From contig NZ_KE384560.1 in the NCBI RefSeq assembly GCF_000426725.1, forward strand, positions 766,960-830,959: a DNA stretch of 64,000 bases. The letters are read 5' to 3'. Below the pieces are notes generated by a model. That model was given only the letters and a program-made list of their open reading frames with translations, did not search any database and was not told the DNA's origin. The DNA is from Sporocytophaga myxococcoides DSM 11118. GTDB taxonomy: Bacteria > Bacteroidota > Bacteroidia > Cytophagales > Cytophagaceae. This document shows, piece after piece, positions 1 to 64,000 of the stretch. How positions within the stretch are numbered: the first letter of the stretch is position 1; each line of letters begins with the position of its first letter. The translations under genes and the position numbers were made by a program.

Positions 1-702
1 TTCAAACTTCCTTACAGGTAACTCGGTAACTTTAGCAGCCTCTTTCTCCATTCTTACGATGTGCAATGCGTTCTGCTGGATCTCAATGTTCTTCTTAAGA
101 ATTTCCAGCTGATTGTCTAATGCCAGCAACTCATAATAAGAATTGGCTATTTCTGCTATCAATTTAGTTACCATGAAATTTCTTCCTTCAGAAGATGCAA
201 GATATCTGAGCATTGCCGATTTTTTTGCATTACGCAACCTTTTCCAGATATCCACTTCCCATGAGGCTCTTGCAGCTACTATAAGGTCAGTAAAAGGATC
301 GGGAAAAGGTTTTCCAGGGGCGATTTCCAAGTTTTCATCAACCGCTCCAAGTCTTGTATATCTTCCCATTTTGTCTAGTCCTGCACCAACACCGATACCA
401 ACGTTAGGTAAGTAGTCACCTTTTCTGGCTCTTATTTCATTTCTGGCAATGTTGATCTCCTGTGCGATTATATTCAGCTCCTGGTTATTTTTAAGAGCAG
501 TATCTATAAGAACATTCAGATAAGGGTCATGAAAGAAATTCTTCCAGTTTACCTTTGCCGTATTGGTTGAATCTTCCGGACTATTATACTTTGCAGGTAC
601 AGTCTTATTTTCTGTTTTATGTGTAATGGATGGTATACATGCAGTACACAAGAGAATAATACCGACTGTCCTGAAGTGCTTAAAAATTTTGTATTTACGC
701 AT
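1..702 (-). CDS. Outer membrane efflux lipoprotein, TolC/OprM family (partial)
   Basis: Outer membrane channel of a tripartite RND efflux pump. Reading left from the ATG at 702, 234 codons stay open to the window edge, so the C-terminal part lies outside. The N-terminus is a lipoprotein signal (LLCTAC, acylated Cys near residue 22), then a W-x-N-F-F-x-D-P-x-L segment and a long helical stretch with D-x-x-L-x-N-N-Q-E-L, typical of OEP-family barrels. The ATG overlaps the last 8 bases of the RND transporter gene, so the two are translationally coupled. The order MFP-RND-OMF is normal for such operons. Substrate cannot be told from sequence. Confidence 0.85.
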   Translation of the reverse strand, partial: MRKYKIFKHFRTVGIILLCTACIPSITHKTENKTVPAKYNSPEDSTNTAKVNWKNFFHDPYLNVLIDTALKNNQELNIIAQEINIARNEIRARKGDYLPNVGIGVGAGLDKMGRYTRLGAVDENLEIAPGKPFPDPFTDLIVAARASWEVDIWKRLRNAKKSAMLRYLASSEGRNFMVTKLIAEIANSYYELLALDNQLEILKKNIEIQQNALHIVRMEKEAAKVTELPVRKFE

Positions 703-3700
703 TGTGTTCGATTTCAACGTGTTCTATTTCTTCAGTTAAAGGGGTTTCATGTTCATCTTTGATAAGCTTACGACCACCAGCAATTGTGCCGAATATGTAA
801 TACAAACCAGGGACGATAATTACGCCGAAAATTGTTCCGAAAAGCATACCACCTAGTGCGGATGAACCGATAGTTTGGTTACCAATAGCTCCAGCACCGT
901 GGGCAATCACTAATGGAATCAATCCCGCGATAAAGGCAAACGATGTCATTAGAATCGGTCTGAAACGAACTTTAGCACCTTCTATGGCCGCATCAAGGAC
1001 TGTTGCCCCCTGTTGTTGTTTTTGAACGGCAAACTCAACAATCAATACGGCATTTTTTCCGAGAAGACCGACAAGCATTACCAGTCCTACTTGTGCATAA
1101 ATATCATTTGCAAGCCCCATTCCTTTAATCATCAGGAATGATCCGAAAACTCCGGCCGGCAGAGAGAAAATAACTGCCAAGGGTATGATAAAGCTTTCGT
1201 ACTGCCCAACAAGAACGAAGTAAACAAAGACTAATACAATAAGGAAGATATATACAGCTTCATTTCCACGTCTTGTTTCATCATATGAAAGTGCTGCCCA
1301 GTCTATATCAAAGCCGTGAGGTAAAGTTTTGGCAGCTACTTCTTTTACTGCTTCGATAGCTTCACCACTACTATATCCTCTTGCGGCACCACCTCTGATA
1401 CCTGCAGTGTTGTACATATTGTATCTATTGATTTCATTGGCTCCCTGCTTCTTTGTAATTTTCATGAAAGCCGAGAAAGGAACCATTTCACCTTGGTCAT
1501 TTTTTACGTACAGATTCATAATATCAGAAGGGAGCTTCCTATATTCAGGAGCTGCTTGCACGAATACCTTGAAAAAGCGTTGGTATTTAATAAAACCTAG
1601 TTCATATGTACTTCCTACAAAGGTCGATAGCGTATTCATCGCGTTTCCGATAGAAACTCCTTTTTGCATCGCCAATTGATTATCGAAATCAATCTCATAT
1701 TGTGGATAGTTTGCGCTAAAGAAGGTAAATAAACCTGTTAACTCTTTGCGTTTTTTCAGTTCACCGATGAATTCATTTGTTACCGATTCAAGCTGCTTGT
1801 AATCTCCACTGTTAGTTTTATCCAATAATTGTAAAGCAAAACCACCTGCAGCTCCGAATCCAGGTACAGCCGGAGGATCGAAAAACTCAATTGTTGCCCC
1901 AGGGATCTCCTTGGCTTTTTCTTCCAATTCCTCAATAATTTCAGTTACAGAATGGTGTCGTTCTGACCAAGGTTTAAGGTTAATCAAACAGGTTCCGGCA
2001 TTAGATCCTCGACCTTCAGTAAGTACCTCATAACCTGCTATGGAGGAGACTGATTTTACACCTTCCACTGTATTAATAACTTCCACAAGTTTGTTAGATA
2101 AGTCATTAGTTCTTTCCAGTGTTGAGCCAGGAGGTGTTTGGATAATAGCATATAGCATTCCTTGATCTTCACTTGGTATAAAACCTGAAGGTAAGTTGTT
2201 GGCTATAAAATATATGCCAATGGTAAATACTGCGAGTAATATTCCAGTGACTAATCTTCTGTGTGCAATTAATTTTAACAGTCCAACGTATTTGTCCGTA
2301 ACCTTATCAAATCCTCTATTAAAGCTGTCGAGGAATCTGTTCATTAATGTCCTCTTTCTCGGCTTTCCGTGCTCATTTTTCAATATCATTGCACAAAGAA
2401 CCGGGGTAACTGTAAGTGCCACAATACCTGAAAGAACTATAGAAGATGCCATGGTAATGGAAAACTGTCTATAGAAGGTACCTACTGGACCAGTCATAAA
2501 GGACACAGGAACAAACACAGATACCATTAAAAGGGTAATGGCTATAACGGCACCGCTAATCTCACCAATAACCTTTTTTACTGCGAGATAAGGAGACAGA
2601 TGTTCTTCGTGCATCTTGGCGTGCACGGCTTCCACCACCACAATGGCATCATCGACCACAATACCAATAGCCAATACGAGGGCAAACAATGTAACCATGT
2701 TGATTGTGAGCCCGAAAAGCTGCATGCAGAAAAAGGCTCCAATCAATGATACTGGAACGGCCAATGTAGGGATAAGAGTAGATCGCCAGTCACCAAGGAA
2801 TATAAACACAACCAGAGCAACTAGGATGAACGCGTCCCTTAATGTATGTATAACGTTTTCTATGGAAGCGTCAAGGAAATTGGAAACGTCATAACTGATT
2901 TCATATTCCATTCCCGGAGGAAATGATTTTTTCAATTCTTCCAGTTTGCCCTTCACCTCATCAATTACCTGGCTTGCATTGCTACCATAAGTTTGCTTAA
3001 GTACTAATGCTGCTGAAGGATAACCATTCAGATTAGAATAGATATCATAATATTCACTTCCCAATGTAACAGTTGCTATATCTTTCAATCTAAGAAGCTC
3101 ACCATTAGGATTGGCCTTAATAATAACGTTTTCATATTGTTTCGGGTCATTGAATCTGTCTGAGTATGCCAAAACATATTCAAGTGCTTCCGCACGCTTG
3201 GCATCTCCTCTACCAATTCTACCCGCCTTACCTATAACACTCTGGTCATTCAGAGCTTCCATTACTTCGTCCGGAGAAATTTTATAGGCACGCATTCTGT
3301 CTGGATTTAACCAGACACGCATAGCATATTGCCTGCTACCAAGTATTCTAACTTGTCCAATACCCTTTATACGTTGAATTTCCGGTACCATGTTAACCCC
3401 TGCATAGTTGAACAGGAATTTCATGTTGGCATTCTTATCTTTACTGTAAAGGTTGACATACATTAGCATACTGGGAATTACAGGAGTAATTACAACCCCT
3501 TCCCGTTGCACCAGTATAGGCAATCTGTTAGTTACCTGTTGAACACGATTCGATACCTGCACCAGAGCCTGATTGATATCAGTTCCAGGTTCAAATACAA
3601 CCTGGATATTTGCTTCTCCCGCACTGGTAGCATCAGAAGTCATGTACCTCATTCCCCAGGCACCATTAATGGACTGCTCTAATGGGATAATAACCGACTC

Positions 3701-3874
3701 AGCAAGCGATTTGGCGCTTGCGCCAGGATAAGACGCACTAACCATCACCACCGGAGGTGCAACCTCTGGGAATTGTGATGTAGGCAAGGTTTTGATAGAC
3801 AGTATGCCCAGGAATATAATCACAAGTGATATTACAATTGCGAGAGCAGGTCTATGAATAAATTTACTGAACAT
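695..3874 (-). CDS. RND efflux transporter, AcrB/MexB (HAE1) type inner membrane pump
   Basis: Proton-driven drug exporter of the inner membrane, 1059 residues, which is the usual full length. TM1 is at about 10-28, followed by the periplasmic pore domain; the TM4 proton-relay motif G-I-V-V-D-D-A-I lies near residue 403 with the two Asp intact. A second periplasmic domain and TM7-12 follow, with the conserved G-L-L-G-K-N-A-V-L-I-V-E-F segment near residue 945. It sits between the membrane fusion protein (56 bases upstream) and the outer membrane channel (8-base overlap). No local repressor gene is visible. Likely exports hydrophobic toxic compounds; the substrate is unknown. Confidence 0.95.
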   Translation of the reverse strand: MFSKFIHRPALAIVISLVIIFLGILSIKTLPTSQFPEVAPPVVMVSASYPGASAKSLAESVIIPLEQSINGAWGMRYMTSDATSAGEANIQVVFEPGTDINQALVQVSNRVQQVTNRLPILVQREGVVITPVIPSMLMYVNLYSKDKNANMKFLFNYAGVNMVPEIQRIKGIGQVRILGSRQYAMRVWLNPDRMRAYKISPDEVMEALNDQSVIGKAGRIGRGDAKRAEALEYVLAYSDRFNDPKQYENVIIKANPNGELLRLKDIATVTLGSEYYDIYSNLNGYPSAALVLKQTYGSNASQVIDEVKGKLEELKKSFPPGMEYEISYDVSNFLDASIENVIHTLRDAFILVALVVFIFLGDWRSTLIPTLAVPVSLIGAFFCMQLFGLTINMVTLFALVLAIGIVVDDAIVVVEAVHAKMHEEHLSPYLAVKKVIGEISGAVIAITLLMVSVFVPVSFMTGPVGTFYRQFSITMASSIVLSGIVALTVTPVLCAMILKNEHGKPRKRTLMNRFLDSFNRGFDKVTDKYVGLLKLIAHRRLVTGILLAVFTIGIYFIANNLPSGFIPSEDQGMLYAIIQTPPGSTLERTNDLSNKLVEVINTVEGVKSVSSIAGYEVLTEGRGSNAGTCLINLKPWSERHHSVTEIIEELEEKAKEIPGATIEFFDPPAVPGFGAAGGFALQLLDKTNSGDYKQLESVTNEFIGELKKRKELTGLFTFFSANYPQYEIDFDNQLAMQKGVSIGNAMNTLSTFVGSTYELGFIKYQRFFKVFVQAAPEYRKLPSDIMNLYVKNDQGEMVPFSAFMKITKKQGANEINRYNMYNTAGIRGGAARGYSSGEAIEAVKEVAAKTLPHGFDIDWAALSYDETRRGNEAVYIFLIVLVFVYFVLVGQYESFIIPLAVIFSLPAGVFGSFLMIKGMGLANDIYAQVGLVMLVGLLGKNAVLIVEFAVQKQQQGATVLDAAIEGAKVRFRPILMTSFAFIAGLIPLVIAHGAGAIGNQTIGSSALGGMLFGTIFGVIIVPGLYYIFGTIAGGRKLIKDEHETPLTEEIEHVEIEHNA

Positions 3875-3930
3875 CTTCTTCCTATTAAATATTTAACTTA
3901 TTCTCCATATATGTTTTTCAATATTTAAAT

Positions 3931-5010
3931 CTATTCAACATATACTTTTAATTTTGGTAATACTGATTTTGGATCCTCGTATTTGTAGTGAATCTTGTCA
4001 TTATCTTTCACCTTTCTTATCCCTTCAAGAAGTATTCTTTCATTTTCATTTAAGCCTTCTTTAATGACATATATATCCGGCATTTCTGCTGCTATTTCAA
4101 TTTCTCTTGATTTTACTATATTATCCTTTCCGACAACGTATACATATTTTTTTTCCAAGACTTCAAATGTTGCTTTTTGAGGGATCAAAATCGCGTCTTT
4201 CATTGGAATAGTCATTTGAATATTACCTGTTTCACCGTGTCTTAGCAATGCTTTTGGGTTAGGAAATGTAGCTCTGAAAGGAATAGTACCTGTTTCATTG
4301 TTAAAATCAGCCTCAATCGTTTTAACTGTTCCAGGATATTCGAACAGCTTGTTGTTGGCCATTAATAAGTTTACTTTCAGTAAGTTTTCTGTTGTCGTAT
4401 TGGATTTATAATCCAGATACTCCGCTTCAGGAACATTAAAATAAATCCACATTTGAGTGTTATCAGAAATTGTAGTAAGCATATCTCCCTCGTCAAGGAG
4501 ACTACCTTGTCTTACATAAAAGTGGTCCATTATGCCATCAAAAGGAGCCCTGATATCTGTAAATCCCAGATGAACGTTTGCTAATGATAATTCAGCTTTT
4601 GCCTTTGCTAATTTTGCCTTTGCTAAAGCAAGTTCATTTGGAGATACAATATTGCTGTCTGCAAGTCTTTTGGTATTTTGGTATTCGATTTCTGCAAATT
4701 CAACCTCAGCTTGTGCTTTTTGCTGTTCGGCCTGGTATTGGGTAGGCATGATCTGAAACATCCGTTGACCTTTTTTAACAAATTGGCCTTCATCAACTAA
4801 AATATTCTGGAGATAACCTTTCTCCAGAGCTCTTAATTCAATATGTTGAATAGACCGGATCTGGCATACATAATCTCGTGTGATCAAGGTGTCCTTTTTC
4901 AATGGACTGGTAACCAAAAACTTGGTTTCTTCTTCCTTTTCTTTTTTGTGTGATTCGCAGCTTGCAAAGAACAAGGCACTTATACTAATAAGTATGAGCA
5001 ATCTCTTCAT
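3931..5010 (-). CDS. RND efflux membrane fusion protein (AcrA/HlyD family lipoprotein)
   Basis: Periplasmic adaptor linking the RND pump to the outer membrane channel; 359 residues. A lipoprotein signal ends at LFFASC (Cys about 18). The biotinyl-lipoyl half motif G-Q-F-V-K-K-G-Q and an alpha-helical hairpin (about 95-150, rich in A/K/E) are followed by the matching half motif (I-R-A-P-F-D-G-I-M), a beta-barrel domain and the membrane-proximal domain. It is the first gene of the efflux operon. Its upstream leader holds two copies of a hairpin-forming repeat (5050 and 5270) that probably lie in the promoter or 5' untranslated region. Confidence 0.93.
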   Translation of the reverse strand: MKRLLILISISALFFASCESHKKEKEEETKFLVTSPLKKDTLITRDYVCQIRSIQHIELRALEKGYLQNILVDEGQFVKKGQRMFQIMPTQYQAEQQKAQAEVEFAEIEYQNTKRLADSNIVSPNELALAKAKLAKAKAELSLANVHLGFTDIRAPFDGIMDHFYVRQGSLLDEGDMLTTISDNTQMWIYFNVPEAEYLDYKSNTTTENLLKVNLLMANNKLFEYPGTVKTIEADFNNETGTIPFRATFPNPKALLRHGETGNIQMTIPMKDAILIPQKATFEVLEKKYVYVVGKDNIVKSREIEIAAEMPDIYVIKEGLNENERILLEGIRKVKDNDKIHYKYEDPKSVLPKLKVYVE

Positions 5011-5049
5011 TGTTAATTTATCTTTATTTTCTTTTTGAAAAATTAGGAT

Positions 5050-5103
5050 AACATCCTGAAGGAAATTTGAAGACAGTAAAAACCATTAAGAAAATTTCCT
5101 TAG
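5050..5103. repeat. Copy 1 of duplicated hairpin repeat upstream of efflux operon
   Basis: The first 40 bases (5050-5089) are identical to 5270-5309, and GAAAATTTCCTTAG (5090-5103) recurs at 5321-5334. Each copy contains a perfect 10-base inverted repeat, AAGGAAATTT (5059-5068) and AAATTTCCTT (5092-5101), so it can form a hairpin or bind a dimeric regulator. It starts 40 bases before the membrane fusion protein gene. Confidence 0.75.
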
Positions 5104-5269
5104 AAGAAAGGGAGATTTACCCCTAAAATGATGCGGTAAATAGGGGGAATATTCTGATTTTTTTAAAGAAAAAAATCAATTGGCAGATGTGAAAAATAGT
5201 ATTATAGATGTAAAGTTTTAATAAAGAGGGTATTAATAATGGCCCTTTATTTCGCAGTGAAAGTAGGGC

Positions 5270-5334
5270 AACATCCTGAAGGAAATTTGAAGACAGTAAA
5301 AACCATTAAATAAAAAATCAGAAAATTTCCTTAG
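5270..5334. repeat. Copy 2 of duplicated hairpin repeat upstream of efflux operon
   Basis: Same 40-base block as 5050-5089. The inverted arms AAGGAAATTT (5279-5288) and AAATTTCCTT (5323-5332) are kept while the loop is 11 bases longer than in copy 1. Conservation of both arms despite loop change argues that the stem matters. No gene is seen in 5011-5580. Confidence 0.75.
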
Positions 5335-5580
5335 ATGAAATAAAAGTTTACACTTAAGATGACTGAAAAGATTGGGAACGCCGTTTTGATTTTTTTTTGA
5401 AAATAAATTGTTGACGAAAAATGAGAATTGCATGATCTAAAAAAGGAGATTAAGTATCTGTTCTATTCTAAATATTGCATAATTCAAATGATTTTTTGAT
5501 TTAAGTGAAAGAAATATTGTTAAGATGTTGATTAGGAATTAAAAATCATAGAAGTAAAAAATCAAATCATATAAAAAATT

Positions 5581-5624
5581 GGCAAGAGCAAGAAAGGATC
5601 TAGTAGAACTTTCTTGCTCTTGCC
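5581..5624 (-). terminator. Rho-independent terminator of TonB receptor gene
   Basis: Perfect 16-base inverted repeat (GGCAAGAGCAAGAAAG and its complement, 12-base loop), followed on the minus strand by CCAATTTTTTATA. It sits 7 bases beyond the stop of the leftward TonB receptor gene. Confidence 0.85.
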
Positions 5625-5631
5625 TTAAATA

Positions 5632-8184
5632 TTAGTTTAGAGAGTATCTTAATGTAACTCCGTAAGTTCTAGGGTCTCCAAGAACACCTGCATATTGACC
5701 GGCATTACCAGCAGCTGGTAAAAGTTGTTCAAAGTAGTCTTTATCCAGTATGTTACGTCCCCATACAAAGAACGTTAATCCGCTGGTTGCTTTGAATCCA
5801 AGTCTTGCATTTAGTAAAGAGTAACCATCTATATTCAAATAAGCTGAAGGAGAAGCGCTTGATGAATACTCAGAACGGAAGTAACCATCAACACCAAGGA
5901 AGAATTTACCGTTTGAACCTAAGAATTTCCCTTCGTTAGTATTTAATTCACCTCCAACAGAACCTGCCCATTTAGAGATCCCTGGAAGTCTTCCACCAGA
6001 AACATCTTTGAATGCATTTGTAGAACCTGTTTCTTCAAGAGGTACTGGAGCATTTTTGAATGATACATATTTACCATCAGTATAAGCTACAGCAGCATTG
6101 AAAGCAAGGTTTTGAGAAACTCTTATGCTACCATCCAACTCAATACCCTGAACTCTTACTTTTTCAGCATTTGCAAGGTATCCACGGTTTACACCAACTT
6201 CTGCAGTTTGTACCTGAGTCTGGTAATCTTTGATAGAAGTATTGAAAGCAATTAAATTAAGAGTTGTATTAGAAGTAGGATTGGTTTTAATACCAAACTC
6301 AACGTGCGTTACATATTCAGGTTTTACTTTAGCAAGGTCTGTTAAAACATCACCATTAGCTGTAGGTAATCCTCCAAGATTTACACCCACTGGCTTATAG
6401 CTATTAGAGTACGTTGCGAAAGTATTGATCTGTTTTATTGGTTTATAAGCAAGAGTTACCTGACCTGAAAAGTTAGTGTTCTCAGCTTTTGCATGATAAT
6501 ACTGATCAGTATAAACTACACGTTTAAGAGCAATTAAAGCAGGATCAGTTGTCTGCAATCCACCATATGTCTGACGGTTAAAGTCAACTTCTTTAAAGTC
6601 ATAGTTATAACGCAGACCAGGTAGTAAGTGTAAGTTTTTAGTTATAGCCCAGTCAAGCTGACCGAATACTGCACCACTGAAAGTATTTAACCATGATTTG
6701 GTTTTAATTCCATAACCGTCTAAAAGGCCAGGAGTCTTCCATAAATCACTTGTTGAATTTTGAGAGAATCTCCACTGAGCTGATCCTGATTCTTCAATAT
6801 GGTATGGATCTGTTTTTAAATTTTGTCCAAGAGCAAACACTCCGATTACACCGCTCAAGCGAGAAGAGAAGTTACCTGCATAACGAATCTCCTGTGACCA
6901 TTGCTGGTGCTTCGATGTAGCCTGAGATAATCTTAATACCGGAAGACCTGTAAAATCTCTGTCATTAGACGGATCCCAGTTCCAATATCTCCATGCTGTC
7001 GTTGAAGTTAAAGTACCATTTCCAAGTTTAATATCCGCATTAAGAGATACACCTCCCAGTTCATTGCCAGAACGCCATGGAGTATCCTGATCTACTTTTC
7101 TGTCAAATGGATTTTGACTTGGAAGGGTATAATTTAAATCAGCTATAATTTGATTGAACTGACGATATGCTGCACGTTTGGTTGGAGCGACACCTGCTAT
7201 AACCTGAGCATAACCTTCAGGGTTTTGTTTAGAAGCATCTCCAGCAAGTGTTAATCTGATATTATCTGTTAGGTTATAAAGTAATTGTACTCTACCTCCT
7301 AAGTTATTTAAATCATTGATATACTTCTGACTTTTAACATTGTATATTAATCCGTCACGCTGTGTACCAGAAAAAGAAGCTCTTGCAGCAAGTTTTTTAG
7401 TAATTGGACCTGTAACAGATGCTTTTGCCTGAATATAACCATAGTTACCGTAGCTCACTTCGAAGTTAGCACCTGGCTGGAATCTTGGAGCGCGTGTAGT
7501 AATGTTAAATGCACCGGCAGTTGTATTTTTCCCGAATAGTGTTCCCTGGGGGCCACGTGAAACTTCAATTTGCTCAATGTCTATAAAATCAAGTGTGGTG
7601 GCAGCCGGACGAGCATAGTATACACCGTCTACATAAAATCCAACACCCGGATCAATACCGTCATTTGTAAGACCGAATGTAGAACCAAGGCCTCGGATAT
7701 TCAGAGTGGTATTTCTAGGGTTAGAAGAATATAATTGTACAGTTGGCACAAGTTCCTTTACACGGTTAACATTAAAAGAGCCAGAATTTTCAACCTGAGA
7801 TCCACCTACTACAGAGATTGGAATTGGTATTTCCTGAGCAACCTCTTTTCTTCTCCTTGATGTCACAACAACTTCATCCAGGAGCTCATCTATAGCAAGT
7901 GATAGATTCAGCGGAGTAGGGGTTTCCGCTGTAATTTGAAGTTCCTGAGTTTTAAAGCCAGTCGCAGAAATTTGCAGGAAGTAAGGTAGCGTTTTAGGAG
8001 CTTCTATTGAAAAATTTCCATCTGCATCAGAGGCTGCAGTTGCATTCGTACCTTTTATAAGGATTATAGCACCAGGTAAAGGTAAGCCCTGATTATCTTT
8101 TACAGTTCCTTTAAGGTCGTTTTGCGCAAGTGCAAAACTTCCAATAAAGAGGAAGGCAAAAAAGAGTTGTAGTGTTTTAGTCAT
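5632..8184 (-). CDS. TonB-dependent outer membrane receptor with CarboxypepD_reg-like N-domain
   Basis: Outer membrane importer energised by TonB, 850 residues. Signal peptide about 1-20 (ends A-L-A-Q-N), then a carboxypeptidase-regulatory-like beta-sandwich (about 24-95), plug domain with D-E-V-V-V-T-S-R TonB box region near 105 and the R-G-P-Q-G-T-L-F-G-K-N-T plug signature near 213, then the 22-strand barrel ending in a terminal aromatic-rich strand (V-T-L-R-Y-S-L-N). It has no adjacent SusD, so it is more like a siderophore, vitamin or small-metabolite receptor than a glycan importer. It stands alone, with its own terminator. Ligand unknown. Confidence 0.92.
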   Translation of the reverse strand: MTKTLQLFFAFLFIGSFALAQNDLKGTVKDNQGLPLPGAIILIKGTNATAASDADGNFSIEAPKTLPYFLQISATGFKTQELQITAETPTPLNLSLAIDELLDEVVVTSRRRKEVAQEIPIPISVVGGSQVENSGSFNVNRVKELVPTVQLYSSNPRNTTLNIRGLGSTFGLTNDGIDPGVGFYVDGVYYARPAATTLDFIDIEQIEVSRGPQGTLFGKNTTAGAFNITTRAPRFQPGANFEVSYGNYGYIQAKASVTGPITKKLAARASFSGTQRDGLIYNVKSQKYINDLNNLGGRVQLLYNLTDNIRLTLAGDASKQNPEGYAQVIAGVAPTKRAAYRQFNQIIADLNYTLPSQNPFDRKVDQDTPWRSGNELGGVSLNADIKLGNGTLTSTTAWRYWNWDPSNDRDFTGLPVLRLSQATSKHQQWSQEIRYAGNFSSRLSGVIGVFALGQNLKTDPYHIEESGSAQWRFSQNSTSDLWKTPGLLDGYGIKTKSWLNTFSGAVFGQLDWAITKNLHLLPGLRYNYDFKEVDFNRQTYGGLQTTDPALIALKRVVYTDQYYHAKAENTNFSGQVTLAYKPIKQINTFATYSNSYKPVGVNLGGLPTANGDVLTDLAKVKPEYVTHVEFGIKTNPTSNTTLNLIAFNTSIKDYQTQVQTAEVGVNRGYLANAEKVRVQGIELDGSIRVSQNLAFNAAVAYTDGKYVSFKNAPVPLEETGSTNAFKDVSGGRLPGISKWAGSVGGELNTNEGKFLGSNGKFFLGVDGYFRSEYSSSASPSAYLNIDGYSLLNARLGFKATSGLTFFVWGRNILDKDYFEQLLPAAGNAGQYAGVLGDPRTYGVTLRYSLN

Positions 8185-8284
8185 TGTAAGTTCAAGTTTA
8201 AATGTGAAAGTTTCGAAGGTCTTGAAGTTTAGTTTTTTATAAGTCTTTTGATTTAATATTTTAAATATATTATATATACTATAT

Positions 8285-8309
8285 AGAACTAGTAGACAAA
8301 TGTAGTTCT
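8285..8309. promoter_or_regulatory. Inverted repeat in divergent TonB receptor intergenic region
   Basis: AGAACTA (8285-8291) and TAGTTCT (8303-8309) form a perfect 7-base inverted repeat with an 11-base spacer in the 375-base AT-rich gap between the two divergent receptor genes (8185-8559). It may be an operator. The run of T that follows looks terminator-like, but no rightward gene ends here. Confidence 0.35.
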
Positions 8310-8500
8310 TTTTTTCATTTCGATAAGTTTATTTGGACAAATATTTTAGGGAAAATTAAAAAAAAATAATTTGTTGAATTTTATATGTCTGAATTATAGC
8401 TACTTGAAGATTTGATTTTTTTTTCATCGATGAACTATTTCAGTATGGATTAAAATCTGCCTTAGTTAATAATCCACAAATTTCGCTGCTTATTTGTAAA

Positions 8501-8550
8501 GATTCTAAATAATGTCTAATCTTACACCTTTATTTGAATTTAGTCTAAAT
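8501..8550 (+). promoter_or_regulatory. Putative metal-response operator upstream of siderophore receptor
   Basis: A perfect 13-base palindrome ATTTAGTCTAAAT lies at 8538-8550, 9 bases before the start codon, with related half sites TCTAAAT (8504-8510) and GTCTAAT (8514-8520) upstream. Its position before an iron-type receptor makes a Fur- or DtxR-like operator plausible; the regulator identity is inference. Confidence 0.4.
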
Positions 8551-8559
8551 AGATAGTTT

Positions 8560-10941
8560 ATGAGTTTATTGTTTAAAACGGTGCAAAAAAGAGTTATTTT
8601 TAGTATTGTAATTATTGTTTTAGGGGTATTATTTTCAATTTCTAGTCGAGGGCAGGTTACTTTCGGAAGTATTTCTGGTATTGTTCAGGATTCTTCGGGA
8701 AAGAAGCTTGAGCATGCTGCAGTCACAGTAAAAGGAAGTAACCTTTCTGCCATCACCGATTCAAAAGGATCTTTTACTTTAAATAGTATACCTTCCGGGA
8801 ATGCTGTGCTAGCGATCCTTAAGGTCGGTTTCAGACCACTTGAAAAATCAATTGAAATAGTTGGAGGTGAAACAAACGTCATTACTAATCTGGTACTTTC
8901 AGAAGATATACATGAACTGGATGAAGTAGAAATCATCATTGGAAGGCAGAAATTTGCAAAAGCAGAAAGCGATCAGGTAGCAAGAATGCCACTAAAGAAC
9001 ATGGAAAATCCGCAGGTATATAACGTTGTGGGAAAAGAACTGATGAAGGAACAGGTGGTAATGGAAAGATCTGATATGTATAGAAATATTCCTGGAGCTG
9101 TTCCAAACTTTTCAGCAGGTGGATCTCAGGGATTAAACATCAGAGGTTTTTCTAATACCAATGGATTGAGAAACGGCATGGTTACAAGTGCAATCTTTCT
9201 TTTGAATCCGATAATTCTGGAGCGCTTAGAGGTTTTAAGAGGGCCTTCGGGAACGCTATTCGGTAGTAACAGAAATACTTCTTTCGGAGGTGTATATAAT
9301 TACGTAACGAAGAAGCCTTATGAAACACAAGGTGGAGAGTTAACTATGACAGTAGGAAGTTATAATCTTTCAAGAGTTACAGCTGATATAAATACACCTC
9401 TTAATGAGAAAAAGAATGTATTGTTCAGATTAAATACTGCGTGGCAATCAGAAGGATCTTTTCAAGATCAGGGGTTTGCAAAGATTTATACCATTGCACC
9501 AAGCTTTACTTATAAAGTAAATGATAAACTTGAGTTTATAGTTGACGCTGATTTTACAAGAGGAAATTATACCAACCTTAGCACAGCCATTGGGAATATG
9601 ACGAATGTAAAGGTAAGAAACTTCAAAGATTTTAAACTACCATATAACCGTTCATTGATAAATAACAGTGCTGATATCGAGAATGGTGTTAATAACGTGC
9701 AGGGAAGAATGGAATATAAGTTCTCTGATAAATGGAAATCTCAGACTAACTTCTTATATTCTGAAGGGTATTACAAAGATTTTATCTGGACTACCTTGTC
9801 TTATATAACAGATTCAACTGTCATCAGACAGTTTAGAAATCAGACTCCGGAGACTTTCGGTAATATTCAGGCTCAGCAAAATTTTGTAGGTGATTTTAAA
9901 ATTGGTCCTTTCAGAAATAGAGTAGTAATTGGATTTGATTATAATAAGAACTACAACTCGCTTAACAGGACAGCAATGACTAATTATGATACAATAAATA
10001 TCAATAAGCCTGTTAAAGATTATAGCGCAGATAAGATCAACGAAATTTCTTCCAAACGTGGGTTCAGCGCTACTACTTTCAAGTCTGAAAGCTTTGGTGC
10101 ATACATTTCAGATGCTCTGAACTTTACACCTAACTTAATGGTAATGTTAAGTCTGCGTATAGATAAATATTCAACAAAAGGAAACTATGATCTGGCTACA
10201 GGCAAATATTCGGGGACTTACGAGCAGGTTTCTTTGTCTCCGAAATTAGGTCTGGTATATCAGCTCGTACAGGACAAAGTTACTTTATTCACAAATTACA
10301 TGAATGGTTTCGTAAACCTTGGTCCAGTTACTCAGCCAGATAATACAGTATTGGTTCTTAATCCTCAATACGCTAATCAGTTGGAGGCAGGTGTGAAATT
10401 TGATGCTATAAAAAATAAATTGGCAGGTAGCATTAGTTTATATGATATATCTGTTAAAAACTCAACTCGTATTGATGTTATCAATGGCAAGAATTTTACG
10501 GTGCAGGATGGAACTCAAAGAAGTAAAGGTTACGAACTTGAATTGATAGCTAATCCGGTTAAAGGCTTAAACATTATAGCAGGATATGCCAATAACGAAA
10601 ACAAATATACCAAAGCTTCTGTTGCAATAGAAAACAAGTATGTAACAGCTAGTCCTAAGCATGTAGGTAATCTTTGGGTAAGCTATACTATTTTTAATGG
10701 TGTTCTTGAAGGAGTGGGTTTGGGTCTTGGGGGTAACTATGTTGGTGAATCATGGTTCGAAAGCTCTAACTCTTTTGTACTTCCATCTTATACGCTTTTG
10801 AATGCATCAGTATTTTATGAGCGTCCGAAATACAGAATTACTCTTAAAGGGAATAACCTGTTAAACGAACACTATTGGAATCCAACCGGAACTCCTCAGA
10901 AACCAATTAACTTCCTGGCAAGTGTCGCATATAAATTCTAA
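8560..10941 (+). CDS. TonB-dependent siderophore receptor (FhuA/FpvA-like)
   Basis: Outer membrane receptor, 793 residues, for an iron-siderophore type ligand. A signal peptide (about 10-31, ending S-S-R-G-Q) precedes a carboxypeptidase-like sandwich (32-120), a plug with P-L-K-N-M-E-N-P-Q-V-Y-N-V-V (about 143-157), characteristic of ferric-siderophore receptors, the R-G-F-S-N-T-N-G-L-R-N-G segment, and R-G-P-S-G-T-L-F-G-S-N. The barrel ends in N-F-L-A-S-V-A-Y-K-F with terminal Phe. The next gene, a PepSY membrane protein, overlaps its end by 20 bases, the usual pairing of siderophore receptor and siderophore reductase-like protein. Confidence 0.92.
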   Translation: MSLLFKTVQKRVIFSIVIIVLGVLFSISSRGQVTFGSISGIVQDSSGKKLEHAAVTVKGSNLSAITDSKGSFTLNSIPSGNAVLAILKVGFRPLEKSIEIVGGETNVITNLVLSEDIHELDEVEIIIGRQKFAKAESDQVARMPLKNMENPQVYNVVGKELMKEQVVMERSDMYRNIPGAVPNFSAGGSQGLNIRGFSNTNGLRNGMVTSAIFLLNPIILERLEVLRGPSGTLFGSNRNTSFGGVYNYVTKKPYETQGGELTMTVGSYNLSRVTADINTPLNEKKNVLFRLNTAWQSEGSFQDQGFAKIYTIAPSFTYKVNDKLEFIVDADFTRGNYTNLSTAIGNMTNVKVRNFKDFKLPYNRSLINNSADIENGVNNVQGRMEYKFSDKWKSQTNFLYSEGYYKDFIWTTLSYITDSTVIRQFRNQTPETFGNIQAQQNFVGDFKIGPFRNRVVIGFDYNKNYNSLNRTAMTNYDTININKPVKDYSADKINEISSKRGFSATTFKSESFGAYISDALNFTPNLMVMLSLRIDKYSTKGNYDLATGKYSGTYEQVSLSPKLGLVYQLVQDKVTLFTNYMNGFVNLGPVTQPDNTVLVLNPQYANQLEAGVKFDAIKNKLAGSISLYDISVKNSTRIDVINGKNFTVQDGTQRSKGYELELIANPVKGLNIIAGYANNENKYTKASVAIENKYVTASPKHVGNLWVSYTIFNGVLEGVGLGLGGNYVGESWFESSNSFVLPSYTLLNASVFYERPKYRITLKGNNLLNEHYWNPTGTPQKPINFLASVAYKF

Positions 10942-12121
10942 GATCAGTATAAAAAAAATCATTGGTCAAATACATCTCTGGCTCGGATTATTGTCCGGGC
11001 TAGTGGTGTTTATACTGGGAATTACTGGCAGTATTTATGCATTTCAGTCAGAATTAAAGGAACTGTTTTATGCTGACAGATATTTTGTAAAAAGTAAAGG
11101 CATTAAGCCATTGCCGATAAGTGTTCTTAAAGAAAGTGCACAAAAGGCAATTGGTAACGAATATCCAATTACCTTTCTTCACTACATTCCGGAAACCTCT
11201 TATGCATATCGTTTCAGAGCTTCAAAGACAGATGCAGAAGCTTTGACTTACAAAAGTAAAGTACTCTATAATAAAATGGCATTTGTAGATCCATATACTG
11301 CAGAAGTTTTGTTTGTGGAAGATACAAAGTGGGAGTTTTTTAATGTTGTAATACAAATTCATTACGACCTCCTTTTGAATAAAGTAGGTCATCAGATTGT
11401 TGGATGGAGTACAGTAATTTTTGTTGTGATGTTGATCTCAGGTTTAGTACTTTGGTGGCCCAAGAACAAAGCAGCTTTAAAGCAACGTCTTTATTTCAGA
11501 TGGAAGAATACTACCAAATGGAAACAGAAGAATTATGACCTGCATAATATCCCTGGATTTTATTCATTGACGCTTGCCTTAATAATATCTCTGACAGGCC
11601 TCTGGTTTGCTTTTGAATGGTTCAGGCCACCTGTTAAATTGATTGCTAATGGAGGAAAGCCTTTGATTGAAGAGAAGAAAGTTTTTTCAGACACCACTAA
11701 GGCAACTTCGCCAGACATTGTAGATAGTATAGAAAAGAATATCAGAGAAAGGAATATAAAAGGAGAATTTTTTTATATGACTTTTCCGGAAGCCAGAAAA
11801 GCTCCGATTGTAATTACGGCTATGCACAACAAAGATAATTTTGTTAAAAGAAGTCAGTATTTTTTTGATAAGAATACGGGGGAAGAATTAAAAAGCAGTC
11901 CTTACGAAACTAGGAGCAATGCTGATAAATTTGGATTTATGATATATGACATCCATGTAGGGAAAATAATAGGCCTACCTGGTCAGATACTAGCATTCCT
12001 CACAGCCTTGATTGCGGCATCTCTGCCTCTTACCGGAGTAATAATATGGATCGGGAAAAAAGGTAAGAAGGCAGATTCTAAGCAAGAAAAAAAATCAAAA
12101 AGAACTGCAGTTTCTGTGTAG
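10922..12121 (+). CDS. PepSY-associated TM helix protein, putative siderophore reductase partner
   Basis: Inner membrane protein, 399 residues, with PepSY-associated TM regions. Helix 1 lies at about 15-37 (W-L-G-L-L-S-G-L-V-V-F-I-L-G-I-T-G), helix 2 near 158-178, helix 3 near 212-232, and helix 4 near 355-378. Periplasmic PepSY segments sit between. The family often accompanies siderophore receptors and is thought to reduce or process imported ferric siderophores. The only start in the open frame is a GTG at 10922, 20 bases inside the receptor gene, implying translational coupling. A basic tail (K-K-G-K-K-A-D) ends the protein in the cytoplasm. Confidence 0.82.
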   Translation: MSHINSKISIKKIIGQIHLWLGLLSGLVVFILGITGSIYAFQSELKELFYADRYFVKSKGIKPLPISVLKESAQKAIGNEYPITFLHYIPETSYAYRFRASKTDAEALTYKSKVLYNKMAFVDPYTAEVLFVEDTKWEFFNVVIQIHYDLLLNKVGHQIVGWSTVIFVVMLISGLVLWWPKNKAALKQRLYFRWKNTTKWKQKNYDLHNIPGFYSLTLALIISLTGLWFAFEWFRPPVKLIANGGKPLIEEKKVFSDTTKATSPDIVDSIEKNIRERNIKGEFFYMTFPEARKAPIVITAMHNKDNFVKRSQYFFDKNTGEELKSSPYETRSNADKFGFMIYDIHVGKIIGLPGQILAFLTALIAASLPLTGVIIWIGKKGKKADSKQEKKSKRTAVSV

Positions 12122-12155
12122 ACCCAAACTAATTTGAGGAGTAGAGTCTGGGTCT
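12120..12155. terminator. Inverted repeat between convergent genes (probable terminator)
   Basis: AGACCCA (12120-12126) and TGGGTCT (12149-12155) are perfect complements spanning the 7-base gap between the PepSY gene and the leftward dehydrogenase. It overlaps both coding ends and lacks a long T run. Confidence 0.4.
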
Positions 12156-13232
12156 GCTCACAATGACCTTAGTTGTTTTTGTAAGAAAAGCTTCAATAGC
12201 ATTGTCCCACGAGTCAACCTTTGTCGTTACCAATTCAGGATTTAGTTTTTTTTCTGTTATTAATTTTAAAACCTTTTCAGCATCGGGTCTGGCATTTGCA
12301 AGACCAGTTCTGAATGTAACACCTTTACTATACATTTCTATCAAAGGCATTTTCATTTTCTTTAAATATATGCCAGAACTGGATATTAATCCATTTGGCC
12401 TGACATACTTTATCGCTTTAAACAATCCCTGTTTATCAGAATTTGCTTCTACTACTATTTCATATTGTTCAGGGATGTTGGAAGAGAATTCATAAATATT
12501 GTCAGCTCCGCATCGTTTAGCGAGCTCTAATCGTTCATTACTATAGTCCATATAATCAATTCTTGATGCCCCCATGGCCTTAGCAATCAATACTGTATAC
12601 AGGCCAATGCTTTTTACTTTTCCTCCGATGACAAGAATACTTTTATCTGGATTTTTTTCAAGCTCAGGTCCTGCATTTCTATATGCATCGGGAATATTGT
12701 CACTAAGACTGGCCAGATGAATAGGATCAATATGGTCAGGTATTTTTAAAAGCATTGCGTCTGCATAAGGCACTTTTATCAGATCAGAAATAGCTCCACC
12801 AAATTGGAGATGGGTACCAAAGCCATATGTGGATACAGATGGAGTGTTATTGCATGATCCTGTAACTCCATTGTTGCAGTTGATGCAGCTGCCACAAGAA
12901 ATTTGAAACGGAACAGAGACTACATCTCCCGGCTTGATTGTTGTCACGTGGTCTCCAGTTTCTATTACTTCTGCAATGCACTCATGCCCGAATGGGAACG
13001 GGCCTTTGAAAAAATTTTGTCCAAACAACTTGTGAAAATCCTTATCTACTATTCCCAATACTGAGCCGATATTAAGTTTCGTACTCATATTGTTAAAAAG
13101 GTAGACATCATCCAGATCACATTTAGCCGCTGCAAAGGGCCTTACAATAGCTTGTAAGCTGGCGTTAATAACAGGAGCTTTTGTTTCCCTCCATTCAAGC
13201 TTTTCTTTTTTTATATAGTATAGTTGATTCAT
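12129..13232 (-). CDS. Zinc-dependent alcohol dehydrogenase, MDR superfamily
   Basis: NAD(P)-dependent medium-chain dehydrogenase, 367 residues. Catalytic zinc ligands are likely the Cys of A-K-C-D-L-D-D (about 38) and G-H-E (about 84); the structural zinc site C-x2-C-x2-C-x7-C (C-G-S-C-I-N-C ... S-C) is intact near 113-127. The cofactor loop reads V-I-G-G-K-V-K-S-I-G, less regular than the usual G-x-G-x-x-G, and is followed by Y-M-D-Y-S, where an acidic residue would select NAD. It faces the PepSY gene and diverges from the Ro60 gene. Substrate unknown. Confidence 0.85.
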   Translation of the reverse strand: MNQLYYIKKEKLEWRETKAPVINASLQAIVRPFAAAKCDLDDVYLFNNMSTKLNIGSVLGIVDKDFHKLFGQNFFKGPFPFGHECIAEVIETGDHVTTIKPGDVVSVPFQISCGSCINCNNGVTGSCNNTPSVSTYGFGTHLQFGGAISDLIKVPYADAMLLKIPDHIDPIHLASLSDNIPDAYRNAGPELEKNPDKSILVIGGKVKSIGLYTVLIAKAMGASRIDYMDYSNERLELAKRCGADNIYEFSSNIPEQYEIVVEANSDKQGLFKAIKYVRPNGLISSSGIYLKKMKMPLIEMYSKGVTFRTGLANARPDAEKVLKLITEKKLNPELVTTKVDSWDNAIEAFLTKTTKVIVSRPRLYSSN

Positions 13233-13318
13233 ATGATGTTCGGAATAAAAGTTTGTAAGTATATATAAATACTCTGATTAATAATAGATTTCTGTAAACA
13301 TACTGCATAAAAAATGTC

Positions 13319-13337
13319 AGCGCAGTTTTTCTGCGTA
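13319..13337 (+). promoter_or_regulatory. Distal copy of shared Ro60/RtcB operator
   Basis: AGCGCA, 7 bases, TGCGTA: the same inverted half-sites and spacer length as the proximal copy at 13384 and the rtcB copy at 60140. Centre-to-centre distance to the proximal site is 65 bases, close to six helical turns, which suits cooperative binding on one DNA face. Confidence 0.65.
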
Positions 13338-13383
13338 ATTCATAATTATAATTATTTAATATTTTTTTCAAAAAAAATATTTG

Positions 13384-13420
13384 TACGCAAAATGACTGCG
13401 TAGTTTAATGTCAATTTTGA
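13384..13420 (+). promoter_or_regulatory. Composite promoter/operator of Ro60 gene
   Basis: TACGCA, 7 bases, TGCGTAGT, 6 bases, TCAATTTTGA. The rtcB gene carries TGCGCA, 7 bases, TGCGTAGT, 6 bases, TCAATTTTGA at 60140-60176 with exactly the same spacing. CAATTTTG resembles the Bacteroidota -7 element TAnnTTTG, so the inverted repeat would overlap the -33 region. It lies 56 bases before the Ro60 start codon. Confidence 0.72.
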
Positions 13421-13475
13421 ATTGTCAATCGGGGATAACAAGAAATACCGATAGAATAATTAAAACGATAAGACG

Positions 13476-14990
13476 ATGCGATTCAATTTTTTAAAAGGAA
13501 AAAATGTAGTGGCAAACTACGAAGGAGCTAAAGCATATGAATTAACTCCAGAGATGGAGCTTTATTCAGCAGTTGTAACTGCAGGACTTAGCGATTCATT
13601 TTATGAAAGCGGACATGAACGTTTGAAAAGAGTTCAAAATCTCATGCGAAGCAATGATGCAGAGTTTGTCGCTAAGCTAGCTGTTTATGCACGAGCTTCT
13701 ATGCATATGAGAAGTGTTCCATTGGTACTTGCGGTTGAACTTGCCAAGTATTGCTCAGGTACGGACCTTGTAAGTAAGACTGTAAAAGGAGTAGTACAAC
13801 GTGCGGATGAGATAACGGAACTTTTAGCTTATTACCAATTGTCAAATGGGAGAACTGGAACTAAAAAGCTGAATAAGCTATCAAAACAATTGCAGAAGGG
13901 CTTGTCTGGAGCATTTAACAGTTTTGATGAGTATCAGTTTGCCAAGTATGATCGAGATGGAGAAGTAAAGCTTCGAGATGCTTTGTTTCTGGTGCATCCA
14001 AAAGCTAAAGATGATGAGCAACAGAATATTTTCAATAAGATAGCTTCCAAGTCGCTTCAAGTACCATATACATGGGAAACAGAACTATCTGCTTTGGGAC
14101 AAACAAAGTTTTCTGACGAAAAGGAAAAAGCTTCAGCCTTCAAAGCTAAGTGGGAAGAACTGATTGATAGTGACAAGCTAGGATATATGGCATTGCTTCG
14201 AAACCTTCGTAACATCATTCAAGCGGATGTGGACTATGTATATATGCAAAAGGTATGTTCTAAGCTGAGTAATACCCATGCTATTGCAAAATCCAAACAA
14301 TTTCCGTTCCGATTTCTTGCGGCTTACAGAGAAGTAAAAGAATTGAAGTCTGATTTTGTTGCTATGGTCCTCAGTGCCCTTGAAGATGCTGTTGTGGCTA
14401 GCGCTCAGAGTATAAAAGGTTTTGATGAATTGACAAAGGTAGTAGTAGCCTGTGATGTTTCCGGCTCAATGCAAAAGCCTGTTTCTGCCAAAAGCAAAGT
14501 ATTACTTTATGATATAGGTTTGATGTTAGCAATGTTAATGCAGTTAAAATCCAAAAGAGTAATTTCCGGAATGTTTGGGGATAAATGGAAGATAATCAAC
14601 ATGCCAAACAAAGGAGTGCTTGCCAATGTAGGAGAATTCTACCGAAGAGAAGGAGAAGTTGGATATTCAACCAATGGACACCTTGTTATTGATGATTTGT
14701 ATCTGAGAAAAATCGTGATGGATAAAATAATGATTTTCACAGACTGTCAACTTTGGAATAGCTCTGGTGGAAGTGGATCTATAGCACGCTCCTGGAAAGA
14801 CTATAAGAAAATAGCTCCTCAGGCGAAGCTTTATCTCTTTGATTTGGCTGGATATGGAAATGCTCCATTACGTATTGAAGATAATGACGTCTTCCTGATT
14901 GCAGGTTGGTCAGACAAAGTGTTTGATGTACTCGAAGCGATAGAGAATGGGGTGTCTGCTATCAGCAAAATCAAAGAGGTGGAGTTATAG
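13476..14990 (+). CDS. rsr: Ro60/TROVE-domain RNA-binding protein (Rsr family)
   Basis: Ring-shaped RNA-binding protein, 504 residues, homologous to eukaryotic Ro60 and Deinococcus Rsr, which bind Y RNAs and the 3' ends of damaged structured RNAs. The TROVE HEAT-like ring covers about 20-315 (Y-E-L-T-P-E-M-E-L-Y; V-A-K-L-A-V-Y-A-R near 70). A C-terminal von Willebrand A-like domain begins at V-V-V-A-C-D-V-S-G-S-M with the MIDAS D-x-S-x-S at 327-331 intact, and a further acidic F-T-D-C near 422. Directly downstream lies a 1.2-kb non-coding array of Y-RNA-like elements, the expected ligands, then RNA-repair genes. Two copies of an operator shared with rtcB precede it. Confidence 0.93.
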   Translation: MRFNFLKGKNVVANYEGAKAYELTPEMELYSAVVTAGLSDSFYESGHERLKRVQNLMRSNDAEFVAKLAVYARASMHMRSVPLVLAVELAKYCSGTDLVSKTVKGVVQRADEITELLAYYQLSNGRTGTKKLNKLSKQLQKGLSGAFNSFDEYQFAKYDRDGEVKLRDALFLVHPKAKDDEQQNIFNKIASKSLQVPYTWETELSALGQTKFSDEKEKASAFKAKWEELIDSDKLGYMALLRNLRNIIQADVDYVYMQKVCSKLSNTHAIAKSKQFPFRFLAAYREVKELKSDFVAMVLSALEDAVVASAQSIKGFDELTKVVVACDVSGSMQKPVSAKSKVLLYDIGLMLAMLMQLKSKRVISGMFGDKWKIINMPNKGVLANVGEFYRREGEVGYSTNGHLVIDDLYLRKIVMDKIMIFTDCQLWNSSGGSGSIARSWKDYKKIAPQAKLYLFDLAGYGNAPLRIEDNDVFLIAGWSDKVFDVLEAIENGVSAISKIKEVEL

Positions 14991-14992
14991 AT

Positions 14993-15011
14993 TTTTAGCT
15001 TAAAGCTAAAA
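14993..15011. repeat. Palindromic member of dispersed AGCTTT/AAGCT repeat family
   Basis: TTTTAGCTT, A, AAGCTAAAA forms a perfect palindrome just after the Ro60 stop codon. It belongs to the simple AGCTTT/CTTTAAGCT repeat family seen at several intergenic sites here (15789, 16039, 18449, 29032, 33881, 33998, 35073, 35132). Confidence 0.5.
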
Positions 15012-15090
15012 GTTATAAGTGGCTGGCTATTAATTCTATTTATTGTATTTGAAAATGCTTTTGAATTAAGCATAAATATTATAGTCAAGA

Positions 15091-15118
15091 AAATCCTTCT
15101 CCTGGTGGGGAAGGATTT
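15091..15118 (+). terminator. Hairpin after Ro60 gene, possible terminator
   Basis: AAATCCTTC (15091-15099) and GAAGGATTT (15110-15118) form a perfect 9-base stem with a 10-base loop, 101 bases after the Ro60 stop. The following run is only TTTGTT, so termination may be partial and allow read-through into the RNA array. Confidence 0.5.
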
Positions 15119-15150
15119 GTTAAAAGAATTAAAATATTTATATATATTAT

Positions 15151-15348
15151 GATCTTGTAGCTTAAAAGGAAAAGCTGCGGAAAAATCACTAACCGCGGAG
15201 TGTAGGGATAGATCTGGTTGCGACTATGCGTTGCAATGAGTAGAGTTTACAGTGCACCGAAATATTTTAAATGAAATATCTTAGGGAAGCGTATTTACAG
15301 CCTTACTGCTCGGAAACGAGAATGTGAGTTCGAATCTCACCAGGATTA
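15151..15348 (+). ncRNA. tRNA-like RNA with large insertion in variable region (array element A)
   Basis: A tRNA fold in normal order can be drawn: acceptor GATCTTG (15151-15157) pairs with CAGGATT (15341-15347) over 7 positions with two G-T pairs; TA follows; D stem GCTT/AAGC (15160-15163, 15172-15175) with a GG-containing loop; an anticodon-like stem GCGG/CCGC (15177-15180, 15193-15196) with an abnormal 12-base loop; T arm GTGAG-TTCGAAT-CTCAC (15324-15340). Between the anticodon arm and T arm are about 127 extra bases, including a CTCG-GAAA-CGAG tetraloop hairpin (15309-15320). It lacks the TGYCGTA block of the other array members. Could be a Ro60 client or effector RNA, or a decayed tRNA gene. 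Confidence 0.5.
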
Positions 15349-15435
15349 CTTTATGTTGTAAGTAATAAGTATTGATTTGTAAGAAGATTTTTATGCAAGC
15401 TTCTCTTTCATGAGAATGCTTTAAGATTGGAAGAT

Positions 15436-15564
15436 AAAAATTGAAATGCCGTAGAATCGGGATACTTCGCTCACTTTGGGGTAGGGTTCTGGCAGCAATG
15501 TCAGGAAGAGGTGCAAATCCTCAATAGCGACCCCCACCCTGATTCGTTCTTGCTTTCGGTTTTT
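15436..15564 (+). ncRNA. Y-RNA-like element B with GNRA hairpin then T arm
   Basis: Outer stem AAAAATTGAAA (15436-15446) pairs with TTTCGGTTTTT (15554-15564), 11 pairs with two G-T. Then come TGCCGTA (15447-15453), inner stem GAATCGGG (15454-15461) pairing with CCC-T-GATTC (15537-15545, one bulge), and ATACTTCG. The loop holds a 6-pair hairpin CTGGCA-GCAA-TGTCAG (15489-15504) with a GNRA tetraloop and a T-arm-like hairpin GAGG-TGCAAAT-CCTC (15508-15522). The stem/internal loop/stem layout is that of a Ro60-binding Y RNA; the loop is a partial tRNA mimic. Confidence 0.62.
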
Positions 15565-15573
15565 AATTAAAGA

Positions 15574-15686
15574 ATTAAGATGTCGTAAATGGGAGATACT
15601 TCGTGGTTGACTTTATGGTTTAGCAGGTTCGAACCCTGCATCAGCAGCAATGCTGAATTTGACTCCCATTGAATATTGCTCTTAAT
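15574..15686 (+). ncRNA. Y-RNA-like element C with T arm then GNRA hairpin
   Basis: Outer stem ATTAAGA/TCTTAAT (15574-15580, 15680-15686); TGTCGTA (15581-15587); inner stem AATGGGAG/CTCCCATT (15588-15595, 15663-15670), all perfect; ATACTTCG next. In the loop is a canonical T arm GCAGG-TTCGAAC-CCTGC (15623-15639) followed by a perfect TCAGCA-GCAA-TGCTGA hairpin (15641-15656). Relative to element B the order of T arm and GCAA hairpin is swapped. The 3' side of the internal loop reads GAATATTGC, close to the GAATTRTNGC of other copies. Confidence 0.68.
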
Positions 15687-15690
15687 AATG

Positions 15691-15760
15691 AACAGTGCCG
15701 TAAGACAGAGATACTTCGAACGATCAATGAAAAATCTCTCTGCCTGAATTATCGCCTGTC
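15691..15760 (+). ncRNA. Minimal Y-RNA-like element D
   Basis: TGCCGTA (15696-15702) lies between a short outer stem ACAG/CTGT (15692-15695, 15756-15759) and an inner stem AGACAGAGA/TCTCTGCCT (15703-15711, 15737-15745, one mismatch), followed by ATACTTCG. The 3' internal-loop strand reads GAATTATCGC. There is no tRNA-like module, so this about 70-base RNA would be only the Ro60-binding stem with a small loop. Confidence 0.58.
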
Positions 15761-15788
15761 TATTTTAAATGAATGAATTCAAAATAAT

Positions 15789-15815
15789 TTAAGCTTTGTA
15801 CCATTTGCTTTAAGC
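15789..15815. repeat. Dispersed AGCTTT/TTTAAGC repeat before element E
   Basis: A stretch with AAGCTTTGTACC and GCTTTAAGC, closely similar to 16039-16069 upstream of element F. The pair suggests that elements E and F arose by tandem duplication together with this flank. Confidence 0.5.
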
Positions 15816-15819
15816 GTAT

Positions 15820-15966
15820 AAGAATGGTGTCGTAGAGAAGAGTTACTTCGGCTTTTAACCGGTAGGACGTGGGTTCGAATCCCACCAGAGTGACAAAGAA
15901 TTTAACTCACTCTGTAGCTCAGTGGTAGAGCAACTTTGTACTCTTTTCGAATTATAACCCATTCTT
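15820..15966 (+). ncRNA. Y-RNA-like element E carrying a circularly permuted tRNA (Lys-like anticodon loop)
   Basis: Outer stem AAGAATGG/CCATTCTT (15820-15827, 15959-15966, perfect), TGTCGTA (15828-15834), inner stem GAGAAGAG/CTCTTTTC (15835-15842, 15941-15948), TTACTTCG. The loop is a whole tRNA in permuted order: hairpin CGG-CTTTTAA-CCG (loop identical to the tRNA-Lys UUU anticodon loop), T arm GTGGG-TTCGAAT-CCCAC (15869-15885), 3' acceptor CAGAGTG plus A (15886-15893), 14-base linker, 5' acceptor CACTCTG (15908-15914, perfect 7 pairs), TA, D arm GCTC-AGTGGTA-GAGC (15917-15931). No CCA is encoded. It resembles the tRNA-mimic YrlA class of bacterial Y RNA. Confidence 0.78.
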
Positions 15967-16038
15967 TATTCTTAATTGAAGAGAAACTAAAGGTAAAGTG
16001 AATTATTCAATAGTTGAATTATGCAAGAGATAAGATAC

Positions 16039-16069
16039 TTTGAGCTTTGTACTTTCTGCTTTAAGCTTA
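16039..16069. repeat. Dispersed AGCTTT/TTTAAGCTT repeat before element F
   Basis: TTGAGCTTTGTAC followed by TTCTGCTTTAAGCTT; near copy of 15789-15815. A looser AACTTTAAAC/TTAAAACTTATCAC version lies at 16255-16290 before element G, so each of E, F and G is preceded by this repeat. Confidence 0.5.
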
Positions 16070-16070
16070 A

Positions 16071-16219
16071 AAAAATGGTGCCGTAGAAAAGAGTTACTTC
16101 GGCTTTTCACCCGGTAGGACGTGGGTTCGATTCCCATCAAAGAGAATAATAATATTAATCTCTCTGTAGCTCAGTGGTAGAGCAACTTGTACTCTTTTCG
16201 AATTGTTGCTCATTTCTTT
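16071..16219 (+). ncRNA. Y-RNA-like element F carrying a circularly permuted tRNA (Glu-like loop)
   Basis: Same plan as element E: outer stem AAATG/CATTT (16073-16077, 16211-16215), TGCCGTA (16079-16085), inner stem GAAAAGAG/CTCTTTTC (16086-16093, 16192-16199), TTACTTCG. Permuted tRNA: hairpin CGG-CTTTTCAC-CCG (contains UUUUCAC as in tRNA-Glu UUC loops, but 8 bases long), T arm GTGGG-TTCGATT-CCCAT (16121-16137), 3' acceptor CAAAGAG plus A (16138-16145), 14-base linker, 5' acceptor CTCTCTG (16160-16166; six of seven pairs, one C-A mismatch), D arm GCTC-AGTGGTA-GAGC (16169-16183). The D arm is identical to element E. Confidence 0.78.
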
Positions 16220-16291
16220 AATTTAGTAGTAACCTAATAAATGTTCAAATTTAAAAAACTTTAAACTTATTACTTAAAACTTATCACTTTT

Positions 16292-16364
16292 TAACAGGTG
16301 CCGTAGAAAAGAGTTACTTCACTGTAAATGAATTAAAATACTTTTTTCGACTTTAGTCCTGTTG
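16292..16364 (+). ncRNA. Minimal Y-RNA-like element G
   Basis: Outer stem AACAGG/CCTGTT (16293-16298, 16358-16363), TGCCGTA (16299-16305), inner stem GAAAAGAGT/ACTTTTTTC (16306-16314, 16340-16348, one G-T), then TACTTCA and a small TTCA/TGAA hairpin. The first 22 bases match element F, but the tRNA module is absent. It ends 32 bases before the nucleotidyltransferase gene, so it could also lie in that gene's leader. Confidence 0.65.
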
Positions 16365-16396
16365 TTTTATATTGGATTTGAAAACAAGAATTTGCC

Positions 16397-17164
16397 ATGC
16401 TGGAAGTAATTAAGAAGGAAATTTTAGAAATAGAAAAGAGAGAAAACATCAAGATACTTTATGCTTGCGAATCTGGCAGCAGGGCGTGGGGATTTCCTTC
16501 CAGAAATAGTGACTATGATGTGAGATTCATTTATATAAGGTCGAAGGAATGGTATTTGAGTATAGATGATCACAAGGATACATTGGAGTTTCCTATTAAT
16601 GATCTTTTAGATATAAGTGGTTGGGATATTCGAAAAGCATTAAAGCTTTTTAGATCTTCTAATGCTGTCATCTTTGAATGGCTACAGTCACCAGTTGTTT
16701 ATAAGGAAGTATCGAACTTTAAAGAGAAGCTGTTCAAACTTTCTGAGGATTATTTTTCTCTTAGAACTGGTATGCATCACTATTTGGGGATGACAATAAA
16801 TCCCTTTAAAAATGAATTGCAGGGTGATACTGTAAAGATTAAAAAATGCTTATATGCATTGAGGTCATCACTGGCTTGCAGATGGATTAGGGATAAGCAA
16901 ACAGTTCCTCCGATGGAGTTTGGTGTTTTAAGGGCTTTAATTAAAGATGAGGGGAATATCAATGGCTTAATAGATCAATTGTTGAATCTCAAGAAAGATA
17001 GTTATGAAGGTGATACAATTCCTTCCTCTCGTTTGTTGAATCATTTTATTCAGAATGAGATTAGGGAGAGTGAATTATATTCAATGACTCTTGAAAAATC
17101 AACAGGATCTACAGAAGTACTGGATGCGATTTTCAGAGAATTGTTAATTGAAAATTTTAAGTAG
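16397..17164 (+). CDS. Predicted nucleotidyltransferase, YcgL/COG3541-like
   Basis: Pol-beta superfamily nucleotidyltransferase, 255 residues. The catalytic signature G-S-R-A-W-G-F at 27-33 is followed by S-D-Y-D-V-R with the metal-binding Asp pair at 39 and 41; the rest is helical. Such enzymes add nucleotides to RNA, protein or small substrates; the target here is unknown. It begins 32 bases after the last Y-RNA-like element and ends 8 bases before a second nucleotidyltransferase. Its position between Ro60, the RNA array and Hen1-Pnkp suggests an RNA 3'-end substrate (inference), for example terminal nucleotide addition to repaired or Y-type RNA. Confidence 0.82.
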   Translation: MLEVIKKEILEIEKRENIKILYACESGSRAWGFPSRNSDYDVRFIYIRSKEWYLSIDDHKDTLEFPINDLLDISGWDIRKALKLFRSSNAVIFEWLQSPVVYKEVSNFKEKLFKLSEDYFSLRTGMHHYLGMTINPFKNELQGDTVKIKKCLYALRSSLACRWIRDKQTVPPMEFGVLRALIKDEGNINGLIDQLLNLKKDSYEGDTIPSSRLLNHFIQNEIRESELYSMTLEKSTGSTEVLDAIFRELLIENFK

Positions 17165-17172
17165 GAGGTCTG

Positions 17173-18234
17173 ATGAATATTGAATGTGTAAGAAGCAAAA
17201 GCAGGATATTGTTAGAATGCATCAGTGGTAGTAAGGCTTATGGTTTGGACCTTCCAACTTCCGATACTGATATTAAAGGTGTTTTTGCTCTTTCGAAAAA
17301 AGATTTTTACGGGTTAACTTATACAGATCAGGTAAATAATGAAACCAATGATATTGTCTTCTATGAGTTAAAAAGATTTATTGAATTGCTGGTTAAAAAC
17401 AATCCTAATCTACTGGACCTTCTTTCATCTCCGGAAGATTGTATCTTATTTAAAGATCCTGTTATGAATCTTATTAAGCCAGAAATGTTTTTATCCAGAT
17501 TATGCAAGACCACATTTGCAGAGTATGCAATGACTCAGATAAAAAAAGCAAAGGGATTGAACAAAAAGATCAGTAATCCGATGGAGAAAGAACGAAAGTC
17601 TGTTCTTGATTTTTGTTATGTAGTAAAAGAACAGGGAGCAATTTCACTGAATGATTGGCTTATAGAGAAAGGATATGATCAGAGTAAATGCGGCCTTGTT
17701 AAGATTGCACATATGAATGACATATATGGACTTTATTATGATTTTGACAATACTTTAAAATTGAAAGGTGTTATTCATAAGGAGTTTGCTAATGAAGTTG
17801 CATTAAGTTCGGTTCCAAAAGGAATTGAACCAGCAGGGATTTTATCTTTCAATAGAAATGGCTATTCTGTTTATTGCAGACAGTATAAAGAATATTGGGA
17901 ATGGGTTGGAAAAAGAAACAATGAGCGTTTTGAAAACACTGTTTCTCATGGAAAGAACTATGATGCTAAAAATATGATGCATGTATTCAGATTGCTTGAT
18001 ATGGCTGAAGAAATAGCATTGTATAAAAAAATAATAGTAAGAAGACCAAATAGAGATCATTTATTAAGTATACGCAAGGGTGATTTTATGTATGAAGATC
18101 TTGTAAAACAGGCTGAAGAAAAGATTGAATACATTTATTCTGTTTATGAAAAAAGTGATCTTCCTGATGCTCCTGATAAATATAGAGCAGAGAATCTTTT
18201 GATTGCTATGCGTGAGAGTTTATATTCCTCATAA
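17173..18234 (+). CDS. Nucleotidyltransferase-domain protein, second Pol-beta-type enzyme
   Basis: 353 residues. The N-terminus carries the G-S-K-A-Y-G-L signature (19-25) and T-S-D-T-D-I-K-G with Asp 31 and 33, the metal ligands of the nucleotidyltransferase fold. A long helical region follows (about 90-345). It is similar in plan to the preceding enzyme but about 100 residues longer. A clear AGGAGG (17163-17168) overlaps the upstream stop codon and sits 4 bases before the ATG, which fixes the start and shows operonic coupling. It ends just before the Hen1-Pnkp promoter. RNA end-processing is inferred from context only. Confidence 0.82.
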   Translation: MNIECVRSKSRILLECISGSKAYGLDLPTSDTDIKGVFALSKKDFYGLTYTDQVNNETNDIVFYELKRFIELLVKNNPNLLDLLSSPEDCILFKDPVMNLIKPEMFLSRLCKTTFAEYAMTQIKKAKGLNKKISNPMEKERKSVLDFCYVVKEQGAISLNDWLIEKGYDQSKCGLVKIAHMNDIYGLYYDFDNTLKLKGVIHKEFANEVALSSVPKGIEPAGILSFNRNGYSVYCRQYKEYWEWVGKRNNERFENTVSHGKNYDAKNMMHVFRLLDMAEEIALYKKIIVRRPNRDHLLSIRKGDFMYEDLVKQAEEKIEYIYSVYEKSDLPDAPDKYRAENLLIAMRESLYSS

Positions 18235-18242
18235 AAAGGAAT

Positions 18243-18274
18243 TTTGAAAATTGAAGATCTATTTATTATCTTTG
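18243..18274 (+). promoter_or_regulatory. Promoter of Hen1-Pnkp operon
   Basis: TTTG (18243-18246), 20 bases, TATCTTTG (18267-18274): an exact match to the Bacteroidota housekeeping promoter TTTG-N19-21-TAnnTTTG. It starts 9 bases after the upstream gene ends, so Hen1-Pnkp has its own transcription start near 18281. Confidence 0.7.
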
Positions 18275-18293
18275 TATCCGAATTTTTAAAACA

Positions 18294-18380
18294 ATGAAAC
18301 AGCAATCAATCTTTAATATTTTCAAAAGTCTGAAAAGGTCAGGGAACCCTCTGTGCTTTTTCCGGGATTGTTGTTATTGA
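18294..18380 (+). CDS. Leader peptide of Hen1-Pnkp operon (putative attenuator)
   Basis: Short reading frame of 28 codons starting 20 bases after the -7 element and ending in N-P-L-C-F-F-R-D-C-C-Y. It is followed after 27 bases by a strong terminator hairpin (18408-18434) located before the Hen1 start. Bases TCCGGG (18361-18366), inside the peptide codons, can pair with CCCGGA (18412-18417), the 5' arm of that terminator, giving an antiterminator. Ribosome stalling near the Cys/Phe codons could therefore permit read-through. Two similar Phe-Cys-Cys peptides precede the tRNA-Cys gene at 24.4-24.6 kb. Expression of the peptide is not proven. Confidence 0.5.
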   Translation: MKQQSIFNIFKSLKRSGNPLCFFRDCCY

Positions 18381-18407
18381 AAGAAGTAATATTCTTTAAT
18401 ATTATAC

Positions 18408-18434
18408 AAAGCCCGGACATTAAATCCGGGCTTT
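18408..18434 (+). terminator. Terminator/attenuator hairpin before Hen1
   Basis: Perfect 10-base stem AAAGCCCGGA/TCCGGGCTTT with a 7-base loop, followed by ATTATTTTAT. It lies between the operon promoter (18243) and the Hen1 start codon (18491), so it must be passed for expression. Confidence 0.8.
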
Positions 18435-18448
18435 ATTATTTTATACCA

Positions 18449-18490
18449 ACTTTAAACTTTAAGCTTTCAACTTTAAGCTTTAACTTACAA
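18449..18490. repeat. Dispersed CTTTAAGCTTT repeat before Hen1
   Basis: Three rounds of an AACTTTAAGCTTTCAACTTT-like pattern between the attenuator hairpin and the Hen1 ATG; same family as the repeats at 29032 and 35132. Confidence 0.5.
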
Positions 18491-19894
18491 ATGTTATTAA
18501 CTATTACTACAGCATATAAACCTGCGACAGATCTGGGATATATAATGCATAAGCACCCAGATAAATTACAAAGCTTTGATACTTCTTTCGGTAAGATGCA
18601 TGTCTTTTATCCTGAATCTTCAGAGGAAAGATCAACCATAGCTTTGCTCCTTGATGTTGATCCTATAGCTCTTGTGCGTAATCATAAAGGACCTTCCGGT
18701 GAAGGTTTTGCTTTGGAACATTATGTAAATGACAGACCATACGTGGCTTCTTCTTTTATGTCTGTTGCGATAAGCAAGGCTTTCAGATCTGCTATGAGTG
18801 GGACATGTAAAGACAAACCTTATCTGGTTGATAGGGTACTTCCATTAGAAGTGACTATACATGTATTGCCATCACGAGGTGGAGAAGCTTTCTTAAGAAG
18901 TCTATTTGAACCGTTGGGATATCAGGTAGAGCTGAAGAGGTATGAATTGGATTCCAGTTTTCCTCAATGGGGCATGAGCAGATATTTTTCTGTAACTCTA
19001 AGAAATGACTTAAGAATGAAAGATCTGTTAGCTCATCTTTATGTTTTGATTCCGGTGTTGGATAATGATAAACATTATTGGATTAGCGAGCACGAGGTTC
19101 AGAAGCTTGAAGAAAAAGGCAGTGGCTGGTTGGAACAACATCCCGAAAAAGAACAGATCATAAAAAAATATCTGAAAAATCTTGGAGCATATACTAAGTT
19201 AGCTATGTCCAGGCTTTCTGAAGAAGAGGCCATGGAAGATACTGAAGATGATTTATCCGTTGATGATAAGCTTAAAAAAGAGAAGAGTATTTCTCTCCAT
19301 CAACAGAGACTCAACAAAGCATTGGATGAACTTAAACTTTCCGGAGCTCAGAGTGTACTCGATCTAGGCTGCGGAGAAGGAAAACTTCTAAAGCTACTTT
19401 TGAAGGAGAAGCAGTTTGACAGAATTCTTGGAATGGATGTTTCTTATCGTTCTCTTGAAATTGCAAAGGACAGATTGAATTATGAAAGGCTGCCACAAAA
19501 GCAAAGGGAAAAGCTAAGATTAATTCATGGTTCTCTTACTTATAGAGATAAGCGATTGAAGGGATTCGATGCCGCTGCGGTTATTGAAGTGATAGAACAC
19601 CTTGATCTGGCAAGACTGACTTCCTTTGAAAGAGTATTGTTTGAATCAGCAAGACCACTGACTGTAGTTATCACTACACCTAATGCTGAATACAATGTAA
19701 AATACGAATCATTAAGCGCGGGAGCATTCAGGCATAGTGACCACCGTTTCGAATGGACAAGAGCCGAATTTGAAAAGTGGGCTTCAGGAATAGCAGCAAA
19801 ATATAGTTATGAAGTGAGGTTTGAGCCAATAGGTGATTGGGACGACGAGGTCGGAGCTTCAAGTCAGATGGGTGTATTTAAAATTAAGAATTAG
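18491..19894 (+). CDS. hen1: 3'-terminal RNA ribose 2'-O-methyltransferase Hen1
   Basis: 467 residues from the ATG at 18491; this start gives the family N-terminus M-L-L-T-I-T-T, whereas the open frame extends upstream through the terminator. The N-terminal half is the bacterial Hen1 domain that recruits Pnkp. The C-terminal SAM methyltransferase has V-L-D-L-G-C-G-E-G and the Mn-binding residues E366, E369, H370 (V-I-E-V-I-E-H) and H415/H418 (H-S-D-H). It methylates the 2'-OH at the 3' end of a cleaved RNA before sealing, so the repaired tRNA resists recleavage. Pnkp begins 6 bases later; the pair is the known bacterial Pnkp-Hen1 RNA repair complex. Confidence 0.95.
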   Translation: MLLTITTAYKPATDLGYIMHKHPDKLQSFDTSFGKMHVFYPESSEERSTIALLLDVDPIALVRNHKGPSGEGFALEHYVNDRPYVASSFMSVAISKAFRSAMSGTCKDKPYLVDRVLPLEVTIHVLPSRGGEAFLRSLFEPLGYQVELKRYELDSSFPQWGMSRYFSVTLRNDLRMKDLLAHLYVLIPVLDNDKHYWISEHEVQKLEEKGSGWLEQHPEKEQIIKKYLKNLGAYTKLAMSRLSEEEAMEDTEDDLSVDDKLKKEKSISLHQQRLNKALDELKLSGAQSVLDLGCGEGKLLKLLLKEKQFDRILGMDVSYRSLEIAKDRLNYERLPQKQREKLRLIHGSLTYRDKRLKGFDAAAVIEVIEHLDLARLTSFERVLFESARPLTVVITTPNAEYNVKYESLSAGAFRHSDHRFEWTRAEFEKWASGIAAKYSYEVRFEPIGDWDDEVGASSQMGVFKIKN

Positions 19895-19900
19895 AATTGT

Positions 19901-22471
19901 ATGGAATTAAAAATACCGGAATTAGCATTGGTAATGCTTATAGGTGCATCCGGATCAGGTAAATCTACTTTTGCAAAGAAGCACTTTAAGAATACAGAAA
20001 TCTTAACTTCTGATTTCTGTAGGGCCATGGTATCCGATGATGAAAATGATCAGACATCTACAGAGGATGCTTTTAATGTGTTGAAATATATAGCTGGTAT
20101 CAGGTTGAAGAGAGGCTTGTTAACAGTTATAGATGCCACAAACGTTCAGCCGGAAGCAAGAAGAGATTTTATAAGTCTCGCCAAAGAATACCATTGTCTT
20201 CCCGTGGCAATCGTTCTGGATCTTCCTGAAAGGGTTTTGCAGGATAGAAATAAAAATAGGACAGATAGGAATTTTGGTCCTCATGTTATACCTATGCAAA
20301 GGTCTCAATTAAGGAGATCTTTGAAATACCTGGGACGGGAGGGATTCAGGCATATTCATATTCTTAGCTCTGAAGAGAAGGTTGCTTCCGTGCAAGGTAT
20401 ACAGAGGGATCCTTTATATAATGATCTGAAGCATTTGTCTGGTCCTTTTGATATCATTGGCGATGTCCATGGCTGCTATGAAGAACTTGTAAAATTATTG
20501 CAAAAGCTGAATTATTCTTTCGAAAATAGAGATTATGATCTGGATAATTTTGGAGTAAAGGTCTGGCACCCAGAAGGAAGAATAGCACTATTTCTGGGAG
20601 ACCTTGTTGACAGAGGTCCGAAGACGCCACAAGTATTAAAGCTTGTGATGAGCATGGTTAAGGATGGATCTGCATTGTGTGTGCCAGGAAACCATGATGC
20701 CAAACTTATGAAAAAGCTGAAAGGATCTAATGCTCAGTTAAAACACGGTCTTGCAGAGTCTATGGAGCAATTGTCTTTAGAGGCTCCTGAATTTATAAAA
20801 AAGGTAATAGACTTTCTTGATGGACTGGTCAGCCACTATGTGCTGGATGGAGGTAATTTGGTTGTAGCCCATGCAGGTCTGAAAGAGGAAATGCATGGAA
20901 GAGGTTCCGGTGCTGTACGCACATTTTGCATGTATGGAGAAACAACTGGTGAGACTGATGAATTCGGACTACCAGTCAGGTATAACTGGGCATCTGATTA
21001 TAAAGGAAAGGCAACGGTAGTTTATGGTCATACACCGGTTCCAAACCCTCAGTGGTTGAATAAAACGATTTGTATAGATACCGGTTGTGTATTCGGTGGA
21101 AAGCTTACTGCAATGCGTTATCCAGAGAAAGAAGTTATTTCTGTAAATGCAGAGTCTACATATTTTGAGCCATCAAGGCCACTTGATTACAATCCTTTAA
21201 CGGGTCTTTCATTTCAGCAAGAGTATGATGATCTATTAGACATCGATGATGTGCGTGGTAAACATATTGTAGAAACTCGTTTGTTAGGTAATATAACTAT
21301 AAGAGAAGATAATAGCATAGCAGCCCTGGAAGTAATGAGCAGGTTCGCTATTAACCCTAAGTGGTTAATCTATTTACCCCCGACTATGTCTCCATCTGAA
21401 GCAAGTCCAAGGGCAGGGTATCTGGAACATCCTGCAGAGGCATTAAAGTATTATGCTTCTCAAGGGGTTGAGACTGTGGTCTGTGAAGAAAAGCATATGG
21501 GATCAAGAGCCATTGTCATTGTCTGTAAAAATGAAAATGCAGTACTAAAAACATTTGGAGTAGAAAATGAAGGTATTGGAGTTTGCTATACCAGGATGGG
21601 GAGAGCATTCTTTAATGATGAACAACTGGAAAAAGAGTTTCTATATAGGATCAATAAAGCATTGGATGCATCTGAATTCTGGGATAAGTTCAATACGGAG
21701 TGGGTTTGTCTTGATTGTGAGTTAATGCCATGGTCAGTCAAGGCGCAGGCATTGCTTAAAGATCAATATGCTTCAGTAGGAGCTGCTTCTTCTGCCGCAT
21801 TGCCATTTGTTACAGATGCGCTTCAAATGGCTAAGACCAGAGGTATTGCAACAGATAGTTTATTGTCAGAATTTGTTTCTAAGAATGAAATGTCTGGTCA
21901 GTTTGTAGATTCATACAGAAGGTATTGCTGGCCTGTAAATTCACTGGATGATTATAAGCTTGCACCATTCCATATACTTGCAACTGAAGGTGCTGAGCAC
22001 ATGGACAAAGACCATATCTGGCACATGGAAAACATTAAATCCATTTGTGAGACTGATGCGAGATTTTTTACCGTTACGCCTTATAAAGTAGTTGATTTAA
22101 AGAATGAGGAAGAGGTAAATGAAGTCACAAATTGGTGGAACGACCTGACAGAATCTGGAGGAGAAGGTATGGTAGTAAAACCATTGAACTTTATCAGCAC
22201 TGGCCAGAAAGGCTTAATACAGCCAGCCATCAAATGCAGAGGAAAGGAATATTTAAGGATTATATATGGGCCTACTTATTCTGCTCCTGAAAATATAAGG
22301 AGGCTGAAAGAGCGCAGTGTGGGAGGAAAACGTGCACTCGCATTGCGTGAATTTGCTCTGGGAGCAGAGGCTTTAGAAAGGTTTGTGAGAAAAGAACCTT
22401 TAAGGAAAGTACATGAATGTGTATTCGGAATATTGGCACTTGAAAGCGAAGCCATAGATCCGAGATTGTAA
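19901..22471 (+). CDS. pnkp: Polynucleotide kinase-phosphatase-ligase Pnkp
   Basis: Three-domain RNA repair enzyme, 856 residues, the family's usual size. The kinase domain has Walker A G-A-S-G-S-G-K-S-T (15-23) and phosphorylates 5'-OH ends. The binuclear metallophosphatase has G-D-V-H-G (187-191), G-D-L-V-D-R-G (about 233) and G-N-H-D (about 264) and removes 2',3'-cyclic phosphate. The C-terminal adenylyltransferase/ligase carries nucleotidyl Lys531 in E-E-K-H-M-G-S-R. With Hen1 it heals and seals tRNAs cut by ribotoxins. It is followed after 19 bases by a DEDDh exonuclease, most likely in the same operon. Confidence 0.96.
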   Translation: MELKIPELALVMLIGASGSGKSTFAKKHFKNTEILTSDFCRAMVSDDENDQTSTEDAFNVLKYIAGIRLKRGLLTVIDATNVQPEARRDFISLAKEYHCLPVAIVLDLPERVLQDRNKNRTDRNFGPHVIPMQRSQLRRSLKYLGREGFRHIHILSSEEKVASVQGIQRDPLYNDLKHLSGPFDIIGDVHGCYEELVKLLQKLNYSFENRDYDLDNFGVKVWHPEGRIALFLGDLVDRGPKTPQVLKLVMSMVKDGSALCVPGNHDAKLMKKLKGSNAQLKHGLAESMEQLSLEAPEFIKKVIDFLDGLVSHYVLDGGNLVVAHAGLKEEMHGRGSGAVRTFCMYGETTGETDEFGLPVRYNWASDYKGKATVVYGHTPVPNPQWLNKTICIDTGCVFGGKLTAMRYPEKEVISVNAESTYFEPSRPLDYNPLTGLSFQQEYDDLLDIDDVRGKHIVETRLLGNITIREDNSIAALEVMSRFAINPKWLIYLPPTMSPSEASPRAGYLEHPAEALKYYASQGVETVVCEEKHMGSRAIVIVCKNENAVLKTFGVENEGIGVCYTRMGRAFFNDEQLEKEFLYRINKALDASEFWDKFNTEWVCLDCELMPWSVKAQALLKDQYASVGAASSAALPFVTDALQMAKTRGIATDSLLSEFVSKNEMSGQFVDSYRRYCWPVNSLDDYKLAPFHILATEGAEHMDKDHIWHMENIKSICETDARFFTVTPYKVVDLKNEEEVNEVTNWWNDLTESGGEGMVVKPLNFISTGQKGLIQPAIKCRGKEYLRIIYGPTYSAPENIRRLKERSVGGKRALALREFALGAEALERFVRKEPLRKVHECVFGILALESEAIDPRL

Positions 22472-22490
22472 ATGTATAGGAAAATTAATT

Positions 22491-23015
22491 ATGGGTTTGA
22501 TAATAGTAGATGTAGAGGCTGACGGCCCAATTCCCGGAAAATACAGTATGGTATGTTTCGGGGCGATTGTTGTAGAACCGTCATTGTCAAAGACATTTTA
22601 TGGCAAGGTGAAACCTGTTTCTGGAGAATGGATACCTGAAGCACTTGCTGTAAGCGGATTTTCAAGGGAGGAACATTCCTTATTTGATGAGCCACATGTT
22701 GTGATGTCGAGTTTTGAATTATGGCTGAAAGAAAATGTAAAAGGTAAACCTGTGTTTCTTTCAGATAACCTTGCATTTGACTGGCAATGGATTAATTATT
22801 ATTTTCATTATTATCTTGGCAGAAATCCTTTTGGATTCAGCGGAAGACGTATTGGAGATCTTTATTCAGGGATGATTGGTGATATTATGAAAGGATCAGA
22901 GTGGAAGAAATTCCGAATGACAAGGCATACGCATAACCCTGTAGATGATGCAAGAGGCAATGCAGAAGCTATGTTAAAATTAAGAGAGATGGGATTGAAG
23001 TTCCCATTTAAATAA
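22491..23015 (+). CDS. 3'-5' exonuclease, DEDDh (RNase T/DnaQ-like)
   Basis: Exonuclease of 174 residues, about the size of RNase T-like enzymes. The first acidic motif is I-V-D-V-E-A-D-G (Asp7, Glu9), the second S-D-N-L-A-F-D, and the third H-N-P-V-D-D-A-R-G-N with the DEDDh His/Asp pair. It lies 19 bases after Pnkp. A role in trimming RNA 3' ends before Hen1 methylation or sealing is plausible from context, but DNA substrates cannot be excluded. Confidence 0.85.
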   Translation: MGLIIVDVEADGPIPGKYSMVCFGAIVVEPSLSKTFYGKVKPVSGEWIPEALAVSGFSREEHSLFDEPHVVMSSFELWLKENVKGKPVFLSDNLAFDWQWINYYFHYYLGRNPFGFSGRRIGDLYSGMIGDIMKGSEWKKFRMTRHTHNPVDDARGNAEAMLKLREMGLKFPFK

Positions 23016-23037
23016 CTTAGACTAATATTTTATTTTT

Positions 23038-23418
23038 ATGAAATTAAAGAAATTGTTTAGACCCGTAGGAGTGAAGGAGCTGGAACTTATAAAAAAATCC
23101 GGAATGAAAGCTTATCCCCCTCGTTTTTCATGGCAACCAATTTTTTATCCTGTCCTCAACTTTGAATATGCAGCGCAAATAGCAAAGGAGTGGAACACTG
23201 AAGATGAAGGCTCCGGGTTCGCAGGCTTTGTTACGGAGTTTGAAATTCCTGAGGCGTATTTTCTTAACTTCAAAGTTCAAAATGTGGGAGGGAAGATTTA
23301 TGAAGAATTATGGGTGCCTTCTGAACGTCTTACAGAGTTCAATAATAATATATTCAATGATATTCTTGTGGCGGCTGGGTTTTACGGAGATAGGTACATC
23401 GGTGAAAGAATTTATTAA
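23038..23418 (+). CDS. Conserved protein of unknown function in RNA repair operon
   Basis: 126 residues, no signal peptide or membrane segment. Distinct conserved-looking blocks are F-R-P-V-G-V-K-E-L-E-L-I, F-Y-P-V-L-N-F-E-Y-A, and G-F-x-G-F-V-T-E-F-E-I, with a late E-E-L-W-V-P-S-E-R-L. I do not recognise an enzymatic motif. It begins 22 bases after the exonuclease on the same strand and may be the last gene of the Hen1-Pnkp operon, which would link it to RNA repair by context only. A convergent terminator follows. Confidence 0.7.
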   Translation: MKLKKLFRPVGVKELELIKKSGMKAYPPRFSWQPIFYPVLNFEYAAQIAKEWNTEDEGSGFAGFVTEFEIPEAYFLNFKVQNVGGKIYEELWVPSERLTEFNNNIFNDILVAAGFYGDRYIGERIY

Positions 23419-23429
23419 AATTGGATTTA

Positions 23430-23455
23430 AGAGGATTGTTATTTAGCAATCCTCT
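23430..23455. terminator. Bidirectional terminator between convergent genes
   Basis: AGAGGATTG (23430-23438) and CAATCCTCT (23447-23455) form a perfect 9-base stem with an 8-base loop; it overlaps the stop of the leftward gene at 23443. Confidence 0.6.
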
Positions 23456-24135
23456 ATTCTATTTTTGTTTAAAATGGCATAGATCATACCGTCAAGTGTT
23501 TTCGAATTTTTATCATAATCAGTATAATCTAAAGTTACATCTGATGTATTTGGTTGTCTTAGCAAGTTCAATTGCCTGAGATTATGAGTAATTGGAGTAT
23601 TGATCTCCGAAGCCCAATGGATTATATCTACACAGTTAACATCAATTGCACCTTGGACATAATTTATTTGTGATAGAGGAACCCATGTATAAAGTAATTT
23701 TTCATTACTAACATATTCAAGCCAGAGCCAGGTATCCCAAGGCGGTATATCGTAAATATCAATGAAGCAATTGGATTCTGCTTCTGAAGCTCCGTCTGTT
23801 ACTGTATTGTTAAATTCTGTGATTAAAAGATGGCCTTTGGAAACTACATCTTCAAGCTTCATTAAAGGAATATTTTTTTCTTTAAGAATATTTCTTCTTG
23901 TTTCAAGAACTTTAATTATAATATTTCCCTGTTCTTCTTGAGTTGCTTCAACGAGAATGTTATCTGGCTCGAGTTCTCGGCTTCTTAATAATTTACTTCC
24001 ATTCTGAGGAATAACAAATTCAAGCCATGTAGCAGTTTCAATCCATCTTTGCAGAAAGTCATCTGCATATATCGGTATTGTTTCATTTTTTGATTCTCTT
24101 TTAAAAAGATTTTTCAAATAGGTTATCATATGCAT
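23443..24135 (-). CDS. Hypothetical cytosolic protein
   Basis: 230 residues, no signal peptide, mostly soluble. Noticeable segments are a Trp-rich stretch (I-P-P-W-D-T-W-L-W-L-E-Y) and the acidic W-A-S-E-I region. The presence of a late T-L-D-G-M-I-Y-A-I-L motif gives no family. It lies between the RNA repair operon (convergent) and the tRNA-Cys gene 16 bases upstream on the same strand, so tRNA-Cys and this gene could share a transcript. The alternative start Met3 is equally possible. Function not recognised. Confidence 0.6.
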   Translation of the reverse strand: MHMITYLKNLFKRESKNETIPIYADDFLQRWIETATWLEFVIPQNGSKLLRSRELEPDNILVEATQEEQGNIIIKVLETRRNILKEKNIPLMKLEDVVSKGHLLITEFNNTVTDGASEAESNCFIDIYDIPPWDTWLWLEYVSNEKLLYTWVPLSQINYVQGAIDVNCVDIIHWASEINTPITHNLRQLNLLRQPNTSDVTLDYTDYDKNSKTLDGMIYAILNKNRIEDC

Positions 24136-24151
24136 TTAGAAATTATGTAAG

Positions 24152-24222
24152 AGCAGGTAGCCGGAATCGAACCGGCGTATTCGGTTTTGCAGACCGACAC
24201 CTTACCACTTGGTTATACCTGC
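24152..24222 (-). tRNA. tRNA-Cys (GCA)
   Basis: 71-base cloverleaf on the minus strand: acceptor GCAGGTA/TACCTGC, D arm ACC/GGT, anticodon stem TCGGT/ACCGA with loop CTGCAAA (anticodon GCA), T arm GCCGG-TTCGATT-CCGGC, discriminator U as expected for Cys. CCA is not encoded. It lies downstream of two leader peptides with tandem Cys codons and two terminators. Confidence 0.95.
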
Positions 24223-24310
24223 TTGTGTACGAACCTCCGGTTATGCTCCGGTTTCTCTGGTTTTTCAAGCCGCTTCTACTAAGTTAGCTTGACTCCCAGT
24301 ATAAAATAAA

Positions 24311-24337
24311 AATCCCTTAGAGGATGTCTAAGGGATT
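24311..24337 (-). terminator. Second terminator in tRNA-Cys leader
   Basis: Perfect 11-base stem AATCCCTTAGA/TCTAAGGGATT with a 5-base loop; on the minus strand it is followed by TTTATTTTAT. It lies 28 bases after leader peptide 2 and 88 bases before tRNA-Cys. Confidence 0.8.
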
Positions 24338-24365
24338 CTTACAAAAGAATATAGTAAATCTATCC

Positions 24366-24422
24366 TCAGACACTAGAGTGAATGATAAAGCAACAGAATG
24401 TATGTGAATATGTAAATGTCAT
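24366..24422 (-). CDS. Putative leader peptide 2 (Phe-Cys-Cys-Phe) upstream of tRNA-Cys
   Basis: 18-codon frame M-T-F-T-Y-S-H-T-F-C-C-F-I-I-H with adjacent TGT-TGC codons, ending 28 bases before a strong terminator and about 200 bases upstream of the tRNA-Cys gene on the same strand. Arrangement is that of an attenuator whose peptide senses charged tRNA-Cys. It is supported by position and by recurrence (24496-24570, 18294-18380), not by expression evidence. Confidence 0.42.
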   Translation of the reverse strand: MTFTYSHTFCCFIIHSSV

Positions 24423-24444
24423 TTTTATCAAAGCTTATTAAATA

Positions 24445-24474
24445 AAAAACCCGGACTAAGTAGCCCGGGTTTTT
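24445..24474. terminator. First terminator in tRNA-Cys leader (bidirectional)
   Basis: AAAAACCCGG (24445-24454) and CCGGGTTTTT (24465-24474), a perfect 10-base stem with A run and T run, so it can act on either strand. It is 21 bases beyond leader peptide 1. Confidence 0.8.
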
Positions 24475-24495
24475 GTAGTGAATTGTATTTTTGCA

Positions 24496-24570
24496 TCAAT
24501 ACAAATCTTCCTCAGGCCTGATGAAATCAGGGGAACAACAGAAGAAGAATATGTTTTGAATAAGTATCAT
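24496..24570 (-). CDS. Putative leader peptide 1 (Phe-Phe-Phe-Cys-Cys) upstream of tRNA-Cys
   Basis: 24-codon frame starting about 10 bases after a predicted transcription start and containing N-I-F-F-F-C-C-S-P-D-F (TTC-TTC-TTC-TGT-TGT). It ends 21 bases before a strong terminator. With leader peptide 2 it forms a tandem leader-terminator arrangement ahead of tRNA-Cys. Inside the frame CCTGA/TCAGG can form a small hairpin that might serve as a pause site. Confidence 0.45.
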   Translation of the reverse strand: MILIQNIFFFCCSPDFIRPEEDLY

Positions 24571-24587
24571 ATCAGCGATTATTAATA

Positions 24588-24620
24588 CAAAGGTAAAACT
24601 AATTTTTTATATCATCCAAG
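24588..24620 (-). promoter_or_regulatory. Promoter for leader peptides and tRNA-Cys
   Basis: On the minus strand CTTG, about 21 bases, TACCTTTG (24588-24595) matches TTTG-N19-21-TAnnTTTG with one change. Start would fall near 24580, giving a leader of about 360 bases before tRNA-Cys. Confidence 0.55.
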
Positions 24621-25085
24621 TTCGTATAAGAAAATTAATTTTTAAGTACTGTTATGCAATTAGGATATATTAAACCTTTCGTAATAAATTCAGCCTCTAA
24701 GTTTCGGAACCTTATCAGACTTTTTTATTTATATAATTCCTTCTAATATAAGCTTAATTGCCACAAACCAAATTCATTTTGTCAAAGGTTAGCTTTCAGG
24801 CTCAACGTCATTGGTTCTTATTGGATTTATAATACTTGAATCATTTTATTATTCTTTAGGGAATTATCATAGCATTGGTGAGTTTTGTATAGTTTATATG
24901 ACAGTGAACATTATCCAAGCACATATTTATTGAAAATATTGAATTTAATAAAACTGGTTGTCTCGTTTGAAAACCAATTGATTAAATAGTCCTCTAAGCT
25001 GCTTCTTAAATTTTAACAAATTAAAAATTCTGGCTTTTTAATTCGGTCAATTTATATTTGCGGTATATCTTAAAAAAATCATTCA
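24621..25085. other. AT-rich intergenic region without recognised gene
   Basis: No credible coding frame, tRNA or strong hairpin seen. A TATATTTG (25053-25060) resembling the Bacteroidota -7 element lies 25 bases before the Dabb gene and is its likely promoter, though no clear -33 TTTG was found. Confidence 0.5.
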
Positions 25086-25382
25086 ATGCTTACCCATCAC
25101 GTTTTATTCTGGCTGAAAGCCGATACTACCGAAGATCAAAAGAAGGCATTTAGAGCCGGACTTGATTCACTTATAAATGTAGAAACCATTAAGTCTATGT
25201 ATGTAGGAACTCCAGCTCCTATAAGCAGACCTGTTGTTGATACAACTTATACCTTTTCATTGGTAATTGTATTTGAAGACCTTGCGGGGCATGATGTTTA
25301 TCAGGTACATCCGGTGCATAAGGCATTTCTTGAAGAGTTCAGACAGTATTTTGAGAAAGTAGTTATATATGATGCTCAGTAA
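25086..25382 (+). CDS. Dabb family (stress-responsive alpha/beta barrel) protein
   Basis: 98 residues, a small dimeric ferredoxin-like barrel. Family marks are the N-terminal L-T-H-H-V-L-F-W-L-K, the P-A-P-I-S-R-P-V-V segment with T-Y-T-F-S-L-V-I-V-F, and the C-terminal H-P-V-H-K-A-F motif. Members include enzymes and stress proteins; the reaction here is unknown. It stands alone with its own terminator 24 bases after the stop. Confidence 0.88.
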   Translation: MLTHHVLFWLKADTTEDQKKAFRAGLDSLINVETIKSMYVGTPAPISRPVVDTTYTFSLVIVFEDLAGHDVYQVHPVHKAFLEEFRQYFEKVVIYDAQ

Positions 25383-25405
25383 TTTTCAAATTTTCTGATA
25401 ATACC

Positions 25406-25442
25406 AAAAGCTCTTAGTTTTCCCAGACGAAGAGCTTTTTTG
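25406..25442 (+). terminator. Terminator of Dabb gene
   Basis: AAAAGCTCTT (25406-25415) and AAGAGCTTTT (25430-25439) form a perfect 10-base stem ending in a T run. Confidence 0.8.
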
Positions 25443-25594
25443 ATTAATAAAGTATTCTCCCTAATCTTTCTTTGAAAAAGAAGAATTTAACTCACCTTGA
25501 AATCGCTCATTAGCGCCGAATAATTTAAGGGAATGTAAGGGAGTAAATTTAACCTTTTGTGATGCCACATGTTGAATTTAAAATGGGTGTAGGT

Positions 25595-25897
25595 ATGAAA
25601 AGGATATTCGCTTATTGGGTAGTTATTCAAGTGGCTTTTTCCTGGGGGTGCAATAGTAATAGCTCAGGAAATGATACGGAAGATCGTGTTAAAAGCGAGC
25701 AGAAGGCTTTGAAGAAAAGATCCAAGTCAGAGAAGAATCTTGATAAGCAACACGCTAAAGAGAACGTGAAATTTGAAAAAAAGAGAATGAAAGCTGATGA
25801 AAAATCAGGCAGCGTTATTGAAATTCCCAAAAGTGAGCGTGGGGTGGAAGAAGCGAGAAAGGATAAAAAGAGAATGGATAAGGATATGCTCTTTTGA
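25595..25897 (+). CDS. Small lysine-rich lipoprotein
   Basis: 100 residues from the ATG at 25595, chosen because it places a lipoprotein signal (M-K-R-I-F-A-Y-W-V-V-I-Q, lipobox F-S-W-G-C) at the N-terminus; an ATG at 25559 would add 12 unlikely residues. The mature part is about one third Lys/Arg/Glu and probably one extended charged helix (K-K-R-S-K-S-E-K-N-L). No domain recognised. Composition suggests a periplasmic or surface tether binding an anionic partner, but that is speculation. Confidence 0.6.
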   Translation: MKRIFAYWVVIQVAFSWGCNSNSSGNDTEDRVKSEQKALKKRSKSEKNLDKQHAKENVKFEKKRMKADEKSGSVIEIPKSERGVEEARKDKKRMDKDMLF

Positions 25898-25964
25898 TTT
25901 TTGGTATTATTTTGTTATTTAATTATATTTTTTTACCTTAAGAGAGTAAACAAAAACTACTCTT

Positions 25965-26972
25965 ATGAAAAATTTTTTTTATTATGCAATTCCATTAATG
26001 GTATTTTTCAGTGCTTGTCAAAAAGAGAAAAAGGATTTTATTGGTCCTGAATATAAAGTGGCAGGAGCCAATTTCGATCTTGTTTCAAATTTTTCACCTA
26101 AACTGAGCAGCGTAAATTTTGAAACAGGTGATCAGCAATCTTTCAATGCTCAGTTTAGCGAACGCGTAACATGGACAATCACCTTGAAAGGGCAGACTTC
26201 TCAAGCTGTAAAGACTATTACAGGCTTAAGCGATAGAGTTGATGAAAGTAATTCACTGTGGTTAGGTACACATGATGATCTAATGTTCTTTCTCTCTGGA
26301 GAGGAAGTTGAAGCAACCCTTTCTATTCTGGGGGTTAAAGATCCTCAAAAGCTGAATTTTAAAATCGCTAGTGCCAGAGTTTATCCAGGCGCAAAAGAGA
26401 TGGGAAGTGGTTTTGAAGGATTTCAATATAATCATCTTGATTGGTATTACAGTCCTTATCCTAAAACTACTGGGGAAAAAGTTTCTACTCCGGTAATTGA
26501 GGGAAATTATGCCTTTAAATTGTCGGGAGTAGATGATAATAATGATTATTTTATTGGTTCAGTAAGGAGAAATTTACCGAGGAATTTTCTTACTTCAGCA
26601 ACTAAAGATTTTTATGTAAATGTATTTGTTTACGGAATTGGAAGCAATACATCCACTCTGAAGATATCGTTGAAGCATGACTCTGATTCAAGACTCCCGT
26701 ATGGGTTACCTCAAGGGTATGCTGATACTCAGGATGATGCTTATGAATATTCTATACCTTTAAATTTTAAGGGGTGGCAACCATTTAGCATTAAGTATAG
26801 CTCTTTTACCAGAACACCAGATAGAGAGTTTGGAGGAAGTGGTCCGAATACTAAAGACCCAAGCAAACTTGTATTTGTAGATTTTACATTGCTTACAAAA
26901 ACAGTAGGAGAGAAGGCTGAAGTTGTTTTAGATTATCCAACTATTACTTTTGAAAGGCCATTTATGCCTTAA
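25965..26972 (+). CDS. Secreted lipoprotein of unknown function
   Basis: 335 residues with a lipoprotein signal (M-K-N-F-F-Y-Y-A-I-P-L, lipobox F-F-S-A-C). The mature chain is beta-rich; W-T-I-T-L-K-G and the long glycine/serine-containing region resemble surface beta-sandwich proteins, with a carbohydrate-module-like second half (F-Y-V-N-V-F-V-Y-G-I-G; L-K-I-S-L-K-H-D). No catalytic motif was recognised. It stands alone between terminators. Outer-membrane or surface location is likely. Confidence 0.72.
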   Translation: MKNFFYYAIPLMVFFSACQKEKKDFIGPEYKVAGANFDLVSNFSPKLSSVNFETGDQQSFNAQFSERVTWTITLKGQTSQAVKTITGLSDRVDESNSLWLGTHDDLMFFLSGEEVEATLSILGVKDPQKLNFKIASARVYPGAKEMGSGFEGFQYNHLDWYYSPYPKTTGEKVSTPVIEGNYAFKLSGVDDNNDYFIGSVRRNLPRNFLTSATKDFYVNVFVYGIGSNTSTLKISLKHDSDSRLPYGLPQGYADTQDDAYEYSIPLNFKGWQPFSIKYSSFTRTPDREFGGSGPNTKDPSKLVFVDFTLLTKTVGEKAEVVLDYPTITFERPFMP

Positions 26973-26998
26973 ATAAGTTGCTAAAATTACCAGTTTTT

Positions 26999-27032
26999 AT
27001 AAGGAGCTGACTATTAATAGTCAGCTCCTTAT
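26999..27032. terminator. Perfect palindromic terminator
   Basis: A 34-base perfect palindrome centred on TTAA between 27015 and 27018 (ATAAGGAGCTGACTA and complement), 27 bases after the lipoprotein stop; can form a 15-base stem. Confidence 0.75.
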
Positions 27033-27235
27033 GTTTATGCCAAAATCTAATGTATAAATAGTATTAATCCGGATAAAAATACTGTAACCTTTCAGCATTA
27101 TTCTTTTAAATCTTTGAATGTGTGAATAAAATCTTTGAATAGTCTTTTAATGAACAGTTTTTTTTTCCCATTTTTAAAGGTTTAAAGTAAAAAAAACGTA
27201 TACTATTTTATAATTATTAAAATTTATTTTGTTTT

Positions 27236-28489
27236 ATGGGGTTAGGATTTTCGATTAAAGGGAAGGTAGGTGGAACAACTGATTCAGAATCAATTCTTCA
27301 AATAATTGCAGATTACACTGAGGCTGAAAGTAAAGGAATTTTTGCTACTTTTCTCGAAATTGATCTGGAAGAGGATACACTTTATCTAAGCTTTCATCCT
27401 TGTGAAGAGCCGGTTAGCTTATTTGTTGAAGACGGAACACTCTTCTGCTCTGCAAAAACCAATAGTGTCGGACCTGGTTATCATGCTTATCTCATTGACT
27501 TTTTTGAAAAGGCTGGTAAAGACTTGTCAATAGACTGGGTCTGGAATGAAACAACTGATGATGAAAGCTATGGCGATGAGACAGGGTATCAGGAACATAA
27601 AGATTTTAATGATTTGCAGGAGTGTATGGCTGAATGGCTGCAAATGCTCTCTACAATATTCCTGAAAGATGATCAGAAAGGATATCTGGTTTCACTTCCT
27701 GCTAATACTCCAAGAGTTGCACATAAAGATTTCTTTGTAGCTTCTTCTCTTGGTTTCTGGTCCAGAAACTGGTTTGAAGAACTACAGCATAAAGACCTTA
27801 CTGAACTGGAAAAGTATGGAAAACAATTTTTTATCTGGTGGGATAGAGAACCAGATGCACGTTTTCTTGTCAGAACAGGTGTAGCTCTTCTAAATGCTGA
27901 TTGCGGCTGGCATGCCCCTCTTGATGATGATGAAATAATGCTTTATGAGATCATTGATAAATGTTTCGAAGAGGCAAAGAAACTGAACCCGGATGTGATT
28001 GTGCCTGAAAAAGACTGGGAATATATTAAAGCATATCTTGAAGGTGAGGAAGATGTTGAAATTCCAGAAAGCCCTCTTGGATTCAGAAAGAATGCGGTAA
28101 CCTATGATATTGCAGGAGAATGGAAAATAACTGTACCAGGTTTTTTCTATTCAGGTCTTGATGAAGAAACAGAAGTATTCTGGTTTGGTGATAAAACTGT
28201 GCGAAATACTGTTTATTCATTCGACTCTGAAACTACTCCTGATGAGATGCTGGCTTCACTGCTCAGTGAGGAAGATTATCCAAGTGCTGAAAAGATATTT
28301 TTTAGTGATGAGAAAATAAAAGGCCATGGATATGTTTACTACTATATGAATGCAGAGGAAGAAGCTGAATATTGGTTGTTGCAGGCCGTGAAGGTGGAAG
28401 AAGGTTCATTCATATTTACAACAATCTGCTTTGCAAGTATGGATGAAAAAGATTGGGCTATAGAAGTCTGGAATTCTATTACACATTAA
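27236..28489 (+). CDS. Large acidic cytosolic protein of unknown function
   Basis: 417 residues, no signal peptide, strongly acidic (many E/D pairs such as E-G-E-E-D-V-E). The N-terminal 100 residues look like a small alpha/beta unit, followed by a Trp-rich helical region (W-L-Q-M-L; F-F-I-W-W-D-R-E-P-D-A-R) and a C-terminal beta-rich part from about 300 (Y-D-I-A-G-E-W-K-I-T-V-P). I recognise no family. It sits alone after a 200-base AT-rich gap. Acidic, stand-alone proteins of this type can be immunity proteins, but nothing nearby supports that. Confidence 0.65.
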   Translation: MGLGFSIKGKVGGTTDSESILQIIADYTEAESKGIFATFLEIDLEEDTLYLSFHPCEEPVSLFVEDGTLFCSAKTNSVGPGYHAYLIDFFEKAGKDLSIDWVWNETTDDESYGDETGYQEHKDFNDLQECMAEWLQMLSTIFLKDDQKGYLVSLPANTPRVAHKDFFVASSLGFWSRNWFEELQHKDLTELEKYGKQFFIWWDREPDARFLVRTGVALLNADCGWHAPLDDDEIMLYEIIDKCFEEAKKLNPDVIVPEKDWEYIKAYLEGEEDVEIPESPLGFRKNAVTYDIAGEWKITVPGFFYSGLDEETEVFWFGDKTVRNTVYSFDSETTPDEMLASLLSEEDYPSAEKIFFSDEKIKGHGYVYYYMNAEEEAEYWLLQAVKVEEGSFIFTTICFASMDEKDWAIEVWNSITH

Positions 28490-28660
28490 TATTACACCTG
28501 CTTGCATGAAAAAAAAAATATTGATAATTACAGTCTTGCAATATCTCACTGCAATTGAGTTCTTGCAACCCATATTAGAGGAGGCCAAATACTTTAATTC
28601 AACTATATATTGAGTGCCCGTTCCGCTTGGGGTAAATTCTAAAAGTAAAAAGGTAATTTA

Positions 28661-28897
28661 AAGTTAAGTTTATATCATGTACCGGTAACAGTTGGTCTCA
28701 CAATAAAGAAGGAAAGCAGCGTCTCAGGAACTCTTATTATTTATGACATAGAAGGCAAGGATGTGAAGAGAATTAATCTTAGCAATGGAGCTGGAGATAC
28801 ACAATTAAATATTGAATTAAAAAGCGGTACTTATATGTATAATTTAATTCAGACAATGGTGAAGAATTTTCCACTGGTAAATTTTCTAGTCAATTAA
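28661..28897 (+). pseudogene. Remnant of T9SS C-terminal sorting domain
   Basis: Translation of frame 28661 gives G-T-L-I-I-Y-D-I-E-G-K-D-V-K-R-I and L-K-S-G-T-Y-M-Y-N-L-I, typical of the beta-sandwich tail that targets proteins to the type IX secretion system. No start codon or upstream protein remains, and after Y-N-L-I the match continues in another frame (G-E-E-F-S-T-G-K-F), indicating a frameshift. It is the decayed 3' end of a secreted-protein gene, still followed by a terminator. Confidence 0.65.
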
Positions 28898-28925
28898 ATA
28901 ATGAATAGAAAAGCTTATTATAAAG

Positions 28926-28961
28926 AACACCCGAACCTTCAACAAGCTCGGGTGTTTTTTT
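28926..28961 (+). terminator. Terminator after T9SS remnant
   Basis: AACACCCGA (28926-28934) and TCGGGTGTT (28948-28956), perfect 9-base stem, then TTTTT. Confidence 0.8.
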
Positions 28962-29031
28962 ATGTCTTAAAATTTACAACTTAATAGGCATCATCCAAAG
29001 CATGTCACCTAGTGCTGGATTGGCAATTGAT

Positions 29032-29088
29032 AACTTTCAGCTTTCTACTTTAAGCTTTCCGCTTTTTCTTAAAACTTAAAACTTAATC
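29032..29088. repeat. Dispersed CTTTAAGCTTT repeat
   Basis: Tandem AACTTTCAGCTTTCTACTTT-like units with AAAACTTAAAACTTAA, just downstream of the gldN-like stop. Same intergenic repeat family as at 18449 and 35132. Confidence 0.5.
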
Positions 29089-29100
29089 CTTACAACTCCA

Positions 29101-29934
29101 CTAGTATTCCCATAGGTGATGTTCGTATTCCATGAGTTCATCGGCAGCCCACTGAGATGCCATAATTCCTTTTGTCTGGTCAGAGTATAAGTCAGCAAGA
29201 TAATAATCCTTAGCATTGGAAACCTTTACTATATATGAGCTGAAAAGCCTGAGTTCAAAGGCATCTGAGAGGTTTTTATGATGTGCTTCGTTTTGTGTGT
29301 TGTATAAGATGGCTTTTGGATTATTTTTAAATAAGTTATTTTTTAATTCATCAAAGCTAAAGGAAGCAACTATAGATTGAAGTCCTTTGATATTCGCAGG
29401 ATGATCAGCAGGAATGAATAAGCTTATGGATAATATATTGTATACAAGTTTCGATTTTTCCTTATCAAATATTACCTCTTCTTTAATTTCAAGTTGATAC
29501 AAGTCCTTTGCAAGATATTCTTCTTCTGCCGGAAGTTGCTGCCTCCAGTCAGGGCCATACGCTATAAAGGCATCAACGGTATCAGCAGGATTATTGGCAT
29601 TTATAGAAGGACCTGCAGAAGGGATTTTTAGCCTTTCCAGTAATTGGGCTGTCTTTAATTTTAAAGCTAAAGAATCATTATCATAGGCAGTTATTTTATT
29701 CTTTTTTGCTGCATCAATCAATAGTCCCGGCAATTCATAATTTTTAGAATATAATCCTTCATTTTGTTTTTCTCTTAAATCCAGAGCCCTTGTTATGGTC
29801 TTTTTATACATGACGTCATTGTACAATTGTTGAGGGTTTTGCCCATAGGAAAAATAAGACAAAATGATAAAACATGTTGATAATAAGTAGCTTTTGTCGT
29901 TTAAGTAATTTGATTTACAGGTTTTCATAAGCAC
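29101..29934 (-). CDS. gldN: GldN/PorN-like type IX secretion / gliding motility protein
   Basis: 277 residues with an N-terminal signal (S-C-F-I-I-L-S-Y-F-S-Y-G-Q; cleavage after about 31). It matches GldN: D-L-R-E-K-Q-N near 50, Y-E-L-P-G-L-L-I-D-A, L-K-L... then E-E-V-I-F-D-K-E-K-S, V-A-S-F-S-F-D-E-L, D-A-F-E-L-R-L-F-S-S-Y-I, and terminal L-M-E-Y-E-H-H-L-W-E. GldN binds GldK to form the periplasmic ring of the T9SS. Normally gldKLMN are clustered; here gldN is alone, so it is probably a paralogue. Met3 is an alternative start. Confidence 0.85.
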   Translation of the reverse strand: MLMKTCKSNYLNDKSYLLSTCFIILSYFSYGQNPQQLYNDVMYKKTITRALDLREKQNEGLYSKNYELPGLLIDAAKKNKITAYDNDSLALKLKTAQLLERLKIPSAGPSINANNPADTVDAFIAYGPDWRQQLPAEEEYLAKDLYQLEIKEEVIFDKEKSKLVYNILSISLFIPADHPANIKGLQSIVASFSFDELKNNLFKNNPKAILYNTQNEAHHKNLSDAFELRLFSSYIVKVSNAKDYYLADLYSDQTKGIMASQWAADELMEYEHHLWEY

Positions 29935-30168
29935 ATTTCGTTTGTTTGAATCCTGTAATGAATAAGAAATAAAAAAGATACATCGTTAAACCGGAATTAA
30001 TCGTTAAAAAAAAATATCATTGTTAATTAATTTATTAGAGTTTATAATAAAGTGATTGATTATAAGGATTAACTGAGATTTGCAATGACTTATGATTATT
30101 TTGAGTTAGTGAAAAAAATATTAAATTAATATTCATTAGAAACTCCTTTTAGATTTAAAGATAGCTGT

Positions 30169-30741
30169 TTGGAAAATTTTAAAGATATAGATCAGGAAGA
30201 GGAAAAAGAAACTATAGAGAAGGCCAAAAGGGATCCTGAAAAGTTTGGCGTTCTTTACAAACGTTATTATAAACCTGTTTATATATTTATTCATAAGAGA
30301 ACAAATGATAAGGAATGTTCTGCTGATATTGCTTCGCATGTTTTTTTTAAAGCACTTACAAACCTTAAGAACTATGTTCATCAAGGATTTCCTTTTTCAT
30401 CCTGGTTATTCAAAATTGCTCTGAATGAAGTAAATGAATACTATAGAAAAAAGAATAAAAGAAGAGTTGTTAGTATTGAAGCGAATGGTCTGGAGAGATT
30501 GACTGATGCCTTAATAGAAGGAGAATCAGATTTTGAATTAAATGAAAAGAGATTACATCTTTCAGAAGCTTTAAAACAACTTGATGCTTTGGAAATACAA
30601 CTAATAGAGCTTAGATTTTTTGAGGAAAAATCATTTAAAGAAGTCGGATATATACTCAACATTACAGAGAACAATGCAAAGGTTAAAACATATCGATTAC
30701 TTGATAAGATAAAAGCAACAGTGCTTTTAAAATATAGATAA
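30169..30741 (+). CDS. ECF-type RNA polymerase sigma factor
   Basis: 190 residues. Sigma region 2 is at about 22-90 (L-Y-K-R-Y-Y-K-P-V-Y ... F-P-F-S-S-W-L-F-K-I-A-L-N) and region 4 at about 130-185 (L-D-A-L-E-I-Q-L-I-E-L-R-F-F-E-E-K-S-F-K-E-V), followed by the helix-turn-helix ending L-D-K-I-K. The start is TTG at 30169; no ATG fits upstream in the open frame. The next gene starts immediately after its stop and encodes a membrane protein, the usual place for an anti-sigma factor. Target genes unknown. Confidence 0.9.
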   Translation: MENFKDIDQEEEKETIEKAKRDPEKFGVLYKRYYKPVYIFIHKRTNDKECSADIASHVFFKALTNLKNYVHQGFPFSSWLFKIALNEVNEYYRKKNKRRVVSIEANGLERLTDALIEGESDFELNEKRLHLSEALKQLDALEIQLIELRFFEEKSFKEVGYILNITENNAKVKTYRLLDKIKATVLLKYR

Positions 30742-31335
30742 ATGAAAGACTTTGATATTATAGATGATTATAAACAACCTTCTGACGAGGAGATAGAGAA
30801 GAGTCAAAACTTCTCTGAACTCATGGCCAGATACAATGCTTCGCATAATAAGAATAGTAATTCTAATAACAGGATCAAGTTTTTTGGAGGGGCAATTATC
30901 TTGGTTTCAATTGTATCAATACTATCTTATTATATTTTGAATAAATATGATAATCATAGAAACGAAGATTCAGAAGTTAAGCCAAAGGCCTTAATACCGG
31001 TGGTACGTGAGGATTCCCTTGTCGAACAAAAGATATTAATACAAGAAAAAGATACTCTTTTAAAATCCATTCAAGATCAAACTATTCCTATAGGTGAAAA
31101 ATCATCGAAGGTGAAACGTTCTTCTATTGATACTACAACACAACTAGGCCTGAAGGATTCGGCGCATAAGGCACCTATAGAGATATCACAAGATAAGCCT
31201 ATAAAGGCCGATTCTGTTATAGACCCATCAAAGAATAAAGTAAAGGTGAAAAATGGAAATCAGACTATATATGAGCAGGATCAGCAGGAGTTGGAAAAGA
31301 AATTATTAGAAAGATATTATCACAAGAAAAAATAA
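30742..31335 (+). CDS. Single-pass membrane protein, probable anti-sigma factor
   Basis: 197 residues; ATG follows directly after the sigma-factor TAA. A cytoplasmic N-terminal part (about 1-46, with D-E-E-I-E-K-S-Q-N-F), one membrane helix at about 48-67 (G-G-A-I-I-L-V-S-I-V-S-I-L-S-Y-Y-I), then a charged, low-complexity periplasmic tail. Such topology and position fit a membrane-bound anti-sigma factor that holds the ECF sigma until an envelope signal; no zinc HCC motif is present, so this rests on context. Confidence 0.72.
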   Translation: MKDFDIIDDYKQPSDEEIEKSQNFSELMARYNASHNKNSNSNNRIKFFGGAIILVSIVSILSYYILNKYDNHRNEDSEVKPKALIPVVREDSLVEQKILIQEKDTLLKSIQDQTIPIGEKSSKVKRSSIDTTTQLGLKDSAHKAPIEISQDKPIKADSVIDPSKNKVKVKNGNQTIYEQDQQELEKKLLERYYHKKK

Positions 31336-31338
31336 ATA

Positions 31339-31372
31339 AAAAGTCCCCCGATAAAATCGAGGGACTTTTTTG
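31339..31372. terminator. Bidirectional terminator
   Basis: AAAAAGTCCC-C-CGAT, AAA, ATCG-A-GGGACTTTTTT: about 14 pairs with one mismatch between convergent genes, with T run on the plus and A run on the minus side. Confidence 0.85.
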
Positions 31373-31379
31373 TCAAGCT

Positions 31380-31907
31380 TTAATAGCGGATGATCGCATA
31401 TAAACGGCCATTGTCATAGTAATATTTCCAATGATCTGTTTTACGATTGTGGTTAAAATTGCCTTCAGATTCCATTATTCCATTAGGGTAATAAAACTTC
31501 CAGTATCCTGATTGAAAGCCATTGTTAAAGTTACCTTCAGCTCTAAGTCTGCCGTTTGGATGATAGAACTTCCAGTATCCTGAAAACTGGTTGTTATTAA
31601 TATTACCTTCTTTTTTCATTACGCCTGTATCGTAATAAAATTTCCAATATCCAGAAGGCTGACCATTGTTGTAGTTTCCTTCACTTTTTATTGTTGTACC
31701 ATCAGGATAGTAGTTAACCTCGCTGCCTCCAACGTCCCCAGGAGCATAATCGAAAACATATATACTGGTGTCATTCAGGAAATAGTTGGACTCACTCTGA
31801 ACCACAGGTGAAGGATCATATCTTCGTCCTCTTCTGCTCGTTGTCCACTCGCATGAACTCAAAGTAACAAGACAGAAAAGGATAATAGTAATGTGTTTTA
31901 CTTTCAT
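31380..31907 (-). CDS. MORN-repeat lipoprotein
   Basis: 175 residues from the ATG at 31907, which gives a lipoprotein signal (M-K-V-K-H-I-T-I-I-L-F; lipobox L-S-S-C); an ATG at 31940 would add 11 improbable residues. The mature part holds about five 23-residue MORN-like repeats with consensus S-E-G-N-F-N-x-G-x-x-S-G-Y-W-K-F-Y-Y-P-N-G. Such repeats are frequent in Bacteroidota surface lipoproteins (YwqK-like fold) and may bind membranes or proteins. Function unknown. Confidence 0.82.
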   Translation of the reverse strand: MKVKHITIILFCLVTLSSCEWTTSRRGRRYDPSPVVQSESNYFLNDTSIYVFDYAPGDVGGSEVNYYPDGTTIKSEGNYNNGQPSGYWKFYYDTGVMKKEGNINNNQFSGYWKFYHPNGRLRAEGNFNNGFQSGYWKFYYPNGIMESEGNFNHNRKTDHWKYYYDNGRLYAIIRY

Positions 31908-31983
31908 GTATTTTCTTGTTAAAGTATAATTTGTATCCAAATTTAATAAAATCTTTAATCACTTAAATAAGATTTTAAGGATA

Positions 31984-33051
31984 TCAAACCTGATCGAAAG
32001 CAGAAACATAAAAAAGTCCCTTATCCATTGTCTGCCATTGTGAATGACTGTTATGAGAAGATACCATTATCATCGGTAGGATTTGGGATTCTATTTTACT
32101 TAGAAAACCTCTGTCGCTTGATTTAAAGGACTTAGTCAGAGGTGCTTCAGGATCCCCGTAATACATGCCGGAGTGGCAGTTGAATGCAGCGAGTACGGAC
32201 TCAAAAAGAGTAGGAATAAGATTTTCATAGCCTTGCTTTACATACACTGAATCAAATGCAATGAAATGATAATTTTTGGCATTAAAGATCTTTGATAATT
32301 TTGGAATGAGAGGTAGTATGTTTTGTGCAACAAATCCGGACAAACCAGGCAAAGTCTTAAACTGCCAATGAGCGGGAACAGCTTGTACGCCGGCGATTAT
32401 TTCACCTTTATTTCTGATTACAAAATAGTTATTATCCTGGCCTATATAGTCTAGTACTACCAATTGGTATGCGCTGTAATATTCTTTGAATATTTTTTTT
32501 ATTTCATAAATTCTCTCTTTTTCAAGTCTTGAAAATCCTGAAAAGAATTTAGGATTAAACCTGCTAAAGCTTAGAACCTCATAGGATCCGGCTGGTTTGT
32601 TTCCTTGTTTCCTGGAGAGATTAAGAGAATATTTGTTTGCTTCTTCAATATATGAATATACAATAAAGGATCTGGGTTCTGATTTTCGAATATATTCGTA
32701 AGCTCTATCTTTTAATAAGGTCCCCATTCCTTTTCCCCCATATTCGGGCAATATGGAAAGATATCTTCCGTAAAATCCTTTCTCCGGATAGCCTTTATTG
32801 ATTAAGATCCTTTCTGATAAGCAGAAGGTGCCGATAGGGTTATCACCTTTGTAAAGTGTAAAGAAGTGTGGATTAATTGTTTTTCCTGCACGTTCTCTTA
32901 CATTCTTGTGGCGGTAGCTAAGCCCGTGAGTTCCATAGAATGTACTTTCCAGAATATTCAAAACATCTTCAGTTGCAAAGGAAGAGTATAGGATTTTAAA
33001 ATCCAGCTCATGGAAGATTTCTTCCTGAAGTTTTTCAATTGAAGTGATCAT
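31984..33051 (-). CDS. GNAT-family acetyltransferase-like protein
   Basis: 355 residues from the ATG at 33051 (M-I-T-S-I-E-K-L); an ATG at 33102 is possible but adds a sequence not resembling the family. The GNAT acetyl-CoA motif is clear in the N-terminal half: G-R-Y-L-S-I-L-P-E-Y-G-G-K-G-M-G-T-L-L. A second region (about 150-350) looks like a divergent or duplicated acyltransferase fold ending with F-Y-V-S-A-F-D. Substrate unknown. Followed on the same strand by the MORN lipoprotein. Confidence 0.72.
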   Translation of the reverse strand: MITSIEKLQEEIFHELDFKILYSSFATEDVLNILESTFYGTHGLSYRHKNVRERAGKTINPHFFTLYKGDNPIGTFCLSERILINKGYPEKGFYGRYLSILPEYGGKGMGTLLKDRAYEYIRKSEPRSFIVYSYIEEANKYSLNLSRKQGNKPAGSYEVLSFSRFNPKFFSGFSRLEKERIYEIKKIFKEYYSAYQLVVLDYIGQDNNYFVIRNKGEIIAGVQAVPAHWQFKTLPGLSGFVAQNILPLIPKLSKIFNAKNYHFIAFDSVYVKQGYENLIPTLFESVLAAFNCHSGMYYGDPEAPLTKSFKSSDRGFLSKIESQILPMIMVSSHNSHSQWQTMDKGLFYVSAFDQV

Positions 33052-33134
33052 GAAGAGGAAATAACGAAGAGGTAATTTATTCGATTTTTCCTTCAAACTC
33101 AATTTCTGTGAAAATGTTTTTTGCTCTTCACAGA

Positions 33135-33806
33135 TCAGAAAAAAATTCTCAGTCCTGCATGAACCATCAGCAGATTGCCATTTACCTTTTTCCTGTCAAA
33201 TAAAAGATCATTGGAGGCATTAACTCTTGCGGATCCTTGATTGATGAAATCAATGGATGTACCCGATAGAAAAGTACCTTTTAAATTAAAAAATATATTG
33301 TCGTTCATTTTTAATTCAATACCGCCTGCTGCACCCAAATCAAATGCCCATGAGCTGTTAAAGGATGAATTTGTATTAAGAGAATCTGAACTCTGACCAT
33401 CACTGACACTGGCAAATGTAAGAAAGGTTTTAGCTCCTGTAACAATATCTGCAAATGGAATTACCCTGCTTGCCCATTGTGGCTTAAATCTTATCATTCC
33501 ATGAAAGTATGCGATATTATGATTGATGGTAAGATTCGCATTGACAGCGTTACCAAAAACTGTTTCAATGTTCGCATTTGACTGTTGTCTCCCGAATGTT
33601 AAATAAGCAACCTGTACACCCAGACTAATAGGCCTTTCTCGAAGTTCTCTCAAAAGACTTACATCCAGTCCTACACCGATATTATTATTGTTTCGGCTAA
33701 ATTCTCCTACCGGAAAACCAACTGTTAGCGTAGGAGCCAAGCTCCATTGAGCCATGACAGAAATTGGCAGAATGGAAAAAATAAAGATGATAAGCCTTAA
33801 AGTCAT
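33135..33806 (-). CDS. Outer membrane beta-barrel protein
   Basis: 223 residues with signal peptide about 1-19 (F-I-F-S-I-L-P-I-S-V-M-A-Q). Alternating hydrophobic strands (L-A-P-T-L-T-V-G-F-P-V-G-E-F; I-A-Y-F-H-G-M-I-R-F), Gly-rich turns and a terminal V-H-A-G-L-R-I-F-F are typical of small 8-stranded OmpW/OmpX-like barrels. No further function can be assigned. The gap upstream (33807-34124) holds only the dispersed repeat pair. Confidence 0.8.
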   Translation of the reverse strand: MTLRLIIFIFSILPISVMAQWSLAPTLTVGFPVGEFSRNNNNIGVGLDVSLLRELRERPISLGVQVAYLTFGRQQSNANIETVFGNAVNANLTINHNIAYFHGMIRFKPQWASRVIPFADIVTGAKTFLTFASVSDGQSSDSLNTNSSFNSSWAFDLGAAGGIELKMNDNIFFNLKGTFLSGTSIDFINQGSARVNASNDLLFDRKKVNGNLLMVHAGLRIFF

Positions 33807-33880
33807 TTTAAAGGATAGAATAGCTTTTTAATAAATGAATTAGAAGGGGAATTGTTTAGGGGATTCATGGAAATTTGAGT

Positions 33881-34028
33881 GGAAAGCTTAAAGCACAAAG
33901 GTAAAGTGGAAAGATAATAATCTGTGGCTTGCCTGTCTTTTAGTAAAAAAAATAATCCATTGATTATTAGTTGGATATTGATGGTGTAATTTGAGTTAGC
34001 TTTTAACTTTGTGCTTAAAGCTTTCAGC
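33881..34028. repeat. Inverted pair of dispersed AAGCTTAAAG / CTTTAAGCT repeats
   Basis: GGAAAGCTTAAAGCACAAAG (from 33881) and TTTTAACTTTGTGCTTAAAG (from 34001) face each other in the 318-base gap 33807-34124. They are complementary in large part, so they could form a stem. Nothing else recognised in the gap. Confidence 0.5.
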
Positions 34029-34124
34029 TGTATGGTTGATTAACAGAGATTTCATGAGTTGTATGTATACCGAGAAGTGTAGTATATTTGTATGAAATTT
34101 TTTTAAATAGAGATTAACATAAAA

Positions 34125-35066
34125 ATGGGTAATTCATCATCCAACGTTGCAATTCTGGGAGCATTGGCTTCCAATCTGGCAGTTGCTGCCACCAAATTTA
34201 TAGCAGCATATTTTACAAGAAGTTCGGCTATGGTTTCCGAAGGTATTCACTCACTCGTAGATGCTGCAAATACATTGCTTATCCTTATAGGAAGCAAGCG
34301 AAGTACCAAGCAACCAACAGCCAAACATCCTTTTGGGTATGGCAAGGAAATATATTTCTGGACCCTGGTAGTATCTATCTCTCTGTTTGCAATAGGTGGT
34401 GGTATGGCGATCTATGAAGGAATAGAACATATGCTGCATCCGGAACCACTTCAGGACGCTTTCTGGAACTATATAGTTCTTGGTTTCTCCCTAGTATTTA
34501 CCGGCATTTCCTGGGTACTTGCCTTTAAGGAGTTTTCTAAAACAAAAGGTGATAAAAGTTTGCTCAAAGCCATAACAGATAGTAAAGATCCGGGAGTATT
34601 TGCAATCTTATTTGAAGATACAGCAGATCTTCTTGGTCTTGTGATTGCTTTTATCGGTGTATACCTTGGACATAAACTTAATAATCCCTACATAGACGGA
34701 GCTTCATCTGTACTGATCGGTCTTATACTTGCTTTCACCTCTTTCATGCTAGCCTATGAAAGCAAAGGACTTTTGATAGGTGAAAGTGCTGATCCGTTAA
34801 TGATTGAAAATATTAGACAAATTGCTTTGCAGGAACCATCGGTAGAAATGGTTAAAACCCCTGTTACCATGCACATGGGACCTCAAGATATCATTCTTGC
34901 TTTAGGAGTAAGTTTTAAGAAAGAACTCAATGCTGAAACTGTTGCTGAAGCAATTGACAGAATAGAAGTATCCATCAGGTCCAGCTATCCTGAAGTTAAG
35001 AAAATATATATTGAAGCAAAATCATTGACTTATTTTATGTCGGGTAATGAAAGTCTTAAGTTGTAA
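34125..35066 (+). CDS. Cation diffusion facilitator (CDF) family transporter
   Basis: Inner membrane antiporter exporting divalent metal ions, 313 residues, usual size. Metal-binding H-x3-D of TM2 is seen as H-S-L-V-D-A (about 43-48) and D-x3-D in TM5 as E-D-T-A-D-L-L (about 165). Six membrane helices precede the cytosolic ferredoxin-like domain (about 215-300). The H-P-F-G-Y-G-K-E after TM2 is a family signature. Metal (Zn, Fe or Mn) cannot be told from this. Confidence 0.92.
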   Translation: MGNSSSNVAILGALASNLAVAATKFIAAYFTRSSAMVSEGIHSLVDAANTLLILIGSKRSTKQPTAKHPFGYGKEIYFWTLVVSISLFAIGGGMAIYEGIEHMLHPEPLQDAFWNYIVLGFSLVFTGISWVLAFKEFSKTKGDKSLLKAITDSKDPGVFAILFEDTADLLGLVIAFIGVYLGHKLNNPYIDGASSVLIGLILAFTSFMLAYESKGLLIGESADPLMIENIRQIALQEPSVEMVKTPVTMHMGPQDIILALGVSFKKELNAETVAEAIDRIEVSIRSSYPEVKKIYIEAKSLTYFMSGNESLKL

Positions 35067-35072
35067 GAAAAG

Positions 35073-35166
35073 AAGCTTAAAGGTGAAGGCATAAAGCTTA
35101 AAGTTAAAAGTCCAGAGTAAAAGGGTACATTAACTTTCAGCTTTGTGCTTTCCGCTTTTAGCTTAA
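35073..35166. repeat. Inverted pair of dispersed AAGCTTAAAG repeats
   Basis: AGAAGCTTAAAGGTGAAGGC and AAGCTTAAAGTTAAAAG (35073-35110) face TTAACTTTCAGCTTTGTGCT and TCCGCTTTTAGCTTAA (35131-35166). The arms can pair and may act as a bidirectional terminator between the convergent CDF and acetyltransferase genes. Confidence 0.55.
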
Positions 35167-35167
35167 A

Positions 35168-35725
35168 TCAGCATTCTTTTATAACCTTACAAGGTACACC
35201 TCCTGCAAATACATTAGCCGGGATACTTTTCGTTACCACACTACCTGCACCGATAGTTGTATTATCACCTATTGTCACGCCCTGACAGATAATAGCTCCG
35301 CCCCCAATCCATACATTGTTACCAATAGTTATAGGCGCAGCAAGCTCTGGTCCCTTTATGCGTTCTGAAGCCAATAGAGGATGATAGGCAGCATAGATTT
35401 GTACATTGGGGCCCATCATAACATTATCGCCAATGGTTATTTTGGCACAATCCAGAATAATACAGTTGAAATTCATGTAAAGATTTTCACCTACATAAAT
35501 GTTACTTCCATAATCACAATAGAAAGGCATTTGAACATCAAGCTGCTTTCCTGTGCCTCCAAAAAGCTCTTTTATTGCCGTTGTTCTTTCTTCTATGTTT
35601 TCCCATGGAATAGTATTGTATCTTGTTAGTATTCTACGGGCTCTGTATCTCATCTCTGTTAGTTCCTGATCAGCTGCATTATAGAGCTCGCCATCAAGCA
35701 TTTTCTTTAGTTCTGATTTTGCCAT
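35168..35725 (-). CDS. maa: Sugar O-acetyltransferase (maltose/galactoside type)
   Basis: Acetyl-CoA-dependent left-handed parallel beta-helix enzyme, 185 residues, the normal length of Maa/LacA proteins. N-terminal Mac domain (L-Y-N-A-A-D-Q-E-L), then hexapeptide repeats with F-N-C-I-I-L-D, the catalytic His in A-A-Y-H-P-L (about 114), and I-G-N-N-V-W-I-G-G-G-A-I-I. C-terminus V-F-A-G-G-V-P-C-K-V-I is typical. Sugar acceptor not certain. Confidence 0.9.
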   Translation of the reverse strand: MAKSELKKMLDGELYNAADQELTEMRYRARRILTRYNTIPWENIEERTTAIKELFGGTGKQLDVQMPFYCDYGSNIYVGENLYMNFNCIILDCAKITIGDNVMMGPNVQIYAAYHPLLASERIKGPELAAPITIGNNVWIGGGAIICQGVTIGDNTTIGAGSVVTKSIPANVFAGGVPCKVIKEC

Positions 35726-35796
35726 TATTGGATGGAAATATTTTAATTATATAAAACTGTATTTGGGAGATATAGTTATTATTCCCTTGTGAAGAT

Positions 35797-37053
35797 TTAT
35801 AGATCCTTATTATCGAGAGTTTTATCTGTTGCTGAAGGCTTGGATGCTCCTGTAATCTGAGAACTATAAATTCCGAAATGTCCTGAAAACAAATAAGAGG
35901 TAACACAGGCGATAGCAGCAAATACACCTATTTCAGCTCCGAACAGTTCTATGGCCATGAATGTGGTAGCAAGGGGTGTGTTAGCTGCTCCTGCAAATAC
36001 AGCTGCAAATCCCATACCTGCAAGTAAGGGCATGGGAAGTGGAATTAACAGAGCAAGTGCATTACCAAGGGTTGCTCCTATAAAAAATAATGGAGTTACT
36101 TCGCCTCCTTTAAATGCAGCTCCTAAGGTAAGTGATGTAAATAAAATTTTCAATGCAAAAGCATATACGGGAAGTTGTTCTTTGAATGAAGCTTCAAGTA
36201 CAGGAATACCAAGCCCAATATAATCTGTTGTGCCCAGGATCCATACTCCCAATGCAACAATGCATCCTCCAATAGCAGGTCTCAATGGAGGGTATTTAAT
36301 TTTACCTTTGTAAAAGTTGCTTATGAAATGCATGAAATGAGCAAAGAATTTACCGGTAAGTCCAAATGCTATACCAGCTAATATGCAATATAAAATTACA
36401 AAACCGTCAATTTGCGGAAATGAGATGATTGCATAATGCGTATGTTGAATATTCCATAAATCGCACACATAATCTCCTGCCACGGCAGCCATAAAAGAAG
36501 GAAAAATAGCTTTATAACTAAGCTTGCCGATAAAATATACTTCAAGACCAAAGACTGCTCCTGCCAGAGGAGTTCCGAACACAGAAGCGAAGCCCGCACT
36601 TATACCACAGATTAGAATCAGGATTCTGTCTTCCTTATTAAACCTAAAAATATGATTAAGCTGATCCCCAATAGAGGCCCCCATTTGAACAGCTGTACCT
36701 TCTCGACCCGCAGATCCGCCAAAAAGATGCGTCGCTACTGTTCCTATTAATATGAGCGGAGCCATTTTAAAATGAATGACTTTGGAAGGATTATGAATTT
36801 CATCGATAAGAAGATTACTTCCTTTTTCTACCTCTTTCCCAATGTAATGGTACATAAGGCCAATCAATAAGCCACCTATTGGAAGCAAAGCAATGATCCA
36901 TAAGTGATCTTCTCTCCAGTTTGTTGCTGCGTCAAGACTTACTAAGAAAAGAGCAGATGCACTCCCGGAAAATATTCCAATAGTTGAAGCTATCAGAATC
37001 CATTTCAGAGTATAATTGATTACAGTAAATAATTCTTTGGTACTAAAATTCAT
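35797..37053 (-). CDS. ClC-family chloride channel/transporter
   Basis: Membrane anion channel or H+/anion antiporter, 418 residues, about 11 helices. The gating-glutamate loop G-S-A-G-R-E-G-T-A-V-Q is intact (Glu near 117), and the helix-F-type G-I-S-A-G-F-A-S-V-F-G-T-P-L-A-G-A and A-A-V-F-A-G-A-A-N-T-P-L-A segments are present. No cytosolic CBS domains. It lies 71 bases upstream of the acetyltransferase gene and diverges from modBC. Anion selectivity is unproven. Confidence 0.9.
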   Translation of the reverse strand: MNFSTKELFTVINYTLKWILIASTIGIFSGSASALFLVSLDAATNWREDHLWIIALLPIGGLLIGLMYHYIGKEVEKGSNLLIDEIHNPSKVIHFKMAPLILIGTVATHLFGGSAGREGTAVQMGASIGDQLNHIFRFNKEDRILILICGISAGFASVFGTPLAGAVFGLEVYFIGKLSYKAIFPSFMAAVAGDYVCDLWNIQHTHYAIISFPQIDGFVILYCILAGIAFGLTGKFFAHFMHFISNFYKGKIKYPPLRPAIGGCIVALGVWILGTTDYIGLGIPVLEASFKEQLPVYAFALKILFTSLTLGAAFKGGEVTPLFFIGATLGNALALLIPLPMPLLAGMGFAAVFAGAANTPLATTFMAIELFGAEIGVFAAIACVTSYLFSGHFGIYSSQITGASKPSATDKTLDNKDL

Positions 37054-37297
37054 TTAAACGCTTTTCTATAGTTTGAATAAAGTCATTTTTTCAGATTGTA
37101 AAAAGGAAAATGCTTAAATAAACCATAAATTCGAAGCCATTCTTTCCTTCAAAGTTTTTGTAATACGGTATTTGTCTGATATATAAAAACTTCATTGATA
37201 GTTTATTTATGTGTCTTATGACGAATTTCTTTTAAATGCTTGGGTAGGTGTTTTTACTTAGAAGTTAAATTGCTTATTTTGAAAGAAATTACGATAC

Positions 37298-37972
37298 ATG
37301 GATTATAACTGGCAGCCGTTACTGCTCTCTTTAAAGTTATCTCTCATTACAACACTGCTATTATTTGTGATAGGTGTTCCTCTTGCTTATTGGCTTTCCA
37401 AAAGCAAGAGCAGTCTCAAGCCTCTTTGGGAAAGTCTGATTAGTCTACCTCTTGTCTTGCCACCATCCGTATTGGGTTTCTATCTGTTGCTTGCCTTTAG
37501 TCCTAATTCTATTTTAGGAAAATTCCTGAAAAATTATTTTGATCTCAACCTCATATTTTCATTTGAAGGACTAGTAATTGCATCAGTAATTTATAGTCTG
37601 CCTTTTATGGTTCATCCTGTCCAGTCAGGGTTTCAGAGCCTTCCAGCTTCTTTGCAAGAAGCAGCTTATACGTTGGGGATTTCACCATTAAACACGTTTA
37701 TAAGAGTACTGCTACCAAACATAAGGCCCTCTTTGCTTTCAGGTATAGTATTGAGCTTTGCTCATACAGTTGGTGAATTTGGAGTCGTACTGATGATTGG
37801 CGGAAGCATTCCCGGAGTTACCAGGGTTGCATCCATTGCTATATATGAAGAAGTAGACAGCATGCACTATGATGTTGCTGATTTCTATGCTAAGGTATTA
37901 ATCCTGGCATCTTTTATTATTCTCTTTTTATTATTTCTGGTTAATAAGAAATACAAAGGAAAAATCATTTGA
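37298..37972 (+). CDS. modB: Molybdate ABC transporter permease ModB
   Basis: Inner membrane permease, 224 residues with about five helices. Matches ModB in S-L-P-L-V-L-P-P-S-V-L-G-F-Y (about 49-62) and in the coupling loop E-A-A-Y-T-L-G-I-S-P-L-N-T-F, then G-E-F-G-V-V-L-M-I-G-G-S-I-P-G. Its stop codon overlaps the modC start by 4 bases. No modA binding protein gene is adjacent; upstream is the divergent ClC gene, so the substrate-binding subunit must lie elsewhere. Confidence 0.9.
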   Translation: MDYNWQPLLLSLKLSLITTLLLFVIGVPLAYWLSKSKSSLKPLWESLISLPLVLPPSVLGFYLLLAFSPNSILGKFLKNYFDLNLIFSFEGLVIASVIYSLPFMVHPVQSGFQSLPASLQEAAYTLGISPLNTFIRVLLPNIRPSLLSGIVLSFAHTVGEFGVVLMIGGSIPGVTRVASIAIYEEVDSMHYDVADFYAKVLILASFIILFLLFLVNKKYKGKII

Positions 37973-38847
37973 TGTATAAGTTACAAGTTGTTAAAGAGCT
38001 ACATTCTTCTGAAGGCAAGATGATTCTTGATGTTGATATTTCAGTGCAGCAGGGATCTTTTACTTCCATTGTTGGTAAATCGGGCGCCGGCAAAACTACA
38101 ATTTTAAGAATGCTTGCCGGGCTTGTAAAGCCTGATAAAGGAAGTATTCATTCAGGTGAAGATATTTGGTTTGATAGCAATACTCGTAAAAACAAGGTAC
38201 CACAAGAGAGGTCTATTGGCTTTGTCTTTCAGGATTTTGCACTATTCCCCAATATGTCTGTTCTCGAAAATCTTAAATGTGTCCAAAGTGAAAAAGATGA
38301 AGAACAGATCAAAGAATTACTTTCATTAACTGGTTTGACAGCTCTTTCGGGCTTCAGGCCAGATGCGCTTTCAGGGGGGCAGAAACAACGGCTGGCACTT
38401 GCAAGAGCTCTGGTAAGAAAGCCCAAACTATTAATTCTTGATGAACCATTTTCCGCTATTGATCAGGAGACAAGAATAAGACTGCAGCAGGAAATTCTTA
38501 AAATTCATAAAGCGTATAACCTCACTACTATTCTGGTCAGCCATGATCTCACAGAAGTCCTTCGATTAAGTGATTATGTGATTGAGATAGGAAATGGTAA
38601 GATTGTGAGACAGGGAAATACTGATTTGTTTTTTTCAAATGAAGGAAAAACAGATCAGTTTAGAATGACTGGGCAGGTTGTAGATCTGATTTGCGAAAAT
38701 GAAAAATGTTTTGCCTATGTGGTAGTAGGCACTATGTTGATTAAAGCAAGAGTGGAAGATTCAATGAATACAGCGTTAGGTATTGGAGATTTAGTTGTAT
38801 TATCATTGAACGACTTTAATCCGATCATAAAAAAGATAAAGCCTTAA
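37969..38847 (+). CDS. modC: Molybdate ABC transporter ATP-binding protein ModC
   Basis: ABC ATPase, 292 residues. Walker A G-K-S-G-A-G-K-T-T (about 38-46), Q-loop Q-D-F-A-L-F-P, signature L-S-G-G-Q-K-Q-R (about 131-138), Walker B L-L-I-L-D-E-P-F and switch His in V-S-H-D-L. After about 225 is a short regulatory extension (G-Q-V-V-D-L-I) rather than a full molbindin pair. Starts 4 bases inside modB. It powers molybdate import with ModB. Confidence 0.9.
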   Translation: MMYKLQVVKELHSSEGKMILDVDISVQQGSFTSIVGKSGAGKTTILRMLAGLVKPDKGSIHSGEDIWFDSNTRKNKVPQERSIGFVFQDFALFPNMSVLENLKCVQSEKDEEQIKELLSLTGLTALSGFRPDALSGGQKQRLALARALVRKPKLLILDEPFSAIDQETRIRLQQEILKIHKAYNLTTILVSHDLTEVLRLSDYVIEIGNGKIVRQGNTDLFFSNEGKTDQFRMTGQVVDLICENEKCFAYVVVGTMLIKARVEDSMNTALGIGDLVVLSLNDFNPIIKKIKP

Positions 38848-38913
38848 TCTTTCATTAATCCAAACAATTTCTTTTGAATTCAATTCATATTATACAGATT
38901 TATGTAAAGCTGT

Positions 38914-39300
38914 ATGCTTAAAGAATTCAAAGAGTTTATTCTTAGAGGAAATGTGATCGATCTTGCTGTCGGAGTGATCATCGGGGTTGCATTTGGGGAT
39001 GTGGTCAAATCTTTGGTAGATGATATTATAATGCCTCCAATAGGATTATTGATTAATGGGGTAAATTTTAAAGATCTTAAAGTGGTTATAGGTGGAGGTA
39101 CCAAAAATCCAGTAACTTTTAACTATGGAAATTTTCTTCAGAATGTATTAACGTTTCTGATCATTGCTATCGCTGTATTTTTTATGGTGAAATTAGTTAA
39201 TATGTTATACAAGAAGAAGGAAGAAAAAGCAGCCGCTGGGCCATCCAATGAAGAGGTGCTGTTAACACAAATAAGAGATTTACTCAAGGACAAAAAATAG
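38914..39300 (+). CDS. mscL: Large-conductance mechanosensitive channel MscL
   Basis: 128 residues, the family's normal size. The N-terminal [20 protein letters not shown] and [12 protein letters not shown] form TM1; TM2 is near 74-96 ([15 protein letters not shown]); the C-terminal helix ends [10 protein letters not shown] pentameric tension-gated pore releasing solutes on osmotic downshock. A 36-residue membrane peptide gene follows. Confidence 0.96.
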
Positions 39301-39310
39301 TATATTAGTT

Positions 39311-39421
39311 ATGAACAATAGAGAGCGTTCACCTTTATTTTATTTCTTTGCGAGGATCATTGCATTTCTAGTTACTCTTGTCCTTCTGTATTTAATTTTT
39401 GAAGTTTTAATCAAAAAATAA
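39311..39421 (+). CDS. Small single-pass membrane peptide
   Basis: 36 codons starting 11 bases after the mscL stop: M-N-N-R-E-R-S-P-L-F-Y-F-F, one hydrophobic helix I-I-A-F-L-V-T-L-V-L-L-Y-L-I-F, and a basic end L-I-K-K. Charge pattern fits a real membrane peptide. A sequence read once only cannot prove it is translated. Confidence 0.45.
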   Translation: MNNRERSPLFYFFARIIAFLVTLVLLYLIFEVLIKK

Positions 39422-39682
39422 TCCTATATGGCTTATGGAACTTTTCCTGTAGTTAATGAGATCAATGCAACATTAGTACCTTCATAAATTACTTCTACTC
39501 AATAAATTTATAATTCTTTTTTAAACATTTTTTAAGCTAAAGGATTATCTGTCACTGAATTTGTAATCGAAAAGACATGAATTTTAATGAATTTGGAGTT
39601 TGCTTAAAACTCCTGCATTGCATATTCTTTTGAATGAACAATAATTATAACCCAATTAACATACTTAAAAGAAAAACACTTT

Positions 39683-40699
39683 ATGACAAGAGTTGCAATC
39701 AACGGATTAGGCCGTATCGGAAGAGCCACTTTTAAAATCCTTATGGAGGATAAGGAAATGGAATTGGTAGCTGTTAATGATATCATTCCTCCTTCTCAAT
39801 TGGCTTACCTTCTGAATTTTGACACTGTTTATGGTAAGATGCCATCTAAAGTCAATTATGATGATCACAATCTTTATGTGAACGGTAAAACCATTCGTGT
39901 TACTAATATCAGAGAGCCACAATATCTTCCATGGAGAGACATGGGAGTCGATGTAGTATTTGAATGCAGTGGAATCTTCAGAAAACGTGAAGAACTTCAA
40001 TTGCATTTAAATGCCGGTGCCAAACAAGTAATCCTTTCTGCTCCTGCTAAAACAGATGATGTGCAAACTATTGTTCATGGGGTAAATCAGCCTGAGGAAA
40101 ATGACAATATTATATCCACTGCAAGTTGCACAACGAACTGTATTACTCCGGTAATAGAAATTCTGAGTAGAAGAATAGGAGTTAAAAAAGCAGTATTGAA
40201 TACCATACATGCTTATACTTCATCACAGTCTTTAGTTGACGGACCATCAAAAGACCAAAGAAGAGGCAGATCAGCTGCTAATAATCTAATACCAACCACA
40301 ACTGGAGCTGCAAGAGTGGCAGGGAAAGTGCTTCCTGAATTTTCAGGAAAATTTGATGGACTAGCAATCAGAGGTCCTATTCCTGCAGGATCTATTGCCG
40401 ACATTACTTTGATCATGAATAGAAATACTTCTATAGAAGAAGTAAATAAAATATTCGGAGATGAAGCAGGTACTGACAGATATATGGGAGTTGTCGGCGT
40501 AAATATCGAGCCAATCGTGTCTTCAGATATTATCATGGACCCAAGAGCAGCTGTAATTGATCTTTCCTTGACGCAGGTTATTGATGGTGATCTGGTGAAG
40601 GTTATGGCATGGTATGACAATGAATGGGGCTATGCTAATCAAATGGTAAAAGAAGCTAAAAGGGTTTCAAAACTTCAAATGGAATCAGTCATTATTTGA
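39683..40699 (+). CDS. gap: Glyceraldehyde-3-phosphate dehydrogenase
   Basis: NAD-dependent glycolytic enzyme, 338 residues. Rossmann start I-N-G-L-G-R-I-G-R (7-15), Asp of A-V-N-D as in NAD-specific forms, catalytic Cys in S-C-T-T-N-C (about 150), H-A-Y-T-S-S-Q and N-L-I-P-T-T-T-G-A-A, then W-Y-D-N-E-W-G-Y at the end. Preceded by a 261-base AT-rich gap and followed by a strong terminator, so monocistronic. Confidence 0.97.
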   Translation: MTRVAINGLGRIGRATFKILMEDKEMELVAVNDIIPPSQLAYLLNFDTVYGKMPSKVNYDDHNLYVNGKTIRVTNIREPQYLPWRDMGVDVVFECSGIFRKREELQLHLNAGAKQVILSAPAKTDDVQTIVHGVNQPEENDNIISTASCTTNCITPVIEILSRRIGVKKAVLNTIHAYTSSQSLVDGPSKDQRRGRSAANNLIPTTTGAARVAGKVLPEFSGKFDGLAIRGPIPAGSIADITLIMNRNTSIEEVNKIFGDEAGTDRYMGVVGVNIEPIVSSDIIMDPRAAVIDLSLTQVIDGDLVKVMAWYDNEWGYANQMVKEAKRVSKLQMESVII

Positions 40700-40724
40700 G
40701 TATGTAGTTTATAGGTTTAAAGGT

Positions 40725-40759
40725 CGAGGGATGGCAGCAATGTTATCCCTCGTTTTTTT
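40725..40759 (+). terminator. Terminator of gap
   Basis: CGAGGGAT (40725-40732) and ATCCCTCG (40745-40752), perfect 8-base stem with seven T following. Confidence 0.88.
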
Positions 40760-40825
40760 AAGGCATACAAAAGGGAACAAATTATATTTTTTCCTATGTT
40801 TTTAAATAAAGGAGGAGGGAAGATT

Positions 40826-41008
40826 ATGGTAGTTACAACTGTGCCTAGGACAAAAGCAAAAAAGACAGAAGAACCTAAATTGGTTAGATGTCCTATTTGC
40901 CGAGAGTTTATGGATATGAACAATTGGGGAAGTGTGTTAACTCACGAACATCGAGGTATGACACACCATATGTGGAAAAAAACAAAAGCATGTAGTACCA
41001 GAAAATAG
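40826..41008 (+). CDS. Small zinc-ribbon-like protein
   Basis: 60 residues from the ATG at 40826. This start is chosen because of the AAAGGAGG about 10 bases upstream, a rare clear Shine-Dalgarno here; an ATG at 40796 would add ten residues. Contains C-P-I-C followed by H-E-H-R-G and a further H-H, a C2H2-like zinc site, within a basic chain (P-R-T-K-A-K-K). May bind nucleic acid or a protein partner. It has its own terminator. Confidence 0.65.
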   Translation: MVVTTVPRTKAKKTEEPKLVRCPICREFMDMNNWGSVLTHEHRGMTHHMWKKTKACSTRK

Positions 41009-41033
41009 AATAAGTCCAGTCGGACTTATTTTT
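41009..41033 (+). terminator. Terminator of zinc-ribbon gene
   Basis: AATAAGTCC-AGTC-GGACTTATT, perfect 9-base stem directly after the stop codon, then TTTG. Confidence 0.75.
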
Positions 41034-41063
41034 GTTTATTGTTATTCTGTAAATAAGTGTCTT

Positions 41064-41495
41064 ATGAAAAGCAAAATACTTAATGAGAATGCCGAAAGAC
41101 GGTATTTACTCATTTTTGAAGATGGAGAAGAGTTTATGTCAGCTTTAGAAAAATTTGCAGAAGATAATAAGATCACTGCAGGATATTTTGAAGGCATAGG
41201 AGCATTCTCATCTGTTATTGTTTCTTATTTCGACTGGGACAGAAAGGAATACCTTAAAAATCCGTTCAATGAACAAGTTGAGATTTTATCATTAAATGGC
41301 GATATAGCTTGTTCAGGAGACAAGCCAAAAGTCCATGCTCATGCAGTTTGTGGAAGGAGAGATGGTTCCGCGGTGGGAGGACATCTTTTTAAAGGATATA
41401 TCCGGCCTACTTTGGAACTTGTTTTATCTGAATCAGATAGAGTTTTAAAAAGGATACAGGACCCGCAAACAGGAGTTTACCTTATCAAATTGTAA
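41064..41495 (+). CDS. PPC/DUF296-domain protein
   Basis: 143 residues, a trimeric PPC (plants and prokaryotes conserved) domain. Marks: A-G-Y-F-E-G-I-G-A-F-S, L-N-G-D-I-A, V-H-A-H-A-V-C-G (His cluster) and G-G-H-L-F. In plants this fold partners AT-hook DNA binding; the bacterial role is unknown and no DNA-binding extension is present here. It stands alone; the 266 bases downstream contain no supported gene. Confidence 0.85.
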   Translation: MKSKILNENAERRYLLIFEDGEEFMSALEKFAEDNKITAGYFEGIGAFSSVIVSYFDWDRKEYLKNPFNEQVEILSLNGDIACSGDKPKVHAHAVCGRRDGSAVGGHLFKGYIRPTLELVLSESDRVLKRIQDPQTGVYLIKL

Positions 41496-41761
41496 CAGCA
41501 AAGATTTAGAGAATTTTTACTTCAATCTAAAAAGGTTTATTCCAGAAAGATTTTTTTGGCTTGTTTGTTGTTTATACTTATCCAGTATAAAAGCAAATGT
41601 GATAGATTCCGGAACTTCTGTATGCTTCTGTTTATCAATAGCTCAGAAGCAAGGCTTCAAGTCGATGAAAACAAACCATTTTATTTCGATTGTTCAAATT
41701 ACTTTTTTATTATATTCCAGTTTATAAAATTGATTTACCATTAAAACTAATATAACACACA

Positions 41762-42466
41762 ATGAAAATCGTTTATCTTTTTATCCTGACTTTAGCTATG
41801 TCATTACAGACTTCATTTGGGCAAGAGGCCAAAACACGAACATTAACAGCAGTAGGGAGGGGTGAGATCAAATCTGCTCCGGATCTGGTTGTTTTGAATC
41901 TTGATATTTCTGCAAAAAATATGGATTTCAACAAAGCTATAGAAGAGCTGAATAAAAAAGCTGCAGCCCTTGAAAAACAAATAATTGCTGCTGGTTTTAA
42001 AAAAGAAGATTTAAAAACAACTTCATATACAGTCAATAAAAATTATGAATACCAAAATGGCAGATCTATAGATAGTGGTTTTATTGCAAATCATTCATAC
42101 ACTTTAGAATTTCCGAATGATCAATCTAAAATTGTGACGGTTGTAAAATCCATTTCAAAAGGAATTGATGTCACTTACAATTTTGGCTTTACGCTTTCGG
42201 ATGCAAAAAATAAAGAACTGAAAGCAGAGTTGTTAAAGAGAGCGGTAAAAGATGCAACTGATGAAGCAACGGTGCTTGCCGCTGCCGGTGGAGTAAAGCT
42301 TAAGCAAATTAATGAGATTAATTATGGATTGTCGGAAATAGTTCCATTCGCTATGGCAAATGCCCGTATGGCTAAAATGTCTGCAGAAGGTGATTTCGGC
42401 GGATTTGAAGCAAAAGATATTTCTTTATCTGAGAAAGTAACTATTACCTGGGAGATTGCGCAGTAA
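41762..42466 (+). CDS. SIMPL-domain (DUF541) exported protein
   Basis: 234 residues with signal peptide about 1-20 (T-L-A-M-S-L-Q-T-S-F-G-Q). The SIMPL fold is recognised by V-G-R-G-E-I-K-S-A-P-D, N-L-D-I-S-A-K, K-K-E-D-L-K-T-T-S-Y-T-V and the C-terminal K-V-T-I-T-W-E-I. Members of this family (Omp26/BP26-like) form periplasmic or membrane-associated oligomers; function uncertain. Converges with the phosphoesterase gene, with a shared hairpin at the junction. Confidence 0.88.
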   Translation: MKIVYLFILTLAMSLQTSFGQEAKTRTLTAVGRGEIKSAPDLVVLNLDISAKNMDFNKAIEELNKKAAALEKQIIAAGFKKEDLKTTSYTVNKNYEYQNGRSIDSGFIANHSYTLEFPNDQSKIVTVVKSISKGIDVTYNFGFTLSDAKNKELKAELLKRAVKDATDEATVLAAAGGVKLKQINEINYGLSEIVPFAMANARMAKMSAEGDFGGFEAKDISLSEKVTITWEIAQ

Positions 42467-42482
42467 GTTAAAGCGCAATCTC
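42452..42482. terminator. Terminator hairpin spanning convergent stops
   Basis: GAGATTGCGC (42452-42461) and GCGCAATCTC (42473-42482) form a perfect 10-base stem over the two stop codons. The last codons of both genes lie in the stem. Confidence 0.65.
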
Positions 42483-43202
42483 ATACAAAAGGAACCCTTG
42501 CTTGTAACCCGACTTTTCAAGCAGGGGTTTTGAAACATTAAATACTTTTACACCTTTTGAAGTTTCTCCCTGAAGGCTCCCTATATGAGCATGTCCGTGA
42601 AATGCAACTTCCACTGACCTTCTGTTTATAGTATCTGCAAGTCTGGAAGATCCAAGGAAAGGGAAAATCTGTTCCGCTTCTCCGATTACAGTAGCTTTAA
42701 TTGGTGAATAATGAAGGATAACAACCTTCTTGATATCATCATCCAGACGGGCCAGTGCTTTATCTAGCTTAAGTGATTCATCTACTGATTCCTGCACATA
42801 CTTTTTATTCATTTTTTCTCCCCACATAGGCAGCATATGTTTATCAAAACCTCCTCCAAAACCTTTTACTCCTGCAAATCCAACACCCTTTATGATTACC
42901 GATTCTCCGTCAAGAATTTGGACATTGTGTTTTATAAGTTCATGTCTTATCTCTTCCTGATGGTCAAGTTCATAGTCATGATTACCTAGCACTCCAACTA
43001 TCGGGATATGGATACCCTTCAGTTCTTCACCAAGCAAAACAGCCTCCTGTACATGACCAGTATCTGTAAGATCTCCACAAAGTACTAATATATCAGCATT
43101 CTCAGCTATATCTTTAAAGAAGTGATTCCATTTGCCTTTGTCAGATTCCTTCACATGAATATCTCCTAAAGCCGCTATTCTGATAATCTTACCTGCTTCC
43201 AT
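42468..43202 (-). CDS. Calcineurin-like metallophosphoesterase
   Basis: 244 residues. Binuclear metal motifs: G-D-I-H-V (13-17), C-G-D-L-T-D (40-45), G-N-H-D (about 73) and H-G-H-A-H (about 203). The family hydrolyses phosphomono- or diesters; similar small proteins act on cyclic nucleotides or nucleic acids, but the substrate is unknown. Starts 2 bases after the upstream nucleotidyltransferase stop, so the two are co-transcribed. Confidence 0.88.
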   Translation of the reverse strand: MEAGKIIRIAALGDIHVKESDKGKWNHFFKDIAENADILVLCGDLTDTGHVQEAVLLGEELKGIHIPIVGVLGNHDYELDHQEEIRHELIKHNVQILDGESVIIKGVGFAGVKGFGGGFDKHMLPMWGEKMNKKYVQESVDESLKLDKALARLDDDIKKVVILHYSPIKATVIGEAEQIFPFLGSSRLADTINRRSVEVAFHGHAHIGSLQGETSKGVKVFNVSKPLLEKSGYKQGFLLYEIAL

Positions 43203-43204
43203 TT

Positions 43205-43930
43205 TTAAATACTTTTAACAGTAATGATTTTATAATGCCAATCTATAATATCTATGGAATATTGAGTATGATCTACAAGAGGTCCTCTACATACTTTTTC
43301 CACCGGAGCTGGAAGCTCATACTGCCCCTTAGCTCTTTCCAGCAGCATCTCAAACAACCACCTCGGAATTTTGTCCCGTTCAGAAGGGTATATAAACTGG
43401 AAATTCAGAAATTGACCCAAAAGCAAATGCCAATGCTGATCAAGCCTTTGTAAAACTCTTTTCCAGTCAATGTCATCGCTCTTTTTCAAAATTAGGTGGT
43501 TAACATCAGAACCATCATAGTGCGCTCTGTCCTGAATATAAATTTTACTCCAGATAAGTTCTTCAGGTGCAACATATTTAACCTTTACACCATAAAGTTC
43601 TCCAGGCACTGCATGCTCAAACCAACTATCATCTACAGGACAAAGATTGTTTGTAGTGTTAAAAATAAAATCTACAAAATAATTGTCTTTTAAAGCTTTG
43701 GCTATCCATCTGGCATCGGTGACTTCAATCGTCCAACCATGGGCAGCAAGCAATTTTAGAATTTTTATATAATCGCCCGCTTTGCAAAACAAATCCAGAT
43801 CTTTTTCCCTGACAATTCCTGTATAGTTTCTAAGAGCGACAGCTCCTCCAACAAGTATAGGCAGATTTTTTTCCGTTACAAATTCCAGCACAGACCGGAA
43901 AAACTCATGCGCCTCTTTTTTTAAAATCAT
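43205..43930 (-). CDS. Nucleotidyltransferase-fold protein
   Basis: 241 residues of the Pol-beta superfamily. The G-G-A-V-A-L signature is at 28-33 and E-K-D-L-D-L-F gives the Asp pair at 44 and 46. A further W-I-A-K-A-L and E-E-L-I-W-S-K (about 130) agree with the NTP_transf_5 type. It overlaps no neighbour and is followed after 2 bases by the phosphoesterase. Pairing of nucleotidyltransferase and phosphoesterase suggests addition and removal of a nucleotidyl group on a common target; this is inference. Confidence 0.8.
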   Translation of the reverse strand: MILKKEAHEFFRSVLEFVTEKNLPILVGGAVALRNYTGIVREKDLDLFCKAGDYIKILKLLAAHGWTIEVTDARWIAKALKDNYFVDFIFNTTNNLCPVDDSWFEHAVPGELYGVKVKYVAPEELIWSKIYIQDRAHYDGSDVNHLILKKSDDIDWKRVLQRLDQHWHLLLGQFLNFQFIYPSERDKIPRWLFEMLLERAKGQYELPAPVEKVCRGPLVDHTQYSIDIIDWHYKIITVKSI

Positions 43931-44070
43931 ATCTTGAATTCCCTCCTTCCTCAGATAATTTCATAATTCTGTTTCTTGGATATAAAATAATTTTCTTTGG
44001 AAAAGATTGTTGTTGAATTATAATTTTATGTCCAGTCTTTTGACCTTGATGTTTTAAGGTTGGAAAGAGG

Positions 44071-45075
44071 TCAGATCTTTTCCAAAAGTTTTGGTACAGT
44101 TTTCTTTTTCCCCATAAATATTGTGAATAGCAATGCCACTGAACTAAATAGAACAGAACCCCACAGGACCGATCCGGGAATTTTTCGGGATGGACTATCA
44201 AGTTCCCAGCCACCACTTATCGTAGCACATTTTTCATTAGATTCATAAAGGTTTCCCTTTGTATCTTTTGTATCTTCCAGGCTAAAATGTCCTGTTAACA
44301 CAGCTTCTCTGTAATCTTTGTTGAAGCGCTTTCTGCCAAGAAATTTAAATAGTTTAGAGAATTTTCTTTTTCTTTCAATAAAGGTTTCAGCCTTTGGTTT
44401 TGAAATGAGTTTAGCAATTTGTTCTGCAACAATATGCGGACTGAGAGGATTTCCAGGGGCAACTATTCTTTTACCCATATAGTTGGCAGCCTGGTTATAA
44501 ATGGGGGTGTCTGTCGTATCAGGTATGATGGAGCAAATGTGTATGCCTTCTATATCAGAAAGTTCTTCTGCAAGGCTAAGACTTAAACCTCTGATTCCGA
44601 ACTGGGTCATGCTATATGGTATCGCAAAAGGTTCTCCTGCTATGCTGGCAACAGAGCCAACATTAATCAGTATGCCTTGCCTGTTATGTTTGAAATGAGG
44701 CACAATATGTTTGGCGCCATAAGCGTACCCTAAAAGATTAGTGTCCAATACTTTCTTAAGGTCTTCAGAAGGAATGTCTTCCAGTCTTCCTAATACAGTA
44801 ACTGCAGCATTGTTAATCCAGACATCTATTTTTCCATATTCGGTTACAGCTTTGTCTATTAATATTTTTATTTCGGCTTCTTCAGAAACATCTGTAGAAA
44901 CAGCAATCGCTTTACCACCGAGTTTTACGCACTCGTAAGCCAGATCCTCCAGTGCCTTTTTTCTTCGTGCTGCCAGTACAAGGTAAGATCCTTTTTTGGC
45001 TAGTTTTAATGCGGTAGCTCTTCCTATTCCACTTGATGCTCCGGTGATGACGACTACCAGGTTCTTTAATTTCAT
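44071..45075 (-). CDS. Short-chain dehydrogenase with C-terminal membrane anchor
   Basis: 334 residues from the ATG at 45075 (M-K-L-K-N-L-V-V-V); a longer frame would run into the divergent gene. NAD(P) site T-G-A-S-S-G-I-G-R, N-N-A-A, catalytic Y-S-M-T-Q instead of the usual Y-x-x-x-K: the Tyr is present but the Lys position appears as Gln, so activity may be altered. After about 300 a membrane helix W-G-S-V-L-F-S-S-V-A-L-L-F-T-I-F is followed by a basic tail. Divergent from a second SDR gene 64 bases away. Confidence 0.82.
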   Translation of the reverse strand: MKLKNLVVVITGASSGIGRATALKLAKKGSYLVLAARRKKALEDLAYECVKLGGKAIAVSTDVSEEAEIKILIDKAVTEYGKIDVWINNAAVTVLGRLEDIPSEDLKKVLDTNLLGYAYGAKHIVPHFKHNRQGILINVGSVASIAGEPFAIPYSMTQFGIRGLSLSLAEELSDIEGIHICSIIPDTTDTPIYNQAANYMGKRIVAPGNPLSPHIVAEQIAKLISKPKAETFIERKRKFSKLFKFLGRKRFNKDYREAVLTGHFSLEDTKDTKGNLYESNEKCATISGGWELDSPSRKIPGSVLWGSVLFSSVALLFTIFMGKKKTVPKLLEKI

Positions 45076-45139
45076 ATATAAGTCTCTGTATGCTTTAATC
45101 ATAACCTTTAAAGTTTTATTATTGTTGAAATAGTAGAGT

Positions 45140-45838
45140 ATGGAACAAGTAGCCGTAGTAACAGGAGCCAATAGAGGCATAGGATTAGAAATTTCAGCAA
45201 GACTGGCTGACCTTGGATTTACAGTCGTCTTTACTTCAAGGGATGAAGCAAAAGGATTACAAGCAATGAACGGTCTTATTAAATCAGGAAGGAAGTTTGT
45301 TTTCTTTAAACTTGATGTTACTAGTAAAACTGATGGAAGAAAGTTATCTGAATTTCTGGAAAAGGAATATGGAAAAGTAGATGTGTTATTTAATAATGCT
45401 GCTATTCTTCCTGATGAAAATGAATCAGCAGTTACAGTAGATCTCTCTATGGTAAGTAAAACATTTGAAACAAATACTGTCGGAGCATTTATGGTTGCTC
45501 AGTCTGTAATTCCTTTGATGAAGAAAAATAATTACGGAAGGATCATAAATATCTCCAGTGGGCTGGGAGCACTGAATACTATGGGAGGTGGGTATCCTGC
45601 ATATAGAATATCAAAGGCTTCCTTAAATGCTATTACCAGAATGCTTGCAGATGAACTTTCACCTTTCAATATAATAGTCAATAGTGTAGATCCCGGTTGG
45701 GTAAAGACGGATATGGGTGGTCCGAATGCCAGCAAAACCACAGCTCAGGCTGTAGACAGCATTTTATGGCTTGCTCAGTTGCCTGATAATGGTCCATCAG
45801 GAAAATTCTTCAGAAATAAGCAGGAAGCTCCATGGTGA
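45140..45838 (+). CDS. Short-chain dehydrogenase/reductase (carbonyl reductase-like)
   Basis: 232 residues, single SDR domain. T-G-A-N-R-G-I-G-L-E cofactor motif (8-17), L-F-N-N-A-A-I (about 87), Ser of I-S-S-G-L and catalytic Y-R-I-S-K (about 155-159) intact, then V-D-P-G-W-V-K-T-D-M-G-G. The pattern matches eukaryote-like carbonyl reductases. Divergent from the membrane-anchored SDR; followed after 31 bases by a pentapeptide-repeat gene. Confidence 0.9.
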   Translation: MEQVAVVTGANRGIGLEISARLADLGFTVVFTSRDEAKGLQAMNGLIKSGRKFVFFKLDVTSKTDGRKLSEFLEKEYGKVDVLFNNAAILPDENESAVTVDLSMVSKTFETNTVGAFMVAQSVIPLMKKNNYGRIINISSGLGALNTMGGGYPAYRISKASLNAITRMLADELSPFNIIVNSVDPGWVKTDMGGPNASKTTAQAVDSILWLAQLPDNGPSGKFFRNKQEAPW

Positions 45839-45869
45839 AAAGTTATTTTTGTGGAATAGTCTTACACAT

Positions 45870-46442
45870 ATGGAAGGTACGCTGCACCAGAATAAAACTT
45901 TTGAGAAAATAATTTTCACCGAAAAAGAATTAAGAAACAGAGAATTTGAAGGATGCACTTTTACGGGATGTGACTTTTTGAATAGTAATCTTTCAGGGAA
46001 CACATTTACTGATTGTATATTTATAAGTACTAATTTCACAATGGTAAAGCTCCAGGGAACCAGTCTTAAAAATGTCCATTTCAAGGAGTGTAAAGTAATG
46101 GGTGTTGATTTTAGTAAATGCAAAGATTTTCTATTCTCGGTCAGCTTTGATAACTGTATGGCTGATTATACATCATTTGCAGCTAAAAAGATGGCTAAAA
46201 CAAAATTTATAAACTGCTCAATGAAAAGCGCTCAATTGGCCGGGGCGGATCTCACTTCTGCACGATTCGATAATTGCAATCTGGACAACGCTGTCTTTAA
46301 CAAAACAATCCTCAATGGTGCAGATTTTACTACTGCCTATAATTTTACTATAGACCCTGAAACGAATAGCCTTAAAAAAGCAAAATTTTCCACGAATGGG
46401 CTTTCTGGTTTATTGACAAAATATGACCTGTTGATAGAATAA
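45870..46442 (+). CDS. Pentapeptide-repeat protein
   Basis: 190 residues from ATG 45870 (M-E-G-T-L-H-Q). Most of the chain is A(D/N)LxX/F-type pentapeptide repeats (F-E-G-C-T-F-T-G-C-D-F-L-N-S-N-L), forming a right-handed quadrilateral beta-helix. Size and the Cys/Phe-rich repeats are like Qnr-type DNA mimics that shield DNA gyrase, but many such proteins have other roles. Frame-open sequence upstream overlaps the SDR gene and is not the likely start. Confidence 0.82.
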   Translation: MEGTLHQNKTFEKIIFTEKELRNREFEGCTFTGCDFLNSNLSGNTFTDCIFISTNFTMVKLQGTSLKNVHFKECKVMGVDFSKCKDFLFSVSFDNCMADYTSFAAKKMAKTKFINCSMKSAQLAGADLTSARFDNCNLDNAVFNKTILNGADFTTAYNFTIDPETNSLKKAKFSTNGLSGLLTKYDLLIE

Positions 46443-46583
46443 GACGAATTTTTCTTAACATTTAGATTAAAAAGATCTTAAGTATCTGTCGAAAGTTTTA
46501 AAGAGAACATAGAATAAACAAGTTGATTATCTGAAACTTTTGGGAATCTTTACGAAAAAAACTAGATTTAACTTTTCAAAAAT

Positions 46584-46880
46584 ATGAAATCTATCATCCA
46601 GGGTTCTCTGTTGCTTGCATGTATGGCTTGTTCCAAGCCTCAAAAGAAAGAACTTTCCTTAACAGACTTTGAAACGAAAATCAAATCAGATATGGATTAT
46701 TACTCAATGGTGGAGGCCTTTGGAAAGCCCGCGAAGGATATAGGAAGGGGTATTCATATTTATGTTTATGACCTTAAAGATTCCACGAAGATGCTGGTGG
46801 GCTTTACTGATAAAGTTTTGTACGCAAAGCAGGTTAATCATAAGGAAGAGATCGTGAAAGACGTGCTGGTCGGTAACTAA
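46584..46880 (+). CDS. Small lipoprotein
   Basis: 98 residues with lipoprotein signal (S-I-I-Q-G-S-L-L-L, lipobox C-M-A-C). The mature part Y-S-M-V-E-A-F-G-K-P-A-K-D-I followed by I-Y-V-Y-D-L-K-D recalls the small BamE/OmlA-type fold, where a helix precedes G-x-P. Similarity is weak. Converges with the radical SAM gene with a 9-base gap. Confidence 0.65.
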   Translation: MKSIIQGSLLLACMACSKPQKKELSLTDFETKIKSDMDYYSMVEAFGKPAKDIGRGIHIYVYDLKDSTKMLVGFTDKVLYAKQVNHKEEIVKDVLVGN

Positions 46881-46889
46881 TCCTGGATG

Positions 46890-47909
46890 TTAAGCCCAGA
46901 CCTTCGTTCCCTCTGTGCAGTTTTTACACATTTCTATCTGACTTCTGCTCTGGAATAATTGTTGTCTGAAGTTATTATAACTTGTTCCAAACCACACTTC
47001 CCTAAAAGTATTTAGTTCTAATGTTCCTAACTGATGCTGTGCGTCCTTATCGAAACAACAGGGGACTACTTTCCCATCCCATGTAATCACGCAGGAATGC
47101 CACATTTTCCAGCAGCCATCATCCAGACTGTTTTTGATTTTATATTTTCCTGAAGAGTCTTTATAATATCTGGAGTATTTTGAATCCTCCGGTATCAGGG
47201 AAGATCCCCCTTCATAGTCATAAATCTGAGCAGTCTTTAATCGCACCTCATCAACGCCTATTTCCTTTGCAAGGGCATAAACCTCATCGATCTGATGTTC
47301 ATTGGGCTTAACAACCAGAAATTGAAAAATTACATGAGGAGTCTGAGATTTTAGCTCTTTCTTCCATTTTATAATGTTTTTGGTCCCTTCAATTACTTTA
47401 TTCAGATTTCCTCCTACACGATAAGACTGGTAAGTCTCCTGTGTGGTGCCATCTATAGAAATAATCAATCTGGACAAGCCCGATTCTACAGTTTTTTTTG
47501 CGTTTTCCTCATTCAGGTAATGAGCATTGGTGGAGGTCGCTGTATATATCCTATGAGACTTGGCAAATTTTACCATTGATAAGAAATCAGGATGCAGGTA
47601 AGGCTCGCCCTGGAAATAGAAAGTGAGGTATGTCAGATGGTCCTTCATTTGACTTATTACATTTTCAAAAAGTTTAGCTTCCAGCATCCCTGTAGGTCGG
47701 GTAAATGAACGTAAGCCGCTGGGGCATTCTGGACATCTTAAATTGCAACTGGTAGTAGGTTCAAAAGAAATACTGACAGGTAAGCCAAGCGCATGAGGTT
47801 TTTTTAAAAGTCGGGAATAATAAAAGCTAAAAAGGACCAAAAATGCATTTTTGATCCTTTTTAGCTTGAATGAGGAAAGCAGATTCAGTGAATCATGAAA
47901 TTTTCCCAT
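46890..47909 (-). CDS. Radical SAM/SPASM domain protein
   Basis: 339 residues. The radical SAM [4Fe-4S] motif C-N-L-R-C-P-E-C (C-x3-C-x2-C, about 53-60) and a C-terminal SPASM region with C-C-F-D and C-K-N-C-T supply cluster ligands. Such enzymes modify peptides, tRNA or cofactors; no small precursor peptide is visible, so the substrate is unknown. It starts 2 bases after the degenerate REP-type transposase stop, as last gene of a four-gene operon (51833 to 46890). Confidence 0.88.
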   Translation of the reverse strand: MGKFHDSLNLLSSFKLKRIKNAFLVLFSFYYSRLLKKPHALGLPVSISFEPTTSCNLRCPECPSGLRSFTRPTGMLEAKLFENVISQMKDHLTYLTFYFQGEPYLHPDFLSMVKFAKSHRIYTATSTNAHYLNEENAKKTVESGLSRLIISIDGTTQETYQSYRVGGNLNKVIEGTKNIIKWKKELKSQTPHVIFQFLVVKPNEHQIDEVYALAKEIGVDEVRLKTAQIYDYEGGSSLIPEDSKYSRYYKDSSGKYKIKNSLDDGCWKMWHSCVITWDGKVVPCCFDKDAQHQLGTLELNTFREVWFGTSYNNFRQQLFQSRSQIEMCKNCTEGTKVWA

Positions 47910-47911
47910 TG

Positions 47912-48502
47912 TTATTTTTTTGAAAGATATGATATTATTCCTGCATGAGGATCATCTTTTACAGAAGGCCAGGTGGTTGCAGAATTCTTTAAATAATCTT
48001 TTACCTTTTTCTGAGCTGAACGGTCATTGATTTTAAAATCAAAATAACCGGATTGCCAAATAAAATCTTCATAAACGTTTTTGCGCAATTCAATTAATGA
48101 TGCAGCTTTAAACCATGAAATCAGATGATATACAGAACCTTTTAGCATGAATGGATTTTTTCTTCCAACCATCAGACCAAAAGAGATTTCAAATCTGGAA
48201 ATATCGTGTACTATAAAATTTCTTTTTCTGGTGTTGGAGTCAATCTCCACAACAGCATGAAGACAATTAGGCATTATTACAAAGTCTTTTATTGTAATAT
48301 TGGAAAAGTGATCTTCTGCCTGGTTCAGATAGTCCTCAACTATTTTACCCGCTTCAGTCAGAATGATTTTTTTACCATCGACTTTGCTAAGGGTAAAGTT
48401 ATCGTTATTCGTTACGATGGTAAGGCAAAATTCGCCCTCCAAGCCGTAATTCTCGTCTTTAAGCAGTTCTTCCAATTTCAGATTTCCGTATTCGTCTGCC
48501 AT
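47912..48502 (-). CDS. REP-associated (Y1/RAYT) transposase-like protein with damaged HUH motif
   Basis: 196 residues matching TnpA-REP proteins: F-V-I-M-P-N-C-L-H-A-V-V-E-I is the equivalent of the usual F-V-I-M-P-N-H-V-H, but the first metal-binding His is Cys80 (C-L-H instead of H-x-H). The Tyr nucleophile region F-I-W-Q-S-G-Y-F-D remains (Tyr153). Catalysis may be lost, suggesting domestication. It lies inside a tight operon, 11 bases after the DUF5723-like gene and 2 before radical SAM. Confidence 0.75.
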   Translation of the reverse strand: MADEYGNLKLEELLKDENYGLEGEFCLTIVTNNDNFTLSKVDGKKIILTEAGKIVEDYLNQAEDHFSNITIKDFVIMPNCLHAVVEIDSNTRKRNFIVHDISRFEISFGLMVGRKNPFMLKGSVYHLISWFKAASLIELRKNVYEDFIWQSGYFDFKINDRSAQKKVKDYLKNSATTWPSVKDDPHAGIISYLSKK

Positions 48503-48513
48503 AAAGGTAGAAA

Positions 48514-49785
48514 CTAAAAGGTTTTTGTAAAAGAAAAATTTAAACCGAGTCCGGAAGATTTAGAAGGCATTGCCACATATTCTATAAATAATCCATTTAA
48601 AGAAATAAAATATTTGTCTTTAAAAGATTTGGCTAAACCCAACTCTACATCTCCTTTTCCGTACCCACCATAGCCAAACGCAGGTATTACAATGAGAGTT
48701 TCAGTTATGTAATAAATTCCTTTTAAATACACCCTCGGAAGATTGCTGGCATTCCACATATATTTTAATCCTCCTGACATACTGATTTTTGAATTAAAAT
48801 GCTGGACAAATTGAATGTGAAAAGTTGCAGGGATGAGGTATGAAATATTCTTTTTTGTGTTTTGAATTTTTAAATCCTTTGCAAGAGAGTCCGAATTGTA
48901 GCGATCAAGAAATCCGTTGTTCAAGGTAAATATATCCTCTACGAAAAAACCATCATATCTATAGGTGGAATCGCCACGGTAGTTATTTAAATTTTTCCAT
49001 CTGATAAAACCTATGTCTCTGGCTTCTAATAAAAGTGTAGATTTTTCGCTTACATGGTATCTGCCATAGAGATTTAACGAAGCTCCTAAACCATCAGAAC
49101 TGAAATTACCTTTGCTTCTATCGGAATAAGAGATATTTGGATCAGCATTGATATCGATATATGCTCCGGATGGCTCTGTATATAAATCTCCACGGTTCAA
49201 TATAGCCTGATTAAATCTTCCACCTCTGATAAATGACAAACCACCACCTACTCTTAATTTTTCATTCAGATCTTTCTCAAGTCCGACATAAAGGCTTTGT
49301 GAATCAAAATATCTGTATTTAAGTGGGGCAATGTTGATGGTTTGCCCTGCAAATTGGCTGTTACCTCTGAAAACGAGCTCAAATAGGTCTTTCGAAAACT
49401 TCGTGTCCAGGTGTTCTTTATAATAAAGCCCCGCTACAAAACTTACTGAACCAAGACTGGCTCTGCCACTAATCCCGGCGGAAAAATCAAATCCGAATCG
49501 GTTGACATCCTTCAATCTTTTACTTACCTGGTCTTTTAAACCATTGTCGATAAAACCTCCAAATACCAGTTTTTTAACAAAGGAACTGGTAACGGCATTG
49601 CTGTTATAACCAGAACCTGCTGTGATGTCCAGGTAATCAGAATCTCCGGCTTCATTGACATAAGCAGGATTTCTCAGATCATACAAAAATCTGAAATTTC
49701 GGTCTGTTTCGAGCTGACCAAAAGAAGTAGAAGTGATCAATAAAAAGGCAAAAAGGTAAACGTATTTCATCACAGATTCAATCAT
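48514..49785 (-). CDS. Outer membrane beta-barrel protein (DUF5723-like)
   Basis: 423 residues, signal peptide about 6-24 (L-F-A-F-L-L-I-T-S-T-S-F-G-Q). Repeating amphipathic strands, Y-D-L-R-N-P-A-Y motif after the signal, and terminal L-N-F-S-F-T-K-T-F identify a Bacteroidota outer membrane barrel. The ATG at 49785 overlaps the stop of the preceding lipoprotein gene by 4 bases; Met6 is an alternative. A partner for the upstream lipoprotein is likely. Confidence 0.78.
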   Translation of the reverse strand: MIESVMKYVYLFAFLLITSTSFGQLETDRNFRFLYDLRNPAYVNEAGDSDYLDITAGSGYNSNAVTSSFVKKLVFGGFIDNGLKDQVSKRLKDVNRFGFDFSAGISGRASLGSVSFVAGLYYKEHLDTKFSKDLFELVFRGNSQFAGQTINIAPLKYRYFDSQSLYVGLEKDLNEKLRVGGGLSFIRGGRFNQAILNRGDLYTEPSGAYIDINADPNISYSDRSKGNFSSDGLGASLNLYGRYHVSEKSTLLLEARDIGFIRWKNLNNYRGDSTYRYDGFFVEDIFTLNNGFLDRYNSDSLAKDLKIQNTKKNISYLIPATFHIQFVQHFNSKISMSGGLKYMWNASNLPRVYLKGIYYITETLIVIPAFGYGGYGKGDVELGLAKSFKDKYFISLNGLFIEYVAMPSKSSGLGLNFSFTKTF

Positions 49786-51833
49786 TCAATAGTTACATTA
49801 ACATTTCCGGAAACAGTGACATCCAGTTCGTAATCACTGTAAATTTTATAATAATCTCCTGCTGGCTGTGTGTCAAATACGGCTTTGAAAACCATGAATT
49901 TGGAGTGCAGTATGTTTTGTATGGAATTTTCATCGCTAAGATTATACCTGATGATACTTTGAGATTTGCCAACTGCTTTTCCTGCATTTACAGGAGCAGG
50001 TTTGATAAATTCAGGAGAAATAAGTGAGTCAATTAAGCTTTTATTGGCATCCAGAAAATAGAGTTTTAAGTTAGCTGAGATCGGAAAACCATTGTTGGCA
50101 ATAAGATTCAGATAGCCGCTTTTAACAGATGTTTCGATTTCCTTTGTAAGAAATTCAATAGTGTCAGAAAGCTGTAGCTTATTAGCCAGCAGGTTCAGCG
50201 GCACCTCCATATCCAGAAAAACATTTAAAGGAGAGCCATAGTATGCAAACTGAGCGGTATCAAAGTCGACATCTTTGTTTGCAAATGCCTGTACCTGATA
50301 ATCTATAGAGTAAGGCATCATGTTCAGCAATTCTCTACCTTGAGCGCCTAGTGAAAGAGTGGAAGTATCCGAACGTAATGGATTTTCTTTGGCGGCCTTA
50401 ATGACAGTAGAAATATTCTTGATTTCAATAGGAGGGACACCGGGTCTATTTCCCTTAATGCTACTGACGTCAACAAAGCCGCTTACACCAATCCCGTTTT
50501 CTACCTTGATTCCGATATTTGTGATTTCCTTAAAATTCAAATTTCCACCAGTGACTTTCTTAAAAAGGTCAATAGCCGCAGTGCCGGTTTGGGAAACACT
50601 TTCTTTTCCCAAATAGCCCCTTACATATTCCGGGACCATATTTTCCATACTGATCTTTACAGCCATATAATCGTCCAGGGAAAGGTAAATGAGTTTACCA
50701 GTATATTCAATTCTTCCTGTAATCTTGTTGAAGAATGCATTGAAAGTTGTATCTGATCTTATTTCACCTTTGGAATTGACACCTCTTAGATCCAGAACGT
50801 ATCCTGCAAGGTCGTATTCTTTGACGAAAGGTGTGCCGGACTGGTTTGGAGGCACGACATCCTCAATTCTGAATCTAGTGCCGGTTCTGTCTGTGGCCCC
50901 GGGAATGTCATAGGTGAAGTAAATATTATCCTGCGCAGAACTGCTAACTTCCACACGCACTTTACCTGAGCGCAATTTTGCTTTGGTCAGCTTTGCATCT
51001 CCCATGTTTACGAGGTATACATAGTTAGAATCATCGATTACATTTTGAGCGGGAAAAATAGCATTTGCTGAATTTACTTTTACATCGGAGATTTTAATAG
51101 TAACTGTGATAACGGAACCAGGATCCATATAAGGAACATTGCCAGCCGCGACTGTCACCATATTGAGCACATAGGCATTCATAATATCACCTTCTACTTT
51201 TTTTCCGGCAAGGTCTGTGGAGCGATTGCCATTGCCGCCGGAGGGTAGGTTTTTATATATCTCATTATAATAAATATTATTACCAGAAGCATTTGTCAGT
51301 CTGAAATTGACAGAATCAATAGTAAATGGAAAACCATTATTTACAGTAACTTCCATTTTACCTTCCTTTATGTCGGCTTCTTTGAAGAAAAGTCCGGTAG
51401 GAAGCCCTATTGGAGGCAAATTGATACCTGAGATTGCAGGAACAGGTCCGTTTTGTTGTCCTAAATATTTTTTTAAATCCTCGTTACCAGGCTGGTCAGC
51501 AAGTTGTTGCAATGTAATTTTTTGTGAAAAAGTTTTAGAATCCAGCTTAAGTTCACTCAGTTTTTTCGAGGTATTGTATTCGGGGAAATTCTTTTTGCCA
51601 AGATTGAGCAGGCTATCCAGAGTCATAGAATACAGCAGTTCTCTGTTGACTATTTTCAGGCTGTTGTCCGGATTTTTCTGAATGATACTGTCTTTGATAA
51701 TATCATCAATTCCAAGATTGGTTTTAATAAGTGGCGCAAGAATTCCGGCATCCCAGCGCGGTTTTTCAAACTCCTTTCTGCAGGATACAAACAATACCAA
51801 TAGGAAAATGATAATTATATTGAAGGTCTTCAT
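49782..51833 (-). CDS. Large surface lipoprotein
   Basis: 683 residues with lipoprotein signal (I-I-I-F-L-L-V-L-F-V-S-C). The start of the mature part, R-W-D-A-G-I-L-A-P-L-I-K-T, recurs in exported Bacteroidota proteins paired with DUF5723 barrels. Beta-rich repeats fill the rest (S-V-N-F-R-L-T-N-A-S-G; L-N-L-I-A-N-N-G-F-P). No catalytic motif. First gene of the operon, translationally coupled to the barrel protein. Possibly the two form an outer-membrane complex. Confidence 0.72.
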   Translation of the reverse strand: MKTFNIIIIFLLVLFVSCRKEFEKPRWDAGILAPLIKTNLGIDDIIKDSIIQKNPDNSLKIVNRELLYSMTLDSLLNLGKKNFPEYNTSKKLSELKLDSKTFSQKITLQQLADQPGNEDLKKYLGQQNGPVPAISGINLPPIGLPTGLFFKEADIKEGKMEVTVNNGFPFTIDSVNFRLTNASGNNIYYNEIYKNLPSGGNGNRSTDLAGKKVEGDIMNAYVLNMVTVAAGNVPYMDPGSVITVTIKISDVKVNSANAIFPAQNVIDDSNYVYLVNMGDAKLTKAKLRSGKVRVEVSSSAQDNIYFTYDIPGATDRTGTRFRIEDVVPPNQSGTPFVKEYDLAGYVLDLRGVNSKGEIRSDTTFNAFFNKITGRIEYTGKLIYLSLDDYMAVKISMENMVPEYVRGYLGKESVSQTGTAAIDLFKKVTGGNLNFKEITNIGIKVENGIGVSGFVDVSSIKGNRPGVPPIEIKNISTVIKAAKENPLRSDTSTLSLGAQGRELLNMMPYSIDYQVQAFANKDVDFDTAQFAYYGSPLNVFLDMEVPLNLLANKLQLSDTIEFLTKEIETSVKSGYLNLIANNGFPISANLKLYFLDANKSLIDSLISPEFIKPAPVNAGKAVGKSQSIIRYNLSDENSIQNILHSKFMVFKAVFDTQPAGDYYKIYSDYELDVTVSGNVNVTIE

Positions 51834-52032
51834 AATCTGTTAAGTGCTTTAGCTATAGGGTATTTGTCGAAGCAAATGAGCCATTTACCATAAAGGTGAG
51901 TAGCATTTATTCGGGATGAAACCAAAAGGTAATCATTGAATCGTACAAATTTGCTAAAATTTCAAATACAATTCGCTTACAATTTAGGGCTTAGAATGTA
52001 TAAAACATTAAATTTCTGTCAAGATTACTTAC

Positions 52033-53931
52033 ATGCCCCATTTTGTGCGATTCATATTGTGTTTGTCTCTGATTTACAGTTTTCCTGCTTTCTCCCAGAT
52101 TGCAGGAGTAATAAATACATATGCCAAAGTTACTGTAATAGACCAAACTTGCAATTCTGTGTCAATAGCACCGGCTACAGGGTTTTCAGTAGGAGACAAA
52201 GTGCTGATTATTCAGATGAAAGGGGCCCAGATTGATCAGAACAATTCTACTGCTTATGGTAATCTTACAGGCACGGGCCTTGGGAGTGCAGGCAATTATG
52301 AAATCAATGAAGTAGCAGCAATCAGCGGCGCGATTTTATATTTGAAATATGAATTGATCAGAATCTATGATCCTGCCCAAAAAGTTCAGATAGTTAATAT
52401 TCCGGTTTATTCAGATGTAACAATTAGCGGCGTGTTGACTAGCGCTCCTTGGAATGGCGAGACAGGCGGAATTCTGATTTTTGAATCTACAGGAGATGTG
52501 ACGATGAATGCGAATATTGATGTATCAGGGATGGGATTCCGCGGGGGAGCTTGCAGTCTTAGCGGGGGAGATTGCGTATTATTTCAGAGTGGTCCATTTT
52601 ATATTGCAGGTCCATCTGTCAAATCAGGTTTGAAAGGAGAGGGGGTAGCTGAATTTACTGCGGGAATGGAAGCTGGAAGAGGAAAACAACTGAATGGAGG
52701 AGGTGGAGGGAATGAGTTAAACTCCGGAGGAGCAGGTGGTGCAAATTATGGTAATGGAGGGAATGGGGGAAATATTTCTTCAGGGTGTGGCTCCTTTGCA
52801 TCAAATAATCCAGGTATAGGGGGATTGGGATTTGGAGCAGCTATTGAAACTCAGAATAAAATATTCCTCGGCGGCGGAGGAGGAGGAGGACATCAGGACA
52901 ATGGTCTTTGCAATGCTGGGGGTAATGGTGGTGGAATAATTATAATTAAGGCAGTAAGAATTGAAGGAAACGGTTTTTCAGTATTAGCCAACGGAAATCC
53001 AGTTGTTGAAAATTTACCTGATCATGGGGATGGAAATGGGGGTGGTGGAGCAGGCGGAACCATTCTTCTGGATGCATCTGTGTCTTCAAGTTTTATTTCA
53101 ATACCCCCTAATATTTATGTCTCAGGTGGGAAGGGAGGAAATACAAATAATCAGAATAGTCCAACCAGAAATTTTGGTCCGGGAGGAGGTGGAGGAGGTG
53201 GAGTTGTATGGCTAAAAGGATCTGCAATTCCTGTTTTGCCAATTACAGTTACAGGCGGTTTACCTGGAAATTCCAGGTTATGCGCTTGCCCACATGGAGC
53301 AGTTCAGGGAGCTAATGGAAGTACCTTACTGAATCTGACCATTCCAATCAGCAATCCCGAAGGAGATGGAGTATGTTACAAGACAACTCCTGTTCAATTA
53401 CTACACTACACAGCTACTTGCAAAGACGGCTTTGCTTGGTTATCCTGGAGTACAATTTCAGAGATAAATAACAAGCTTTTTACCATAGAAAAATCTGAAG
53501 ATGGCATTCATTTTTTTGAAATTGGTAGAGTTACAGCTACTAAATCTTCTATGACTTCCAGGTATGTTTTTAATGACAATTTAAAAGGGAGAGAGGGTAT
53601 GTATTATTATAAACTGAGCCAGACAGATGAAGATGGAACAGTAAATTTTCTTGGTATCCGCGCTGTAGCTATAGATGGAGGAATAAAACTTGTTCAGAGC
53701 GTTTTCCCAAATCCATTTACCAAGTCTGTGACCATTCAGTTAAACAAAGATGAGGAAGAAATTTATGTAACGATTGTGGATATGACTGGCCGGGTGGTGC
53801 TTCAAAGTATAGAAAATCAAGTAGAAAGCAGAAAGGTAGTGCTCTGTAATGAGCATCTACCCTCTGGTGCATATATTATGGTTGTCAGAAGCAGTGAAGT
53901 TGAAGAAAAGATCCTTTTGATAAAAGAATAA
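52033..53931 (+). CDS. T9SS-secreted glycine-rich protein with C-terminal sorting domain
   Basis: 632 residues. Signal peptide about 1-21 (L-S-L-I-Y-S-F-P-A-F-S-Q). Central region about 180-410 is glycine-rich with G-G-G-G-G-N/G-A-G-G runs, likely a beta-helix or adhesin-like fold. The C-terminus, from about 555 (V-F-P-N-P-F-T-K-S-V-T-I), is a type A T9SS sorting domain ending E-K-I-L-L-I-K-E. Exported across the outer membrane and probably surface-attached or released. Single-gene unit. Confidence 0.88.
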   Translation: MPHFVRFILCLSLIYSFPAFSQIAGVINTYAKVTVIDQTCNSVSIAPATGFSVGDKVLIIQMKGAQIDQNNSTAYGNLTGTGLGSAGNYEINEVAAISGAILYLKYELIRIYDPAQKVQIVNIPVYSDVTISGVLTSAPWNGETGGILIFESTGDVTMNANIDVSGMGFRGGACSLSGGDCVLFQSGPFYIAGPSVKSGLKGEGVAEFTAGMEAGRGKQLNGGGGGNELNSGGAGGANYGNGGNGGNISSGCGSFASNNPGIGGLGFGAAIETQNKIFLGGGGGGGHQDNGLCNAGGNGGGIIIIKAVRIEGNGFSVLANGNPVVENLPDHGDGNGGGGAGGTILLDASVSSSFISIPPNIYVSGGKGGNTNNQNSPTRNFGPGGGGGGGVVWLKGSAIPVLPITVTGGLPGNSRLCACPHGAVQGANGSTLLNLTIPISNPEGDGVCYKTTPVQLLHYTATCKDGFAWLSWSTISEINNKLFTIEKSEDGIHFFEIGRVTATKSSMTSRYVFNDNLKGREGMYYYKLSQTDEDGTVNFLGIRAVAIDGGIKLVQSVFPNPFTKSVTIQLNKDEEEIYVTIVDMTGRVVLQSIENQVESRKVVLCNEHLPSGAYIMVVRSSEVEEKILLIKE

Positions 53932-53942
53932 ATATTACAGAG

Positions 53943-54578
53943 TTAATAGCCCACTGTAAATCGGGTTTTTCTGAAATTTGGGTTTTCAACTTCATTTAAA
54001 ATGGCTACTGCAAAATCTTCCATCGAAATTCTGCTGGTACCGTTTTTGTCGATTAGAAGTTTGTTGGTACTAATTCTAAATATGCCGGTTCTGTTTCCCG
54101 GCTCAATCATGGCAGAAGGACTTATATTGGTCCAGTCCAGGCCAATTTCCTTTTCATACAATGCTAATGCTTCTTTATGAGCTTCAGCTATAGCTTTCCA
54201 TTCCGAAGGAAATTCAGGCGTTTCAACGAGAAGCATGCCATCTCCCACTTCAAGAGAGCCAGCGCCACCTACTGCAATTAATCTTAATTTACCTGATGCT
54301 TTAATGGCATTAATAAGAGCTTTTGTAGCCTTTACCAATTTATCTGTGTCAGACATGCCTGGTCCGAAAGCACTAATCACAACGTCTGAATTTTTAACTA
54401 CCCCAGAAATCTGATCTGAATCAAAAATGTCGCCTTGGACAATTTTCAATTTCGGACTATTATAAGCCAACTTTGAGGGATTTCTGACAATTGCAGTAAC
54501 TTCATGTCCTCTGTTTAAAGCTTCTTTTAGTATTCTACTGCCAATATTGCCAGTAGCCCCTATTAATGCTATTTTCAT
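53943..54578 (-). CDS. NAD(P)-binding atypical SDR (NmrA/YwnB-like)
   Basis: 211 residues. Rossmann start I-A-L-I-G-A-T-G-N-I-G-S (3-14), V-Q-G-D-I-F-D (about 50) and A-V-G-G-A-G-S-L-E. Flavin reductase/NAD-dependent epimerase-like group acting on small substrates or as redox sensors. No Tyr-x3-Lys catalytic pair is clear. Converges with the T9SS protein gene. Confidence 0.85.
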   Translation of the reverse strand: MKIALIGATGNIGSRILKEALNRGHEVTAIVRNPSKLAYNSPKLKIVQGDIFDSDQISGVVKNSDVVISAFGPGMSDTDKLVKATKALINAIKASGKLRLIAVGGAGSLEVGDGMLLVETPEFPSEWKAIAEAHKEALALYEKEIGLDWTNISPSAMIEPGNRTGIFRISTNKLLIDKNGTSRISMEDFAVAILNEVENPNFRKTRFTVGY

Positions 54579-54688
54579 GTATGTCTAAAATCTTGAAAAA
54601 CAGCCGGAAGATTATTGGGATTGTAATCTTATAGTCCCGCCCTTTTCATAGATTAAGCTGATTTATGAAAAAGTGTTGTATAATTTTT

Positions 54689-55120
54689 TCATGAAGCCTT
54701 AGGGATTGAAGATTCATTCAGCACTTCCAGGTATGTAATCAAGATAGGATCTTGCTCATTTTTCCTTATATACTCCTTTACTTTTCTAAGAAAATCCCAC
54801 AAAGGTTCATAGTATTTATGATTGGTATTTACCTGAAGTTCATCCACAGTAAGAGTGTTACCTTTTTTTAATAATAAGTGAAGTGTAATAAAGAAATATG
54901 AAATCGGAAGTTTGCTGCCTTCAAGAACAGTACCGCTTCTGATGGTTGTTCTGAATTTGCAATCCTTGCATTGGAACTGTTGTTTTGATTTAAGCCAATA
55001 ATGATGAGTAGAACCACATTTTTTGCAAACTACTCCTTTTTTCAGACGGAATTTTTTGAAAGCTTCAATTGCAAAGCCTTCATCTTTATATACGTTTAAA
55101 TATTCTACTGTTGCCTGCAT
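54689..55120 (-). CDS. IS1595-type transposase zinc-ribbon protein lacking DDE domain
   Basis: 143 residues. Zinc ribbon C-x2-C (Cys32, 35) and C-x2-C (Cys51, 54) with F-Q-C-K-D-C-K-F-R-T-T-I-R-S-G-T-V-L and P-I-S-Y-F-F matches the N-terminal DNA-binding domain of IS1595 transposases. The chain ends without the DDE nuclease, and no nuclease remnant was seen in the 110 bases after the stop. No terminal inverted repeats seen. Either a remnant or a domesticated DNA-binding protein. Confidence 0.72.
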   Translation of the reverse strand: MQATVEYLNVYKDEGFAIEAFKKFRLKKGVVCKKCGSTHHYWLKSKQQFQCKDCKFRTTIRSGTVLEGSKLPISYFFITLHLLLKKGNTLTVDELQVNTNHKYYEPLWDFLRKVKEYIRKNEQDPILITYLEVLNESSIPKAS

Positions 55121-55354
55121 AGTTTTTAATGGTTTAATATCACATTACAAAAGTAGTAATTCTATATTAAATCTATAGAGTAATAGTAGATTATTTTCGC
55201 CAATTTGGTGGTATGATTCTCAGAATGATGTTTTTTGTGAGTTAATGTATTGGTTGTTAGTATTTTATGTTTAGGCTGATGAGATGGATGTTGGGTTATG
55301 AATTAATAATTAAATGCCATTAAACACGGGATGGCTTAGATGAGTTAAAATCTA

Positions 55355-56488
55355 ATGGCACATTCAAACGAGCGAGGATTCACGGACAATGCATATTTCA
55401 GATTCTCAATTTTAGTTATTACAACCTATTTTTTCTTTTCAGGACTTTATTATATCCAGGGCATAATTTCTCCAATACTATTTGCCGGTATTCTTGCAAT
55501 GCTGGTTTTGCCTGTTTGTAATAAACTAGAAGAGAAAAAATTGAGCAGGGGAATTTCTATACTAATATGTCTCTTGCTTATAATATTGGTAGTAAGTAGC
55601 ATTATATATCTATTTACATCCCAACTGATTGAACTCAGTGATGATTTTCCTTATATCAAAAAGAGAGCGTTGGAGAAATATTCTGAGGTCAATAAATTTA
55701 TTGAACAGGAAACCAGGATATCTGTGAGTAAGCAGAATTCCATGTTGAAAGAAGGGTTTCAGAAGTTTCTTTCCGGAGCAGGGGATACTTTTAAAGAATT
55801 ATTAATGAATCTAAGCACTGGTTTTGGTAATTTCCTTCTTGTCCTGATCTACATATTTTTCTTTTTACTGCTCAGAGATAGAATAAAAAACTTTATCCTG
55901 ATGCTGTTTAATCCTGAAATGCATGCACAGGTAAATCTGATCATTGATAAAATCAAGAAGCTATCAATCCATTACTTATCAGGATTGCTGGTAGAAATGA
56001 TTATATATGGTGTGATTTCTTCAGCAGGTTTTCTTCTTTTGGGAGTGAAACAGGCTATATTTTTCGGATTCCTTGGAGGTGTTCTAAATCTGATTCCATA
56101 TCTGGGTGCACTTATTGGTGCCATTTTACCTTTTATAGTTGCCTTAATTTATGAGGATTCATTTATGTATCCTCTGGGTGTTATCGGTGTAGTGCTGGTA
56201 GTGCAGTTTATTGATAATAATTTTGTAACACCAAAAATAGTTGCGGGCTATATTAGAATAAATGCTCTGGCCTCCATCATAGTTATTTTTATTGGAGGGG
56301 CAATATGGGGAGTTGACGGTATGGTGCTGTTTCTCCCATTGCTGGGTATAATGAAAATTATATGTGACAATGTACCTGCGCTCAAGCCTTATGGATATCT
56401 GGTTGGTGAAGATGATGAAGAAGCAAGTGGTGGATTTGGAATAAAATTAAAGGACTGGATTCAAAGGAAGCTAAAGAAAAATAAATAA
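55355..56488 (+). CDS. AI-2E family transporter
   Basis: Inner membrane exporter of the YdiK/PerM-type, 377 residues with about eight helices: TM1-2 about 15-55, TM3 about 62-85, then a soluble loop and TM4-8 between about 155 and 345. L-L-G-V-K-Q-A-I-F-F-G-F-L-G-G-V-L-N-L-I and N-F-V-T-P-K-I-V are family marks. Substrates vary (autoinducer 2, Na+/H+ exchange, others). Stop overlaps a strong bidirectional terminator. Confidence 0.88.
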   Translation: MAHSNERGFTDNAYFRFSILVITTYFFFSGLYYIQGIISPILFAGILAMLVLPVCNKLEEKKLSRGISILICLLLIILVVSSIIYLFTSQLIELSDDFPYIKKRALEKYSEVNKFIEQETRISVSKQNSMLKEGFQKFLSGAGDTFKELLMNLSTGFGNFLLVLIYIFFFLLLRDRIKNFILMLFNPEMHAQVNLIIDKIKKLSIHYLSGLLVEMIIYGVISSAGFLLLGVKQAIFFGFLGGVLNLIPYLGALIGAILPFIVALIYEDSFMYPLGVIGVVLVVQFIDNNFVTPKIVAGYIRINALASIIVIFIGGAIWGVDGMVLFLPLLGIMKIICDNVPALKPYGYLVGEDDEEASGGFGIKLKDWIQRKLKKNK

Positions 56489-56522
56489 GATAAAGAAGCT
56501 TTTCCGGAAGCTTCTTTATCTT
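56487..56522. terminator. Bidirectional terminator
   Basis: AAGATAAAGAAGCTT, TTCCGG, AAGCTTCTTTATCTT: perfect 15-base stem between the convergent AI-2E and DUF4139 genes. Confidence 0.85.
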
Positions 56523-56532
56523 ACCAATTTAG

Positions 56533-58140
56533 TTAACGAAACTTTGGACACATTACCTTTCCGGTTCTTTTTATTATAACCACCTTGTCTCTCGGAAATT
56601 TTACAGAATAGCCTAGTTTAATTTTAGAAGTCATAGACGCTGGAATATCAAGCTTCCAGGTAAGTTTACCGTTTTCTTGCATATAAGAAGCTCCATCGCT
56701 TTCTTCCAATGAAATCTGTATTTCTTCTTGTTGGGCAATTGGAATCTGATCAAAGATTTCAATCTGAACAGGTTTAGAATTAAGATTTCTGACGTCTATC
56801 TCATAGCTGAAGTTTTCCACTAATTGTAGTCCTATTAGTTTTCGGGTACTGAAATCTTTTTTCTTTACTCTGGATATCTGTATGGCAGGATCCGGACCCA
56901 GTGATAGTTCCAGGGAATCACCAGCAGCTAAAGGATCTAGATAAGTTTTACCTGCATAGGTACCACTCTGGTAAACGTTTACCTCACCTTCTATAAGCTT
57001 TAACCCTTCCCAGTCCTTAATGCGGGCTATAAGATAAGCTTTAGCATCCATTTTTGGTACAGATTGATATAGATAAGAAGCCTCCAATACTGTTTGTTTT
57101 ATATCTGCAAGATATTCTCTCGTTGAAGAAGGTATGGTGTGTTCTCCTTCAATGTTAAAAATCATTTCACCTTCTTCCAGCTCTATTTCCTGCTCTTCAG
57201 TAGCTCCTTTTTTGATTTGCTTTTTAGATAGAGAGCCTTCATTTCCGGATTCATTATAACCATAGTTTTTACCATTCCTTTTTTTCTGATGATAAGACAA
57301 TACCCATGTTTCTAAAGCCGGTGCCGTAAGGGACCTGGAAGGATTACCTGCATGAAGGGAAATTTTACTACTGTTCCAGTTTTCTCCTGAATTATTAAGG
57401 ATATTTGCTTTGTATTCAAGTTTTAAAGGCTCCTGTATATTTTTATAGAATAAAGAATAAATGGGTGACCATCCGCAGGATTTTACATAATAGTTGAGTT
57501 TAAAGGTGACCTTCTGCTGAATAGAACTTTCAACCAACAAATATATATGAGCCGAAGTTGCAGAGTCTGCTCTCAGTACCTGCTTCTGACGGCTTATAAG
57601 TTTTTGAAGTTTTTTATTTAATTGCTGTTTCTCACCTTCTCTTTGCAATAAAAGATTATTGATCTCGTCCAGCTTTTTTCTTGTATAGTTGAGAGCATTG
57701 TCCAGTTCAGTTACAGAAAGACCCTGGGCGTTTCCCACGCGTTTTGAGTTAGCAAGAAGAGACTTCTTTTCTTCTTCCAAAGCATCGTATTGAAAGTCTT
57801 TATATTCAATTTTTGTATTAACCTTTTCAATACTATCATTTAATTCATTAAGCTCTTCAGTTTTACTCCATTCGTTTGTGAAATCTATTCTGCTTGAAAC
57901 GGAAATGATTTTTACCAAAGGTGTTGATGAAATATTTAGGCTTCCCGGATCAATATTAGAAGAAAGACCGGTTATGATCATTTCTGTTTTTCCCTGATTT
58001 AGCTGAATACTAAAGGTTCTGCTGATTTCAGCACCCTGGGAAAACACACTCACTTCTTTGATTGCAGGGTTGTCTATAATTTTTTGTCCCTGAATTTTAA
58101 TAGAAAAAAATAAAAGGAAAAGCAGGAAAAATGATCTCAT
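56533..58140 (-). CDS. DUF4139-domain exported protein (MuiA-like)
   Basis: 535 residues with signal peptide about 1-18 (L-F-F-S-I-K-I-Q-G-Q). N-terminal DUF4140-like region (V-S-V-F-S-Q-G-A-E-I), a coiled coil at about 90-190 (E-L-N-D-S-I-E-K; L-L-Q-R-E-G-E-K), then the DUF4139 beta domain starting with Y-Y-V-K-S-C-G-W-S-P-I-Y. Probably periplasmic or surface. Start is 56 bases downstream of the WYL gene stop, on the same strand. Confidence 0.85.
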   Translation of the reverse strand: MRSFFLLFLLFFSIKIQGQKIIDNPAIKEVSVFSQGAEISRTFSIQLNQGKTEMIITGLSSNIDPGSLNISSTPLVKIISVSSRIDFTNEWSKTEELNELNDSIEKVNTKIEYKDFQYDALEEEKKSLLANSKRVGNAQGLSVTELDNALNYTRKKLDEINNLLLQREGEKQQLNKKLQKLISRQKQVLRADSATSAHIYLLVESSIQQKVTFKLNYYVKSCGWSPIYSLFYKNIQEPLKLEYKANILNNSGENWNSSKISLHAGNPSRSLTAPALETWVLSYHQKKRNGKNYGYNESGNEGSLSKKQIKKGATEEQEIELEEGEMIFNIEGEHTIPSSTREYLADIKQTVLEASYLYQSVPKMDAKAYLIARIKDWEGLKLIEGEVNVYQSGTYAGKTYLDPLAAGDSLELSLGPDPAIQISRVKKKDFSTRKLIGLQLVENFSYEIDVRNLNSKPVQIEIFDQIPIAQQEEIQISLEESDGASYMQENGKLTWKLDIPASMTSKIKLGYSVKFPRDKVVIIKRTGKVMCPKFR

Positions 58141-58196
58141 ATTTGAATAGTTTTTAATTAATTATTTTTAATTGAAAAAGGTAAGTCTATTAAATT

Positions 58197-59930
58197 TCAT
58201 ATATCTGATTTTTCAGCCCATTTTATATCTCCAGGTAATTCTGATGAATTAAATTCAAGATGAAGCACTCGTCTGTGTTTTTGATTTGTCCCTTTTGAAG
58301 AAGCATGTAACAACAGCGGTTTCATAAAATGTATCCCACCAGCTTTAACATTGCAGGGGAGTGGCAAACTGTTTTGAGTGATGGTTGCAATCTGATCATC
58401 ATTAAGCTTCTTCTGATGAGATCCAGGTATTATTTTTAAGCCACCATTTCTTTCATCAGTGTCATCCAGATGGATTCTTATAGTCAGAGTGTTTTTAAGT
58501 ATTTCTTCAGGCGGACAAACGCTGATTACATTGCCTTTCTGGGTCCATCCCGAATAACCTTCTGTTTCTGTTTTTTTATCGACATTGATGGTGATATCCT
58601 GATGCCATGTCACATACCAGTTGGATTCAGGAGGTTTATCAAAATAAATGGCTTTGGATAAAAACAGATTGTCTTCTTTGCTGGCAAGTATTTTCTTTAA
58701 GTTTTTATTAAACAGAAAAGGTTTAAGCTCAGGGAGCTCAATCAGAACCTGCCTTATAGCATATACTTGTTTATTCTCTTTTGGAAGTGTTCTGTTAAAA
58801 TACTCCTGAATAATTGCCTTGATCTTGTTTACTTCTTTTTTAGTATACACGTTTTGAAGAATAGATGAGCCTCTACCTTCTGCTATTTGCAAAGCCAATT
58901 TTATGCCTGAAGAAGTGAGGTCAGCATCATACAGGTCGACTGCATGGGCAAGTCTTTCTCTGATTCGTCTTTTCAGGTTCTCAGGTTTTATTACTCTAAC
59001 AGCATCTCCAAATCCAAGGATTTCTTTTTCCAATTCGAAATTTAGTTGAACTTTTAACGAGATTACAATGCCGTTTTCAGTGGTTTCTATTAATTGTTGT
59101 GAATGATGAAGTGGTTTGGTAATCACATAGGGAGCATTTGTCTGATCAACAAAAAGCATTACATTTTCGGGCTCACCGTTAGGGTTGACTGAAACTCCGA
59201 TTACGTCCTTGAAATAGTCTTTGATATCATCCTGCTTGTATCTTATATAATTAATATTGGAATGAGACAATCCCTCAATACGATCCAGTGCCAGATTTAA
59301 CATCGGTTGTCCCCTTTTGGTGATGCCAAGAACAAACCATCTGTTGCGATATTCTTTTAACAGGTATGGATGAAAAGATAAAGTGTTTGCTGTTCTTGAT
59401 TTGAAAGATTTATATACAATATTCAAAGGTGTTTCATTAATAATCGCCTGGTACAAAGTATCCAGGTACTGAAGGCCTTTGAGGTTTTCATTTTTTTCAA
59501 AATCAATAACAGAACTTTTATTGGTTTTGGAAGAATGTATCTTATCTTCCAGACGTTGCACCATGCCGCTCAATTCCTGAAAATGACTAAAGCCGCTGAA
59601 TTGCTTTAATAGTTCAACAACCTCAGTTAGCTTATTCAGATCATGTCCGGTTAAAGGTATATTGGTGATAGAATAATCAGGATCCTCATAAGTATAATAT
59701 TTTTTCTCCAAAACGATTATAGGAGCATTATAGCCTAGTTTATCACTTCTCATCATCTGGATATCCATTTGAATGGACCTTTTACTTATCCCTTTGTCTA
59801 TTCCTTCATATTCGTAAAGTGCTTCAGAACAAGCCTCGATTAAGTCTTCCAGTGTCCATTTTCTATATCTATTTTGCAGACAGTTGTCGATGGTTTTATA
59901 TCTAATTAATGCGTTTCTGTTTACAGGCAT
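58197..59930 (-). CDS. WYL-domain transcription regulator fused to PhyH-type 2OG dioxygenase
   Basis: 577 residues from the ATG at 59930, chosen because homologous regulators begin M-P-V-N-R-N; an upstream GTG at 59954 lies in a repeat. Residues about 1-85 are a winged helix-turn-helix, about 150-330 a WYL ligand-sensing domain (R-W-F-V-L-G replaces W-Y-L). From about 370 follows a phytanoyl-CoA-hydroxylase-like Fe(II)/2-oxoglutarate domain: W-H-Q-D (His443, Asp445), distal His542 in L-L-L-H-A-S and H-R-R-V-L-H as 2OG Arg. Divergent from rtcB. WYL regulators often control RtcB, so it is the likely regulator. Confidence 0.82.
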   Translation of the reverse strand: MPVNRNALIRYKTIDNCLQNRYRKWTLEDLIEACSEALYEYEGIDKGISKRSIQMDIQMMRSDKLGYNAPIIVLEKKYYTYEDPDYSITNIPLTGHDLNKLTEVVELLKQFSGFSHFQELSGMVQRLEDKIHSSKTNKSSVIDFEKNENLKGLQYLDTLYQAIINETPLNIVYKSFKSRTANTLSFHPYLLKEYRNRWFVLGITKRGQPMLNLALDRIEGLSHSNINYIRYKQDDIKDYFKDVIGVSVNPNGEPENVMLFVDQTNAPYVITKPLHHSQQLIETTENGIVISLKVQLNFELEKEILGFGDAVRVIKPENLKRRIRERLAHAVDLYDADLTSSGIKLALQIAEGRGSSILQNVYTKKEVNKIKAIIQEYFNRTLPKENKQVYAIRQVLIELPELKPFLFNKNLKKILASKEDNLFLSKAIYFDKPPESNWYVTWHQDITINVDKKTETEGYSGWTQKGNVISVCPPEEILKNTLTIRIHLDDTDERNGGLKIIPGSHQKKLNDDQIATITQNSLPLPCNVKAGGIHFMKPLLLHASSKGTNQKHRRVLHLEFNSSELPGDIKWAEKSDI

Positions 59931-59948
59931 TTTTTTAAGTTGGATTAA

Positions 59949-60097
59949 CCTCACCCTAAATCCCTCTCCTGAAGGAAAGGGACTTTGGTGAGCATGTTAA
60001 TATTTGGTTTTGTAGGAAAATTTTTATTTAAATTAATACATCTTTTTATTGTCATAGACTGTTCCCTTCTCCTTCAGGAGAAGGGTTAGGGATGAGG
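59949..60097. repeat. Imperfect inverted repeat between WYL gene and rtcB
   Basis: CCTCACCCTAAATCCC-type arm (59949-59982) and its imperfect complement (60063-60097) lie 80 bases apart. This is the widespread REP-like CCTCACCCTAACCC...CTCCT sequence type. It lies upstream of the rtcB operator. Confidence 0.55.
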
Positions 60098-60139
60098 TCT
60101 TTTGCTTTCACTCTTAAATTTAAAAAAAATATTTTACAC

Positions 60140-60176
60140 TGCGCAAAAATAATGCGTAGTGCCTTTTCAATTTTGA
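60140..60176 (+). promoter_or_regulatory. Composite promoter/operator of rtcB, shared with Ro60 gene
   Basis: TGCGCA, AAAATAA, TGCGTAGT, 6 bases, TCAATTTTGA. Both half-site spacing (7) and the distance to TCAATTTTGA are identical to 13384-13420 before the Ro60 gene. It lies 168 bases before the rtcB ATG and could serve the divergent WYL gene too. Confidence 0.72.
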
Positions 60177-60182
60177 GTCATT

Positions 60183-60238
60183 CATTTAAATAAACAGATA
60201 TTTAAATGTGAAACCCTCTCCGCAAAATGCCGGAGGGG
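60183..60238 (+). promoter_or_regulatory. Two hairpins in rtcB leader
   Basis: CATTTAAATA-AACAGA-TATTTAAATG (60183-60208, perfect 10-base stem) and CCTCTCCG/CGGAGGGG (60215-60222, 60231-60238; one T-G pair), right after the predicted promoter. The second is followed by CTTTC, so it is at most a weak terminator; 5' untranslated region folding or attenuation is possible. Confidence 0.45.
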
Positions 60239-60343
60239 CTTTCGTAAGAGAAAATTCAATAGAAGAAATTTCTTTTTTAAAGTATTGGTTATTAAATAGA
60301 ATGAACCGGATTTTTTAATAATAAAGAGATAAGAAAATAAATC

Positions 60344-61768
60344 ATGGAGAATAAAGTGAAAATAAATGGAAATCAGTTAATTGAACTAGGATTTCCGGTT
60401 GGTAGAGTAATCGGTATAGCTCTGGAGGTTATTCAAAAAGAGTATTCCCTGGTCGAACCGGAAGAAGTTCTTGATATAATGAAGAATGTATTGTCTTCTC
60501 CATCTGATTTTCTTAATGATTTAAAAACTTCTGCAATAGCTGATGAATTAATGAAACCTGTTATAAAGGATGAAATAATAGATCTATTTCCTTCTCCTCA
60601 GCCTTATAAAATCTATGGTAAAGAAGGGATAGAAGGGGGAGCTATCAAGCAGATGGATACTGCTATGAGACTTCCGGTTTCTGTTTCAGGAGCGTTAATG
60701 CCTGATGCACATCAGGGATATGGTTTGCCTATCGGAGGAGTGCTAGCTACCAGGAATGCACTAATACCTTATGGCGTAGGTGTAGATATCGGTTGTCGTA
60801 TGTGTATGTCTATTTTTGATATTCCTGCAGGTTATGTAGAGACAGGAAAAAAAGACCTGACAAAGATGCTTGTTAATAATACTATGTTTGGAAGGGCTAC
60901 ATTTAAGAAGCCCAAAGATCATGAAATTATTTCAAGTCCTTTGTTTTCTGAAATTGAAATTTTGAGAGGTCTTAAAGACAGGGCTTATGCGCAGCTTGGA
61001 TCTTCCGGAGGTGGAAACCACTTTGTCGAATTCGGTATAGTGGAAGTGGTAGATCCAAATAATGAATGGAACATCACTCCTGGAAAATATCTATCGCTCT
61101 TGTCGCACTCAGGTTCAAGAGGAATGGGGGCAACGATTGCAAATTACTATACCAAACTGGCAATGGAAACATGCAAGTTGCCTCAGGAAGCCAAGCATCT
61201 TGCATGGCTTGATCTTGATACTGAGGCGGGGCAAGAATACTGGCTGGCGATGAATCTTGCCGGTGACTATGCATCTGCATGTCATCACCAGATCCATGAA
61301 AGGATGGCTATAGGCCTTAGAACCAATCCTATCACTATGATTGAGAATCACCATAATTTCGCATGGAAAGAAAAAGATGTGAAAGGTAATGATGTAATCG
61401 TTCATAGAAAGGGAGTTACTCCAGCAGGTAAAGGTGTGTTGGGGATTATTCCGGGTTCTATGACTGCACCTGGGTATGTGATAAGAGGTAAAGGTGCTGA
61501 TGCATCAGTAAATTCTGCTTCACACGGCGCAGGTCGAGCAATGTCAAGAACCCAGGCTAAGAATACTCTTAAACCGGAAGCTGTAAAGGAACAATTGCAA
61601 AAGGCAGGCGTTGAATTAATTGGTTCCGGGTTGGATGAGGCGCCAATGGCGTATAAAGATATCAGGGCGGTTATGGAAGCTCAGAAAGATCTTGTTGAAG
61701 TTGTTGGAGTGTTCTTACCGAAAATTGTCAGAATGTGCGGAGATGAGAAATTTCAGGAGGTTGATTAA
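60344..61768 (+). CDS. rtcB: RNA-splicing/repair ligase RtcB
   Basis: 3'-phosphate/5'-OH RNA ligase, 474 residues, acting through GTP and Mn. Metal and guanylate residues: D-A-H-Q-G (121-125), V-D-I-G-C-R-M (Cys151), G-G-G-N-H-F, L-S-H-S-G-S-R, E-N-H-H-N-F and the guanylylated His in S-A-S-H-G-A-G-R. The N-terminal 110 residues are an extra domain relative to short RtcB forms. Seals tRNA and rRNA breaks with 2',3'-cyclic phosphate ends. Controlled by an operator shared with Ro60; WYL regulator divergent. Followed by a bidirectional terminator. Confidence 0.97.
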   Translation: MENKVKINGNQLIELGFPVGRVIGIALEVIQKEYSLVEPEEVLDIMKNVLSSPSDFLNDLKTSAIADELMKPVIKDEIIDLFPSPQPYKIYGKEGIEGGAIKQMDTAMRLPVSVSGALMPDAHQGYGLPIGGVLATRNALIPYGVGVDIGCRMCMSIFDIPAGYVETGKKDLTKMLVNNTMFGRATFKKPKDHEIISSPLFSEIEILRGLKDRAYAQLGSSGGGNHFVEFGIVEVVDPNNEWNITPGKYLSLLSHSGSRGMGATIANYYTKLAMETCKLPQEAKHLAWLDLDTEAGQEYWLAMNLAGDYASACHHQIHERMAIGLRTNPITMIENHHNFAWKEKDVKGNDVIVHRKGVTPAGKGVLGIIPGSMTAPGYVIRGKGADASVNSASHGAGRAMSRTQAKNTLKPEAVKEQLQKAGVELIGSGLDEAPMAYKDIRAVMEAQKDLVEVVGVFLPKIVRMCGDEKFQEVD

Positions 61769-61792
61769 GATCAGGCTAAATGCAATACATAA

Positions 61793-61825
61793 AAAAAGGA
61801 TCATAATGAAGTTATGATCCTTTTT
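61793..61825. terminator. Bidirectional terminator between rtcB and retron RT
   Basis: AAAAAGGATCATAA, 5 bases, TTATGATCCTTTTT: perfect 14-base stem. Confidence 0.88.
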
Positions 61826-61850
61826 CTTATTATGTCTATTAGCTTCTAGA

Positions 61851-63380
61851 TTACCAGAATTTCCACCAAGGCTTTTTGTTTTCTGCTTCAGGTTGATTTG
61901 CAGGCTTTGAGTCAACAACGTTGGTGGTCGCACTTTGCTTTTTAGGTTTATGCTTGATTACATGTTTGAAGCGGTGTGCTTCAAGAATTTTTTTAACTCT
62001 CTCTTCAAGTGGTTTTCCTTTTTCAGGGTTTACCATCTTTACAAAGTTTGCATACCCTTTTATTGAAGCAAGTAAATTGTTGCTATTGTTCCAGTGTTTT
62101 CCTTTTATTGTTCCCTCTTTTTCTATTTGATGCAACAGGGCTCTGAATTTATCCAACTCCTTCCTGCATACGCTCGGCTTGTCATTAACAACAATTCCTG
62201 TTACTTCTTTTCTTGCGCCCTTCCTTTGTACACGAAGTTTATCAGGATTAATATAAAGCTTTTCGTCTTTTATTATTTTCTTAACAAAACCTAGAAGAGT
62301 AGAAGTATTAGAAGTTGCTACTCCTGATGCAGAGAAGGTGAGATCGTCTGCATACCTTGTATAGTTGAAATTTAGTTTGCTTGCAATTCCTTTTAATCTC
62401 AGATCAAGTTTACGGCAAATAAGATTAGTGATTGCCGGGCTGGTCGGTGCTCCCTGTGGAAGAAATCTGTCGCTACCTGCAGCATAGTATGTTTCTCCGT
62501 CCAGTTCCACCTGATCACAGTCCGGTTCAGTACAGATCAAAGCGAATATGGTAGAAATCTGTTCAGAATACCCCAATGCAATAAACAATCCTTTAACTCT
62601 TCGATAATTGATGGAAGGGAAGAAATCCTTAAGATCTATATTTACAACAACATCAGCTTTCACGTGTGGCAATGCATTACTGACAATGGATTTCTTCTTG
62701 ACAAAGCCATGTGCCGATTCTGTTGGATCAATTTTATTAAGAATGTTTTCAAGTATCCAATGCTGAGCCTTTTTAAGCCTGGGCATAGGAGTAGAGATAA
62801 GTCGTTTACCTCCTGTTTTTTTGGGAATATAAAACCTTTTGTAATGATTGATTTTACTGATAGTTCTATTGTAGGAAAGAAATCTTAGTTCACCTATAGT
62901 GATCTTCATTGCTGCAGATAATTCTTCTGCAGTTTGGAGTACAGGCAATTGGTATTTTAAAAGCTTGCTGTTCTCGCTTATCTGGTTATTTAAACCTTTA
63001 GAAACTTTTTCCCCGAGATAAATAATGTTTTTATCTCTGAGTTCTTTCCATCTTGCAGCTTTGGCTTCTCTCTTTTGTTTTCTGAGAATTTTGTTTTCTT
63101 CTCTCTTTTTTCTGGATTGTTCAAGTCTTGCTTGCCTTACCTTTTTCAGCGCTTCTTCTCTGTTTTGATAAATCCGCTGCTGCTGAAGTAGCTTATTCAG
63201 TTCTTTGATAAGGTCAGCCTCTTTGTGGATCAGCATCTCCGGAATTACGGAAGCTCCTTCATCACTTTTCCAGAAGCCTAGTCGCTGCATTTCTTCAAGT
63301 ATTACAGCATTTCTGCCGCTTGATTTAATGCGCTCATACAACTGTTGTCTGGTCGGCTGAGAGTTTTCTGTGTTGGCCAT
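61851..63380 (-). CDS. Retron reverse transcriptase with long N-terminal extension
   Basis: 509 residues from the ATG at 63380 (M-A-N-T-E-N), 12 bases after the retron RNA; frame-open codons upstream overlap that RNA. N-terminal about 150 residues are a charged helical extension (K-K-R-E-E-N-K), then RT domains: I-P-K-K-T-G-G-K-R, the retron N-A-L-P-H (N-A-x-x-H), F-L-P-Q-G-A-P-T-S-P, active site Y-A-D-D-L-T-F, and the retron V-T-G in region Y. Arrangement resembles the long RT of myxobacterial retron Mx162 (from memory). Makes msDNA from the upstream RNA. No separate effector is seen; the extension or the adjacent SWIM gene may fill that role. Confidence 0.92.
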   Translation of the reverse strand: MANTENSQPTRQQLYERIKSSGRNAVILEEMQRLGFWKSDEGASVIPEMLIHKEADLIKELNKLLQQQRIYQNREEALKKVRQARLEQSRKKREENKILRKQKREAKAARWKELRDKNIIYLGEKVSKGLNNQISENSKLLKYQLPVLQTAEELSAAMKITIGELRFLSYNRTISKINHYKRFYIPKKTGGKRLISTPMPRLKKAQHWILENILNKIDPTESAHGFVKKKSIVSNALPHVKADVVVNIDLKDFFPSINYRRVKGLFIALGYSEQISTIFALICTEPDCDQVELDGETYYAAGSDRFLPQGAPTSPAITNLICRKLDLRLKGIASKLNFNYTRYADDLTFSASGVATSNTSTLLGFVKKIIKDEKLYINPDKLRVQRKGARKEVTGIVVNDKPSVCRKELDKFRALLHQIEKEGTIKGKHWNNSNNLLASIKGYANFVKMVNPEKGKPLEERVKKILEAHRFKHVIKHKPKKQSATTNVVDSKPANQPEAENKKPWWKFW

Positions 63381-63392
63381 AGGAGTATAAAA

Positions 63393-63619
63393 AATGGTAG
63401 TGTACAGGATATTCTTCGTCATTCTGAGGACCGGATTGGTCAACTCCAGCGAGACGTCACTATATGCTTATTTCAATTCCTGGAATTCTCACCGGAAATG
63501 AGCATATAGTGGCAGGATCGCACAGTTAAGAACGAGCCGGTGGCGCGTTAGTAAGCTGTGTACAAGGACTGTGATACACAGCCCGGGTTGCAAGATTTTA
63601 ATACCCTGCCACTACCATT
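63393..63619 (-). ncRNA. Retron msr-msd RNA
   Basis: 227-base element just upstream of the RT. a1 (63600-63619) and a2 (63393-63413) pair: AATGGTAGTG/CACTACCATT (10 perfect), then CAGG/CCTG and TATT/AATA. The msr part holds a hairpin GCTGTGTA/TACACAGC (63555-63582, perfect 8). The msd part holds a long stem CACTATATGCT/AGCATATAGTG plus ATTTC/GAAAT (63458-63511) with a small AATTCC/GGAATT loop. This a1-msr-msd-a2-RT order is the retron signature. Confidence 0.85.
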
Positions 63620-63654
63620 ACAAAGCTAATTTTTATATTTATCTGTTACAAACT

Positions 63655-64000
63655 TTAATACAAATTTTGTTTTTTTCTGAAAGCAATTCTCAAAGCAAGC
63701 ATATGCTCGCATGGTCCCTGCATCAGTTTATTCTGCTGAAAGAAATTACAACTACACTTTCCACTTACTATTCTTTCATCACTGTCTATCACAAGTTCTG
63801 GTTTATAAGTATGGTTATCTTCTTTAACGCTTCCTGTTAACTTTTGCTTTCCTCCGGATACTTCTGCATTGAATTGAATGCTTCTGTTATTGAAGAATCT
63901 ATTGGCTTTTTCTTCTCTTGCATTGGAAAATCTAAGTGATTCAAGTGGTAAGCTTTCTCTTGAAAGCTCTCGTATTCTATAACAATTATTGTTTATATCA
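63655..64000 (-). CDS. SWIM zinc-finger protein (3' part only)
   Basis: The last 115 codons of a leftward gene entering from the right edge, ending at the stop 63655-63657. It contains the SWIM motif C-x-C-x(n)-C-x-H: G-K-C-S-C-N-F-F then G-P-C-E-H-M-L-A, with a basic end R-K-K-Q-N-L-Y. SWIM domains bind nucleic acid or protein; in many Bacteroidota they accompany VWA and MoxR ATPase genes, so the missing part and its neighbours may show which system this is. Ends 36 bases before the retron RNA. Confidence 0.8.
   Translation of the reverse strand, partial: DINNNCYRIRELSRESLPLESLRFSNAREEKANRFFNNRSIQFNAEVSGGKQKLTGSVKEDNHTYKPELVIDSDERIVSGKCSCNFFQQNKLMQGPCEHMLALRIAFRKKQNLY

Follow-up and report, generated by a model that had tools for sequence, protein, structure and literature searches.

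Putative tandem attenuators with Phe/Cys-codon leader peptides upstream of an accessory tRNA-Cys gene in Sporocytophaga myxococcoides

Amino-acid, synthetase and resistance genes are known to be controlled by leader-peptide attenuation. Can a tRNA gene be placed under the same kind of control? The question was raised by a locus of Sporocytophaga myxococcoides DSM 11118 where two short peptides with adjacent cysteine codons, each followed by an intrinsic terminator, preceded a tRNA-Cys gene. We analysed the 64,000-nt stretch of DNA that contained this locus (contig NZ_KE384560.1, positions 766,960 to 830,959). This whole stretch is called the window below, and all positions are given within it.

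The elements of the locus lay on the minus strand in the order promoter, uORF1 (with FFFCC), terminator 1, uORF2 (with FCCF), terminator 2 and tRNA-Cys(GCA). This order, as well as the two peptides, agreed with the initial annotation of the DNA. The promoter (24588..24619) consisted of TTG at 24619-24617 and, after a 21-nt spacer, TACCTTTG at 24595-24588, which was the only minus-strand match to TAnnTTTG between 25085 and 24150. TAnnTTTG is the Bacteroidetes -7 element, and in the same genome it was found within 120 nt in 20 of 44 tRNA upstream regions. The annotation had held that its reading would fail if the tRNA were transcribed only from a promoter inside 24222-24311; no TAnnTTTG was found in that interval. 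Transcription would start at about 24585. The leader ORFs with their runs of control codons were situated between the promoter and a terminator (uORF1) and between the two terminators (uORF2). Namely, uORF1 (MILIQNIFFFCCSPDFIRPEEDLY and a stop codon, 24496..24570) had the run Phe-Phe-Phe-Cys-Cys, and its antiterminator strand (24510..24518) could form a duplex with the 5' arm of terminator 1 (24445..24474; 13 pairs, 6 of them GC). uORF2 (MTFTYSHTFCCFIIHSSV and a stop codon, 24366..24422) had the run Phe-Cys-Cys-Phe. Its antiterminator strand (24362..24374) comprised the last codons, the stop codon and GGAT and could pair with 24337-24324, the last codons and the stop meeting the 5' arm and loop of terminator 2 (24306..24342; 16 pairs, 4 of them GC). 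Thus, the Cys-codon reading of the annotation was correct for cysteine but incomplete, since the control codons were Phe as well as Cys. The accessory tRNA-Cys(GCA) gene (24151..24222; 72.1 bits in RF00005) began 83 nt past terminator 2. Before it, at about 24226..24297, was a degenerate tRNA-Phe(GAA)-like element, recognised by its counterpart in a metagenome bin of the same genus (G002). An ORF of 230 aa (23443..24135) followed on the same strand and was probably co-transcribed with the tRNA-Cys.

How far were the leaders conserved? When 59 genomes were searched with the DNA of the leaders and the tRNA, the leaders were found in two of one genus, the window's own and G002, and nine further genomes gave short matches only (26-52 nt). 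Four codons of uORF1 differed in G002, all of them non-synonymously (0 synonymous changes); three of these were near the start and one replaced Phe by Tyr (F9Y). From codon 10 to the stop, Cys-Cys included, uORF1 was identical, which could be explained equally well by RNA pairing. In uORF2, nine codons differed in all: codons 2-8 had four non-synonymous changes and one synonymous change, and codons 9-18 had four synonymous changes and no non-synonymous ones. The annotation had named a lack of peptide conservation as grounds for giving up its reading; the Cys-Cys pair was kept in G002, the sole relative with the leaders. Together with a sister leader upstream of Hen1-Pnkp (see below), Cys-Cys was unchanged in eight leaders (2/2 for uORF1, 2/2 for uORF2 and 4/4 for the Hen1 leader). 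Two other members of the genus (G001 and G003) had the same gene order, but there about 211-212 bp replaced the 1.67 kb (23418 to 25086) that held the tRNA module.

The tRNA-Cys pattern matched at least 247 of 291 genomes, and the contexts of 54 loci were read. ARAGORN called tRNA-Cys at 50 of these loci, 53 genes in total, three of which were the other copies in the window's genome. In the 700 nt before each of these 53 genes (567 nt in one case), no uORF-terminator unit contained Cys-Cys, Phe-Cys or Cys-Phe, and the leader was rejected as a general feature of tRNA-Cys genes of the order. The search for Phe-Cys-Cys peptides before tRNA-Cys that the annotation had proposed for this order ended with G002 alone. 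The pattern FCCFIIH matched at least 117 GTDB stretches and gave 100 matches in viral contigs; among the 217 matches listed, none had a tRNA-Cys within 1.5 kb, and only the contig of G002 was recognised as a uORF2 leader.

Folding supported a switch most clearly for uORF2. The predicted antiterminator duplex of uORF2 had an energy of -16.7 kcal/mol, equalled by one of 2000 dinucleotide shuffles; the corresponding duplex in G002 reached -14.1 kcal/mol, and 0/2000 shuffles were as good. For uORF1, the duplex had -12.6 kcal/mol with 59/2000 shuffles as good, and the G002 value was -14.8 kcal/mol, an energy without shuffle control. The Hen1 leader showed no significant antiterminator, as 308/2000 shuffles matched the native sequence. 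With the ribosome on Cys and the leader truncated, at the 3' terminator arm for uORF2 and five bases into that arm for uORF1, the antiterminator was the minimum-energy fold in both leaders and in both genomes. In full-length folds, the terminators were favoured in 21 of 22 cases whatever the ribosome position, and the exceptions to a clean terminator were two G002 folds of uORF1 with the ribosome on Cys, in which the antiterminator was kept. In the window's genome, the terminator won at every ribosome position tried once its 3' arm was complete. Therefore, the switch in this genome must be kinetic, acting co-transcriptionally. Classical attenuators likewise depend on co-transcriptional folding. 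In uORF2, the antiterminator was mutually exclusive with the terminator. If a ribosome is taken to cover about 13 nt downstream, one on uORF2 codons 9-12 (Phe-Cys-Cys-Phe) would free the antiterminator strand, while one at the stop codon would, judging from its position, cover it.

Which tRNA would such a switch release? Judged by its sequence, the tRNA-Cys appeared functional, with a tRNA fold, a GCA anticodon and U73, the last being a mark of functional tRNA-Cys. The window's genome had four tRNA-Cys genes, one of which was located behind an ORF read by eye as ribosomal protein S1 (rpsA). This rpsA-linked gene was identical in G001 and G002 and had no Cys-codon leader, and because of its existence the window tRNA-Cys can be considered a spare. 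The two differed considerably: the window tRNA-Cys had 64% identity to the rpsA-linked, single-copy housekeeping gene and a median of 64% to 39 other distinct tRNA-Cys, compared with 86% to 38 others for the rpsA-linked one. We therefore class the window copy as a tRNA of foreign type. Thus, the gene reported in the annotation was real, but it was a surplus foreign-type copy rather than the housekeeping one, and the tRNA-Phe-like element beside it had been missed. The anticodon loops of the spare and the rpsA-linked tRNA-Cys were the same, so that resistance to an anticodon nuclease was not visible. Over part of its length the spare resembled phage tRNA-Cys (27 phage records; the listed matches had 75-88% identity over 48-65 nt). 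Mobile origins of the module were considered and rejected. A plasmid origin had no plasmid match. For a phage origin, the leader-1 stretch and the FFRDCCY pattern were unmatched in viral contigs, the 230-aa protein had no viral relative, and the phage records matched only part of the tRNA-Cys.

The tRNA-Phe-like element scored 36.3 bits in RF00005 in G002 (threshold 29), with the anticodon GAA in the loop CUGAAAA. Its minimum-energy fold there was a cloverleaf, although 20 of 200 shuffles folded as well and the centroid was less complete. The T loop was abnormal and had no TTC, and ARAGORN called the element in neither the window nor G002. In the window, three bases were lost in the anticodon arm and the element folded otherwise; it had no RF00005 match and did not qualify as a functional tRNA-Phe gene. 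As the element precedes tRNA-Cys, a tRNA sequence of matching identity is present for each of the two control amino acids: the Cys codons are cognate to the tRNA-Cys, and the Phe codons to the tRNA-Phe-like element, which scored as a tRNA only in G002. In that bin the tRNA-Cys was cut after 14 nt by an apparent deletion that ran into the 230-aa ORF. These remains point to an ancestral Phe-Cys tRNA pair that may have lost a different half in each genome. Encoding of CCA as a mark of the Phe and Cys tRNAs was also tried and rejected, since two of the 41 distinct tRNA genes were flagged, neither of them for Phe or Cys.

The plus strand nearby carried an RNA-repair island with a TROVE/Ro60 protein, a repeat array, two RlaP, Hen1, Pnkp and an exonuclease. 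A sister leader peptide (MKQQSIFNIFKSLKRSGNPLCFFRDCCY and a stop codon, 18294..18380) preceded Hen1-Pnkp, with a terminator (18408..18434) between it and Hen1. Its end, FRDCCY and the stop, was kept in 4/4 genus members; elsewhere it had C21Y in G001 and G003 and one Phe replaced by Ser in G002. A deletion had fused Hen1 to Pnkp (L054:3727-4978) in this last genome, the same bin where the tRNA-Cys was cut. Hen1 was present in 68 of 291 genomes. In the 30 Hen1 loci surveyed, a Cys-Cys unit was found in three, all in the genus, and in 0/27 others; the remaining 38 genomes with Hen1 included G002, whose leader was read separately.

Taken together, these features suggest the following mechanism. 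Two attenuators in series would guard an accessory operon of the tRNA-Phe-like element, the tRNA-Cys and the 230-aa ORF. With charged tRNA-Phe and tRNA-Cys plentiful, the ribosome would complete each uORF and cover the antiterminator strand, and the terminator would form. If either tRNA ran short, the ribosome would stall on the Phe/Cys run, the exposed antiterminator strand could pair with the terminator's 5' arm, and the polymerase would then read through into the tRNA-Cys. Damage or depletion of tRNA-Cys or tRNA-Phe would be the likeliest trigger, because an extra tRNA cures the loss of a tRNA and not amino-acid starvation, and because the module adjoins an RNA-repair island in which Hen1-Pnkp has its own Phe/Cys-codon leader. 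The layout, the codons, the terminators and the uORF2 antiterminator can be read directly in the DNA; beyond them, the mechanism supposes that the uORFs are translated, that stalling leads to read-through and that the trigger is the one named. Several findings speak against this mechanism: the full-length folds that favour the terminators, the non-synonymous changes in uORF1 with a Phe turned into Tyr, the lack of significance for the Hen1 antiterminator, the occurrence of the leaders in two genomes, the cut tRNA-Cys of G002 and the unaltered anticodon loop of the spare. On balance, we consider it probable that tandem ribosome-mediated attenuators release the spare tRNA when charged tRNA-Cys or tRNA-Phe runs low, with tRNA damage as the most sensible cause. 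If so, the tRNA would govern its own supply through feedback. A wider scheme, which we put forward tentatively and with some doubt, is that Phe/Cys-codon leaders sense when specific tRNAs are lost and turn on Hen1-Pnkp repair together with replacement tRNAs, so that a missing tRNA induces its own substitute. A tRNA missing at defined codons would then be the suggested signal that RNA repair by Hen1-Pnkp is needed.

The same arrangement might be nothing but short ORFs that happened to precede two ordinary terminators, since short ORFs occur often and, in an AT-rich stretch, many control codons begin with T. Units of a short ORF (8-45 codons) followed by a terminator were counted outside long ORFs, one per stop codon and some of them overlapping, in 464 kb that comprised the window and twenty 20-kb stretches (400 kb) spaced over the same genome. 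There were 38 such units, 12 from the window and 26 from the sample, and the latter represented the unbiased control because the window itself was chosen partly for these features. Cys-Cys was found in 3/38 units, all in the island, namely uORF1, uORF2 and the Hen1-Pnkp leader at 18294 (6 kb off), and in none of the 26 sample units. These counts bore out two earlier claims, that the adjacent Cys codons were unlikely to be chance and that the peptides resembled the Hen1-Pnkp leader, as no other unit among the 38 had Cys-Cys. When a TAnnTTTG promoter was required, three units were left, and two of them were uORF1 and the Hen1 leader. Moreover, the antiterminator of uORF2 ranked first of the 38 units (0/500 shuffles as good) and that of uORF1 third (9/500), with 53/500 for the Hen1 leader. 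Both the control count and these ranks argue against coincidence, which we regard as extremely improbable.

Other explanations accept the leaders as real or once real and differ in what they were for. The attenuators could serve the 230-aa protein, perhaps in immunity or stress, with the tRNA and the tRNA-like element as passengers or processing signals. The ORF started 15 nt past the tRNA-Cys with no terminator-like site between them, the protein had matches in 11 genomes from other genera of the order, six of which shared a PxxDTW core with it on alignment, and G002 kept the leaders though its tRNA-Cys was cut. However, none of the 11 homologues had a Cys-Cys unit upstream or a tRNA in the flanks examined, in G002 the ORF was reduced to roughly its last third (residues 154-230), and the agreement of the codons with both tRNAs would have to be coincidental; we find this role unlikely. 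The protein itself matched no family, its structure was predicted with a pLDDT of 33, and its profile gave weak matches to solved structures (best E 0.0005, no single stretch passing). It is quite unlikely, in our estimate, that the locus is a decayed or foreign tRNA remnant with relic leaders and terminators that merely insulate, without regulation. Such decay would fit the erosion of the tRNA-Phe-like element in the window's genome, the cut tRNA-Cys and the broken Hen1 and Pnkp of G002, and the lack of the module at the same place in G001 and G003, but not the intact tRNA-Cys of the window with its 72.1 bits, nor a uORF2 core that changed only synonymously and kept its antiterminator in both genomes. 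Finally, Phe, Tyr and Cys tRNAs share GNA anticodons and a hypermodified A37, and Phe or Cys of the control runs was swapped with Tyr, still a UNN codon, in uORF1 of G002 and in the Hen1 leader of G001 and G003. The leaders might on this account sense under-modified or damaged UNN-reading tRNAs generally and not Phe/Cys as such, a proposal that overlaps with the attenuation favoured here. Since Cys-Cys was invariant in all eight leaders and a Hen1-leader Phe became Ser in G002, we consider it very improbable.

The preferred reading, attenuation by scarcity of charged tRNA-Cys or tRNA-Phe, has several known relatives. Ribosome-mediated attenuators of amino-acid operons include the trp, his, phe, leu and thr leaders (Rfam RF00512, RF00506, RF01859). 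The module resembled them in its short leader ORFs, repeated control codons and overlapping terminator and predicted antiterminator, but it would control a tRNA gene instead of biosynthesis or synthetase genes and had two attenuators in series and two control amino acids. Rfam scores of uORF1 were below threshold: 24.8 bits for Leu_leader (threshold 50), 19.8 for Thr_leader (55) and 17.1 for Phe_leader (55). T-box leaders also control transcription by tRNA charging, which they would have in common with the module, but they bind the tRNA directly and have no leader peptide, whereas the module has leader peptides. A T-box or other Rfam element was rejected, as none was found at the gathering threshold and no T-box was among the 33 matches listed for 24100-24700 with E up to 10.

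The PA5471.1-armZ leader of P. aeruginosa is described as having Gln-Phe codons that respond to tRNAs unchargeable without Cca; that leader drives a drug-pump antirepressor, while the window leaders precede a tRNA (PMC13041342). The rsr-yrlBA-rtcBA RNA repair operon of Salmonella includes a Ro60-type protein and Y RNA and is induced by broken tRNAs (PMC7790460). It senses them through binding of tRNA fragments by RtcR and uses RtcB/RtcA, in contrast to Hen1/Pnkp here, and no leader peptide is mentioned in its abstract or discussion, compared with the Hen1-Pnkp leader here (PMC7790460). Phage tRNAs have been proposed as replacements for host tRNAs cleaved by nucleases (PMC10264068). The window tRNA-Cys would be similar as a foreign-type spare that answers tRNA depletion, but it was chromosomal, located behind attenuators and unaltered in its anticodon loop (PMC10264068). 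Neither an attenuated tRNA gene nor a Hen1-Pnkp leader peptide was found in the open-access literature searched.

Several additional observations concerned the island and the tRNA genes of this genome. Between Ro60 and RlaP, at 15140-16380, there was an array of repeated RNA-like units (GTGCCGTAGAAAAGAGTTACTTCGGC) with D-arm-like and T-arm-like pieces, some of them permuted, which by eye resembled bacterial Y RNAs with tRNA-mimic domains. The array had no Rfam match at the gathering threshold and was conserved in G001, G002 and G003. An inverted TGCGYA-type motif was seen by eye upstream of both Ro60 (13300-13410) and, in several other genera, Hen1 (L063, L069, L071, L078, L079), and it is possibly the operator of a common RNA-repair regulator. 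The 3'-5' exonuclease at 22491-23015, between Pnkp and the tRNA module, matched the PADLOC 'Effector' exonuclease model with E 4.8e-37. Elsewhere in the window's genome (G000), two identical tandem tRNA-Cys genes had G33 (L045:1501-1702; G000:C19, about 304758-304958) at a position where U33 is near-universal in tRNAs. The pair was situated in an apparent polyketide-type biosynthetic cluster, as judged by eye, with a third, degenerate tRNA-like sequence behind it. An unusual Pro-Gln-His tRNA array was located at contig ends (L046, L050; G000:C12, G000:C1), and the near-identical tRNA-Pro on both G000:C12 and G000:C1 suggests a repeated tRNA array.
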